A DNA stretch of 47,013 nucleotides, from contig CAILVI010000573.1 in NCBI GenBank assembly GCA_903837595.1, positions 1-47,013 on the forward strand, given 5' to 3'. Source of the DNA: an uncultured Thiodictyon sp. GTDB taxonomy: Bacteria > Pseudomonadota > Gammaproteobacteria > Chromatiales > Chromatiaceae. The notes beneath the pieces are model-generated. The model searched no databases, was not told where the DNA came from, and saw nothing but the letters and a program-made list of their open reading frames with translations. Position 1 is the first letter of the stretch; every line of letters starts with the position of its first letter. The position numbers and the translations under genes were made by a program. This document shows positions 1 through 47,013 of this stretch, one piece after another.

Positions 1-10
1 CAAAGCGGGC

Positions 11-32
11 CGGTCGGCCGTCAGGCCGACCG
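11..32. terminator. Hairpin downstream of clpB, possible terminator
   Basis: A perfect 9-bp inverted repeat (CGGTCGGCC, then GGCCGACCG) with a 4-base loop lies beyond the clpB stop codon. There is no T-run, so intrinsic termination is not assured. It may equally be a member of the palindromic repeats that are common in this window. Confidence 0.3.
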
Positions 33-41
33 ACTGGGAGC

Positions 42-123
42 GCCGCACCCCAGTGCGGCGAAACCTCGCAAGTCACCGCAGCGTTGCGGTCTACTGCGAG
101 GCCGGGCCGCACTGGGGTGCGGC
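42..123. repeat. Nested inverted repeat (REP-like)
   Basis: The outer arms are a perfect 17-bp inverted repeat at 42-58 and 107-123. Inside them is a second pair (CCTCGCAAGT-like and ACTGCGAGG), and at the centre a small CCGCA/TGCGG stem. The nesting gives a long imperfect cruciform or stem between clpB and the window edge. It codes for nothing I can recognise. Confidence 0.7.
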
Positions 124-196
124 GCCCCCAGAGTCGCGGCGCGTTGCGCCGCATGGATCGGTGGCCGGAACGATGATCAGGATCCGGACGACGCCA

Positions 197-2803
<2,607 letters not shown>

Positions 2804-2837
2804 AGGAGGTCTCCGGAACATTGACACCAATCAGCGT

Positions 2838-2867
2838 AATGTGTGACTTCCCGCGCTGCTATTCAAC
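2838..2867 (-). promoter_or_regulatory. Weak candidate heat-shock promoter for clpB
   Basis: Reading the minus strand, GTTGAAT is followed about 15 bases later by CACACATTA, a loose fit to the sigma-32 pattern (CTTGAA, 13-15 bases, CCCCATnT). Heat-shock control of clpB is usual in proteobacteria. The match is poor and rests mainly on position. Confidence 0.2.
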
Positions 2868-2924
2868 GGTCGGCGCCCCCGTGAATGCCGACAATCCGTC
2901 GCGCGCCGCGGGCATGGCGGCGAG

Positions 2925-2947
2925 CGACTCCCGCCAACGGGGAGTCG
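2925..2947. terminator. Hairpin between foldase gene and clpB
   Basis: Perfect 8-bp arms (CGACTCCC and GGGAGTCG) around a 7-base loop, about 85 bp downstream of the foldase stop codon and upstream of clpB. There is no clear T-run. It could end foldase transcription or be a palindromic repeat. Confidence 0.35.
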
Positions 2948-3032
2948 GTCATCTCCTGGCGTCGCGCGCGGTTACCGGGCATGGCGGAGGCGCCGAGAGG
3001 ACATTCCCCCGACGCCCTCGGCCCAGCGGTCC

Positions 3033-4073
3033 TTACTTGGGAGTCTCGATCTTGGCCGCCTTCTTCAATTCCTCCACCTTCGCCATGACCTTCTCCTTCG
3101 TCTGCACCTCCTTCAGGTACTGTTCGATCTTGTCCTTCACCTGATCGAATGGCATGACGCCAGCATCTTTCTTACCCGTCGACTTGATGATGTGATAGCC
3201 AAACTGAGTCTCCACCACACCGCTCACGTCTCCCGGCTTGAGGCTAAAGGCCACGTCCTCGAATGGCTTGACCATCTGTCCCCGCGCGAACTCACCCAAG
3301 TCGCCGCCTTGCGGGGCGCTCGGACAACTGGATTCTTTCTTGGCCAGTTCGGCAAAGTCGCCACCGCCCGTGACCTGCTTGAGAATGCCATCGGCCTTTT
3401 CTTTGGCCTTGAGCTTCTCCTCGGGCGTCGCTTTGGGGTCGACTCCGATCAGGATATGGCTGGCATGGACCGACTCTGGCGTTTTGAATTTGTCGAGATT
3501 CTCGTCATAGAATTTCTTCGCCTGCTCGGTCGTGATGGTGATCTTGGAGGACACCTCTTTCTCGATATACGCGCTGATCACGACATCGCGCTGCATAAAG
3601 TCCTTGAGTTGCTGCGCGGTGATCCCGTTCGCGACCAGCGCCTTTTCGAAGTCCTCCGGGCTGGGGAACTGCGCCTTGGCCGCCGCCACTTGCTCCTCAA
3701 CCTTCTTGTCGAGATCGGGGATGGTCTCCTTCTTGGCGGCCTGATACAGCAGCTCCTCCGAGACCATCTGGCTTAGCGCCGCCTCCTCCGCTTTCTTTTT
3801 CTGGGCGGCGTCTGTTGGTCCCTGCATGTGGCTCTGGCCCAGCAGTGCCTCGGTGGCACGGTCCAGTTCGGCTCGGGTAATCGCCACACCGTTGACCTTA
3901 GTGACAACCTCGGCGGGGTTGGCGGCGGCGGGGTTGGCGGCAGGCGCGGCCGTCGCTGCGGCAGGGGCCGCAACCGCCTCCTTGGGAGGCGCATCGGCGG
4001 CAGTCGCGACGCCTGCGCCGGTCAGGGTTGCGGTCAAGGCGGTAACGGCAATAAATCCGGTGGGACAACGCAT
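3033..4073 (-). CDS. Periplasmic parvulin-type peptidyl-prolyl isomerase (PpiC/SurA-like)
   Basis: Likely exported foldase that isomerises prolyl bonds in periplasmic or outer-membrane proteins. The 346-aa product begins with a signal peptide (MRCPTGFIAV, then a hydrophobic stretch ending near ATAADA), followed by an Ala/Pro-rich linker, a SurA-N-like helical domain (VTKVNGVAITRAELDRA) and a parvulin domain at roughly residues 195-300 (HASHILIGV, GGDFAELAKKES, GGDLGEFARGQMVKPFE, FGYHIIK). The C-terminal tail is Lys/Glu-rich. I chose ATG 4073 because GGAG lies nine bases upstream and it leaves a clean signal peptide; starts at 4088 and 4100 are less well placed. The gene stands alone between clpB and the conflict cluster. 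Family assignment is firm, but the exact orthologue (SurA, PpiD or PrsA-like) is not. Confidence 0.9.
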   Translation of the reverse strand: MRCPTGFIAVTALTATLTGAGVATAADAPPKEAVAAPAAATAAPAANPAAANPAEVVTKVNGVAITRAELDRATEALLGQSHMQGPTDAAQKKKAEEAALSQMVSEELLYQAAKKETIPDLDKKVEEQVAAAKAQFPSPEDFEKALVANGITAQQLKDFMQRDVVISAYIEKEVSSKITITTEQAKKFYDENLDKFKTPESVHASHILIGVDPKATPEEKLKAKEKADGILKQVTGGGDFAELAKKESSCPSAPQGGDLGEFARGQMVKPFEDVAFSLKPGDVSGVVETQFGYHIIKSTGKKDAGVMPFDQVKDKIEQYLKEVQTKEKVMAKVEELKKAAKIETPK

Positions 4074-4407
4074 GCGGGAAAACTCCATGGCGGGTGGCAT
4101 TGGTAAACCACAACTATACCAATCTTACAGCACGGCGCGAAAGCTGTTTTTTCATTCACCATCATCGGTGTTGGCGCCGGCATCGCGCGGTCAGGGCAGG
4201 TGTCGACTGACCAACGCAGCGTATTCAATCGCGATCCTGGGCGCCACCGGCGCCCAAGGCGGCGGTCTGGGGCGGGCGATCCTTTGGGACAACCTGATGC
4301 ATTTGCTGACCCGTCGCGGCCTGGGGGCCGCTCCTGCGCGCGTAGGAGCGGCCCCACGCCGCGACGAACCACGCGGGGTGGCCGGAATCAGCCGCGCCGC
4401 CCTCCGA
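4074..4407. other. Intergenic region with palindromes
   Basis: No gene is visible. The gap holds a short GC hairpin (TGGGCGCC...GGCGCCCA, about 4238-4256) and the long palindrome listed separately at 4312-4366. It separates the 3' end of the conflict cluster from the foldase gene, so it should contain the foldase promoter, but no convincing -35/-10 pair stands out. Confidence 0.6.
4312..4366. repeat. Long imperfect palindrome
   Basis: Arms at 4312-4335 and 4343-4366 begin CGTCGCGGC and end GCCGCGACG, with the motif GGAGCGGCC near the centre. It resembles the GTCGCGGCTGAAGCCGCTCC repeat seen at 14065-14095 and 29406-29436, so it is probably a diverged REP-type unit. It lies 42 bp past the stop codon of the small helical gene and could also act as its terminator. 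Confidence 0.6.
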
Positions 4408-4908
4408 TCAAAAGATCGCCGCCGCCATGGCCGCCGCCCGGCCGACCAGCGTCACGACCTTCTCCAGCGCATCGGAACTCTCACCGGCACCCTGGATCAG
4501 CTCCATGGCACTTTTGATCCTGGACTTGATCAGCCCGCCCTTGGGCTCAGTCTTGGCCGCCTGCTCCTCCACGATCCGAAAATCCCCCTCAATCGCCTGG
4601 GCCGATGCCGGGTCCAGGCCCGCCTGGGGCAGCAGCGCGCGGACCTCGGCCAGGAGTCGCACCAGGTCGGCGGCGGACGCCCCCTCCTGGGTCTGATAGA
4701 GGGTCTTGAACTGGTCGCGGCCGACGAAGTCGCCACCCCCGGTGGTCACGCTGCCGCCGATATAGACACCGCCGCCCGTGCGGACCACGGTACCGCTGCC
4801 GGACTTAGGGGCGGGCTCCGGCTTTTCGGAAAAGCGAATCCTGCCCGCGATCGAGGCGGTCTTGCGGGCGTTCGGATCATCTTCGGAAGGTAAGCGGAAT
4901 GTCGACAT
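4408..4908 (-). CDS. Small protein with GGGDFVGRD motif and helical domain
   Basis: A 166-aa protein of unknown function. After a charged, Pro-rich leader it has a glycine-rich beta-type motif (TGGGVYIGGSVTTGGGDFVG, then RD) at about residues 45-65, then a helical domain (AADLVRLLAEVRALLPQAGL to the C terminus) ending in an Ala-rich amphipathic helix (GRAAAMAAAIF). The same GGGDFVGRDQ motif opens both NACHT proteins upstream on this strand, which ties the genes into one system. I start at ATG 4908, with GAGGAG ten bases upstream, not at the in-frame ATG at 4926. It lies 33 bp after the TPR gene and is probably co-transcribed with it. An adaptor or regulator role is inference; I see no catalytic motif. 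Confidence 0.75.
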   Translation of the reverse strand: MSTFRLPSEDDPNARKTASIAGRIRFSEKPEPAPKSGSGTVVRTGGGVYIGGSVTTGGGDFVGRDQFKTLYQTQEGASAADLVRLLAEVRALLPQAGLDPASAQAIEGDFRIVEEQAAKTEPKGGLIKSRIKSAMELIQGAGESSDALEKVVTLVGRAAAMAAAIF

Positions 4909-4941
4909 CTGGGTCTTGCTCCTCAAGGAAACGACAGAAAT

Positions 4942-7209
4942 TCACTCTACGCCGCAGTCCACATCCAGTCGGCGCTTGGCATCTTGCGCCTCGAACCCGT
5001 CCTGGGGCGAATCCTCCACGACCTGACGCAGCTCGGCGCAAGCATCCGCGTTCTGACCCGCACGAGCAAGCGCCAGCGCCAGATTATAGCGGGTGACATA
5101 TTGCTCGGGCGCCGTCTCCAAGACCTTGCGGTAGTGCTCGATCGCCACCTCGTGATGCCCGAGCCGGGTTTCCAAGAGTCCCAGACTATTGCGTGCAAAC
5201 AGCGAGGTCGGATCGATCCTGAGCGCCTCCTCCACATCGAGCCGCGCCGGCGCAAAATTCTCGAGCAGATAATAGACATAGCCTCGACGGGCACGGGGGG
5301 TGGCCGCTTGCGCATCGCTGATCACGGCCCGGGACAGCTTCTCCAGCGCACTCGGATAATCAACGACTCCAATCAGGGCCAACCCCCAGGGCAACCAGAG
5401 GTCGGGGGCGCTGTCGTCCAGCAGCCAGGCATGTTCAAAGTCACGCCGCGCCTCGCCGAAACGTGCCACCGCGTTGTACGTAACGCCGCGGTTCAGATAG
5501 GCACTGGGCAGACGCGGATCGAGGCGCAACGCTTCATCAAAATCCGCCAGTGCCAGGTCAAAATAGCCCGACCGCATATAAGCCAAACCGCGATTATTGA
5601 AGGCATCGGCATGCACGCGATCGAGCTGGATCGCATTGGTACAACTGCGAATCGCCTCCGCATACTGCCCTTGATCGATCTGAACCAGACTGCGGTGGTG
5701 ATGGGGTTCCGCCAGATTCCGATCCATTTCAATCGCCCGCTCATAGGCGTAGAGGGCATCCAGCGGGCGCCCGAGTCGATAGTAGGCCACGCCCAGTGTA
5801 TTCCACAGCCGCGCATCATTGCGGCGCTGCCCGAGCAGCCGTTGAATGTCCGCCAGATAGCGGTTGAGTTCAGCCCGATCGTCACCATCGGCAGCGCCCA
5901 ATGGCTTATCGATCGCGAGCTCCCTGAAAATGGGACCCAGCACGGCATCCATCCCCACGGAGGCGCGCCGATGAACCACCCGTGACGAACGCGCATAATA
6001 CTCCGCGATATGGGAGTAGTTGGGGAAGTTGCTGTCGTCGGCCAAACGATTCAACTCATCGACATGGGCCAGGGCCAGGGCCACGGCCAGCCGCTCGCGG
6101 CCCTTGGTGCGGGCCTCCTGCTCCGGCGCCGACAAGGGCGCCGGGGCCTCGAGCGACAACTGCGCCAGCATCACCCGCAGTTCGTGGAAACTCCCGATCT
6201 TCGCCTCGCGAAAGCGCGGGAGCTTATCGCCGACCTTCACGCCGAGAATCGCCTGGTCGATCCAACTGGCGATCTCCTGGGTATCGAACTGGGTGGTCAA
6301 CAGCAGCCGGCGGATATCCACGGTCGCCAGATTCTGCGCATCATCGATCCCCATCTGTGCCAGCCGTGCCTCATGCCAAGGACTGATACCCAGCAGACTG
6401 GCGAGCGGCAGCACGCTGCGCTGGACCGGGGCGGACTCGATCAACCGATTACCCAACTGGGTCAGCCAGACCAGACCCTGGGTGGGAAAGATGCCGATGG
6501 TGAAGGCCACGGCCGCCGGCCAGACCGGATCGCCGGCAGGCGTGGTGGGCCCGAGGATGATCGAGGCCCCGGCAAAGACGATCGCGAGCGCGATCAGCAT
6601 GCGCACCACGGCCGAGCTATAGACCTGGGGCTGAAGATCGAAGGTATTGTAGCGGCGCACCAACTCCTGCACCGAGAAGACATAGGAACCCAGGTAAGCG
6701 CAACAAATCAGCTTGACGATCGCTGGTTCTACCCCTGGAACACAGTTGACCGCATTCGCGCCGCAGCGCAGGTAGCCCCAAAAGACGACCAGGGAAATGA
6801 GTATGATGAGACCAATATAGACGACGAACTGGATCGGGCTATACACGGTATCATAGAGGCTCTCGACCGTCGCCACCAGTTCCTCCTCGCGCGCGAGCCC
6901 AAGCAGGCGGAAATCGTCCTCCAACCGCTTGCGGTGGGTCTTGGCGGCAAAGCCCAGGTAGGCGAGATAGGTGAGCGGGTAGATACCCGCCAAGGCCACG
7001 AAGACCGCAACCTCCCCCGGCACCAGGTCATAGTCATAGGTGTAGAGCCCGACCGCCACCAAGAGCGCGACGATGAAGATCAGGCGCAGGGTGAGCCCGC
7101 CGCTGGACATGCCGGCGCGCGGCTCCGCGACCGGGGGCAGATCAGCCGGCGGCTGAGCGGCCGTGCGGTCGGTGTGGCGTTGCCACGGATATCGCCAGCG
7201 TCTGGTCAT
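4942..7209 (-). CDS. Polytopic membrane protein with C-terminal TPR repeats
   Basis: A 755-aa protein, probably anchored in the inner membrane with a cytoplasmic TPR scaffold. Residues about 40-245 hold five or six hydrophobic segments (for example LRLIFIVALLVAVGLYTY and FVVYIGLIILISLVVFWGYL). A middle region resembles a helix-hairpin-helix segment (LLGISPWHEARLAQMGI). Residues about 455-745 form roughly eight tetratricopeptide repeats (for example AFNNRGLAYMRSGYFDLALA). There is no enzymatic motif and no GGGDFVGRD tag. It sits between the NACHT-FGE gene (106 bp away) and the small tagged gene (33 bp away) on the same strand, so it is likely part of the same cluster, perhaps as a membrane docking platform or effector; that role is inference. 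Start ATG 7209 has only a G-rich stretch upstream. Confidence 0.85.
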   Translation of the reverse strand: MTRRWRYPWQRHTDRTAAQPPADLPPVAEPRAGMSSGGLTLRLIFIVALLVAVGLYTYDYDLVPGEVAVFVALAGIYPLTYLAYLGFAAKTHRKRLEDDFRLLGLAREEELVATVESLYDTVYSPIQFVVYIGLIILISLVVFWGYLRCGANAVNCVPGVEPAIVKLICCAYLGSYVFSVQELVRRYNTFDLQPQVYSSAVVRMLIALAIVFAGASIILGPTTPAGDPVWPAAVAFTIGIFPTQGLVWLTQLGNRLIESAPVQRSVLPLASLLGISPWHEARLAQMGIDDAQNLATVDIRRLLLTTQFDTQEIASWIDQAILGVKVGDKLPRFREAKIGSFHELRVMLAQLSLEAPAPLSAPEQEARTKGRERLAVALALAHVDELNRLADDSNFPNYSHIAEYYARSSRVVHRRASVGMDAVLGPIFRELAIDKPLGAADGDDRAELNRYLADIQRLLGQRRNDARLWNTLGVAYYRLGRPLDALYAYERAIEMDRNLAEPHHHRSLVQIDQGQYAEAIRSCTNAIQLDRVHADAFNNRGLAYMRSGYFDLALADFDEALRLDPRLPSAYLNRGVTYNAVARFGEARRDFEHAWLLDDSAPDLWLPWGLALIGVVDYPSALEKLSRAVISDAQAATPRARRGYVYYLLENFAPARLDVEEALRIDPTSLFARNSLGLLETRLGHHEVAIEHYRKVLETAPEQYVTRYNLALALARAGQNADACAELRQVVEDSPQDGFEAQDAKRRLDVDCGVE

Positions 7210-7301
7210 AGTCCAAAACCCCCATGTCGTTGAGGCCGCACCGTTGATCTTACCTTATCGCAGCTGTGCAGGCCTGACGAACAACGCAAACCAGACTGGA
7301 A

Positions 7302-7327
7302 CAGAATCCAGACGTTCAGAATCCAGA
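7302..7327. repeat. Short direct repeat at the 3' end of the NACHT-FGE gene
   Basis: CAGAATCCAGA occurs at 7302-7312 and again at 7317-7327. The second copy overlaps the stop codon and last codons of the NACHT-FGE gene. It lies at the outer edge of the block shared with the second NACHT-FGE gene, and may mark the boundary of a past duplication or retrohoming event. Confidence 0.55.
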
Positions 7328-7453
7328 ATCCTCCAGGGACAACACCACGCGGAAACCGACAAACGCGTCGAAATCATCGGCGCGGGCCCACTGGCGGGAC
7401 GCACAGCGCGCGACCCTCGAGTCATCGAGCCAGGACCCGCCGCGCACCACGCG
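7316..7453 (-). repeat. Variable-region-like 3' block, copy A
   Basis: The last 138 bp of this NACHT-FGE gene align without gaps to 10443-10580 of the second one. The first 24 bp (RVVRGGSW) are identical, the last 45 bp differ at 4 positions, and the 69-bp core (7361-7429) differs at 25. Flanking sequence is unrelated. The layout matches the variable region of a diversity-generating retroelement target, although no template repeat or reverse transcriptase is in the window. Confidence 0.55.
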
Positions 7454-10183
7454 GCGTCCCCCTACCCCCGGATCGTCTTGCCCATACCTGACACGAACAG
7501 GATAATCGCGATAGCGGCTCACGCACCACTCCCGGCAATTGCCCGCCAGGTCCTGGACACCTGCCGGCGTGGCCCCTTGCGGATAGGCGCCCACCGGGGT
7601 ACTACACAGCACCTGGCCCTCCCTGGTATTGGCCCGATCCGGGTCCCAGCGGTTACCCCAGGGAAAGCGGCGCCCGGAGCCCAGGCGGGCGGCGCGCTCC
7701 CACTCATCCTCGGTCGGCAGCCGTACCAGCGCGCCCATAGGCAACGGCCGACTGGCCTGCTCGGCGGCGACATGCCAGCGGTTGTTGAGCCAGCAGCAAT
7801 AGGCCCGCGCCTCGAACCAGGTCACACCCACCACCGGTTGGGCCGGATTGGAAAGACGCTCTTCAGTCCAATAGGCGGAGCTATCCATCGGTCGATCGGT
7901 ATATCGGTATCGCGGCGAGATCCGGAATCTCGACGTATCCATCATGCGCAGCGCTGCATCTTGCTCCCACGCGTACTCGCTACGACGCCTAGTGTCCCAG
8001 AGGGATGGATCGGCCATACGCTTCCAAAACGCGTTCAACCCGTCGATCTTGTAGCCAGGCTCGAGTTGCCCCCGCCGCCAGAGCTGGGCCTCAGGACTAT
8101 CCCACCAGTAGTCATGCTTATAACCGCCGTCGGCGATGAAACAGCCATACTCGGCGTTGGTCACCGGAAAGCGCCCGATGGCGAAGGCCGGCACTTGCAC
8201 CCGATGTCGGGGCCGTTCGTCACCAGCCGGATAGCCGTGACGAACCAAGCGCCACACCGCCCACCGGGATGACCCCATCCGCACCACCCCCGCCGGGACC
8301 TCGACCAAGGGCGGCAGCAGGACCCGGGCACCCATCACCTCGATCGCCTCAAAGCGCGGGTCGCCCAGCCGCCCGAGCGCCTCCCCGGCGGCGATGCGGC
8401 CGCGTACATCCACGCGGGGGTTGCCCAGGTCCGCCAGCAGCGCCGCCTGGGTAAGCGCCAACTCGTCCGCCGCCGCGACCACCCCCGGCTCGGCCAGGCA
8501 GCGCGCGGCCAGCACCGGGTTACACGAGCGCACCGCCGCGATCAGTGCCGCCAGTGCCGCCGGGTCCCGGGCGAGACCGACGGCCAGCAAGGTCGGTTCC
8601 TCCCAGCCGGTGGTAGGCGGCGGCGGCAAGGGTTTGCCCTGGCGCAGTCGTCCCGGGTCCGGCATCGCGGACTTGAGCCGCGGGGAACGCCAGCGGTCGC
8701 TGAGATCCAGGCCGCCGCGCTGGGCGTCGAGTAGGGCAAGCGCGGCAAAGAACTCCTGTATCTGGTGGTGATAGAAGCGCACTAGCCCGCCCGGCACGCC
8801 CGTCTGTGGGTCCGCCTCGGTGTCCAGCAGGGTGGCGGCGAGCCCCAGGCGCAGGATGGACTTGGGGTCCAGGTCCACCGGGCCGTCCGGGGTCTCCACC
8901 CGCGTGGGCAGGCGTTTGAGGACCTCCGCACGCGTAAGGCGTGTGCCCTCCCCCAAGCGCTGCATCCCCTCGGCCAGGGCCGCCAGCGCGGCGATCACCG
9001 CCGCCTCACCCGGCCAGTCGGCGTGGTTCTGCCGCCGCTCCCGGGCGAGCAGGTGTCCGACAAAACCGCTGAAGATGCCGGCGCGCCCACTCGGCCACGC
9101 CTTACCCTGGTCCACCAGCCAGCACAGGATCCAGAGATAGAAGGGGTTGCGCACCAACTCCAGCAGTGGACTGCCGGCGAGCCGCTGCCAGGCGTCAGCG
9201 GCCAGCTTAGTGCGCTGCACATAACGGCCGAGAAAGGCGCGCACCCGCTCATCGTCAAGCCGCTCGATCTCCACCTGGGGCAAGCCCAGCGGCTCACTAT
9301 AGTCGCGCCCGCGGCAGGTGAAGACGAAGCGATTGCCCGGCCACTCGGCGACGAAGCGTTGCCAGGCACCGACCCGGGCGCGGTAGTCGGCGGCATCGCG
9401 GAAGGGCATCTCGTTGAGTGCATCCACCAGCAGCAGGAGTCCACCCGCGCGCAGGCGCGCATCCAGATCATCGGTGCCCACCCGATGGCGCCAGACCGCC
9501 GTGACAAAGGCGTGGGGCGAGGGATAGTCCCGATCATCGGCCAGGGCCAGCAGAAGCGGCAAGCGGCCCGCCCCCGCCTGGAGGCGCTCGCGCGCCCCGT
9601 CGATCAGCAGCCGGTGCAGGGAAGTGGTCTTGCCGGAACCCGGCTCGCCGAGCAGCACCCAAGCGTCGTGGCGTTCGAGCGCCGCCGTGATGTCGGGGAG
9701 CAGCACCCGCCGAACCTGACGTTGGGCACCCTCGCCGACGATCTCCAGGGCGGTCAGGTCGGGGACGATGTCGGCGAAGCCGGCCGGTACCTGGGGCTCC
9801 GCCAAGACCCCGGCCAGGGGGACATAGCGCCGCACCCAGCGCCCATAGCGGGGATGGACCAGCAGCGCGGCCAGATAGGCGTCGGCGTCGCCGCGCCGGG
9901 CGGCGGCCAGCAGCAGGGCCTCGGCGGCCGGTTTGGAGAGCAGCAGGGTATCGCCCGCGGTGCCGGTGAGACGCAGCAGGTCCGCCGGCTCGGGTTCAGC
10001 GGACAGGACGGTATCGCGCCGCGCCAGCAGGTCGCGCAAGACCGGCAGGACGGATTCGAGGCGCTCGGCGCTCAGGTCGCCGATGAGGGTCAGGTTGATC
10101 TGGTCGCGGCCGACGAAATCGCGACCGGCCGCCGCATCGCCGTCGATGTACGCCCCGCCGCCGGTATCCGCACTGTTGATCAT
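7316..10183 (-). CDS. NACHT-type STAND NTPase with C-terminal FGE/C-lectin domain
   Basis: A 955-aa multidomain protein. The N terminus has a glycine-rich motif (DTGGGAYIDGD...GRDFVGRDQ, residues about 6-30). A NACHT ATPase follows with Walker A LLGEPGSGKTT near residue 180 and Walker B LLLLVDALNEMP near 250, then helical STAND arms. From about 620 there is an FGE-sulfatase/C-type-lectin fold (EVPAGVVRMGS, FPVTNAEYGCF, RLPTEDEWERAARL, RRVVRGGSW, VGFRVVLSL). STAND NTPases of this kind sense a ligand and oligomerise; the FGE fold is a likely recognition surface, not necessarily an enzyme. I start at ATG 10183 (MINSADTGGG): the frame stays open to 10531, but those residues come from REP palindromes. 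The last 46 codons match the neighbouring NACHT gene except for a hypervariable core. Confidence 0.9.
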   Translation of the reverse strand: MINSADTGGGAYIDGDAAAGRDFVGRDQINLTLIGDLSAERLESVLPVLRDLLARRDTVLSAEPEPADLLRLTGTAGDTLLLSKPAAEALLLAAARRGDADAYLAALLVHPRYGRWVRRYVPLAGVLAEPQVPAGFADIVPDLTALEIVGEGAQRQVRRVLLPDITAALERHDAWVLLGEPGSGKTTSLHRLLIDGARERLQAGAGRLPLLLALADDRDYPSPHAFVTAVWRHRVGTDDLDARLRAGGLLLLVDALNEMPFRDAADYRARVGAWQRFVAEWPGNRFVFTCRGRDYSEPLGLPQVEIERLDDERVRAFLGRYVQRTKLAADAWQRLAGSPLLELVRNPFYLWILCWLVDQGKAWPSGRAGIFSGFVGHLLARERRQNHADWPGEAAVIAALAALAEGMQRLGEGTRLTRAEVLKRLPTRVETPDGPVDLDPKSILRLGLAATLLDTEADPQTGVPGGLVRFYHHQIQEFFAALALLDAQRGGLDLSDRWRSPRLKSAMPDPGRLRQGKPLPPPPTTGWEEPTLLAVGLARDPAALAALIAAVRSCNPVLAARCLAEPGVVAAADELALTQAALLADLGNPRVDVRGRIAAGEALGRLGDPRFEAIEVMGARVLLPPLVEVPAGVVRMGSSRWAVWRLVRHGYPAGDERPRHRVQVPAFAIGRFPVTNAEYGCFIADGGYKHDYWWDSPEAQLWRRGQLEPGYKIDGLNAFWKRMADPSLWDTRRRSEYAWEQDAALRMMDTSRFRISPRYRYTDRPMDSSAYWTEERLSNPAQPVVGVTWFEARAYCCWLNNRWHVAAEQASRPLPMGALVRLPTEDEWERAARLGSGRRFPWGNRWDPDRANTREGQVLCSTPVGAYPQGATPAGVQDLAGNCREWCVSRYRDYPVRVRYGQDDPGVGGRRVVRGGSWLDDSRVARCASRQWARADDFDAFVGFRVVLSLEDSGF

Positions 10184-10442
10184 GCCTGAGTCCCTATCTG
10201 GAAATGCCGATAAGAAGCGCTGCCAAGTGTACCCGAGCAGGCGCTTATGGCGCCGGGTTGTCTGCCAGGCCGCTGGTTCCCGCGCGCCGCGCGGGAACCC
10301 CGTCGGGGCGCGCCGCGCCCCGCCCACGCACCGCGGCGCGGTGCGGCTGCATTCCCGCGCGGCGCGCGGGAACGAGAAAACTCCGGGCGCGGAACGCCAG
10401 ATACAGGCGTAACACCGCGCAGCGGTGTTACGAGATAGGGGA
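10184..10442. repeat. Cluster of three REP palindromes between the NACHT genes
   Basis: Three strong palindromes fill this gap: 10275-10299 (GGTTCCCGCGCG and its complement), 10349-10376 (TTCCCGCGC stem) and 10407-10434 (GTAACACCGC stem). The last two share the head GCRT and tail ACGAG with copies at 13560, 13994 and 27468. Open reading frames through this gap are artefacts of the repeats. A promoter for the downstream NACHT gene could lie here but none is evident. Confidence 0.8.
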
Positions 10443-10580
10443 TCAGAACCCAGAATCCGCCAGGGACAACACCAACCGGAAACCGACATCCCTATTGAAG
10501 TAGTCGGGGACGCCCCGGACGCGATACGCACAGCGCGCGTTCCTCGAATGATCGTCCCAGGACCCGCCGCGCACCACGCG
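10443..10580 (-). repeat. Variable-region-like 3' block, copy B
   Basis: Partner of 7316-7453: same length, no gaps, identical first 24 bp, variable 69-bp core at 10488-10556. Nine of the 25 core differences involve an adenine in one copy, as adenine mutagenesis would give, but several codon third positions also differ, which a single shared template would not explain. Confidence 0.55.
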
Positions 10581-13172
10581 GAGGTCGGGGCCGGTCAGGG
10601 ACTCCCGACCGTCGTGCGGGTCATAGGGGTAACGGAAATCGGGCCTCAGGATGTCGCTACCCCAGCGGGAGCGCGTCCACTCCCAGACGTTGCCGGTCAG
10701 GTCGAGTGCACCGCAAGGGCTGGCCCCGGCCGGGAAGCAGCCGACGGGACTGGTGGTCTGGAGGCCCGCGGCCTCGGTGTTGGCCCGATCGTCCAGCCAG
10801 GTATCGCCCCAGGACCAGCGCCGGGCCACGGTGCCGCGGGCGGCCTTTTCCCATTCGGCCTCGGAGGGCAGTCGCACCCGAACCCCCGGCTGCTTGGCCC
10901 GCAGTTGGGACTCGAGCCAGCGACAGTAGGCCAGTGCCTCGTGCCAGGAGATGCCGACCACCGGGCGATTGGCCCCGTTCCAGGGGGACTCGTCCCACCA
11001 GTAGGGCCGATCACGGCGCCCCTGCGGGCGCTGTGCCAGCCAGTCTGCGTATGGCTTCCTGATATCCTCGTCCGTGATTGCGGACAGGTCGAACGTGGCA
11101 CCCTGGCGCCAAGCCCAACCCTCGGGCGTCCACCAGCGTTCCTGGTCATAGCCGCCGGATACCATGAAGGGCCGGTACTGGTCGTTGGTGACCGGATAGC
11201 GGGCGATATGAAAGGTAGGCAGTTCCACCCGGTGCGCCGGCCGCTCGTCGTCGTCGGCCTCGGTGCCGTCCGCCGCACTGCCCAGGGTAAATGGGCCGGC
11301 CGGCACCTCGCACCAGTCGATGGCGGGCAGACAGGCACCCGTGGCCGCGGTGCGGGTGCCGACGCCGGGTCGCGGGTCGCCAAGCAACCCGAGCAGGTCG
11401 CCGGCCTCCAGCCGCTCCTTGGGCGGTAGTGCACCGCGCCCAAGCAGGTCCACCAGCCAGCGGCGGATGCGCCTCAGTGGCGCCTCAAAGTGCTCCTGGC
11501 CAGCGGCCGTGCTGGGGAACCCCAAATCCAGCAGGGCCTTGGCCGCGAGCACCGCGGCCTGCCAGTGGCGCTCACCGATCCCGTCGGTATCCGCGGGGCT
11601 GGCGGGGACCAGGGTGTTGACCAGGTTCACCGCGTCAGCCAATCCGCCCTGACGCTTCTTGCCGACGCCCAGCAGATAGACCTCACGCCACCAGGTGGGG
11701 TCGGCCCAGACCCGGCGGCGCAGCTCGGCACCGAAGTCGGGGGCGGTATTGGCCAGGTGACAGGCCGCGAGATATTCCTGAAAGGAGCGGTGCGGGAAGG
11801 CGTAGACGCCCTCCCGGCGGGCGATCAGCAGCCCCGCGCGGGTCTCCAGATACTCCAGCAGGACACCGGGGTTGAGATCCTGCGGACACAGCTGCTCGAA
11901 GGTCGCGATGACCTGGCCGCGGTCGATGTCGGCCGGGGCCTCGTCGCGCCCCGGCAGGACCGCCTGGCCCTCGTGGGTCGCGAAAGCGAGGCGATCGAGT
12001 GCCTGGCGCAGCCGCTGCTCCCCGAGCCCCAGTGCGCGGGCGATGCCGGGCTCGCGCAGGATGGTGCCGTCCGGCGCCGCGACCTCGCGCCCGGTCTGCC
12101 AGCGGGTCAGCAGCAGCTTGACCGATTCCTCGTAGAGGTCGGCCCGGTCGCGCGGGAGCTGGCCCCAACTGCTGTGCAGCGTGGCCATGAGGGTGAGCAG
12201 CAGCGGGCGGGAGGCCAGATCGCCGAGATACGCGCGTTCGTTGATGGCGTCGCGCAGCGCCCGCCCCCGCTGCTGCGCGGTCGGCGCGTCCCAGCCCATG
12301 ACCGGGCGGACCGCCTGGTACCAGTGAGCGATGAAGCCGGCCACTTGCGCGGCGTCGAAGGGGGCCAGGGCCAGCTCGTGGAAACCGGTGAGGTGCCAGC
12401 GCGGGTCCGCATAGGCATAGGGCCGGGCGGTGAGCAGTACCCGGCTGCCCGCGGGCAGGGCGGCGGTTAGGCGTTGCACGGACTCGAGCAGGTGGGCGCG
12501 GCGGGCGCCGGATTCGGGGACCTCGTCCAACCCGTCGAGCAGGACCAGCGCGCCCTGGCCGTGCAGCCGTTCCAACAGGTACGGGAACAGGCGCGCGGCG
12601 GCGCTCTGGCCCAGGCGCTGGACGCAGTCGTCCTCCAGCGCCCGCCAGAGGGTGTCACCCACGGCACCGTTTTCCGGGATGGCGGCGGCCGCCCGGCGCA
12701 GCACCAAGCGTACCGGCAGCAGGGTCCGGAGCGTCGGCGGCAGTGTTGACCGGGTGCCGTCGACCACCGCGCTGGCGAGCCGCCAGGTCAGGTAGTCGAC
12801 AAAGGTGCTCTTGCCGGAGCCGGCATCGCCCACCAGCACCAGGCGCCCGCCCTGCTCGCCGGTGACGGCATCGAGCAGCGCGGTGCGCTCCCCCAGCTCG
12901 GCGCGGGCCAGGCGCAGGCCGTAGCGGCGCTCGTCCTCGCCCTCCTCCCGCGGGACCATGACCACATGCAGGTCCGTATAGACGCTCGGCAGGTCGACCT
13001 CGGTGCGGGCGCCCGGCTGGGCGAAGCGCGGGTCCACCACGCCGAGCGGCAGGCGGCTGCACTCGGCGGCCAGGTCGCGGTAATAGGCGATGAGCAGCTG
13101 TTTCGGCGTGGTATCCGGTGCGTGGATAGTGATCTGGTCGCGGCCGATGAAGTCGCCGCCGCCGGTGTCCAC
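10443..13172 (-). CDS. NACHT-type STAND NTPase with C-terminal FGE domain (5' end frameshifted)
   Basis: At least 909 aa. It opens with DTGGGDFIGRDQ, followed by a linker, Walker A LVGDAGSGKSTF near residue 115, Walker B LVLLDGLDEVPES near 208, the sensor-like LLTARPYAY, helical repeats (FPHRSFQEYLAACHLAN) and from about 615 an FGE/C-lectin fold (WCEVPAGPFTLGS, RYPVTNDQYRPF, RLPSEAEWEKAARG, VVRGGSW, VGFRLVLSL). The coordinates given start at GTG 13172, which lacks a convincing ribosome site. The natural start is probably ATG 13342 (MENGAVTES): its frame encodes a leader ending GHVDTGGGD but is thrown out of frame by a 50-bp tandem duplication at 13152-13251. Removing one copy restores one continuous ORF. 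The gene may be switched off, expressed from GTG, or phase-variable. Confidence 0.85.
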   Translation of the reverse strand: MDTGGGDFIGRDQITIHAPDTTPKQLLIAYYRDLAAECSRLPLGVVDPRFAQPGARTEVDLPSVYTDLHVVMVPREEGEDERRYGLRLARAELGERTALLDAVTGEQGGRLVLVGDAGSGKSTFVDYLTWRLASAVVDGTRSTLPPTLRTLLPVRLVLRRAAAAIPENGAVGDTLWRALEDDCVQRLGQSAAARLFPYLLERLHGQGALVLLDGLDEVPESGARRAHLLESVQRLTAALPAGSRVLLTARPYAYADPRWHLTGFHELALAPFDAAQVAGFIAHWYQAVRPVMGWDAPTAQQRGRALRDAINERAYLGDLASRPLLLTLMATLHSSWGQLPRDRADLYEESVKLLLTRWQTGREVAAPDGTILREPGIARALGLGEQRLRQALDRLAFATHEGQAVLPGRDEAPADIDRGQVIATFEQLCPQDLNPGVLLEYLETRAGLLIARREGVYAFPHRSFQEYLAACHLANTAPDFGAELRRRVWADPTWWREVYLLGVGKKRQGGLADAVNLVNTLVPASPADTDGIGERHWQAAVLAAKALLDLGFPSTAAGQEHFEAPLRRIRRWLVDLLGRGALPPKERLEAGDLLGLLGDPRPGVGTRTAATGACLPAIDWCEVPAGPFTLGSAADGTEADDDERPAHRVELPTFHIARYPVTNDQYRPFMVSGGYDQERWWTPEGWAWRQGATFDLSAITDEDIRKPYADWLAQRPQGRRDRPYWWDESPWNGANRPVVGISWHEALAYCRWLESQLRAKQPGVRVRLPSEAEWEKAARGTVARRWSWGDTWLDDRANTEAAGLQTTSPVGCFPAGASPCGALDLTGNVWEWTRSRWGSDILRPDFRYPYDPHDGRESLTGPDLRVVRGGSWDDHSRNARCAYRVRGVPDYFNRDVGFRLVLSLADSGF

Positions 13173-13251
13173 ATGGCCCGCGACCTGCGCGCCGCCGCTG
13201 GGTCGCCGCCGCCGGTGTCCACATGGCCCGCGACCTGCGCGCCGCCGCTGG
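13152..13251. repeat. Perfect 50-bp tandem duplication (frameshifting)
   Basis: Two identical adjacent 50-bp copies, 13152-13201 and 13202-13251. On the minus strand each encodes the AQVAGHVDTGGGD part of the N-terminal motif. Because 50 is not a multiple of three, the leader from ATG 13342 and the NACHT body fall in different frames. The copies have no mismatches, so the duplication is recent or maintained. Confidence 0.95.
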
Positions 13252-13407
13252 TCTGGACCAGGGCCCAGAGCTTGGTCCAGAGCTTCCCCAAGGACTTGGT
13301 CTTTTCGGCAGCAGTAGATTCAGTCACGGCCCCATTCTCCATGGTAATTCAGTGGGGAAGGGTCCGCCGAAACCGGGGGCGGAGTCAATACCCGGCGCAC
13401 CTGGGAG

Positions 13408-13478
13408 CGCCGGCATTCTGCCGGCGAAGGAGCGCATCGCGCTTGAGACTCTGGTTACCAAGCTCCAGCTTGGTAACC
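13408..13478. repeat. Two palindromes upstream of the NACHT gene
   Basis: 13408-13426 has 7-bp arms (CGCCGGC and GCCGGCG). 13453-13478 has perfect arms around GGTTACCAAGCT and its complement. The second has the same stem as the palindrome at 13560-13587 in the opposite orientation. They lie between the NACHT gene and the divergent thiamine-binding gene. Confidence 0.75.
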
Positions 13479-13559
13479 CAATCCCCCGAAAGCGCCGGCT
13501 TCGCGAGTCCGGGTGACGGAGCCGGCCTCGGGCTCCAGGAAGCAGCGCTTCCCGGACTG

Positions 13560-13587
13560 GCGTTACCAAGCGGAGCTTGGTAACGAG
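13560..13587. repeat. REP palindrome, GTTACCAAGC stem
   Basis: Head GCGT, stem GTTACCAAGC with its complement GCTTGGTAAC, tail ACGAG. It belongs to the covarying-stem family (10349, 10407, 13994, 27468) and ends about 30 bp before the start of the thiamine-binding gene. Confidence 0.8.
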
Positions 13588-13617
13588 TGGAAGAAGGCCA
13601 TCAATGAGAGGCAAGCA

Positions 13618-13929
13618 ATGTACGTCATCGCGCAATTCACCGTCATCCCTATCGGCGCCGGCACCTCGCTCTCAGGCTATGTGGCGGCCTGCGAACGCGT
13701 CCTGGCGGCGACGACCGGCATCAATTATGAGATGCACGCCAACGGGACCAATCTGGAGGGCGAATGGGAGGCGGTCATGGACGCAATCCAGCGCTGTCAT
13801 GAGACCCTGCATGGGATGGGCGTACCGCGCATTTTCACGAATGTCACGCTGGGTACGCGCATTGACCGACCGCAGCGGATGGCTGAGAAGCTAGCCAGCG
13901 TGCAGGCGAAATTGGCGGATCAGACCTGA
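13618..13929 (+). CDS. MTH1187-family thiamine-binding protein
   Basis: A 103-aa protein of the small ferredoxin-like fold family (MTH1187/YkoF type, once DUF77) that binds thiamine or a related HMP-type ligand and forms oligomers. Visible features are the starting beta strand MYVIAQFTVIPIG, a conserved SLSGYVAACERVL helix, the strand INYEMHANGTNLEGEW and the second helix AVMDAIQRCHETLHGMG followed by RIFTNVTLGTRID. Its length fits the family. I use ATG 13618, with GAGG about eight bases upstream; the frame is open to 13513 but that part is palindromic repeat. It is a single gene with no visible thiamin pathway neighbours, and no TPP riboswitch is evident. Confidence 0.88.
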   Translation: MYVIAQFTVIPIGAGTSLSGYVAACERVLAATTGINYEMHANGTNLEGEWEAVMDAIQRCHETLHGMGVPRIFTNVTLGTRIDRPQRMAEKLASVQAKLADQT

Positions 13930-13993
13930 ATCGAACTGGCCGCGATCATAACGCCGGCCGCGGGCCTCGCGGGGCGCAGAGCGCCCAACACAG

Positions 13994-14022
13994 GCGTGAC
14001 ACCGCTGGAGCGGTGTCACGAG
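13994..14022. repeat. REP palindrome, GTGACACCGC stem
   Basis: Head GCGT, stem GTGACACCGC with complement GCGGTGTCAC, loop containing TGGAG, tail ACGAG. It is closely related to 10407-10434 (GTAACACCGC), where the G-C change to A-T is matched on both sides of the stem. Confidence 0.8.
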
Positions 14023-14064
14023 GGAGTTGGAAGGCGATTGCCCCGGTGGACTTCGCGCGCTGCC

Positions 14065-14095
14065 GTGGCCTCGTCGCGGCTGAAGCCGCTCCCAC
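14065..14095. repeat. 31-bp dispersed repeat, copy 1
   Basis: A 31-bp segment beginning GTGGCCTCGTCGCGG and ending GCCGCTCCCAC is identical to 29406-29436. It contains a GCGGCT/AGCCGC stem and sits just past the stop codon of the SNF2 helicase. It is a typical REP-type intergenic element. Confidence 0.85.
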
Positions 14096-14096
14096 A

Positions 14097-17000
14097 TCAC
14101 ACCGGGCCATCCGCCCCCCGCACCAACGCCAGCATGTCCGCATAACTCAACCGCCCGCCGTCTCCGGTGCCTTCGAGCAGGCCGTCGGCCAGGTCGCGCT
14201 TGGTGGCATGGAGCTTGAGTATCTGCTCCTCAATGGTGTCCTTGGCCACCAGACGATAGACGGTCACCGGGCGCTCCTGACCGATGCGGTGCGCGCGGTC
14301 CGATGCCTGGTCCTCGACCGCCGGGTTCCACCAGGGGTCCATGTGGATGACATAGTCGGCGGCCGTCAGGTTCAGCCCAACCCCGCCGGCGCGCAGGCTG
14401 ATCAGGAACAGGTCGCCCTCCCCCGCTTGGAAGGCGGCGACGGCGGCGCGGCGCTGGGTCTCGGGGGTGGAGCCATCCAGATATTGATAGCGGATGCCGC
14501 GGGCGTCCAGGTGCGCGCGAATCAGCCGCAGGTGATCGACGAACTGGCTGAACACCAATGCCTTGTGCCGGTTCTCCAGCAACTCCTCGACGATCTCGGC
14601 AAAGGTGTCCAGCTTCGCGCTGGGCAGCTCGCTGCCGGGCAGGGCCAGTTGCGGATGGCAGCAGGCGCGGCGCAGACGCATGATCTCGGCCAGCAGTTGC
14701 ATCCGCTGCTGGCCGGGGTTGGTCTCCGGGTTCTCGGCGAGCCGCGCCAGGGCCTGCAGGCGCACGGCCTCATAGAGTGCCTGCTCGCCCTCGCTCAGCT
14801 CGATCTGCAAGGTGATCTCGGTGCGCGGCGGCAGTTCACTCAGGACCTCGCTTTTCAACCGGCGCAGGATGAAGGGGCGCAGCAATTGGCGCAGCCGCGC
14901 CCGGGCGCCCTGGTCCCTGTTCAGCTCGATCGGGTTGGCGAAGCGCCGGTTGAAGGCCTCAAGTGACCCGAGGAGCCCCGGGTTGATGAACTGGAACAGG
15001 TTCCAGATCTCGCCCAGGTGGTTCTCGATCGGGGTGCCGGTGGCGATCATCCGGAAGCCGGCGGAGAGCCGCATGATGGCCTGGGAGCGCTTGGTCAGGG
15101 CGTTCTTGAAGGCCTGGGCCTCGTCGGCGACGATGGTCTCCCACTGCACCCCCGCCAGGCGCTCGGCCTCGGTCTGCAAGAGCCCGTAGCTGCACACAAT
15201 GAGGTCAAAGGGACCGGCATCTTTCAGCACCGCGGCACGATCCCCGGGACCGAAGCGCTGGGGCCGCAGCGTCGGGGCAAAGCGTCGCGCCTCCTCGATC
15301 CAGTTGGCGCAGACCGACATCGGCGCCAGCACCAGGGTCGGGCCTTGGGGCGCGCGCGACAGGATGAGCGCCAGGGCCTGGACGGTCTTACCCAGGCCCA
15401 TGTCGTCGGCCAGACAGGCCCCGGCGCCCCAGAAGGCAAGCCGGGAGAGCCAACGGTAACCCTCCGCCTGGTAGTCGCGCAGTTCCGCCTGGAGGGTCGA
15501 GGGCAGCACCGGCTCCAGGTCGCGCATAGCTGCCAGGCGCCCCAGCAGGGCCTTCCAGACGGGCGCCTTTTCCAACTCCATGCCGTCGACCAGCTCGGCG
15601 ATGACCGGGGCCGCCAAGGGGTGAAAACGCCCGGCGTCGGTGAGGCCGCGCAGGCCGTCGAGCCGTCGCCGCAGGGCGTTGCTCAGGACCAGAAAATCAT
15701 CCTCGCCCAGCCGCACGAAGCGGCCGCGCGACGCCGCCGCCAGCTCCAACAGCTCGCGCATGATGAGCACCCGGCCGTCGGAAAGCCTAAGCCTGCCATC
15801 GACGGCGAGCCAATCCCCCTGCTTCTTCACCGCGACCCGCATCTGGCCTACCTGCGCCTCGGCGCTCAACGCGATGCGCTTGCCCTGCGGCCAATCCAAC
15901 ACCACCGAATCACCCAGCGCATGGACCTGCTCCAACGCGCTCAGGGCCTGCTCCGGGTCGTCCAGGTGCCAGCTCCAGCCGTCGCTGCCGGCCAGCTCCG
16001 GGCAGCGCGTCGGCACCGCCTCGGCGGCGGTCAGTTCAGCCTTCAGGTCGCGGGTGCAGCGCACGGCCCGGCCGGCACGCTCGGTGAACAGGGTCGCGCC
16101 GCCCTGCCCCGGGCGTAGCTCGGGGCCATCCTCGCCGAAGGGGTGCACATGCAGTTCCAGACTCAGGCCGCCGTCGGCGAGGCTCAGGTGCAGGTGCGGG
16201 CGGGGGTCGGCGGGGACCGTCTCGGCATTGCCGGCACCGCCGCCGATATCCGAATGGACCGTCAGCATGGGTGCCACCGCGGTCAGTCCTTCCAGCAACC
16301 GCTCCTCGCCACCCTTGGGGACGAGTAGCCCGGCAGGACCCAGGATGCGGGCAATCTGCCGATGCCGGGCGTCGAACTCGACCAACCGGATGCGCAGCGG
16401 CGTCTCCTCCACCGGCAGGATCGCGCGGTCCTCGGGCGGGAAGGGCTCGATGCTGACCCGGATATCCTTGCGTTGCCGCACCGCGGCCAGGGTCGGGCCG
16501 CTGTGGAGCAATGCCACCGCGCCCTCGGTCGAGAGGCGGAACACCAGCGGGTGGCCAACGGCCGCCAGCAGGGCGCGGTCCTGGTCCATCCGATAGAGGG
16601 TCCGCTCGGCCCCGTGGTACCAACTCTGCTCGCGCTCCTTGACGATACAGGCGAGAATCGCCCGGTCCTGCGGGGTCAGGTAGGGAAAGCTATCGGTCTC
16701 CTCGGCCAGCTTTGCCAACGACACCGGACGGCCCATGCTCCAGCCGCCGCGCTTCATGCGCTTCTGCTCCCGGGGCTCCAGCGTCGCCAGCCCCGCGTAA
16801 AGGGTGAACAACCAGGCCATGCGCTGGTCTGACCCCGCCGCGGCATCGGCGCCGGCTTCCAGTGCGGCCGGCTGGTCGCCGAGCCCCTTGAGGGCCTCCA
16901 GCGCAAGCTCCCAGGCCGGCTTGGGCGTCAGCAGTCCGGTCATCAAAACCAGGCCGGTGGGCGGCTCCCCAAGCGTTGGCAGTTCGCCCTGGAAACCGCC

Positions 17001-18245
17001 GGCGCGCAGCACGGCCACGGCCTCATGCGCATACCAGTCGAATCCGGCCGCGACCGCGGTGCGGGCGCAGGCCGCGAGCGCCTGCTGCGCCTCCGCCGCC
17101 AGGTGCCGCTCGAGCCAGTGCGCCGCCAGGGCCTGAAACAGCAGCGCAAAGGCACCCCGCGCGCCCAGGTCGCGGCGCAGCCAGGCGCTCTCCTCCAGCC
17201 GACGCTGTCCGGCCAGCACCGCGGCCAAGTCGCCGAGCACCCGGTAAGCGTGTGCGACCGGGTCGGAGACACTGGCGCGCAGGCACAGGGCCACCTGCTT
17301 CTGAACCAGGTCGAAGTCGGCCCGCGCGCCCCGTTGCAGCAATGCCATCAGGTACAGCACACCGGGGATACCCGGGGTATAGAGGTTGCGCTTGCGGGTC
17401 AGCTTGCGGGTGACGAGCTCCGCGGCCTCGAAGCATTCGATGGCCTGGGCATAGCCACCTTGCAGGACGCGCCGCCAGCCATTCAGCGTCAGCGCCGCAG
17501 GGTCGCCACATCCGGCCAGCAGGGCTGGCACATCAGTCACACGTCCGCGCAGCAACCGCTGCTCGGCCAGGAACTCGGCGGCATCCGGATGGGCGGCGGC
17601 CAAGGGTGTGAGCAGACGCTCGGCCAGCGCGTAGGTGCTCGGATCGGCCACCAGGTCCAGCGTCCACTCGCGCAGGAGCGGGCACAGCGCCAGAATCTGG
17701 AGCCGGGGCGGGAGAGCCGCCAGCCATACCGAATCCGCCGGACGCAGGCAGACCCGGGCCAGCAGGCCCACCTGGGCATAGCGGACCTGGCTCACCGGGA
17801 CGCCGCCGCCAACCCCGAGCAGTTCCAGTACCCTCCTCTCCTGCCCGCCATAGAGCGCCAGGCGCAACAGCCGCAGGCGCCGACCCTCGCCGGGTTGCTC
17901 CCAACTATGGATCGTCTTGGCCGAGACGACGGACTCCGCCGCTTTGGTGATCGCCGGGAAGGTCCCGTCGGCCACGCTCTCGCGGGTCAGCGGTTCGAGG
18001 AGATCCGGGTGACAGGTCAGGGTGTTCTGGCGCTGCTCGATGAGTCCGTCGGCGAGCAACCGCTCACGCAAGGTTTTGGCCATCAGCCGGCTCAAGGGGG
18101 CGCCAGCCTCATCGCGCCAGCCCAGGGCGTCCAGGACCAATTGCAGGAGGGTCTGAGCAATCGGCTCACAGACCACCGACAGCACGCGCAGGATGCGCCG
18201 CTCGTCGGTGTTCAAGGCCGCGTAGCGTGCTTGCAGATCAGCCAC
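14097..18245 (-). CDS. Large SNF2-family DEAD/DEAH helicase
   Basis: A 1382-aa SWI2/SNF2 ATPase, expected to translocate on double-stranded DNA. The C-terminal engine is complete: LRDYQAEGYRWL, motif I DDMGLGKTV near residue 945, motif II as ADEAQAFKN near 1040, TGTPIEN, a helicase-C domain with YQYLDGSTP, and motif VI ASDRAHRIGQ near 1318. The first ~900 residues are not a standard domain; the start looks like a winged helix (LNTDERRILRVLSVV) and the rest is mixed helical repeats and beta structure. The start is GTG 18245, overlapping the upstream gene's stop by 8 bp, so translation is coupled. The large size and paired partner recall helicases of defence or genome-maintenance systems, but no nuclease or methylase of such a system is adjacent. 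Confidence 0.9.
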   Translation of the reverse strand: MADLQARYAALNTDERRILRVLSVVCEPIAQTLLQLVLDALGWRDEAGAPLSRLMAKTLRERLLADGLIEQRQNTLTCHPDLLEPLTRESVADGTFPAITKAAESVVSAKTIHSWEQPGEGRRLRLLRLALYGGQERRVLELLGVGGGVPVSQVRYAQVGLLARVCLRPADSVWLAALPPRLQILALCPLLREWTLDLVADPSTYALAERLLTPLAAAHPDAAEFLAEQRLLRGRVTDVPALLAGCGDPAALTLNGWRRVLQGGYAQAIECFEAAELVTRKLTRKRNLYTPGIPGVLYLMALLQRGARADFDLVQKQVALCLRASVSDPVAHAYRVLGDLAAVLAGQRRLEESAWLRRDLGARGAFALLFQALAAHWLERHLAAEAQQALAACARTAVAAGFDWYAHEAVAVLRAGGFQGELPTLGEPPTGLVLMTGLLTPKPAWELALEALKGLGDQPAALEAGADAAAGSDQRMAWLFTLYAGLATLEPREQKRMKRGGWSMGRPVSLAKLAEETDSFPYLTPQDRAILACIVKEREQSWYHGAERTLYRMDQDRALLAAVGHPLVFRLSTEGAVALLHSGPTLAAVRQRKDIRVSIEPFPPEDRAILPVEETPLRIRLVEFDARHRQIARILGPAGLLVPKGGEERLLEGLTAVAPMLTVHSDIGGGAGNAETVPADPRPHLHLSLADGGLSLELHVHPFGEDGPELRPGQGGATLFTERAGRAVRCTRDLKAELTAAEAVPTRCPELAGSDGWSWHLDDPEQALSALEQVHALGDSVVLDWPQGKRIALSAEAQVGQMRVAVKKQGDWLAVDGRLRLSDGRVLIMRELLELAAASRGRFVRLGEDDFLVLSNALRRRLDGLRGLTDAGRFHPLAAPVIAELVDGMELEKAPVWKALLGRLAAMRDLEPVLPSTLQAELRDYQAEGYRWLSRLAFWGAGACLADDMGLGKTVQALALILSRAPQGPTLVLAPMSVCANWIEEARRFAPTLRPQRFGPGDRAAVLKDAGPFDLIVCSYGLLQTEAERLAGVQWETIVADEAQAFKNALTKRSQAIMRLSAGFRMIATGTPIENHLGEIWNLFQFINPGLLGSLEAFNRRFANPIELNRDQGARARLRQLLRPFILRRLKSEVLSELPPRTEITLQIELSEGEQALYEAVRLQALARLAENPETNPGQQRMQLLAEIMRLRRACCHPQLALPGSELPSAKLDTFAEIVEELLENRHKALVFSQFVDHLRLIRAHLDARGIRYQYLDGSTPETQRRAAVAAFQAGEGDLFLISLRAGGVGLNLTAADYVIHMDPWWNPAVEDQASDRAHRIGQERPVTVYRLVAKDTIEEQILKLHATKRDLADGLLEGTGDGGRLSYADMLALVRGADGPV

Positions 18246-20037
18246 GGGCGGTCTCCGGCAGCACCAGGCCGAGCTTGGCGAGCCCCTTACGGAAGGCCGT
18301 CAGTTTGGGTTCGGGCACGCAGAGCAACCGCTCGCCGGCACGGGCACAATGGGGGGCGGTGACCGGGTCAGACGACAGCAGCGCCGCGGTGGCCGGATCG
18401 CGGCACTGGATCAGGCGGGCGGGGCCCGCGTCGACCAGGGCGGTGGCGCGCTCCCCGACAGTATCGAGCAGTTGGCGGACCGCTGCCGGCAGGGCCGCAT
18501 CCGCGGCTGACTCGATGAAGTCCCTGATCCGAGCGCGCTCGTCGGCCTGCGCACTGTGGTTCAGCACGGCATCCGGGTCCAGGCGCCACAGCGCACCCGA
18601 CACTGGCTTGGCAATCCGCTCCAGCAGCAGCCGTTCATTGGGCTGCGGCTCACGCAGCAGGGTCATCGCCAGATCCGCGCCAATCGCCAGCAGCGGCAAA
18701 CGTACCTCCTGCACCGGCCGGTAGTCGGTAACCAGACCCAGGCAAAAGGCGCCGAGCGGATTGATGCGCAGATATTGCAACCCATCGTAGCGACTTAGGA
18801 AGCGGAATTCATCGGTGCCCCAGGCGTCGCTATAGTCATATCTTGCGTAATAGGGCAATGTGTAGGCGACATCGATCATGCCGAGTGTGGCCAGATACTC
18901 GAACAGATAGACCAGGCAATAGCGCGCCTCAAGGATCTCGAACCCCCCATTATTCCCCAGGCTGCCATATTGGGGATCGCAGAGATACAGGCCCCACGGG
19001 TTGTAGGTCACTTCGAAGTGATGCCCGCGCAATTTCATCTGTCGGAAAAACTCCTCGATGTCGATCCAACAGCCCGCGGGACAGTCGCGTAGCGCCGCGG
19101 CGATCACCTGGCGGCGTTCAACCACCGCGCTGAGGCGCGCACCCTTGGCGGTCTGACCCTTGATCAGCTCGATGCGGCGCAGCTCGTCCGGGGCCCCCTT
19201 TCGCTGCCAACGCTCAAATAGCTGGGCGACGGTCTCCTCGATGGGCCACGACAGCGCCTTATTCCCCCGGGCGGTCAGGGTGAGTTTGCTCCCCTCTTGC
19301 TTCGCCAGCCCCGCGGCCTGGAGCAGCAGCGGCCAGGCGAAGGGGCGGATCGGGTGGATGGGCCCGCCGGCCCAGCGCTCGGCGCCCTGATCATCGTCCG
19401 CACCATACCAATCGCCGCCGAGCATAACCGACTCGAGCCGCACCACCGTGGCGCTGCCCGGCAGCCCGGTCTTGGCCCCGACCGTGATGCCGCCCTGCCC
19501 GATGGCGCGCAGCACCGCCGGCAGGTCGTGGCGCACCACGGCCTCGGTGGTGACGCGCCGCAGCGGTTCGGCCGCGTCCGCGACCTTGAGCGTCGCGGGC
19601 AGTTGCGCATCGGTCAGGGTGGCGATGGGCCGCTCCGCCGGGCATGGGGCGAGCGCGGCCAGCCGCGGGCGCAGGTCCTCGGGAACCTCGCCGTGATAGA
19701 AGAACAGCGGCAGGACACTGGGCGGGACGGGATCACGACCATAAGCAGTCGACGACCAGGAGTGCGACTTAAAGTGGCTCGGGAGCGCGCCATACTTGGC
19801 CTCAAAGCGGACCGCATCGAAGGCGCCGTCCCAGCAATGGACCGCCTCGGCGATGGCCTTGACCTCCAACTCGGACAGCCGCTCCCAGACGACGCGCAGA
19901 TCGCCGGACAACAGGTAACGCGCGAGCACCGCGACCATGTCCGCCTTGCGCGTGCCGCGGTCGGCGATCGGGGTCAACTTGCGCAGTTGTTTCAGGTCAT
20001 TCGCCGTCAGGATATCGAGGGCTTCAAGCAGGTTCAT
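18238..20037 (-). CDS. Helicase-associated protein, partner of SNF2 gene
   Basis: A 599-aa protein without a recognisable catalytic motif. The N terminus (MNLLEALDILTANDLKQLRK...GTRKADMVAVLARYLL) resembles a SAP-like or helix-extension element seen in helicase-associated proteins. The middle has winged-helix-like segments (LTLTARGNKALSWPIEETVAQLF), and a Tyr-rich stretch (YARYDYSDAWGTDEFRFLSRY) precedes a C-terminal helical domain. Its stop codon overlaps the GTG of the SNF2 gene, a sign of stoichiometric production and physical partnership. DNA loading or target recognition for the helicase is a reasonable guess, not shown by the sequence. Start ATG 20037 lacks a good Shine-Dalgarno sequence. 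Confidence 0.75.
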   Translation of the reverse strand: MNLLEALDILTANDLKQLRKLTPIADRGTRKADMVAVLARYLLSGDLRVVWERLSELEVKAIAEAVHCWDGAFDAVRFEAKYGALPSHFKSHSWSSTAYGRDPVPPSVLPLFFYHGEVPEDLRPRLAALAPCPAERPIATLTDAQLPATLKVADAAEPLRRVTTEAVVRHDLPAVLRAIGQGGITVGAKTGLPGSATVVRLESVMLGGDWYGADDDQGAERWAGGPIHPIRPFAWPLLLQAAGLAKQEGSKLTLTARGNKALSWPIEETVAQLFERWQRKGAPDELRRIELIKGQTAKGARLSAVVERRQVIAAALRDCPAGCWIDIEEFFRQMKLRGHHFEVTYNPWGLYLCDPQYGSLGNNGGFEILEARYCLVYLFEYLATLGMIDVAYTLPYYARYDYSDAWGTDEFRFLSRYDGLQYLRINPLGAFCLGLVTDYRPVQEVRLPLLAIGADLAMTLLREPQPNERLLLERIAKPVSGALWRLDPDAVLNHSAQADERARIRDFIESAADAALPAAVRQLLDTVGERATALVDAGPARLIQCRDPATAALLSSDPVTAPHCARAGERLLCVPEPKLTAFRKGLAKLGLVLPETARG

Positions 20038-20143
20038 TGCGGATTCGGCTGGATAGTCTAGGGAGCGGGGAGATCGGGATGGGCGTCGCGGCCGCTGGGT
20101 CGCCTGGCGCCGGAATCCTTGGTGTTGCGATCGGTTGTCTGCC

Positions 20144-21679
20144 TCAAGCGGGAAACCGGTCGATCAGCACCCCATGCCGCAACCCCCGGTCGCTGACCGT
20201 GAGGCGCTCCTGCCTGAGTTTGTCGAGCAGGGTCAACACGATCAAGGCGCCGGCCAGGATGATGTCGGCGCGCCCCGGTTGCATGCCCGGGATGGCGCCG
20301 CGGCCGCCCCCGTCTAGTCCGGCATAGAGTGCGATCTGGCGCTCGATCTCGGCGCGGGTGAGGATGGCCCCTTGGATGCGATCTGGGTCATAGTCGGTCA
20401 TGCCGAGGCTCACCGATGCCAGGTTGGTGACGGCCCCGCCCAGGCCGACCAAGGCGTCCGGCGGTGTCACCGAATCGAGCCGGGCCAGTTCAAGGGCGAT
20501 GCCGGCCAGGGCCTTATCCAATGCCTCGCGACCCACCGGGACACCCAGCCCGAACTGCTCGGTAACGCGCACCGCGCCCAGGTCCAGGCTGAAGCGCTCC
20601 AGCACAATACCGGCCCGCCCGACGGTCACCTGGGTACTGCCGCCGCCGGTGTCGAAGACCGTCACCGCGCCATCCGGCAGGCCGACCCCGGTCTGCACCG
20701 CCAGATAGGCGAGCCGCGCCTCCTGCGCGCCCTCGATCACCTCGATCGCCACCCCGCATTGAGCCTGGACAGCGGCGATGAAGGCCTCGCTGTTCTTGGC
20801 CGTGCGCAGACCCATGGTACCCACTGCAATGATCTGCGCCACCCCGGCCGCCCGCGCCTGAGCGGCCATCGCGCACACGGTGGCGATGGTCCGGTCCCAG
20901 GCGGCGGGGGCGATCATGCCGGTTTCACGCAGACCGTCGCCCAGGCGGGTGGCCTGGGCGCCATCCTGCACGCGCTGCCAACGGCCGGCGGTGTCGCGCT
21001 CGCCGATGTAGAACTTGACCGAATTGGTGCCAAGGTCGATGACGGCGACCCGCAGCCGGTCGACGCCCGGGCGGGACGCCCCGGCTCCCAGTGCGGTGAG
21101 TCCCCGAGGGTAGCTCTGGTTGGGCACCCCGGCGAATCCGAGTCGGCGCACCAGCGCGAGCACCGCCGCCGCGTCCTCGGACTCCACGGCCAGGGTCTGC
21201 ACCTGCCGGCCCCCGGCCGTTACGCGGGTCAGCTCGGTTATGCACCCGTCCACCAGGTAGCGGGCGCGCTCTTTGTGCACGGCGAGTACGTGCAGCCGCG
21301 GTTCGGGTGCGATGACCTCGCGGGTCAACTCATTGAGGCTGTAGACGTCGCGCGCCAGGGTCGGCACGGGCAGCCCGAGGGCCGCGAAGACCTGCCCCAG
21401 GGTCGCCACCGGCAGCGGGAAACCGGCCTTGAGAACCGGGCGCCATTGCTCCAGAGCGTCCCCATCGGTCTGCTCCAGCGCCTTGATATCCATCAGGTCA
21501 TCGCGGACCTTGACGTTCGCATCATTGGCGCTGGATAGGAAATAGACCTCATCGCTCAACTGAACCGGAGGCGGGTTCCTGGACTGATCAGGCGCGGCGA
21601 GGGCGGCGAGCCGGGCGCCGGGGGCGCTCAAGTCCTCGCCGAAGGTCCTCCATTCCCAACGGGGAGTGATAGTGCTCAT
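20144..21679 (-). CDS. CYTH-like domain fused to Ppx/GppA phosphatase
   Basis: A 511-aa fusion. Residues about 1-190 look like a CYTH (triphosphate tunnel) domain: RWEWRTFGED, EVYFLSS...VKVRDDLMDIKALE, then CITELTRVTAGGRQVQTLAVE. The usual ExExK opening is reduced to EWR, so activity there is doubtful. The C-terminal part is a Ppx/GppA exopolyphosphatase/pppGpp phosphatase with AVIDLGTNSVKFYIG, VGTMGLRTAKN, VIEGAQEARLAYLA, VFDTGGGSTQVTVG and GLGGAVTNLASVSLGM. It probably acts on polyphosphate or a related phosphorylated ligand in the cytoplasm. I start at ATG 21679 (MSTITPRWEW); the frame is open to 21778 without homology. It lies upstream of the helicase pair on the same strand, 106 bp away. 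Confidence 0.87.
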   Translation of the reverse strand: MSTITPRWEWRTFGEDLSAPGARLAALAAPDQSRNPPPVQLSDEVYFLSSANDANVKVRDDLMDIKALEQTDGDALEQWRPVLKAGFPLPVATLGQVFAALGLPVPTLARDVYSLNELTREVIAPEPRLHVLAVHKERARYLVDGCITELTRVTAGGRQVQTLAVESEDAAAVLALVRRLGFAGVPNQSYPRGLTALGAGASRPGVDRLRVAVIDLGTNSVKFYIGERDTAGRWQRVQDGAQATRLGDGLRETGMIAPAAWDRTIATVCAMAAQARAAGVAQIIAVGTMGLRTAKNSEAFIAAVQAQCGVAIEVIEGAQEARLAYLAVQTGVGLPDGAVTVFDTGGGSTQVTVGRAGIVLERFSLDLGAVRVTEQFGLGVPVGREALDKALAGIALELARLDSVTPPDALVGLGGAVTNLASVSLGMTDYDPDRIQGAILTRAEIERQIALYAGLDGGGRGAIPGMQPGRADIILAGALIVLTLLDKLRQERLTVSDRGLRHGVLIDRFPA

Positions 21680-22035
21680 GGTTGGCTCACAGTTCCTATT
21701 CGATAGGGGGGCGGCGGGGAGTCCACCGCCGCGATGGGCATCCACCGGGAACGCGCCGATGGCCACCACCGGATGCATCTTAACCGGCCGATCATCACCC
21801 GCAACAACGACCCGGTCAACCTCGTCGCGGCCTGGGCAAGCCCTGAAGCATCACCCTGTTGCCGGCTGACATCGGGCGGCGTCGACGCCGATGGGCGCTG
21901 GCGTTGGCCGTTGCCGGGTGGGTTTGCCCTGACCAGGGATGGCAACGGGACGTCCTGGCAGTGGACCCACGATCCTGACCGCACTCGCCCAGCGCAGTGG
22001 CAGTCGGGCGCTGATCGCCGAAGCCCGGCCCCGCA
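21680..22035. other. Divergent intergenic region, no gene seen
   Basis: This gap separates the minus-strand Ppx-type gene from plus-strand nrdB. Open frames exist on both strands but have no coding character or family resemblance. Promoters for both genes should lie here; the only convincing sites are the NrdR boxes just to its right. Confidence 0.6.
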
Positions 22036-22051
22036 CCACGACATACAGGGC
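22036..22051 (+). promoter_or_regulatory. Predicted NrdR box, distal
   Basis: CCACGACATACAGGGC matches the NrdR consensus acaCwAtATaTwGtgt at 10 of 16 positions, including most core bases. It is the weaker of two boxes whose starts are exactly 32 bp apart, about three helical turns, the usual spacing for NrdR pairs. NrdR represses ribonucleotide reductase genes when dATP is high. Confidence 0.5.
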
Positions 22052-22067
22052 CTTCGCGACCCTGTAG

Positions 22068-22083
22068 GCACTAGATGTTGTAA
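22068..22083 (+). promoter_or_regulatory. Predicted NrdR box, proximal
   Basis: GCACTAGATGTTGTAA matches the NrdR consensus acaCwAtATaTwGtgt at 12 of 16 positions, including all strongly conserved core bases. It lies 122 bp upstream of the nrdB start codon. With the distal box it makes a properly phased pair, which supports NrdR control of nrdB and possibly of the genes behind it. Confidence 0.65.
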
Positions 22084-22205
22084 TCCGCCCTGGACATCTG
22101 CGCACCTTCGCCTAGAATGTCGGCAATACGGCAGACGCCCCGCGCCGCACCCACCGCGGCCCGCGCCGACCCTGCAACGACCGCCAACACCGAGGACCCG
22201 CCGCC

Positions 22206-23570
22206 ATGCTCAACTGGGATGATCCGCTCGCCGTGACCCGGCCCGCCGCACACAGCGGGAGCACCGCATCCTTGAGCGGCGCGCCCCAGCCCACACAATC
22301 GCATCAGACACCCACCCGCTGGAGCGCCCACGACACCAGCGCCCATGTGCGCCCGGGTCGCGGCGTGGTAGAGAACGAAACCCTGATGACCACCGCGGGC
22401 AGCGCCCCCGTGGTCGACCCCAACCCCTTTCCGTTGCAGGAGGAGCTGCCCTTCGAGGACACCCTGTTGAGCGGCCTGGACACGCGCCCGGCGCCGACCG
22501 AGGCCGAGCCCGCGGGCGGGGCCTCCGGGCTCGAGTCGCTGGAGATGGGCGCCGGCCGGGTGCGGGTGGACGACAAGCGCATCATCAACTGCCGTGCCGA
22601 TCTGAACCAACTCGTGCCCTTCAAGTACGACTGGGCCTGGCAGAAATATCTGGACGCCTGCGCGAACCACTGGATGCCGCAGGAAATCAACATGAACGCG
22701 GACATCGCCCTGTGGAAGGACCCCAACGGACTCACGGACGACGAGCGCACCATCATCAAGCGCAACCTGGGCTTCTTCTCCACTGCCGACTCCTTGGTGG
22801 CAAACAACCTGGTGCTCGCCGTCTACCGGCACATTACCAATCCCGAGTGCCGCCAGTACCTGTTGCGCCAGTCCTTCGAGGAGGCTGTCCATACCCACGC
22901 CTATCAATATGTGGTGGAGAGCCTGGGCCTGGATGAGGGCGAGATCTTCAACATGTACCGCGAGGTCCCGGCCGTGGCGCGCAAGGCGGAATGGGCACTG
23001 CCCTTCACCCGCTATCTGGCGGACCCCCACTTTCATACCGGCACCCGGGAGAACGACCAGAAGCTGCTGCGCGAGCTGGTGGCCTTCTATGTGATCTTTG
23101 AGGGGATCTATTTCTATGTCGGCTTCGTGCAGGTCCTCTCGATGGGCCGGCGCAATAAGATGACCGGCACCGCCGAGCAGTTCCAGTACATCCTGCGCGA
23201 CGAGTCCATGCACATGAATTTCGGCATCGACGTCATCAATCAGATCAAGATCGAGAACCCGCACCTGTGGACCGAGACCTTCAAGCAGGAGCTGATCGAC
23301 ATGATTCGCGAGGCGGTGCAGTTGGAGGCGCAATACGCCTACGACACCATGCCGCGCGGCGTGCTGGGGCTCAATGCCGCACTGTTTGAGGAGTATCTGC
23401 AATTCATCGCCAACCGGCGCTGTGCCCAGATCGGGCTCACGGAGCAATACCCGGGCGCGACCAATCCGTTCCCCTGGATGTCGGAGGTGCTGGATCTGAA
23501 GAAGGAAAAGAACTTCTTCGAGACCCGGGTGACCGAGTACCAGACCGGCGGGGCGCTCAATTGGGATTGA
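22206..23570 (+). CDS. nrdB: Class Ia ribonucleotide reductase beta subunit
   Basis: Small subunit that carries the di-iron/tyrosyl-radical cofactor for converting ribonucleotides to deoxyribonucleotides with NrdA. The 454-aa product starts MLNWDDPLA, has a long low-complexity N-terminal extension of about 115 residues, then the conserved core. Metal ligands are visible: Asp in STADS, Glu and His in [12 protein letters not shown], Glu in IFEGI, and Glu/His in [10 protein letters not shown]. The radical Tyr is present in EAVHTHAY. The C-terminal tail (QTGGALNWD) is the type that docks to the alpha subunit. A GAGG sits about ten bases before ATG 22206. nrdA is not in the window, so nrdB is separated from it. 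Two NrdR boxes precede the gene. Confidence 0.96.
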
Positions 23571-23591
23571 GCCCGGATAAGGAGCGACGCC

Positions 23592-25262
23592 ATGGCCGCA
23601 GACCCAGCCGCACCGCCACCGCACGACGGAGCGCAACGCAAGGCGCGCGGGGCCTATTTCACCCCGACGGATGTCGCCCGGTTCATCGCCGTCTGGGCCA
23701 TCCGTGGCGTCGCCGACCGGGTGCTGGAACCCTCCTGCGGCGAGGCCGCCTTTCTCACCGAGGCGGCGGCGCGGCTGCGCGAACTGGGTCTGGACGATGC
23801 CGGCTGGCCGACGGCCCTGCACGGACACGAGATCCACGGTGAAACCGCGGCGGTAGCGCGGCAACTGCTAGCCGAGCTGGGGGCCGCGGCCACCATCGCC
23901 GAGGGCGATTTCTTCGTCCGGGAGGCGCGGCCCGAGTTCGACGCGGTGATCGGCAACCCACCCTATGTCCGCTATCAGCACTTCAGCGGGGAGGCCCGCG
24001 CCCACGCACTCGCCGCGGCGCTGCGCCAAGGGGTGCGGCTCAGCGGGCTGGCCAGCTCCTGGGCCGCCTTCGTGGTGCATGCCGGCGCCTTCCTGAAACC
24101 GGAGGGGCGCCTGGGCCTGGTGCTGCCGGCCGAGCTGCTGTCCGTCAAATACGCGACCGAGATCCGCCACTTCCTGCTGCGGCGCTTCGCCCGGGTCCGG
24201 CTCGTACTGTTCGACCACCTGGTCTTCCCGGGGGTGCTGGAGGACGTGGTCCTGCTGCTCGCCCAGGGGTCCGGCGGGACCGATCATTTCGAGGTCTACC
24301 AGGCCGCCCGGCCACAGGACCTGATGCAGTCGCTGGCGCAGGACTGGACCGGCTTCCACCCCCGCCCCGACACCAAGTGGACCTCGGCCCTGTTGCCGGC
24401 CGAGGTGCTGGCGCTCTATGCCGCGGTGAGCGAGGGCGACGGCTTTGAGCCCATGACCCGGTGGGGCGGGAGCTTCCTGGGCTCGGTGACCGGCAACAAC
24501 GGCTTCTTTGCACTCTCACCGGCGCGCGCCGCGGCCCTGCGGCTGCCCGCCCACGAGCTGCTCGCCATCTCACCGCCGGGCGGCCGGCACCTGATGGGCC
24601 TGCAATTCGACCGCGCGGACTGGGAGCGGCTGGGTCAGGCCGGGGCCGCCACCCTGCTCTTTGCCCCCGGCGAGACCCCGACCGCAGCGGCGCGGCGCTA
24701 TATCGCCCAGGGCAAGCGCGAGGGCGTGGGCGCCGCCTACAAGTGTCGGGTGCGCAGCCCCTGGTGGCGCGTGCCACTGGTGGACCGACCGGACCTCTTC
24801 TGCACCTATATGAACCATCGGCGACCGCGCCTGCTCGCCAACCAGGCCGATGCACTGGTCCTGAACTCCATCTACGGGGTGCGGCTCACGCAGGCGCGCC
24901 GCGACCTGGGGCGCCGGCTGCTGCCGCTGGCGGCGCTCAACAGCCTGTCCCTGCTCGGTGCCGAGATCGGCGGGCGGGTCTACGCGGGCGGCATGCTCAA
25001 GCACGAGCCGCGCGAGATCGACGCCCTGCCGGTCCCCTCCGCCGCCCTGGTGGCAGAACTGGCCGCGGAACTGGAGGCGCTGTACCCCGAGGTCGCGCGA
25101 CTCCTGGGCCAGGGGGATGAGACCCGCGCCACCGCGCGCGTCGACGACCTGATCCTGCGCCACGGACTGGGGCTCGCCCGCGAGGCGCTCGACACCCTGC
25201 GGGCGGCCCGCGAGTACCTGCTGGACCGCCGTCTGACTCGGGGGCGCGGCACCCATGGCTGA
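23592..25262 (+). CDS. Type II N6-adenine DNA methyltransferase
   Basis: A 556-aa modification enzyme of the PaeR7I/Eco57I-like gamma class, transferring a methyl group from S-adenosylmethionine to adenine in its target site. Seen directly: GAYFTPTDVARF near residues 20-31, SAM-binding motif I VLEPSCGEAAFL at 44-55, the acidic motif in LHGHEIHGE, and catalytic motif IV NPPY at 122-125. The C-terminal half should hold target recognition (VGAAYKCRVRSPWW, YMNHRRPRLLANQA, LNSLSLLGAEIGGRVYAGG). AAGGAG lies seven bases before ATG 23592, and the gene begins 21 bp after nrdB. Its stop codon overlaps the start of the endonuclease gene by 8 bp (ATGGCTGA). Recognition sequence cannot be predicted here. 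Confidence 0.92.
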   Translation: MAADPAAPPPHDGAQRKARGAYFTPTDVARFIAVWAIRGVADRVLEPSCGEAAFLTEAAARLRELGLDDAGWPTALHGHEIHGETAAVARQLLAELGAAATIAEGDFFVREARPEFDAVIGNPPYVRYQHFSGEARAHALAAALRQGVRLSGLASSWAAFVVHAGAFLKPEGRLGLVLPAELLSVKYATEIRHFLLRRFARVRLVLFDHLVFPGVLEDVVLLLAQGSGGTDHFEVYQAARPQDLMQSLAQDWTGFHPRPDTKWTSALLPAEVLALYAAVSEGDGFEPMTRWGGSFLGSVTGNNGFFALSPARAAALRLPAHELLAISPPGGRHLMGLQFDRADWERLGQAGAATLLFAPGETPTAAARRYIAQGKREGVGAAYKCRVRSPWWRVPLVDRPDLFCTYMNHRRPRLLANQADALVLNSIYGVRLTQARRDLGRRLLPLAALNSLSLLGAEIGGRVYAGGMLKHEPREIDALPVPSAALVAELAAELEALYPEVARLLGQGDETRATARVDDLILRHGLGLAREALDTLRAAREYLLDRRLTRGRGTHG

Positions 25263-26133
25263 GATCGACGACGCGCTGGCCGTGGCCCTGGCCACCCTGC
25301 CCCCCAAGCCCGGTGACGAGGCCCCCCAAGCGGCCAAGAAACGTTACAGCGAACTCGTCTCCCAGCAGGTGGCGCTCGCTCTGGGGACCGAACTGCGGCG
25401 GCGCGGGCTCAAAGAGGCGCGGCCCGGCTCCGGCGCCGAGGCCGGCGCGGGTGCCGAACGGCGCATGGCCGGCGGCCTGGGGGCGAAAAAGGTGGACGTG
25501 ACCTGGGCCACCGAGGAGTCCGGCCTGCTGCTGGGGATTTCGGTCAAGACCATCAACTTCCGGGACAGCAAGACCCGCAACTTCCAGAAGAACCTGGTCA
25601 ACCGGCGCGGCGACATGCTGATGGAGGCGGTGACCCTGCATCGGCGCTTCCCCTATGCGGTGCTCGCCGGGCTTTTCTTCCTGGACAGCGAAGCGGCCAA
25701 CGACGGCACCGACAAGCGCCGCTCCACCTTCCTCAACGCCCACGCCCGGCTGCAACTGTTCACCGGCCGCAACGACCCGGCGGACCGCGAGGAGCAATTC
25801 GAGCGTTTTTACCTGATCCTGCTGGACTCGGCCCAAACTGGACCACGCCCCGAAACGGCGCCGCCCCCGCCGCCAGCCCCCCCCACCCCCTCAGGGCAAA
25901 CCGCTGATCTGTTTGCGCCAGAGCCCATGGTAGTGGGGTGCACTCCTACCCCCACCCCCCTCGTGGGGGAGGGTTGGGGTGGGGGGTCTGCACCCCTACT
26001 GCGCCCCTTTCAGGTCGGCGCGCCGGACCGTGAACTGGCGCTGGTGGACATACTCGACGACCTGCTCGCCCTGGTGGCACAGCGCAATCCCGACTTCTAC
26101 GAGCTGCGCGATGGACGGTTGATTCCGGCTTGA
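25255..26133 (+). CDS. Putative type II restriction endonuclease
   Basis: A 292-aa protein whose gene overlaps the methyltransferase gene, which points to the cognate nuclease. The core at about residues 78-130 (KKVDVTWATEESGLLLGISV, then KT) resembles a PD-(D/E)xK nuclease: Asp81 on one strand, then Ser96-Val-Lys98 where the usual acidic residue is replaced by Ser, followed by NLVNRRGDMLMEA and HRRFPYAVLAGLFFLD. Residues about 200-265 are a Pro/Gly-rich segment derived from a REP-like palindrome inserted in frame (25931-26000); the helical end (ALVDILDDLLALVAQRNP) follows. The ATG is embedded in the overlap ATGGCTGA, so translation is coupled. Family and target site are unassigned. Confidence 0.78.
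   Translation: MAEIDDALAVALATLPPKPGDEAPQAAKKRYSELVSQQVALALGTELRRRGLKEARPGSGAEAGAGAERRMAGGLGAKKVDVTWATEESGLLLGISVKTINFRDSKTRNFQKNLVNRRGDMLMEAVTLHRRFPYAVLAGLFFLDSEAANDGTDKRRSTFLNAHARLQLFTGRNDPADREEQFERFYLILLDSAQTGPRPETAPPPPPAPPTPSGQTADLFAPEPMVVGCTPTPTPLVGEGWGGGSAPLLRPFQVGAPDRELALVDILDDLLALVAQRNPDFYELRDGRLIPA
25931..26000. repeat. REP-like palindrome inside the endonuclease gene
   Basis: Outer arms TAGTGGGGTGCA (25931-25942) and TGCACCCCTACT (25989-26000) nearly match as inverted repeats. Inside, CCCCCACCCCCC is followed by GTGGGGGAGGG and TTGGGGTGGGGGG. This is the composition of a dispersed intergenic repeat, but it is translated in frame as a Pro/Gly-rich linker of the endonuclease. Confidence 0.7.
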
Positions 26134-26262
26134 GCACCCGCCGTCGTCGTCCTGGCCGGGACGCCAGGACCCAGGCCAGGGACGGTACCCCGCCGGCTGA
26201 GGCATCACCTCGGGGGCGTTGATAGCGGTCAAATTGCCTGTCTGATCTGATTGGTGAACGAG

Positions 26263-27294
26263 ATGAAGGGCAGCATACTGAAGCTTGACCTGGACGACCA
26301 GGGGCCAATGCCCCCGCAGCCGTCGGCCCAGCACTTGGTAAAGGCGGCCTGCGAACCCCAGCCGTTATGCGTAGCCCCGCCGCCGCAGTTCGACGACGAT
26401 CCCTGGGAGGAACCCCCGGAGTACCTCACCGACTGCCCGTGCGGATGGGAAGAAGACGACCGCTGGGTACCGGATCACGCTCTGGAGCCACTACCGCTAA
26501 CAGGCCCCTCGCGCACGGACCCAGACCGCCGGCCGGTGGCCGCTCTCTATATCGACGCCGACAACCAATCGGCCCAGTCCGCCGCCGACCTGATCGCACT
26601 GTTCCGCGAAGACCTGGGGATACAGCAACTGCGCGCCGTCATCGCCGGCAACAACAGCGGCCGTCAGATCCAACTCTGGGCCGATGAGCTCGCCGCTGCC
26701 GCGCCCGGCATTGAGGCCATCGCGCTCGATTGCCCCAGCCGCAAGAACGCCGCGGACCTGGCCCTGATCATGGAACTGGGCGCCAACCTGGCGGGTCACC
26801 GGCGCGACGGCGACCTGGTCGTGGTGGTCTCCCGGGACGACCTCCTAGTGGGCGCCGCCGAGCGCGCCAAATCCCAGGGCTGCCGCGCCTTGGCCGCCTA
26901 TGTCGACAGCGATCCACCCTGCTGCCGCAGCAGCCGGGTCGCGACCCTGCTCTTGCCGACCCCCGCCAAGACCCGCGCCCCACTGCCAGCGCCCCGACGG
27001 TTGATCAGCACGCTGCCCAGCCTGGCCCGCCAACCGGCCACGCCAGCCCCGGCAGGCCCGAGCGCCGCGCCACCGGCGCAACACCCCGCAGGCGACCCAG
27101 CTACGATCCTGACCAGACTGCGCGAACTCTGCAAACCACTGCCCACCGGCGGTTACCGCGCCACCGATGTTGGCCAGGCGCTCCAGAAGCTCGGGCTCGA
27201 CGAAAAGGCCAGGCGCCGTTTCCTCGCCACCGCCGCCGGCATACGGACCGAAGGAGCCGCCACCGACAAGGTCTATCGATTCGAAATCGACTGA
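26263..27294 (+). CDS. NYN-domain (PIN-like) putative ribonuclease with C-terminal OST-HTH-like domain
   Basis: A 343-aa protein. An acidic, Pro-rich leader of about 90 residues (DDDPWEEPPEYL) precedes a NYN domain at about 94-205: ALYIDADNQSAQSAADL, KNAADLALIMELGANL and VVVSRDDLLVGAAERA carry the conserved Asp residues expected to bind metal for RNA cleavage. A Pro/Ala-rich linker leads to a C-terminal winged-helix, OST-HTH/LOTUS-like segment (LRELCKPLPTGGYRATDVGQ, GIRTEGAATDKVYRFE) probably for RNA binding. I start at ATG 26263, with GGTG six bases upstream; TTG 26251 and GTG 26254 are possible. It follows the restriction genes by 129 bp. RNA processing or a conflict role are both possible. 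Confidence 0.83.
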   Translation: MKGSILKLDLDDQGPMPPQPSAQHLVKAACEPQPLCVAPPPQFDDDPWEEPPEYLTDCPCGWEEDDRWVPDHALEPLPLTGPSRTDPDRRPVAALYIDADNQSAQSAADLIALFREDLGIQQLRAVIAGNNSGRQIQLWADELAAAAPGIEAIALDCPSRKNAADLALIMELGANLAGHRRDGDLVVVVSRDDLLVGAAERAKSQGCRALAAYVDSDPPCCRSSRVATLLLPTPAKTRAPLPAPRRLISTLPSLARQPATPAPAGPSAAPPAQHPAGDPATILTRLRELCKPLPTGGYRATDVGQALQKLGLDEKARRRFLATAAGIRTEGAATDKVYRFEID

Positions 27295-27390
27295 CCCCGG
27301 ACGCTGGTTCCCAAGTGAGACGCCTGACACCGCAGCAAGAGTTCATGCGGCATGTGCATTCGGATGCCTGAGCTGGTGAACCCCCTTCTA

Positions 27391-27496
27391 GCTCCCACGC
27401 TCCTGCGTGGGAGCAAGTGCGGGCGCTCCGCGTCCAGTGCCAAGACCGGACGCAGAGCGCCCGCACGGCATTCCCACGCTGGAGCGTGGGAACGAG
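27391..27496. repeat. Paired REP palindromes (BIME-like)
   Basis: Left hairpin CTCCCACGC/GCGTGGGAG at about 27391-27413 and right hairpin at 27468-27496 (head GCAT, stem TTCCCACGC/GCGTGGGAA, tail ACGAG). Between them GTGCGGGCGCTC (from 27418) pairs with GAGCGCCCGCAC, so the whole unit can fold into a larger stem. The right half belongs to the GCRT...ACGAG family. Confidence 0.75.
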
Positions 27497-27499
27497 AAA

Positions 27500-27667
27500 G
27501 GCTTCAACCCCATGGCCGAAGGCTTCAACCCCATGGCCGAAGGCTCCCACTCCATGGCCGAAGGCTTCCACCCGATGGCCGAAAGCTTCCACCCCGTGAC
27601 GGACGGCGGCTATTGCGTGGCTGAAGGCTTCAACCCCGGGGCCAAAGGCTTCAGCCCCGGGGCCGAA
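27500..27667 (+). repeat. Eight 21-bp tandem repeats (heptad unit GFNPMAE)
   Basis: Eight consecutive 21-bp units; the first two are identical and the rest diverge. The plus strand reads GFNPMAE, GFNPMAE, GSHSMAE, GFHPMAE, SFHPVTD, GGYCVAE, GFNPGAK, GFSPGAE; the minus strand reads AFGHGVE-like heptads. The period is a multiple of three on both strands, yet no gene with a proper start and stop contains the tract. Confidence 0.85.
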
Positions 27668-27722
27668 GCTCTTGGCCAAAGCGCTTAAGAATATGTTTTA
27701 TAATGCGTTCCGGCAATTGTCC

Positions 27723-27806
27723 GGGGCTGAACGCGCTGGCCCTGGGCTGAACGCGCTGGCCTCGGGGTTCAACGCGCTGGCCCCGGGGCTGAACGTGCTG
27801 ACTCCG
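27723..27806 (-). repeat. Four 21-bp tandem repeats, inverted relative to the first tract
   Basis: Four 21-bp units spanning exactly 84 bp. On the minus strand they encode FSPGASA/LNPEASA-type heptads and their sequence (TTCAGCCCCGGGGCC) matches the last units of the tract at 27500-27667, so the two tracts face away from each other around a 55-bp AT-rich centre. Confidence 0.8.
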
Positions 27807-28156
27807 GGGCCGTCCCCCGCCGCCTCATGGCCGATCGCTGCTGCCCCGTGGCCGCTCATCGCCTTTACGAGGCTACCCGCTCCTCCCGCGTGGCAGGGCC
27901 TTTCAGCCCAGGGAGAAACAGCGCGACGCCTCAGAGGCGGCATTCTGGCCACGGGAGGCTGTCCAGTTGCCACAGAGCGGGATTTTCGCGTGCACCCGGC
28001 TCTAGTCGCAACCGCGCACTGCTATAATTGGATCACTAGGACGTGACGGCCGGTGCGGATGTGGTTGCAGGGAGCTGCCGCACCCGCTCGTATCGAGGAT
28101 GTCTGTCAGCTCCCAAACTCCTTTGATCGGTCACTATCAAGAGAGGTACGCTGTCC

Positions 28157-28765
28157 ATGTCAGACTATATACCCCCTTCGGACAAAGATTATCTCGAGTG
28201 GCATGACAACGCCACGGCCCATGCCAAGGATGCCGGTGCCTGTATCTCGGCCGCGGACCTGGCGCAATTGGAGGCCGATAACGCGGACTTACATAGCGCC
28301 TTCAGCGACGCCGCCCTTAAAGATACTGAGCATAAACAAGCGGTCGCGCACAAGACTGTGGTTCGCCACCGCAGCGAGGGCAATGCCCGCCCCATTATGC
28401 GCCGCGTCAAGGCGCATGCGGACTTTACTCCGGCCGTGGGTGCCCTGCTGCGCCTGCAAGGCCCGGCGTACACTATCAATCTGGGCACGCTCAAGCCGAA
28501 GCTGGTGGGCCTGGATCATACGGATGGCGAGATCGAGCTCACTTGCCCCAAGGGGAAGAGCGACGGTGTCCACTTCTACTGCCAGCGCGAAGGCGACACG
28601 AGCTGGGTGCTGCTCGGCTTGATCACGGTGTTTCCCTATTTCGACCGCCGTCCGCTGCTCCAACCGGGCAAGCCCGAGCTGCGCCGCTACACCGCGGTCT
28701 ATGTGGTGAAAGGTCAGGAAGTCGGGCAGTTCAGCGACGAGGTGGTGATCAACTGCGCACCCTGA
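28157..28765 (+). CDS. Conserved hypothetical protein, N-terminal helical, C-terminal beta domain
   Basis: A 202-aa protein I do not recognise by function. It starts MSDYIPPSDKDYLEWHDN and has a helical first half (ADLAQLEADNADLHSAF, HKQAVAHKTVVRHRSEG) and a beta-rich second half resembling a fibronectin-type domain (GEIELTCPKGKSDGVHFYCQ, SWVLLGLITVFPYFDRRPLL, LRRYTAVYVVKGQEVGQFSD). There is no signal peptide or membrane segment. GAGAGG stands ten bases before ATG 28157. It is isolated in a 2-kb stretch of repeats, with no operon partner. Proteins with this DYIPPSD-type opening occur as uncharacterised single genes in other environmental bacteria, as far as I recall. Confidence 0.72.
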   Translation: MSDYIPPSDKDYLEWHDNATAHAKDAGACISAADLAQLEADNADLHSAFSDAALKDTEHKQAVAHKTVVRHRSEGNARPIMRRVKAHADFTPAVGALLRLQGPAYTINLGTLKPKLVGLDHTDGEIELTCPKGKSDGVHFYCQREGDTSWVLLGLITVFPYFDRRPLLQPGKPELRRYTAVYVVKGQEVGQFSDEVVINCAP

Positions 28766-28928
28766 TGGGTGTCGATCCTAACGGCGGCCACCCAACCTCT
28801 CGTGACGCCGCCCCAGCGCGTCATGAATGGGTTGGGGGCTATCCGCCCCGAGGGCCTTGATCGTCATTCCGACCGAGACGCCGGAATCCAGGCCAGGGAC
28901 GGCAATCTCTAAGCCAGTACGATCGAAA

Positions 28929-28992
28929 GGTCAGGTCTTGCAATCAAGCATCTTCGTATCATTTAGCGAGTGCGTGATTGCAAGACCTGACC
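28929..28992. repeat. 64-bp element with perfect 18-bp terminal inverted repeats
   Basis: Arms GGTCAGGTCTTGCAATCA (28929-28946) and its exact complement (28975-28992) enclose 28 bp. The ends resemble sequences often found at REP-associated tyrosine-transposase (RAYT) and small MITE-type elements. No transposase is present, so it would be non-autonomous. Confidence 0.75.
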
Positions 28993-29057
28993 CCGTCTGT
29001 GTTCCTTATCCCGGAACTCGCCAGGAATTCGTCAGAGCGAACCGAAAATCGTTGTCC

Positions 29058-29143
29058 GTCCCCGTTTTCCCGGTCCCCGTTTTCCCGCGTCCCCGTTTTC
29101 CCCCGTTTTCCTGGTCCCCGTTTTCCTGTAGTCCCCGTTTTCC
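29058..29143. repeat. Tandem GTCCCCGTTTTCC repeats
   Basis: Five copies of GTCCCCGTTTTCC start at 29058, 29073, 29089, 29114 and 29131, with one shortened copy (GTTTTCC) near 29105. Spacing varies from 15 to 25 bp. It is a simple-sequence array without coding potential. Confidence 0.8.
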
Positions 29144-29144
29144 T

Positions 29145-29262
29145 GTAGGATGGGCAAAGCCCGCGCGGGATGGTCCGGATCGTTCGCGGCGTCGATCGGG
29201 CGTGCCCATCCGGGCTGCGTCGAGGTCTGGAGGATGGGCACGCTGCGCTTTGCCCATCCTAC
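29145..29262. repeat. Inverted-repeat element, GTAGGATGGGCAAAGC arms
   Basis: Perfect 16-bp arms at 29145-29160 and 29247-29262. An internal CGTGCCCATCC/GGATGGGCACG pair adds a second stem. The same family, with arms beginning GTAGGATGGGTAGAGC, occurs at 31491-31578 after pncB. Confidence 0.8.
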
Positions 29263-29405
29263 GATCGGCGATCCCGCCGACCCACATCAGTTTCGATCGC
29301 CCCCGGGGAAAATCCGCTCATCGCGGGATCAACTTGTTAACCAGTTAACACATCTGGCGTCAAACCCCGACATGATCGCGCTGTACGGGGACCTCGCAAG
29401 CGGCT

Positions 29406-29436
29406 GTGGCCTCGTCGCGGCTGAAGCCGCTCCCAC
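29406..29436. repeat. 31-bp dispersed repeat, copy 2
   Basis: Identical to 14065-14095 (GTGGCCTCGTCGCGG ... GCCGCTCCCAC). It lies about 130 bp upstream of pncA. Confidence 0.85.
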
Positions 29437-29563
29437 GTGAGACTTTCAGAATGACCGTCCCGCCTGTCCTGGCTGTCTTGCCCGCCACCACTATTCCGGC
29501 TATGTTCCAACCTTGGCGGACTTGGCGCCTTGGCGTGAGACCGAATCTTACCGGGAGACCATT

Positions 29564-30136
29564 GTGCTATCTTCAGAGGTTCAGCTGCAGTCGGGGGATG
29601 GGCTGCTCGTGGTCGACGTCCAGCGCGATTTCCTGCCGGGCGGGAGCCTGGCCGTGCGCGACGGCGACGCGGTGGTGCCGCCGCTCAACGACTGGATCGC
29701 CCGCTTCGCCACCGCCGGGGCGCCGATCTTCGCGACCCGCGATTGGCACCCGGCCGATCACTGTTCCTTTCGGCCCCAGGGCGGACCCTGGCCGGCGCAC
29801 TGCGTGGCCGGGACGCCGGGGGCGGCGTTTGCCGACGGGCTCGCCCTGCCGGAGGGTGTTGCGGTCGTGTCCAAGGCGATGCGCGATGACGATGCCTACT
29901 CGGGCTTCGAGCGGACCGATCTGCATGAGCGGCTGCAGCGCGCAAGCGTGCAGCGGCTCTTCGTCGGCGGGCTCGCCACCGATTATTGCGTACTCAATAG
30001 CGTCCTGGATGCCCGGCACCTGGGCTATGCCGTCGTATTGCTCACCGACTGCATCCGCGCGGTCGAGGTACAGCCCGGTGACGGCGCACGCGCCATCGCC
30101 ACCATGCTCGCCGCGGGCGCGGTTGCCTTAGGATGA
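29564..30136 (+). CDS. pncA: Nicotinamidase (isochorismatase family)
   Basis: Hydrolyses nicotinamide to nicotinate and ammonia, the first step of NAD salvage by the Preiss-Handler route. The 190-aa product has the catalytic triad Asp18 (VVDVQRDF), Lys104 (VVSKAMRD) and Cys142 (LATDYCVLNS), and the metal-binding Asp60/His62/His66 set (RDWHPADHCSF). I chose GTG 29564 because GGGAG lies six bases upstream and the protein then begins just before the first beta strand; TTG 29513 would add unrelated residues. The last codons overlap the start of pncB (ATGA), so the two are translated together and convert nicotinamide to nicotinate mononucleotide in sequence. Confidence 0.93.
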   Translation: MLSSEVQLQSGDGLLVVDVQRDFLPGGSLAVRDGDAVVPPLNDWIARFATAGAPIFATRDWHPADHCSFRPQGGPWPAHCVAGTPGAAFADGLALPEGVAVVSKAMRDDDAYSGFERTDLHERLQRASVQRLFVGGLATDYCVLNSVLDARHLGYAVVLLTDCIRAVEVQPGDGARAIATMLAAGAVALG

Positions 30137-31494
30137 TCAGTATGCCCACTGCCGATACCTGTGACGCTAACAGCGCGCTGCTCACCGATCTCTATCAACT
30201 GACCATGCTCCAGGCCTATTTCGACCAGGGCCAGACTGACACGGCGGTCTTCGAGTTCTATGTGCGCAGCCTGCCGCCCGGGCGCCAGTTCCTGGTCGCC
30301 GCCGGCCTCGAACAGTCGCTCGACTATTTGGAGCAGCTGCGCTTTTCCACCTTGGAGCTCGACTGGCTCGCCAGCTGTGGACGCTTTCATCAAGACTTCG
30401 TCGACTCGCTCGCGGAGCTGCGCTTTACCGGCGACGTGCAGGCCATGCCTGAGGGGACGGTGTTCTTCCCCGCCGAGCCCATCCTGCGCATCGTGGCACC
30501 GCTACGTGAGGCACAACTGGTAGAGACGCGCCTCATCAACCTGTTGCAGTTCGAGACCATGATCGCCGCGAAGGCCGCCCGGGTGCGACTGGCCGCCGGC
30601 GACAAACAGCTGGTCGACTTCGGGATGCGCCGCGCCCACGGCGCCGAGGCCGCCATGCTCTCGGCACGCGCCAGCTTTCTCGCCGGCTTCGACGGCAGCT
30701 CCAACGTCCTGGCCGGCATGCGCTGGGGCATCCCGCTGTTCGGCACCATGGCGCACTCATTCATCCAGGCGCATGACGAGGAGCTGGTGGCATTCGAGCA
30801 TTTCGCCCGCTCCCATCCCAATGCCACCACCCTGCTCATCGATACCTATGACACCGAGGCCGCGGCCCAGGGCGTCACCGCGCTGGCACAGCGACTGGCC
30901 GCCGATGGCATCACGATTCAGGCAGTCCGCATCGATAGCGGTGACCTTGGTGAGCATGCACGCAAGGTCCGCGCTATCCTGGATGCCGGCGGCGCCGATC
31001 ACATCAAGATCTTTGCCAGCAGCAATCTCGATGAGTATTCGGTACAGGCGCTGCTCACGGCCGGTGCGCCCATCGACGGTTTCGGCGTCGGCACCCGGAT
31101 GAACAGTTGTTCCGACCATCCCTATCTGGAATGCGCCTATAAGCTGCAAGAATATGCCGGCAAGGCGCGGCGCAAGCGCTCCGAAGGTAAGGTGACCTGG
31201 CCCGGCCGCAAGCAGGTCTACCGCCGGCTCGACGCCAACGGGCACCTGGCCGGTGACACCCTGACCCTGGAGAACGACCACCAGCCGGGCACACCGCTAC
31301 TCACCACCGTGATGCGCGACGGGCGGCGCCTGGCGCCCTCGCCGCCGCTGGCGCAGATCCGCGACTATGCGCGGCAGCAGCTCGCCACCTTACCCGCCGG
31401 GCTGCGCCGGCTCGATCAGACCGCACCCTATGCCGTGGAGGTGGCAGCGGCGCTGCAAGACCTGGCCCGCGCGGTGGATGCTGGAATCCCGTAG
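30133..31494 (+). CDS. pncB: Nicotinate phosphoribosyltransferase
   Basis: Joins nicotinate to PRPP to make nicotinate mononucleotide, the second step of the salvage route. The 453-aa product shows family hallmarks: LLTDLYQLTMLQAYF at the N terminus, FEFYVRSLPPGRQFLVAAGL, DFGMRRAHG, GIPLFGTMAHSFIQAH, VRIDSGDLGEHARKVR, IFASSNLDEY and GFGVGTRMNS. The ATG at 30133 overlaps the pncA stop codon in ATGA; a second ATG at 30142 is possible. The stop codon TAG falls inside the palindromic repeat that begins at 31491, so the final codon and stop appear to have been supplied by the repeat. Confidence 0.95.
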   Translation: MISMPTADTCDANSALLTDLYQLTMLQAYFDQGQTDTAVFEFYVRSLPPGRQFLVAAGLEQSLDYLEQLRFSTLELDWLASCGRFHQDFVDSLAELRFTGDVQAMPEGTVFFPAEPILRIVAPLREAQLVETRLINLLQFETMIAAKAARVRLAAGDKQLVDFGMRRAHGAEAAMLSARASFLAGFDGSSNVLAGMRWGIPLFGTMAHSFIQAHDEELVAFEHFARSHPNATTLLIDTYDTEAAAQGVTALAQRLAADGITIQAVRIDSGDLGEHARKVRAILDAGGADHIKIFASSNLDEYSVQALLTAGAPIDGFGVGTRMNSCSDHPYLECAYKLQEYAGKARRKRSEGKVTWPGRKQVYRRLDANGHLAGDTLTLENDHQPGTPLLTTVMRDGRRLAPSPPLAQIRDYARQQLATLPAGLRRLDQTAPYAVEVAAALQDLARAVDAGIP

Positions 31495-31578
31495 GATGGG
31501 TAGAGCGCAGCGAAACCCATCGTCCGCGCTTGGGTCAAGCGTTGATTGCTGGGTTTCGCTGCGCTCTACCCAGCCTAC
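31491..31578. repeat. Inverted-repeat element overlapping the pncB stop
   Basis: 29-bp arms at 31491-31519 and 31550-31578 with one mismatch, beginning GTAGGATGGGTAGAGCGCAG. It is related to 29145-29262. The pncB stop codon (TAG, 31492-31494) lies within its first four bases. Confidence 0.85.
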
Positions 31579-31907
31579 GAAGGCCGAGCGTATCGGCACG
31601 GCGGCGAATACTTTCACAGTCTCCGGAGCGGTGTCACAAGAAGGAGGTAGCAAGGTCGCCAGCTCAGGGCCAGCGACGCCGGCGACGGCAGGCGGAGCGC
31701 GGGCGGCGTCCGCGGGGCCGGGGTGTCTGCGGAACAGACCGGCCCACGCCGCGATCCGTCAGTTTGGGCATCTTAACTCCGCACCGAGCTGATCCAGCCC
31801 ACAACTCCTGTATCATTGCCGTTCCTTATGCACGGTTGCATACTTCGGATTTGTGCGGTCCGAGTCGTTCGCCCTCGCCGTCCCACCCCTGCCCCCAAAG
31901 GCCCCCC
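31579..31907. other. Intergenic region upstream of the RND operon
   Basis: No gene is seen. A half-copy of a REP stem (GGAGCGGTGTCAC, 31625-31637) is present. Towards the right the base composition becomes less GC-rich, and a candidate promoter is listed separately. Confidence 0.55.
31816..31844 (+). promoter_or_regulatory. Candidate sigma-70 promoter for the RND efflux genes
   Basis: TTGCCG and CATACT, each matching four of six consensus bases, are separated by 17 bp in a locally AT-richer stretch. The -10 element ends 63 bp before the ATG of the membrane-fusion gene. Moderate match only. Confidence 0.35.
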
Positions 31908-33017
31908 ATGTTCCGACGTTTCCTCTTGGTCCTCCTGGCCCTGGCCGCCGTCATCGGCGCGCTGGCCTATCTCAAGTACGGCCAGATCCAGGGCCAGATC
32001 GCCATGTTCTCCCAGCCCATGCCGGCCCCGGTGGTCGCGGTGGCGCAGGTGCGCGAGACCCGCTGGGAACCGACCCTGGACGCGGTCGGTTCGGTCCAGG
32101 CGGTGCAGGGGGTGGAGGTCAGCAACCAGGTGGCCGGCCAGGTGAAGGAGATCCGCTTCGACTCCGGGGCGAACGTGCGCCAAGGGGACATCCTGGTGCG
32201 CCTGGACGACGACGTGGACCAGGCGGACCTGGAGGGCCTCCAGGCGGCGGAACGGCTCGCGGCCCTGAAGTTCAAGCGCAACAGTACACTCTTGAAAGAT
32301 AGGGCAGTCTCGCTGGGTGACGTCGACGACATGGCCGCCCAGGTGGACCAGACCCGCGCCCAGGTCAAGTCCAAGCAGGCGACCATCGACAAGAAGGTGA
32401 TCCGCGCACCCTTCGCCGGGCAACTCGGCATCCGCAAGATCGACCAGGGCCAGTTCCTGAAGGAGGGTACCCCCATCGTGCTCCTGCAGGCGCTGGACCC
32501 GCTCTACGTGGACTACGCCCTGCCGGAGCGCGAGATCGGCCGCATCCAGGTCGGCCAACCGGTACGTGTGCGGGTGGCCGCCCAGCCGGATGAGACTTTC
32601 CACGGCAGCATTGCCGCCATCGCCCCCGGCGTGGACCGCGGTACCCGCAGCATGCAGGTGCGCGCCCGCTTTGCGAACCCGAAGCTGCAACTGCGCCCGG
32701 GCATGTTCGCCCGGGTCGAGACTGTGCTGCCGGTGCAGGACCGGGTGCTGACCCTGCCGCGGGAGGCGATCACCTTCAACACCTATGGCGACTCGGTGTT
32801 TCTGGTGGAAGGTGAGAATGGCAAGCTCAAGGTCCACCGGCGCCAGATCGCCACCGGCGCGGTCCGCGGGGACGAGGTGACGGTGCTCAGTGGGCTCAAG
32901 GCGGGCGACCGGGTGGTCTCCGCCGGGCAGGTCAAGCTCACCAACGGCCAGGAGATCCAGATCAAGGGTGCGGCGGCGCAACCGGCACCAACCAACCCCG
33001 GGGCCAAGCCCGAATGA
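31908..33017 (+). CDS. RND efflux periplasmic adaptor (membrane fusion protein)
   Basis: HlyD/AcrA-type adaptor linking an inner-membrane RND pump to an outer-membrane channel. The 369-aa product has an N-terminal membrane anchor (MFRRFLLVLLALAAVIGALA), a biotinyl-lipoyl-like domain (GQVKEIRFDSGANVRQGDIL), a short alpha-hairpin (ADLEGLQAAERLAAL, AQVDQTRAQVKSKQATI), the matching lipoyl half (VIRAPFAGQLGIRKID), a beta-barrel (VGQPVRVRVAAQPDE) and a membrane-proximal domain (GLKAGDRVVSAGQ). There is no lipobox. I start at ATG 31908; the frame is open to 31530 through repeat sequence. Its stop overlaps the start of the pump gene (ATGA). No outer-membrane factor gene is near, so a TolC-like channel elsewhere is expected. 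Confidence 0.93.
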   Translation: MFRRFLLVLLALAAVIGALAYLKYGQIQGQIAMFSQPMPAPVVAVAQVRETRWEPTLDAVGSVQAVQGVEVSNQVAGQVKEIRFDSGANVRQGDILVRLDDDVDQADLEGLQAAERLAALKFKRNSTLLKDRAVSLGDVDDMAAQVDQTRAQVKSKQATIDKKVIRAPFAGQLGIRKIDQGQFLKEGTPIVLLQALDPLYVDYALPEREIGRIQVGQPVRVRVAAQPDETFHGSIAAIAPGVDRGTRSMQVRARFANPKLQLRPGMFARVETVLPVQDRVLTLPREAITFNTYGDSVFLVEGENGKLKVHRRQIATGAVRGDEVTVLSGLKAGDRVVSAGQVKLTNGQEIQIKGAAAQPAPTNPGAKPE

Positions 33018-36000
33018 AGTTCACCGACATCTTCGTCTACCGCCCGGTGCTCGCCGCCGTCGTGAGCCTGTTGATCTTCATCTTGGGCATTCGCGCCTTC
33101 ATCGATCTGGAGGTCCGCCAGTACCCCAAGACCCAGAACACCGTGGTGACCATCACCACCGCCTACCCCGGGGCGAGCAGCGAGCTGGTCAAGGGCTTCA
33201 TCACCACGCCACTGCAACAGGCCATCGCCGAGGCCGACGTCATCGATTTCCTGTCCGCCACCAGCACGGCGGGGATCTCGGTCATCGAGGCCAACATGCG
33301 CCTCAACTACGACCCCAAGGCGGCGGTGGCCGAGATCCAGGCCAAGGTCGCGAGCCGTATCAATGTGCTGCCGGAGACCGCCCAGAACCCGGTCATCGAC
33401 TCCACCACCGGCAACTCCACGGCCCTGATGTACCTGGCCTTTTACAGCAAGGTCATGGACCTGCCGCAGATCACCGACTATGTGCTGCGGGTGGTCCAGC
33501 CGCAGTTGCAGGCCCTGCAAGGCGTGGCCAAGGCGCAGTTGCTCGGCAACAAGACCTTTGCCATGCGCATCTGGCTGGACCCGGCCCGCATGGCGTCCCT
33601 GGGGGTGACGGGCGACGACGTGACCAAGGTCCTGCGGGCCAACAACTATCTCTCGGGGGTCGGCAAGCTCAAGGGGGATCTCGTCCAGATCGATCTCTCC
33701 GCCACCACGGACGTGAGCCGCGTGGAGGACTTCAGCCGTCTGGTGGTCCGCTCGCAGGGCGACACCCTGGTCCGACTGGAGGACATCGCCCGCGTCGAGC
33801 TGGGCGCCGCGGACTACGACTCCACCACGCTCTACAAGGGCAACCCGGCCATCTTCATCGCGGTGGAACAGACCCCCGGAGCCAATCCGCTGGACGTGGC
33901 CAAGCGGGTGAAGGACCTGCTGCCCAAGCTGCGGGCCGATTTCCCGCAGGGGCTCGATGCCTTCGTCCCCTATGACGGCAGCGCCTTCATCGATGAGTCG
34001 ATCCGGGAGGTCTTCAAGACCCTGGTCGAGGCGGTGCTGGTGGTGCTCCTGGTGATCTTCCTGTCACTCGGCTCCCTGCGCGCCGCGCTGGTGCCCGCGG
34101 TGGGGGTGCCGCTGTCCATCGTCGGGGCCGGGTTCCTCATGTTGCTGATGGGATTCTCCATCAACCTGCTCACCCTGCTGGCCATGGTGCTCGCCATCGG
34201 GCTGGTGGTGGACGACGCCATCGTGGTGGTGGAGAACGTCCACCGGCACCTGGAGATGGGCAAGTCCAACATCCAGGCCGCGGTGGACGGGGCGCGCGAA
34301 CTGGCCCTACCCATCATCGCCATGACCACCACCCTGATGGCCGTTTATGCCCCCATCGGCTTCATGGGCGGCCTGGTCGGCACGCTGTTCACCGAGTTCG
34401 CCTTCACCCTGGCGGGGGCGGTGCTGGTCTCCGGTGTCGTGGCGCTCACCCTCTCACCCATGCTCTCCGCGGCGGTGCTGCGCGCCGGGGGGCAACAGAG
34501 CCGCTTTGAGCTGCGCGTCGAGCACGCCTTTGAGTCTCTGGCCAGGGGCTATCGGTCGGTGCTGCACGGCTGGCTCAAGTTCCCGTCAGTCACGCTGCTG
34601 GTCGCCCTGGTCGTCATCGGCGCCGTCTACGCCATGTACAGCATGACCAAGAAGGAGTTGGCCCCCACCGAGGACCAGAGCATCCTGTTTTTCATGGGCA
34701 CCGCGCCGCAGACCGCCACCATCGATTATGACATCGGCTATATCAAGGAGATGTTCCCCATCTTCGAGGCCATCCCGGAATACCGGGAGTCCTTCCTGGT
34801 GGCCGGCTTCGGCGGCGATCAGTCATCGGTCTTCGGCGGCTTCAAGATCGCCCCGGCCGCGCAACGGCAACGCAGCCAGGACGCCATCCAGCCCCAATTG
34901 CAGGGGGCCTTGGCACAGATCACCGGGCTCAATACCGTGGTCTTCCCGCTGCCCAGCCTGCCGACCCCGGGTAACGGCATCCCGGTGAGCTTCGTGGTCG
35001 TCTCCGACCGGGACTACAAGGAGCTGGACGGACTGACTGACCAACTCTTAGGCGCGGCCATGGGCAGCGGCAAGTTCATGTTTCTGTCTAAAGACGTGAA
35101 GCTGGAGCGCCCCCGGACCGTGCTTGAGGTGGACCGGGAACTCGCGGGCGCCATGGGCATCAGCATGGCGGATCTCGGCGCGAGCCTGGCGGGCATGTTG
35201 AGTGAGAACTATGTCAACTGGTTCAGCCTGGAAGGGCGCAGCTACAAGGTCATCCCGCAGGTAGAGCAGCGCTTCCGCAATGACGCGGGGGAGCTGAAGG
35301 ACTATTACATCCGCAACAATGCCGGGGAACAGGTGCCATTGAGTACACTGGTGAAGGTCCGCCACGAGGTGGAGCCGTCCAAGCGCACCCAATTCCAGCA
35401 ATTGAACGCCATCACACTCTCCGGGGTCCAGATGCCCGGCGTGACCCTGGGCGATGCGCTCAGCTACCTGGAGCAACAGGCGGCAACCATCTTCCCCCCG
35501 GGCGTACGCTACGACTATAAGGGCGAGTCGCGCCAGTTCAAGAGCGAGGGCACGGCGCTCGAGGTGACCTTTTTCCTCTCGCTCATCATCATCTATCTGG
35601 TGCTGGCCGCACAATTCGAGAGTTGGCGCGATCCCTTCGTCATCCTGATGTCGGTGCCGGTCTCCATCGCCGGGGCCATGGCCTTCCTGTTCTTGGGCTT
35701 CGCCAGCATCAACATCTATACGCAGGTGGGCCTCATCACCCTGATCGGCCTCGTGACCAAGAACGGGATACTCATCGTCGAGTTTGCCAACCAGTTGCGC
35801 GCACGCGAGGGATTGAGCAAACGCGAGGCGGTGGAGCGCGCCTCCGCCATCCGGCTGCGCCCCATCCTGATGACGACGGTCTCCATGCTGGTCGCCATGG
35901 TGCCGCTCCTGATCGCCAGCGGTCCCGGGGCGGTGAGCCGTTTCGACATCGGGCTCGTGATCATGACCGGCTTAGGGATCGGCACACTCTTCACCCTATT

Positions 36001-36097
36001 CGTCGTGCCATCCTTCTATCTGTTGCTGTCGCCCGCGGTCCATGGCGGGCATGAGGGAGCGACAGAACCACCGAAACCGGCCGCGGAGGCGGCCTAG
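33014..36097 (+). CDS. RND-family efflux pump permease (HAE1/AcrB type)
   Basis: Inner-membrane proton-driven exporter of about the standard 1030 residues (1027 aa). It has the first helix (VLAAVVSLLIFILGI), the porter-domain strand VRQYPKTQNTVVTITTAYPG, the second helix bundle with FKTLVEAVLVVLLVIFLSLG, the proton-relay motif GLVVDDAIVVVENVHRHLEM, a second large periplasmic loop and the repeat of the bundle (AQFESWRDPFVILMSVPVSI, GLVTKNGILIVEFANQL). The last residues are hydrophilic. Translation is coupled to the adaptor gene through ATGA. Substrates cannot be told from sequence; drugs, dyes or lipids are typical for the family. Confidence 0.95.
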   Translation: MKFTDIFVYRPVLAAVVSLLIFILGIRAFIDLEVRQYPKTQNTVVTITTAYPGASSELVKGFITTPLQQAIAEADVIDFLSATSTAGISVIEANMRLNYDPKAAVAEIQAKVASRINVLPETAQNPVIDSTTGNSTALMYLAFYSKVMDLPQITDYVLRVVQPQLQALQGVAKAQLLGNKTFAMRIWLDPARMASLGVTGDDVTKVLRANNYLSGVGKLKGDLVQIDLSATTDVSRVEDFSRLVVRSQGDTLVRLEDIARVELGAADYDSTTLYKGNPAIFIAVEQTPGANPLDVAKRVKDLLPKLRADFPQGLDAFVPYDGSAFIDESIREVFKTLVEAVLVVLLVIFLSLGSLRAALVPAVGVPLSIVGAGFLMLLMGFSINLLTLLAMVLAIGLVVDDAIVVVENVHRHLEMGKSNIQAAVDGARELALPIIAMTTTLMAVYAPIGFMGGLVGTLFTEFAFTLAGAVLVSGVVALTLSPMLSAAVLRAGGQQSRFELRVEHAFESLARGYRSVLHGWLKFPSVTLLVALVVIGAVYAMYSMTKKELAPTEDQSILFFMGTAPQTATIDYDIGYIKEMFPIFEAIPEYRESFLVAGFGGDQSSVFGGFKIAPAAQRQRSQDAIQPQLQGALAQITGLNTVVFPLPSLPTPGNGIPVSFVVVSDRDYKELDGLTDQLLGAAMGSGKFMFLSKDVKLERPRTVLEVDRELAGAMGISMADLGASLAGMLSENYVNWFSLEGRSYKVIPQVEQRFRNDAGELKDYYIRNNAGEQVPLSTLVKVRHEVEPSKRTQFQQLNAITLSGVQMPGVTLGDALSYLEQQAATIFPPGVRYDYKGESRQFKSEGTALEVTFFLSLIIIYLVLAAQFESWRDPFVILMSVPVSIAGAMAFLFLGFASINIYTQVGLITLIGLVTKNGILIVEFANQLRAREGLSKREAVERASAIRLRPILMTTVSMLVAMVPLLIASGPGAVSRFDIGLVIMTGLGIGTLFTLFVVPSFYLLLSPAVHGGHEGATEPPKPAAEAA

Positions 36098-36130
36098 CCA
36101 TGCCTGAGTTGGCCCCTCTCGTTCCCACGC

Positions 36131-36148
36131 CCCCGGCACGCGCCGGGG
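36131..36148. terminator. GC hairpin after the RND genes
   Basis: CCCCGGC and GCCGGGG with a 4-base loop, 33 bp past the pump stop codon. There is no T-run, so it is a possible terminator or a short REP. It lies upstream of the PEP-CTERM gene, which has its own good ribosome site. Confidence 0.4.
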
Positions 36149-36244
36149 AGTCAAGCGGACATGCGGCTACTATTCTTGTTTGATTTCTTGCCGACGCAGT
36201 CGTAGCATTAGCCAACCGACACGCAGACCGTTAGGGGGACTGAA

Positions 36245-36835
36245 ATGAAGCAGCGACTCATACTGGCGGCGGGAGTCATTGCACTGTGTACTGCCGTGTC
36301 GTCCGAGGCGGCGGTGATCATCGACATGAGCCAAGTTGGGGCCGATGTGGTCGCACAAGGCAGTGGCAACCTCAACCTGGCTGCCCTCGGACCACCGATA
36401 CCGGCCGGCACGGGGACTGCTGCGATGAGTCCGAGTAGCGGGTTCCTTGTGCTGGTCCCCGGCTCAGGTGATGTGTATTTACCCCCTGTATCCCCTGCCA
36501 GCTTTGGTACATTAGGTTTGGCGACTGCATCCGCAAACACTGGCAATGTATTTGGGCTTGCCCTCGGTCAAATGTTGCTACCCACGGGCTACATCACCGG
36601 CACCAACCTCGCGATGACTGCGACCTGGGCGGGAGCCAGCAATGCGAGCCTCGGTGTCACGCCCGGTACCTATACTTGGAGTTGGGGTGCTGGGGCGACC
36701 GCGGACTACGTTCAGTTGAATGTCAACGCCGCACCGACCCCCGAACCCGAGACTTACGCACTGTTCGCCTTCGGCATCGGGGCCACCGAGTGGCTACGGC
36801 GACGCAAGAGGAAGGCGCCGAACGCCGATGCATGA
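36245..36835 (+). CDS. PEP-CTERM sorting-domain protein
   Basis: A 196-aa exported protein and likely substrate of the exosortase encoded just downstream. It has a signal peptide (MKQRLILAAGVIALCTAV, cut near SEAA), a Gly/Ser/Thr/Ala-rich body without Cys in the mature part, and a textbook C-terminal sorting signal: PEP at residues 166-168, a hydrophobic helix (TYALFAFGIGATEWL) and a basic tail (RRRKRK). The family is cut at PEP and attached to or released at the cell envelope, often in exopolysaccharide producers. GGGG six bases before ATG 36245 is a good ribosome site. Its end overlaps the next gene by 8 bp. The function of the mature domain is unknown. Confidence 0.9.
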   Translation: MKQRLILAAGVIALCTAVSSEAAVIIDMSQVGADVVAQGSGNLNLAALGPPIPAGTGTAAMSPSSGFLVLVPGSGDVYLPPVSPASFGTLGLATASANTGNVFGLALGQMLLPTGYITGTNLAMTATWAGASNASLGVTPGTYTWSWGAGATADYVQLNVNAAPTPEPETYALFAFGIGATEWLRRRKRKAPNADA

Positions 36836-38236
36836 ATGCGGCTTGCTCGCGGCGCTCCTCGCCGCCGCTCTGACGCTCGCGGCCGACGCCGCACTGGCCG
36901 GCGAGCCCCCCCAGGTCGCGGCCGTCGTCAACGGCGTTGAGATCACCCAGCGCGAGGTCGAGGCCCAATACCAGCGTAGCGCCACACCGGGCACGCCACC
37001 CGCCGCCGCGGCCACCCAGCGCCGCGCGATCCTCGACGGCCTGGTGCGCACCGAACTGCTCGCGCAGCAGGCACTCGCCGACCGACTCGACCAGACGCCC
37101 GAGTTCCTGCTCGATACCCATCAGGCACGCCGACAGACGCTCGCACTGCAGGTCGAGCAGGCGGCGCGGCGCGCCATCCCGCCGCTGCCGGCCGAGGCGC
37201 TGCGCCAGGTCATCGCGGCCAATCCCTACCACTTCGCGGAGCGTCAGCTGCTGCTGATCGAGGAGCTGCAGGTCAGCCAGACCGATCAGGCGTTCCTACA
37301 GGCGCTCGACCGGGAGGCCACCGAGATCGCGGAGCGGGCACGCGTGCAGCGGCTCGCGCGGGAGGCGGATGGCTCCGTCACCGGGGGTGCCGCCCTGGAC
37401 CGCCTGGAAGGGCTCGCCCGCCAGGCGGGCGCGCGGGTGAAGCGCGTGCCGACCACGGCGGTCACCACCGACCAACTCCCGCCCGAACTGGTGAAGCCGC
37501 TGCTGGCCGCCAAACCAGGGGTGCCGCAGGTCGTCCTGATCAAAGGGGTTACGGATCGGGGCACGGCGGTGGTGATGCACGCGGCGGCGCCGACACCCAT
37601 CACGGGCGAGGCGGCCGAGCAGCTGGCGGGCGGGCTGGTCCAACGGGAGCAGTTGGCGCAGGCGCTGCGGCAGCGGCTGACGGCGGCGCAGAACGCGGCG
37701 CAGATCGCCTACCAGGGCGAGTTCGCCGCCGGCGCCCCATCACCCGATGCCGCGGCAACGCCCGCCGCGCGGCCCCTGGACAGCAGTGTACCGCCCACAC
37801 TGCCCCCGCACCGGTTGGCCGCCATCGCGGGCGCGGCGGCGCTGGCCTGCGCCGCCGCCGTGCTGTTGGGGGTGATCGCTTGGTGTTACTGGCGACGCAC
37901 CCTGTGGCTGCCGCGCCTGTGGCCGGCGCGCGCGCCGCCGGCCGCGGAGGCCACCCCGCCCTGGGGACCGGCCTACGACCCGGCGAGTTGGGAGGGCATG
38001 CTGTTCGTCGCCCTGCTGGTGCTGGCCTGCGTCGGGGCCCTGGGCGTGCAGTTGCTCGTGGCCGGGCTGCGGCTTGGCCCCTGGGTATTGGCGGGGGCGG
38101 TGGCCGGCGGCCTGGCGCTGGGCGTGGGGGCAAGTCACCTCTATGCCCGCGCGTCACCCCCGCCCTGGACCCGCCGCCGGCGCTGGTGGTCGGTCATCGC
38201 AGCGGCGGCCCTGCTGCTCGGCACCCGGCCTTGGGG
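36828..38236 (+). CDS. EpsD-like foldase with C-terminal membrane segments (runs into exosortase by frameshift)
   Basis: The frame starts at ATG 36828 (MHECGLLAALLAAALTLAAD, a signal peptide) and encodes an EpsD/PpiC-type N-terminal domain: VAAVVNGVEITQREVEAQY, ILDGLVRTELLAQQAL, YHFAERQLLLIEEL, DQLPPELVKPLLAAKPG. Such proteins accompany exosortase loci. After a Pro-rich linker come four hydrophobic segments (for example LAAIAGAAALACAAAVLLGV and WEGMLFVALLVLACVG). No stop codon follows in this frame until 39566, but coding character moves to the next frame at about 38215-38250, where exosortase begins. One extra base, for example in the G4 run at 38233-38236, would explain it. The end coordinate is therefore the shift point, not a stop. 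Either one EpsD-exosortase fusion is frameshifted, or a stop codon was lost. Confidence 0.6.
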
Positions 38237-38247
38237 CTGCGGTTCTC

Positions 38248-39123
38248 GTGAGGCCGGCGGCGCCGGCCGCCAGGCTCGCGCACCTGCTGCCGCGTGCGGC
38301 CTGGCTGCCCTGGCTGGCGTTCGCCGCGGTCTTGATCATGACCGGTGTGCGCACCGCGGCCGATCCGCTGCGCCCCAGCTACGACGACGACCTGATGCTG
38401 CTCGCCACCCTCGGCATGGTATTGTGGATCGAACGGGCGGCACTCGCCGCGTCGCTGCGGAGCTCTGGGGATGGCCGGCCCTGGGTCGGGACCCTGCTGT
38501 TCGCGGCCGGCTGCCTGGCGTCACCGGCGGGACGCTTCAGCGGCTCGTTCGCCATCGAGGCCTGGGCCCTGTTCCTGCTGCCCGCCGGACTGGTGGCAGC
38601 CTTCGCCCCGCGGGAACAAATGCGCGCGGCCTGGTTTCTGGCGGGCGCCGGTACGGTGGTGGTAGCGATCGGGCGGATCGCCCCGGCGGCGCTCTCTTCC
38701 GACTTGGCGGTATGGCTCGCCGCCGCCTCCGCCGGCCTGATCAGTGCGGTAGCCTTTCCGGTGGTCGCGGTCGGGGTACGCCAGTATTTCGGACCCTACA
38801 GCACCGAGGTCACCCAGGCCTGCGCGGGGATGAACTCGCTCTTCGCGCTGACGGCGCTCGCCGTGCTCTACCTGCGCGAGGGCCGGCGCCGCCCGTTCTG
38901 GCATATCTTACTGTTGGTGGCCTGCGTGATCCCGGTCGCCGTCTTGAGCAATTTTCTGCGGATCGTGCTGTTGGTGCTCAGTACCCAACTGATCGGCGTG
39001 CGCTTTGCGCAGGGTCTGTTTCACGACACCGCGGGCTTTTTCGTGTTCGCCTTGGCGCTGGCCCTGCTGGCGGGCATCGACTCACTGGCCCGGCGGATGG
39101 GGGCAGGCGATGCGGGCGATTGA
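38248..39123 (+). CDS. Exosortase (PEP-CTERM transpeptidase)
   Basis: Integral-membrane Cys protease-transpeptidase that processes PEP-CTERM proteins. The conserved triad is visible: Cys192 in TQACAGMNS, Arg238 in SNFLRIV and His259 in LFHDTAG. About eight or nine hydrophobic helices run through the 291 residues counted from GTG 38248. That GTG has no clear Shine-Dalgarno sequence, and the frame is open further left to TTG 38074, so the true start is uncertain; it may be the C-terminal part of a fusion with the EpsD-like ORF upstream. The 3' end overlaps the EpsI gene by 14 bp. Together with the adjacent PEP-CTERM gene it looks like a dedicated one-substrate exosortase. Confidence 0.85.
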   Translation: MRPAAPAARLAHLLPRAAWLPWLAFAAVLIMTGVRTAADPLRPSYDDDLMLLATLGMVLWIERAALAASLRSSGDGRPWVGTLLFAAGCLASPAGRFSGSFAIEAWALFLLPAGLVAAFAPREQMRAAWFLAGAGTVVVAIGRIAPAALSSDLAVWLAAASAGLISAVAFPVVAVGVRQYFGPYSTEVTQACAGMNSLFALTALAVLYLREGRRRPFWHILLLVACVIPVAVLSNFLRIVLLVLSTQLIGVRFAQGLFHDTAGFFVFALALALLAGIDSLARRMGAGDAGD

Positions 39124-39796
39124 GCGCTGGTCCTTGGCCGTCGGCTTCACGGTGCTGCTGGCAGCGCCGCAGGCATGGCTCGAGTTTCGGTCCGACGCGG
39201 GCGCCGCCGACCCGCCGCCGGACCTCGCGGCCATCGTCGCGCGCGCGCCCGCGGGCTGGCATGACGCGGCGCCCGCGCAGGTGGTCGACCCCAGGGAGGC
39301 GGCCGGCGCTCGGTTGTTCTACGATCAGGTGGCCGTCGGCCAGTTCGCCCAGCCCGGCGCTCCGGCAGTCACCCTGGTGCTCACCTGGAGCCGCGACGGG
39401 TTCCGGCGCGCCGGCCACGAGCAGGAGGTCTGCTATCGCGCGCAGGGCTTCACCGTGGCCGGCGAGCAGGTCACGCGACTGGACGCCGGTGGGGCACAGT
39501 TCCCCGCGCGGGTCTTCAACGCGCGCCGTGGCGAGGTCGTCGAGGACGTGCTGTACTGGAGGGTGACGGGCGGCAAGCTCGATGAGGGCGGACGGGAGGG
39601 CGTCACGGATCAACTGATGTTGCGCCTGCACACACTACGTCATATCTTCACCCCCGGTATCCCCGCCAATCTGATGGTGCGGGTGTCGCACCAGCGTCAG
39701 GCCGCCGCGCCGCCCACGTCCGCCAACGCGGCATTCGTGCGGGCCTTTCTGGGGACGCTCGGACCGGCCGGGCGGGACTTGCTGACCGGCCGCTGA
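39110..39796 (+). CDS. EpsI-domain exosortase-associated protein
   Basis: A 228-aa protein of the EpsI family (DUF3485-type) that accompanies exosortases and is sometimes fused to them; its biochemical job is not established. It has an N-terminal hydrophobic anchor (WSLAVGFTVLLAAPQAWL), then the EpsI domain: LFYDQVAVGQF, VTLVLTWSRDGF, the conserved EVCYRAQGFTV region with its Cys, and VEDVLYWRVTGG. The ATG at 39110 lies inside the end of the exosortase gene, giving a 14-bp overlap and probable translational coupling. It closes the operon; the following 177 bp hold nothing I recognise. Confidence 0.87.
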   Translation: MRAIERWSLAVGFTVLLAAPQAWLEFRSDAGAADPPPDLAAIVARAPAGWHDAAPAQVVDPREAAGARLFYDQVAVGQFAQPGAPAVTLVLTWSRDGFRRAGHEQEVCYRAQGFTVAGEQVTRLDAGGAQFPARVFNARRGEVVEDVLYWRVTGGKLDEGGREGVTDQLMLRLHTLRHIFTPGIPANLMVRVSHQRQAAAPPTSANAAFVRAFLGTLGPAGRDLLTGR

Positions 39797-39973
39797 GGCG
39801 CGCCCGACGGGTAGGCTCGCGTTGCCGCAACCGGTCGTAGCGCCCTTGGCGCCGGGTATGCCAACCAGTCGCACGCAGGCGCAGGCGCCAAACCAATCAG
39901 ACCGCCCGGACGCCACCCGCAGGGCGGAGTCCGAGCGGGCCGATACCGCCGAACCTTGACTAATGGCAGGCCA

Positions 39974-40615
39974 TCAGAACGTATAATTCACGCCCAGCAT
40001 GATCGTCCCGAAGTCATTGTTACCGCTAACCTTCGTGGAGGTCACGCTACCATTCGGCATCGTGAGATTCACTCGCCCCTTCTGGTTAAAGAAGGTATAT
40101 CGGTATTCAGTGAACACCTCCCAGTTGTTCACGATCCGATAATTGAAGCCCAACCCCAGATGCTCGCCCCAACCGCTATCTGCCTTCAGCGTGGCGCGGG
40201 CCGTTCCACCCGTGGGGTAGGCCGCCGATACCGGCACTGCGACGGACACTGAGTTGTCTGCATCGATCATGTTGTAGTCGAAGCCGGCAAGCCCATAGAG
40301 ACCGAATTGGTCCGTCACCGGGAGCCGTCCGACCAACGAAAAACCGAGGCTCGATGTGCTCTGTTTGAATCTGGGCTGACCGGCCCAGTTTTTTGTCTCG
40401 TTAAAGGTCGCAAAGGACGCTTGGAGACCGAAATTGCTGGTGAAGTCGTACTCACCCTGCAAACCCCATACACCAGCGGAACTGCCAACGTTACCGCCAG
40501 CCGTCACGCCCCCCTGGGCGCCGAGGCGAAACTGCACCGGGGCGGGGCCGGCGGCATCAGCCGCAACGGCGCCGGCGAGCAAGGGCAGAGCAAGCAGCAG
40601 ATATGACTTTTTCAT
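39974..40615 (-). CDS. Outer-membrane beta-barrel protein (OmpA/porin-like)
   Basis: A 213-aa exported protein expected to form a small eight-stranded barrel in the outer membrane. It has a signal peptide (MKKSYLLLALPLLAGAVAAD, cut near AAG), alternating amphipathic strands (VWGLQGEYDFTSNFGLQASF, LGFSLVGRLPVTDQFGLYG, NWEVFTEYRYTFF) and a terminal beta-signal ending in Phe (TIMLGVNYTF), as needed for BAM-mediated insertion. GGAGG six bases upstream of ATG 40615 is an excellent ribosome site. It faces the exosortase operon convergently and is a single gene. A structural or adhesion role is likely; no ligand can be named. Confidence 0.9.
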   Translation of the reverse strand: MKKSYLLLALPLLAGAVAADAAGPAPVQFRLGAQGGVTAGGNVGSSAGVWGLQGEYDFTSNFGLQASFATFNETKNWAGQPRFKQSTSSLGFSLVGRLPVTDQFGLYGLAGFDYNMIDADNSVSVAVPVSAAYPTGGTARATLKADSGWGEHLGLGFNYRIVNNWEVFTEYRYTFFNQKGRVNLTMPNGSVTSTKVSGNNDFGTIMLGVNYTF

Positions 40616-41176
40616 CGATGTCCTCCAAAGATTTTTCGTTGTACACGTGCACTGGGCGAGACGCCATGGCGATGATCCCCGGCTACCCCACGGAGCTCAC
40701 GCCGCCCCTTGTTGCGATTCAACAACAGTGACGCAGTCGTGGGCTGAACCCGAACATACCACCCTCAAAGATTGAATCTCTTGGGTTAGTTTGCACAGTA
40801 TACCGAAACAAAGAATACTTGGTATATGAAAAAAATCCATTTGTTGCAATCCCCGATGTAGTTGCAATAACGACACAAAAGCCCAGTCCACACACCGATG
40901 GGCGCGTCCACGCACCGACAGTTGCGCGCGGCCAGCCGGCACGCGCGACGTTCCCTTCAGTGGAAAAACCCGGCACGCCAGTGGTGCTGGAGAGACCCGA
41001 ACAGTGGCAGGACTTCCGCCAGAATGCGGGCCAGGCGACCCTCGTACTCCGGGCCTGCGCCGACCTCGGCAGCGAGCACAAGCAAACGCTGCGGCGCGGC
41101 GTGCAGACCAGGACGGTCTGCACGCCAGGGGCGACGTGAATACCTTTCCCTAGCCGCCGCCGGCCCGGCCCCAGGT
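40616..41176. other. Intergenic region with AT-rich stretch
   Basis: No convincing gene: the 106-codon frame at 40819-41139 has no family resemblance. The part at 40760-40880 is unusually AT-rich for this genome and includes a TATACC/GGTATA inverted repeat (40799-40804, 40821-40826). It probably holds the promoter of the outer-membrane protein gene, reading to the left. Confidence 0.55.
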
Positions 41177-42646
41177 TCAGGACTTGGGAATGTGCAGTGC
41201 GTAGAACATCCGCCCGTCACCCCGCTGGATCAACACGGGCACCGCGCGACCCGGCGCAAGGGACTCCAGGATGCGGTTGAAGCCGGCCAGATCATCCACG
41301 CCCTGGTTGTCCAGCATGAGGACGACATCGCCCGCAAGCAGTCCCGCCTGGGCCGCCGGCCCCTCTTTCACCGCCGCCACCAGGACCCCGCCCTGCTCGA
41401 TCCCGAGTTCATCGCGGCTCTCCGCACGCAGTTCACTCACCACCATCCCGAGTCGGTTGGGCTTGTCCGTCTCGCCCGCTGCGTCGCTGTCGTCGCTGCC
41501 GTCGGTCGACTGGTCAGCGTCGGGAAGCTCGGCGATCTTGATCTCCACCGTCAGCGGCTGGCCCTTACGCAGCAGCTCCAGACGGGCGGCCTGGCCCACC
41601 GGGGTGGTCCCGACCAGGGGCGGCAGCGCGCTGGAGATGGGCAGGTCCTTACCGTTGTAGCTCAGGATCACGTCGCCCGGCAGGATGCCCGCCGCGGCGG
41701 CCGGACTGTCGGGCATGATCTGCGCCACCAGTGCACCGCGCGCCTGCGGCAGTCCGAAGGCCGGGGCCAGGTCGCGGGTGACGTCCTGGATCAGCACCCC
41801 CAGCCAGCCGCGACTGACCCGCCCCTTGGCCTTGAGCTGCTCAAACACGTCCATCGCCACGTCGATGGGGATGGCGAAGGAGAGGCCCATGAAGCCGCCG
41901 GTGCGACTGTAGATCTGGCTGTTGACGCCAATGACATCGCCGTCCAGGTTGAAGAGTGGACCGCCGGAATTGCCCGGATTGATGGCCACGTCGGTCTGGA
42001 TAAAGGGCACATAGTTCTCGCTCGGGAGGCTGCGACCCTTGGCACTGACGATGCCGGCGGTCGCCGAGTGCTCAAAGCCGAAGGGGGAACCGATCGCCAG
42101 TACCCATTCGCCCACTTGCAGGTCTTTGGCCGAGCCGATCTTGACCGTCGGCAGATCTTTGGCGTCGAACTTCAACAAGGCGATGTCGCTGCGGGTGTCG
42201 GCCCCGACCAGGGTCGCGACGAACTCGCGGCGGTCATTGGTGCGCACCACGATCTCATCGGCACCCTCCACCACATGGGCGTTAGTGAGGACGTAGCCAT
42301 CCGCCGAGACGATGAATCCGGAACCCAGTGAGCGGGACTGTTCATCGTCTCCCGGCGCGCCACCGGAATCGCCCTGATCGCCGAAGAAGTGACGAAAAAA
42401 GTCTTGGAGCGGGCTGTCGTCCGGCAATTCGGGAACCGGATTGCCCGGCACGCGCTTGCCCTTCCCCTGGGGCTTGGCCGGGGACTGCTTGGTGCTGATG
42501 TTCACCACCTTAGGACCGTTCTCGGCCACCAGGGCGGTGAACTCTGGCAGGGCGTGATTGGTCGCCTGGCTCGGGGTCTGAGTCAGGGTCAGGGTCCCCG
42601 CCAGGAGGACGCCGAGGACCGGCCGAAAACTCGAAAAGAGGCGCAT
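41177..42646 (-). CDS. Periplasmic Do-type serine protease (DegQ/MucD-like)
   Basis: Trypsin-like protease/chaperone of envelope quality control. The 489-aa product has a signal peptide (MRLFSSFRPVLGVLLAGTLT), the catalytic triad His124 (TNAHVV), Asp154 (RSDIAL) and Ser227 (GNSGGP), and two PDZ domains (GWLGVLIQDVTRDLAPAFGL; GMVVSELRAESRDELGI). The linker before PDZ2 is Asp/Ser-rich. I start at ATG 42646, with GGAG five bases upstream; the frame opens to 42754 without homology. It is transcribed away from nadB. The two-PDZ layout with a short Q-linker favours DegQ or MucD over DegP, but the exact orthologue is not settled. Confidence 0.94.
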   Translation of the reverse strand: MRLFSSFRPVLGVLLAGTLTLTQTPSQATNHALPEFTALVAENGPKVVNISTKQSPAKPQGKGKRVPGNPVPELPDDSPLQDFFRHFFGDQGDSGGAPGDDEQSRSLGSGFIVSADGYVLTNAHVVEGADEIVVRTNDRREFVATLVGADTRSDIALLKFDAKDLPTVKIGSAKDLQVGEWVLAIGSPFGFEHSATAGIVSAKGRSLPSENYVPFIQTDVAINPGNSGGPLFNLDGDVIGVNSQIYSRTGGFMGLSFAIPIDVAMDVFEQLKAKGRVSRGWLGVLIQDVTRDLAPAFGLPQARGALVAQIMPDSPAAAAGILPGDVILSYNGKDLPISSALPPLVGTTPVGQAARLELLRKGQPLTVEIKIAELPDADQSTDGSDDSDAAGETDKPNRLGMVVSELRAESRDELGIEQGGVLVAAVKEGPAAQAGLLAGDVVLMLDNQGVDDLAGFNRILESLAPGRAVPVLIQRGDGRMFYALHIPKS

Positions 42647-43034
42647 GAAGGCTCCGTGCTGCGGTCGATGGCACGCCACCAGAGCGCCGCGACGGCGGGT
42701 ACTGGCGGATCGACCGGGGGATGAAAAATGGACTTGGGGGCGCTCTGCCGACACGCGATGAGCAACGACCGACCCGGGCCGCAGAGCTGGGCGTCACTTT
42801 AGCCTAAACCTTGAAGTTCGTCACGCGAAGGCGCAAAGAACGCGAAGAAAAACAAAGTGAAAATCTCAAGCCAAGAGCGCTGACCAGGCCCCCAAGCGCG
42901 ATTGCTCCCACCCAAATAAAGTGGGAAACCTTGATCCAGGACGTGAAATAGGTGAATGTAGTGGATCGGCGAACCGTCACCGCCCCGTCTCCCCCTGTCC
43001 ACACCTTCGCACCGATCCGCCAACGAGTCCCGCT
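42647..43034. other. Divergent intergenic region between protease gene and nadB
   Basis: No gene is seen. It must carry both promoters. A segment at 42805-42870 contains CGCGAAG twice (42824-42830, 42841-42847) within GCGCAAAGAACGCGAAG, a motif that looks like a dispersed intergenic repeat. Confidence 0.5.
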
Positions 43035-44675
43035 ATGACTGCACCCGTGACTGCCACCGTCCACCGTCATGATGTTCTGATCCTCGGCAGCGGCGCCGCG
43101 GGCCTCAGCCTGGCCTTGCGGCTACACCCGGCCCTGTCGGTGGCCATGGTCTCCAAACGAGACCTGAGCGAAGGCAGCACCCGCTATGCCCAAGGCGGGA
43201 TCTCGGCGGTGCTCGACGCCCAGGACTCGCTGGAGTCACACGTCCAGGATACCCTGACGGCCGGGGCTGGCCTGTGCGATTCGCAGGTGGTCCGGCAGGT
43301 GGTGGAGCATGGCCCAGAGAATATCCGCTGGCTGCTCGACCAAGGGGTGGCCTTCACCCGCGATGCGCAATCGGCCTCCTCCGAGGGGTATCACCTGACG
43401 CAAGAGGGCGGGCACAGCCACCGACGCGTCGTCCACGCGGCTGACGCCACTGGGGCGGCGGTCGCCGCGACGCTGGAATCGCGGGTGCGCGAGCGCCCTG
43501 GCGTCAGCCTCCACGAGCAGCACATCGCCGTCGACCTGATCACGTCACGGCATCTGGGCGAGACCAACACGCATCGCTGCGTCGGTGCCTATGTCCTGAA
43601 CCTGGCCACCGGCCGGGTGGAGACCTTTCTGGCCCGCTTCATCATGCTGGCCACCGGCGGTGCCAACAAGGTCTATCTCTATACCAGCAACCCGGACGTG
43701 TCCACCGGTGACGGGATCGCCATGGCCTGGCGCGCCGGCTGCCGGGTGGCCAATATGGAGTTCATGCAGTTCCACCCGACCTGCCTCTATCACCCGCTGG
43801 CCCGCTCCTATCTGATCTCCGAGGCGCTGCGCGGCGAGGGTGCGAGGCTGCTCCTGCCGGATGGTGAGCGCTTCATGCCGCGCTTCGACCCGCGGGCGGA
43901 ACTGGCCCCGCGCGATATCGTGGCGCGCGCCATCGACCACGAAATGAAGCGTCTGGGCAGTGAATGTGTGTACCTCGATATCTCCCACCGACCAGCAGAC
44001 TTTGTACTCTCCCATTTCCCGACCATCCACGCCCGCCTGCTGGAACTCGGCATCGACATCACGCGCGAGCCCATCCCGGTGGTCCCCGCCGCCCACTACA
44101 CCAGCGGTGGCGTCATGGTCGACCAGCAGGCCCGCACCGATCTCCAGGGTCTCTACGCCAGTGGTGAGACGGCCTATACGGGACTGCATGGCGCCAACCG
44201 CATGGCCAGCAATTCGCTACTGGAGTGTCTGGTTTATTCGGAGATGGCGGCCGCCGATATTGCATGCCAGATGGGCAAGCATCAGGCGTTGCCCGACGCC
44301 CCGGCCTGGGACGAGAGTCGTGTGACCGAGCCCGACGAGGAGGTGGTGGTCACCCACAACTGGGACGAGCTGCGCCGCTTCATGTGGGACTACGTGGGGA
44401 TCGTGCGCACCAACAAGCGCCTGCAGCGCGCCAAGCGGCGGGTAGACCTGCTGCACCAGGAGGTGATCGAGTATTACAGTAATTTCCGCGTCAGCAATGA
44501 CCTGATCGAGCTGCGCAACTTGCGTGATGTGGCCGATCTCATCATCCAATCCGCCCTGCGCCGACGCGAGAGCCGGGGCCTGCACTACACGCTGGACTTC
44601 CCCGACAAGGACCCCAGTCAGCTGGCACCCACCATCCTGATCCCGGACGGCTATCGGCCCCGTCACCGCGGTTGA
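43035..44675 (+). CDS. nadB: L-aspartate oxidase
   Basis: FAD enzyme that oxidises L-aspartate to iminoaspartate, the first step of de novo NAD synthesis; NadA then makes quinolinate. The 546-aa product shows the FAD-binding motif GSGAAG at residues 18-23, the family signature [53 protein letters not shown] and [20 protein letters not shown], then the C-terminal helical domain ([16 protein letters not shown]). I start at ATG 43035 ([18 protein letters not shown]). Neither nadA nor nadC is adjacent. With pncA-pncB nearby, both routes to NAD are present in this window. Confidence 0.96.
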
Positions 44676-44682
44676 GCCGGGA

Positions 44683-44708
44683 GTAGGTGCGACTTAAGTC
44701 GCACCTAC
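44683..44708. repeat. Perfect 26-bp palindrome between nadB and yoaA
   Basis: A perfect 26-bp palindrome centred on CGACTTAAGTCG, with outer sequence GTAGGTG/CACCTAC. It lies between the two converging genes and includes the last four codons and stop of the helicase gene. It could act as a bidirectional terminator, though no T-runs flank it. Confidence 0.85.
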
Positions 44709-46631
44709 AGTCGGCTCCGCCCCGGCCGGGTCCGCAAAAAAGGCGCGCACCTGCTCCGGGTCACGCGTGCGCGCCATCGGCGGCAGACTGGCCAGGAAGG
44801 TGTGCCCGTAGGAACGGCGCAGCAGCCGCGGGTCGCACACCACCAGCACCCCGCGATCACCGACGCCCCGGATCAGGCGCCCCGCCCCCTGTTTGAGCGC
44901 AATCACCGCCTGCGGCAACTGGACCTCGAAGAAGGGGTTGCCGCCGCGGCGCCGCAGCGCCTCAATGCGCGCAGCCAAGACCGGATCACCCGGAGAGGCA
45001 AAGGGCAAACGATCGATCACGACGCAGGACAGGGCCTCACCCGGGACGTCGACCCCTTCCCAAAAGCTCGCGGTCCCGAGCAGGACCGCATTGCCCAACT
45101 CGCGAAAGCGCCGCACGAGTTCGGCCCGCGGGGCGCTGCCCTGCACCAGGATCGGATAGTCGATCCGCCCACTGAGGCCGTCCGCGACCTCACGCAGCGC
45201 CCGGTGGCTGGTGAAGAGCAGAAATGCGCGCCCCTCACTGTAACCGATGAGTTCGCAGGCCAAGTCCAGCACCGCCGCGTTGTAGAGCGGATCGGCCGGC
45301 TCGGGCAGCCCCCGAGGCACGAACCACAGGGCTTGGCGCGCATAGTCGAAGGGACTGTCCCAGCGCTCGGTTGCGGCCCCCTCGATACCGAGCTGAGCGG
45401 CGAAATGCCCGAAGCTGTCGCCCACCGCCAGGGTCGCGGAGGTGAACACCCAGGCGGCGCGCTGGCGCTCGAACTGCTGGCGAAAGACCGCGGCCACATC
45501 GAGCGGCGTCTGGTGCAGGCGCAAGCCGCGACCCTGGACCTCGAACCAGCGGACCTGATCCGCGGCGACGGGCGCGCTGAGCAGTTGCAGACGCGCCGCG
45601 AGATCCGTGGCCCGTCCCAGGCAGGCATCCAGCCCCTTGCCCCGCCCCTCCAGGACCTTGAGCCCCTCGGCGAGCGACTGCAGCCGCCGCAGGACCGCGG
45701 CCAGCGCGCGCACCGGCTCCGGGTCGCCGATCAGGTCGTGCCAAGGCCCCCGGCGGTCGCCCTCACCCAGACACAGCCGCAGATCCTGCACGGCGCGGTG
45801 CAGGCCCGCGGCGCGCTCACGCAACTCGGGGGCGTCAGCGGCCTCGCGGCCCTGTTCAAGCTCGCTGTCGCGCGCCAGGTCGTGCAACTGGCGGCCGCTG
45901 ACCAGTACACCAAAAAAGCTGGCGGCGACCTCGGGCAGTTGGTGCGCCTCGTCCACGATGAAGGCGTCCGCACCCGGCAGTATCTCACCGAAGCCCTCGT
46001 CCTTGAGCGCCAGGTCGGCGCAGAACAGGTGGTGATTGACCACCACCAGATCCGCCGCCTGGGCCTCCCGACGGGCCGCCGCCAGGTGACAGTCCTGCCA
46101 CTCGGGGCAGGTCTGGCCAATGCAGTTATCGCTGGTGGAGGTCACCGCGGGCCACACCAGGGCATCCTCAGGGATCGCCAGTTCAGCCACATCGCCCCGC
46201 CGGGTAGTCTTCGACCAGTCCTGGACCTGGCGTAACTGGGCCCGCAGTTGCGGGTCATGCACGACGGGGTCGGCAGCCGCGAGCTTGAGGCGGTGGCGGC
46301 ACAGATAGTTGGCGCGGCCTTTGAGCAGCGCGACGCGCACCGGCACCCCCAGTGCGTCGCGCACCTGCGGCAGGTCACGGTGAAAGAGCTGGTCCTGCAG
46401 GTTGCGCGTCCCGGTGGAGATCAGCACCTTGCGCCCGCACAGGATAGCCGGGACCAGGTAGGAGAAGGTCTTGCCGGTACCGGTACCGGCCTCGCAGATC
46501 AGGGTATCGCGGGCCTCCATCACCCGGGCGATCGCCTCCGCCATCGCCTGCTGTGGGGCGCGGTGGATGAAACCGGGAATCCGCTGCGTGAGCAGCCCGC
46601 CGGGGCCGAAAATATCCGCGAGGGAGGTCAT
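44694..46631 (-). CDS. yoaA: ATP-dependent DNA helicase, DinG/YoaA type
   Basis: XPD-like 5'-3' helicase with an iron-sulfur cluster, linked to repair of replication blocks. The 645-aa product has Walker A EAGTGTGKTF at about 47-56, four Cys likely to bind the cluster (Cys111 in NYLCRHR; Cys170, 175 and 181 in CIGQTCPEWQDC), the DEAH box VDEAHQLP at 226-233, VFTSATL, and the C-terminal motifs LLGTASFWEGVDVPG and QGAGRLIRG. The start is ATG 46631, with no strong Shine-Dalgarno but GGGGTACCCC just upstream. The final residues VGAT and the stop TAA are encoded by the palindrome at 44683-44708. It follows the partial TPR gene by 23 bp on the same strand. Confidence 0.92.
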   Translation of the reverse strand: MTSLADIFGPGGLLTQRIPGFIHRAPQQAMAEAIARVMEARDTLICEAGTGTGKTFSYLVPAILCGRKVLISTGTRNLQDQLFHRDLPQVRDALGVPVRVALLKGRANYLCRHRLKLAAADPVVHDPQLRAQLRQVQDWSKTTRRGDVAELAIPEDALVWPAVTSTSDNCIGQTCPEWQDCHLAAARREAQAADLVVVNHHLFCADLALKDEGFGEILPGADAFIVDEAHQLPEVAASFFGVLVSGRQLHDLARDSELEQGREAADAPELRERAAGLHRAVQDLRLCLGEGDRRGPWHDLIGDPEPVRALAAVLRRLQSLAEGLKVLEGRGKGLDACLGRATDLAARLQLLSAPVAADQVRWFEVQGRGLRLHQTPLDVAAVFRQQFERQRAAWVFTSATLAVGDSFGHFAAQLGIEGAATERWDSPFDYARQALWFVPRGLPEPADPLYNAAVLDLACELIGYSEGRAFLLFTSHRALREVADGLSGRIDYPILVQGSAPRAELVRRFRELGNAVLLGTASFWEGVDVPGEALSCVVIDRLPFASPGDPVLAARIEALRRRGGNPFFEVQLPQAVIALKQGAGRLIRGVGDRGVLVVCDPRLLRRSYGHTFLASLPPMARTRDPEQVRAFFADPAGAEPTVGAT

Positions 46632-46654
46632 CGGCGTGGGGGTACCCCCACCGC

Positions 46655-47013
46655 TCAGTTCCCGCCCGCCCGCTTTTCCGCCTCAGTGGCGCCGGCGACA
46701 TCACCAGTGCGCCGTTTCGCCTCGGCGATGATCCGCCAGTTGTCCTTCTTGAGGCTCGCTTGGCCGCCGGCATAGTCGTTGGAGCGGGCGGCCAACTGGC
46801 CCGCCTGGGCCGTGAGCCCCTGTTCCATGCGCACCCGCGCCAGGCGATTCCACAGATAGGGCTCGCGCGGTGCAATCCGCAGCGAGCGCTCCAGCGTCGC
46901 CGCCGCCCCCGCATAGTCACCGGTCTGGCGCTGCTGCTCGGCCTGGCGCGCCAGGCCGTCGGCGGCAGGCGCCAGACCCGCGACCACGGACTCGGCCGGG
47001 GACGGGGGGGACG
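46655..47013 (-). CDS. TPR-repeat protein, partial (5' end beyond window)
   Basis: The C-terminal 118 residues of a protein whose start lies past the window edge. A Pro-rich segment is followed by one or two tetratricopeptide repeats (LARQAEQQRQTGDYAGAAAT, LERSLRIAPREPYLWNRLAR, VRMEQGLTAQAGQLAAR), then a charged C terminus. An internal GTG at 46987 could be a start, but the frame stays open to the end with plausible coding, so I treat it as partial. It probably belongs to a cell-envelope or lipoprotein TPR family and is likely co-transcribed with the helicase gene. Confidence 0.7.
   Translation of the reverse strand, partial: SPPSPAESVVAGLAPAADGLARQAEQQRQTGDYAGAAATLERSLRIAPREPYLWNRLARVRMEQGLTAQAGQLAARSNDYAGGQASLKKDNWRIIAEAKRRTGDVAGATEAEKRAGGN

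Follow-up and report, generated by a model that had tools for sequence, protein, structure and literature searches.

Twin sensor genes with VR-like 3′ ends

We analysed a 47,013-nt stretch of DNA from an uncultured Thiodictyon sp. (the window), in which two genes for NLR-like sensors end in similar blocks with a hypervariable core. These blocks are likely the variable repeats (VRs) of a diversity-generating retroelement (DGR) whose targets are now orphaned or degenerate. Such targets are an already known kind, as described in the available part of PMC10907252. The following features define the pair:

7316..10183, minus strand: target gene A, encoding 955 aa from an ATG at 10183; NACHT with an FGE/C-lectin domain at the C-terminus (Pfam)
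10443..13172, minus strand: target gene B, encoding 909 aa from the listed GTG start; NACHT with an FGE/C-lectin domain at the C-terminus (Pfam)
7337..7453, minus strand: VR-like block A, RVVRGGSW to the TTGTCC boundary (alignment and class boundary)
10464..10580, minus strand: VR-like block B, RVVRGGSW to the TTGTCC boundary (alignment and class boundary)
7361..7429, minus strand: hypervariable core A, 69 nt (block alignment)
10488..10556, minus strand: hypervariable core B, 69 nt (block alignment)
4408..4926, minus strand: small protein with a TGGG-YIGG-GDFVGRD motif in common with the N-termini of the two NACHT proteins

The initial annotation had proposed twin NACHT–FGE genes, and Pfam confirmed this, with NACHT and FGE-sulfatase above cut-off in both products. 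Both genes thus have the STAND/NACHT architecture of NLR-like sensors (NACHT plus a C-terminal sensor domain), in which a C-type lectin/FGE fold carries the VR-like block at the 3′ end; the gene B product also matched TvpA (2y3c, 1.1e-7, phmmer). The frame of gene A stays open upstream of its ATG, to position 10531. No PADLOC family matched either protein at E 0.001, and NCBIfam EruA came up only far under its cut-off. The small protein is a possible partner of the NACHT proteins.

Realignment reproduced the gapless 138-bp block. The minus-strand stretches 7316-7453 and 10443-10580 differ at 29 positions in total: the leading 24 nt are identical, the 69-nt core accounts for 25 differences and the final 45 nt for 4. 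Third codon positions hold six of the 25 core differences, as had been reported, and an A is present in 8 of the 25, not in nine as originally counted. Outside the block, identity between the genes is 40–67% per 100 columns, apart from one gap-rich run of columns at 73%; it reaches 75% in the last 100 columns, next to 56% in the adjoining 100, and the similarity extends ∼20 nt beyond the DGR boundary. The first 24 nt encode the FGE motif RVVRGGSW, and among 30 own-genome FGE loci examined out of 49 matches, 8 (two of them genes A and B) matched this 24-mer at 22 or more positions. We therefore dropped the identity of this segment as a sign of homogenisation. Of those 30 loci, only genes A and B match the last 45 nt at 30 positions or more, and an assembly-wide pattern search that tolerated up to three mismatches returned only genes A and B plus one three-mismatch site (C417). 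By these comparisons, the identity of the first 24 nt is nothing unusual, and the last 45 nt are specific.

The blocks end in the boundary of a DGR class

Both blocks end in the boundary of one DGR class, whose template and target loci we found in another genus of the family, in Betaproteobacteria and in Anaerolineae:

7337..7357, minus strand: boundary sequence A (IMH-like), then CTG, target type (pattern search, class comparison)
10464..10484, minus strand: boundary sequence B (IMH-like), then CTG, target type (pattern search, class comparison)

We compared the continuation of the boundary in 14 chosen loci of the 22 that carry it, together with the window and L052, and required at least 96 nt ahead of the boundary, which removed one L131 target; the frame of the second L121 copy contains stops. 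TTGTCC is followed by AT[AC] in all seven class templates seen and by CT[GA] in all eight targets on template-bearing contigs, and both window copies read CTG, as targets do. Across six template–target pairs of the class, template adenines account for 94 of 102 differences, and the A-rich codons of the templates align with the variable codons of blocks A and B. Furthermore, each window VR agrees with the consensus of the class templates at 19 of 23 non-A first and second core positions; for four other own-genome FGE genes, the figure is 12–15 of 23. The differences between A and B are concentrated at class-template A sites (16/23, versus 3/23 at other first and second positions; p 1.1e-4). This concentration is not DGR-specific, because four other own-genome FGE genes show it too (six pairs, p 0.0005 to 0.18), and we dropped it as decisive proof. 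An orthologue comparison at the class A sites (winA–G032) was not significant (p 0.11).

The other genus of the family (G065, probably MAG HKST-UBA178, JAGRGP010000151.1) carries a target, RT, bAvd and template consecutively, the bAvd being recognised as such. Its template 1 (TR1) and its own VR differ at 16 of 114 nt, every one a template adenine. This DGR agrees with genes A and B in VR class, boundary and NACHT–FGE target type and, unlike them, possesses the RT, bAvd and template. TR1 is the nearest full template to the window VRs, which show 17 and 15 non-A mismatches to it over 96 nt, 14 and 12 of these at third positions. The same gene pair, in the same order, is present in G035, where neither RT nor template was found beside it within the 16 kb read; the C287 DGR of that genome was rejected as its server, since the template differs. 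Between gene B and its G035 orthologue, the gene bodies differ at 72, 61 and 231 first, second and third codon positions, and the last 138 nt at 11, 10 and 14, an excess at positions 1 and 2.

We also compared A and B with ten VR pairs that have a common template. Third positions hold 3 of 117 differences in those pairs, against 6/25 here, so A and B were not both written recently from a single template. The third-position objection raised earlier to a simple DGR reading is thus valid. The scarcity of A, raised alongside it, is in theory a weak counter-argument, since randomisation can leave both targets without A, but it is real in degree (8/25 versus 83/117 in the shared-template pairs). What stands of the original DGR-target reading is the ancestry, given the same-class DGRs in relatives and the alignment of A-rich template codons with variable codons.

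Gene conversion plus diversifying selection, in which the last ∼140 bp of one FGE gene were copied into the other and selection on ligand-facing residues then altered the core, with no DGR involved in this lineage, is the strongest competitor and in our judgement an unlikely one. It would fit the rise in A–B identity only at the 3′ end, the variation of the same sites in other FGE genes, the third-position differences, which would be ordinary drift, and the ∼20 nt of similarity past the boundary, which retrohoming alone does not explain. However, it does not account for the class boundary followed by a target-type CTG, which both blocks have in common with DGR targets of other phyla, or for their match to the class templates at non-A positions.

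Search for a cognate template and reverse transcriptase

The initial annotation had suggested a distant reverse transcriptase and a genome-wide search for it and its template. In the 7.79-Mb draft assembly (576 contigs), we found no third copy of the block and hence no cognate template; the same search recovered the G065 template across genera. RVT_1 gave five matches, which were of group II intron type, Cas1-adjacent or the RT of a DGR on C120, and a G065-RT query gave three, all among the RVT_1 genes. Together, the RVT_1 and DGR-RT searches of the draft assembly returned no RT of the class of blocks A and B. RVT_1 alone overlooked a broken DGR RT in G035, and a decayed RT may escape that search. 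A plasmid search returned 23 records with short matches, 0 of which covered 80% of the query. The search thus did yield a DGR RT, but none with a matching template, and service from a distance is unsupported in this assembly. The lack of a cognate template and RT in the assembly tells against the DGR-target reading, as do the non-A mismatches to TR1 and the contrast with the shared-template pairs.

Continued rewriting of the VRs in trans is improbable, more so than gene conversion; it would require that the cognate template and RT went unassembled, sit on an extrachromosomal element or belong to other cells of the population. The draft state of the genome leaves room for this, and the available part of PMC10907252 describes trans action and strains with intact beside degenerate parts. 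RT genes, however, are not repeats and would be expected to assemble, and six third-position differences in 25 oppose a recent rewriting of both VRs from one template.

The C120 DGR is the sole one whose RT we found in the assembly. Its locus comprises the RT, its own, different template and three VRs, which differ from the template at template A in 13/13, 13/13 and 17/17 cases over 95 nt; one VR has one non-A difference just beyond. Although this DGR is present in the same genome, we rejected it as server of genes A and B, a role we regard as highly improbable. Over 96 nt, its template shows 29 and 25 non-A mismatches to the window VRs, and LGLRCAR stands at its boundary in place of VGFRVVLS.

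Repeats and hairpins next to the targets

The sequences adjoining the VRs contain further repeated elements:

7291..7336, minus strand: ATTCTGR-like repeated tract after VR A, spanning the stop codon (lag-7 self-match 0.42)
10440..10463, minus strand: ATTCTGR-like repeated tract after VR B, to and beyond the stop codon (lag-7 self-match 0.43 over 60 nt)
10273..10376, no strand assigned: MITE-like inverted repeat between the targets (similar copies elsewhere in the genome)
10408..10432, no strand assigned: 11-bp hairpin in a short dispersed repeat adjoining VR B (repeat comparison)

A T-rich tract of ∼7-bp repeats lies 3′ of many DGR targets and not of templates, in pooled counts that omit near-identical or short sequences. 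On newly fetched loci, this was replicated only partially. In that test set, masked letters occur in the L178 flank, and one L188 pair on the minus strand is questionable; the test was repeated without both, and we lowered the weight of the tract as a signal accordingly. We tentatively propose, with doubt prevailing, that the tract may be a cis signal for retrohoming, one that would mark orphaned targets such as the A/B pair and other own-genome FGE genes without a template. For the TAACTGA heptamers of Beggiatoaceae (PMC4679880), the main text yielded none of six DGR, FGE, RT and lectin terms.

Hairpin stems of at least 9 bp follow 9 of 41 targets, 1 of 22 templates and 17 of 266 control ends. 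At 9/41, a post-VR hairpin is weak as a general target signal. In BPP-1, the target site has an IMH and a hairpin (PMC3240598, part available); genes A and B likewise carry a feature directly 3′ of the VR, in their case the T-rich repeated tract.

Proposed origin and fate of the targets

Reading the blocks as orphaned DGR targets, we envisage sensors in which a NACHT switch is combined with a C-terminal FGE/C-lectin domain, NLR-like in arrangement. In the past, a DGR RT would have reverse-transcribed a template repeat, randomising the bases at its adenines, and the cDNA would have taken the place of the VR, so that the ligand-binding loops became diverse while the rest of the protein stayed fixed. 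The two VRs may last have been written from different or since-diverged templates. Loss of the DGR machinery from the lineage would have followed, perhaps together with the MITE-like insertion that lies between the targets; alternatively, the machinery may be carried only in unassembled DNA or in other strains. Following the available part of PMC10907252, the gene A and B proteins are probably still sensors, with specificities frozen.

The same part of that source gives twin NACHT–CLec targets as the usual layout of clade 5D DGRs, and describes MITE-like repeats and degenerate loci missing the RT or template. Genes A and B resemble Thiohalocapsa PB-PSB1 DGR 3 and other clade-5D DGRs in having twin NACHT targets with a C-terminal CLec/FGE domain and a 3′ VR, and differ from them in that no cognate RT or template was found. 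They are also similar to the remote variable proteins and VP homologues of cyanobacteria, which the available text of PMC7517822 describes as CLec genes that lie apart from the DGR and have a VR-like 3′ end. Those proteins are tied to a DGR of their own genome, whereas here the own-genome DGR has another template.

Our analysis suggests that NLR-like sensors can persist after the retroelement responsible for their diversity is gone. Surveys that need a nearby RT would then miss VR-bearing genes; the available part of PMC8144416 indeed says of its own approach that it would not detect remote targets. The downstream tract, if functional, would offer a template-free route to cellular DGR targets and a handle on their recognition.

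Paired variable 3′ blocks in twin NACHT-FGE genes

The following features of the window are discussed here:
7316..10183, minus strand: gene A, NACHT with a C-terminal FGE/C-lectin part
10443..13172, minus strand: gene B, its twin
7316-7453 and 10443-10580: blocks A and B, the 138-nt 3′ ends (24 nt, 69-nt core, 45 nt)

We interpret this pair as orphaned or degenerate targets of a diversity-generating retroelement (DGR), carried on twin NACHT-CLec sensors. Aligned without gaps, the 138-nt blocks differ at 29 positions, the core accounting for 25, which confirms the hypervariable core described in the initial annotation; the nine core differences said to include an adenine became eight on recount. 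The first 24 nt, identical in both blocks, code for an FGE motif. Among 30 FGE loci of the same genome (drawn from 49 matches), these 24 nt are common, being matched at ≥22 positions by eight loci including the two window genes, and the last 45 nt are uncommon, with ≥30 matching positions only in the window genes. NACHT and FGE-sulfatase domains passed Pfam cut-offs in both proteins, and protein B was also similar to the solved protein TvpA (2y3c, 1.1e-7), a DGR target. Among the papers searched, none mentions both Thiodictyon and diversity-generating retroelements.

Complete loci of the same class in other genomes

When 194 family genomes were searched at the DNA level, full or near-full matches to block B turned up: two in the congeneric G035, one in G032 and four in G065, which belongs to another genus. 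An order-wide search (210 genomes, E up to 1e-6) matched seven genomes, none new beyond the family search. In G065, a NACHT-FGE target, a reverse transcriptase (RT), bAvd and a template stand in a row, with a second NACHT-type reading frame further on; template 1 and its variable repeat (VR) differ at 16 of 114 nt, all 16 at template adenines. Exact matching of the boundary sequence across the species-genome collection yielded 22 stretches. Judged by their translations, 12 contain class templates or targets, three contain other FGE-like genes and seven are unrelated. The 12 came from Gammaproteobacteria, Betaproteobacteria including Hydrogenophaga, an unassigned proteobacterium and Anaerolineae. 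RT motifs were present in five boundary stretches (L126, L128, L131, L132 and L133), these being motif readings, with Pfam confirmation for the G065 RT only.

Across six template-target pairs of the class, 94 of 102 differences fell at a template adenine. Directly after TTGTCC, all seven class templates read AT[AC] and all eight targets whose contig also holds a template read CT[GA]; both window copies read CTG.

The gene pair recurs in unchanged order in G035, where a YhgA-like transposase gene separates the two; neither an RT motif nor a template was found within the 16 kb read. Another DGR of G035, on contig C287, has a template of a different kind, and its RT is broken. G032, a genome in two contigs, has kept one class VR; its four RT matches were judged by eye, from known motifs, to be Cas1-adjacent, group II or of another type. 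Several further DGR loci with template-VR pairs (L090-L094, L096 and L100-L103; G168, G107 and G156) lie in congeneric genomes or in genomes caught by the RT search.

Search for a cognate template and reverse transcriptase

The initial annotation had proposed, as one of two explanations, a distant RT serving the blocks, but neither a cognate RT nor a cognate template was found in the draft assembly. That assembly comprises 7.79 Mb in 576 contigs, the window being C573. No third block copy emerged from two BLAST runs with the block sequences or from a pattern search for the boundary (≤3 mismatches); the other BLAST matches covered the FGE motif only, apart from a single weak match along a full-length FGE. 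Because the same kind of search caught the G065 template across genera (4e-11), it should have revealed a cognate template as well.

Of five matches in an RVT_1 profile search, C119 scored above the group II intron cut-off, two (C174 and C405) were group II-type fragments, each at a contig end, C522 adjoined a Cas1 gene, and the fifth was C120. The C522 locus (L002) also has what reads by eye like a CRISPR array. The G065 RT as query recovered C120, C119 and C522 and no further genes. Since RVT_1 overlooked the broken RT on C287, this profile search alone does not prove that an RT is absent. The C120 locus (L015 1-6316) is a DGR with an RT, three VRs and a template of its own; over 95 nt, all differences between these VRs and that template lie at adenines (13/13, 13/13 and 17/17). 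Against the window VRs, its template shows 29 and 25 non-adenine mismatches in 96 positions. On this draft assembly, present-day DGR activity at the window pair is unlikely.

One FGE gene of the same genome (L164, on C366) resembles the VR of the C287 class and has a similar tail. It differs from the C287 template at 25 positions, 14 at adenines and 11 not, and is possibly a second orphan target.

Age of the pair

Ten VR pairs sharing a template (from C120, L171, L090, L101, L103 and L130/L132) showed 117 differences, 83 including an adenine and three at third positions. The corresponding counts were 25, eight and six for the window pair and 32, 12 and 11 for the G035 pair, so neither pair was recently copied from a single template. 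In the window, C/T changes make up five of the six third-position differences, and the two G065 templates differ from each other by five synonymous C/T third positions. The window's third-position differences would fit an origin from two templates as well as drift once the machinery had been lost.

The window VRs differ at 16 of 23 class-template adenine sites versus 3 of 23 other first or second positions (p 1.1e-4). However, six pairwise comparisons of four other FGE genes in the genome gave p 0.0005 to 0.18, which weakens the concentration as evidence for a DGR. Two features set the window pair apart from these FGE genes: the boundary, and agreement with the class consensus at non-adenine first and second positions (19/23 for each window VR versus 12-15/23). 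The four controls are imperfect, since two of them, C413 and C474, which have a downstream tract resembling the one described below, may be old targets themselves.

A repetitive T-rich tract downstream of targets

7291-7336 and 10440-10463: ATTCTGR-like tract after the VRs of blocks A and B

In class targets, ATTCTGR-like units about 7 bp apart run past the VR and span the stop codon; class templates are without them. With a lag measure picked after the tract was noticed, and a target set that includes the discovery sequences, lag-7 self-match over 60 nt was 0.43 in 33 targets, 0.28 in 15 templates (p 7.7e-6) and 0.29 in 269 control ORF ends (p 1.8e-12); all p-values for the tract overstate significance because the targets are related. 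Lag 7 was the best of lags 4-12 in 22/33 targets, 3/15 templates and 29/269 ORF ends. The mean for 18 targets outside the window class was 0.41 (p 1e-6).

Previously unseen flanks gave 0.36 for 11 targets and 0.21 for nine templates (p 0.0008; targets against controls, p 0.008). With one masked-letter flank and one doubtful pair dropped, nine targets reached 0.38, versus 0.20 for seven templates (p 0.0005) and 0.29 for 189 gene-like ends (p 0.0065). Four of these nine targets reached 0.40; lag 7 was best in two, and lag 8 (0.40) was as strong as lag 7 (0.38). The repetitive T-rich tract thus replicates on unseen loci only in part, without a strict 7-bp period. In the pooled sets, self-match of ≥0.40 occurred in 23/41 targets, 0/22 templates and 11/266 ORF ends, and in 7/189 gene-like and 0/21 T-rich gene-like ends.

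Tract-bearing targets include L053, L054, L090, L128-L130, L132 and L171, the tract sequence varying by class. By eye, C120-type VRs (L015, L101, L184 and L188) have no T-rich tract downstream. Literature searches combining DGRs with heptamer, tandem or direct repeats or hairpins listed no report of the tract.

The interval between the targets

10273-10376: MITE-like inverted repeat between the window targets, at the place taken in G065 by RT, bAvd and template

Similar copies of this repeat lie on at least C375, C430, C482, C408, C104 and C392. A shorter repeat recurs widely in the genome; with 40 of 131 candidates scored, these counts are lower bounds. MITE-like arrays replacing DGR parts are reported in PMC10907252, and by analogy the repeat may have taken the place of DGR parts in the window.

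Neighboring genes and a possible sensing role

An SNF2 helicase (14097-18245) strongly matches DpdE in PADLOC (5.2e-191) and falls under NCBIfam cut-offs; an N6 DNA methylase-type gene lies at 23592-25262. A TGGG-YIGG-GDFVGRD motif is common to both NACHT proteins (shorter in B) and a small protein at 4408-4926, and is also found C-terminally in a caspase-domain protein (L089 958-2157) beside a DGR of G035.

According to PMC10907252, a role as antigen sensors has been proposed, ahead of experimental tests, for NACHT proteins with this layout. In the window proteins, specificity would lie in the variable loop, and an effector may be recruited through the TGGG-YIGG-GDFVGRD motif at the N-terminus.
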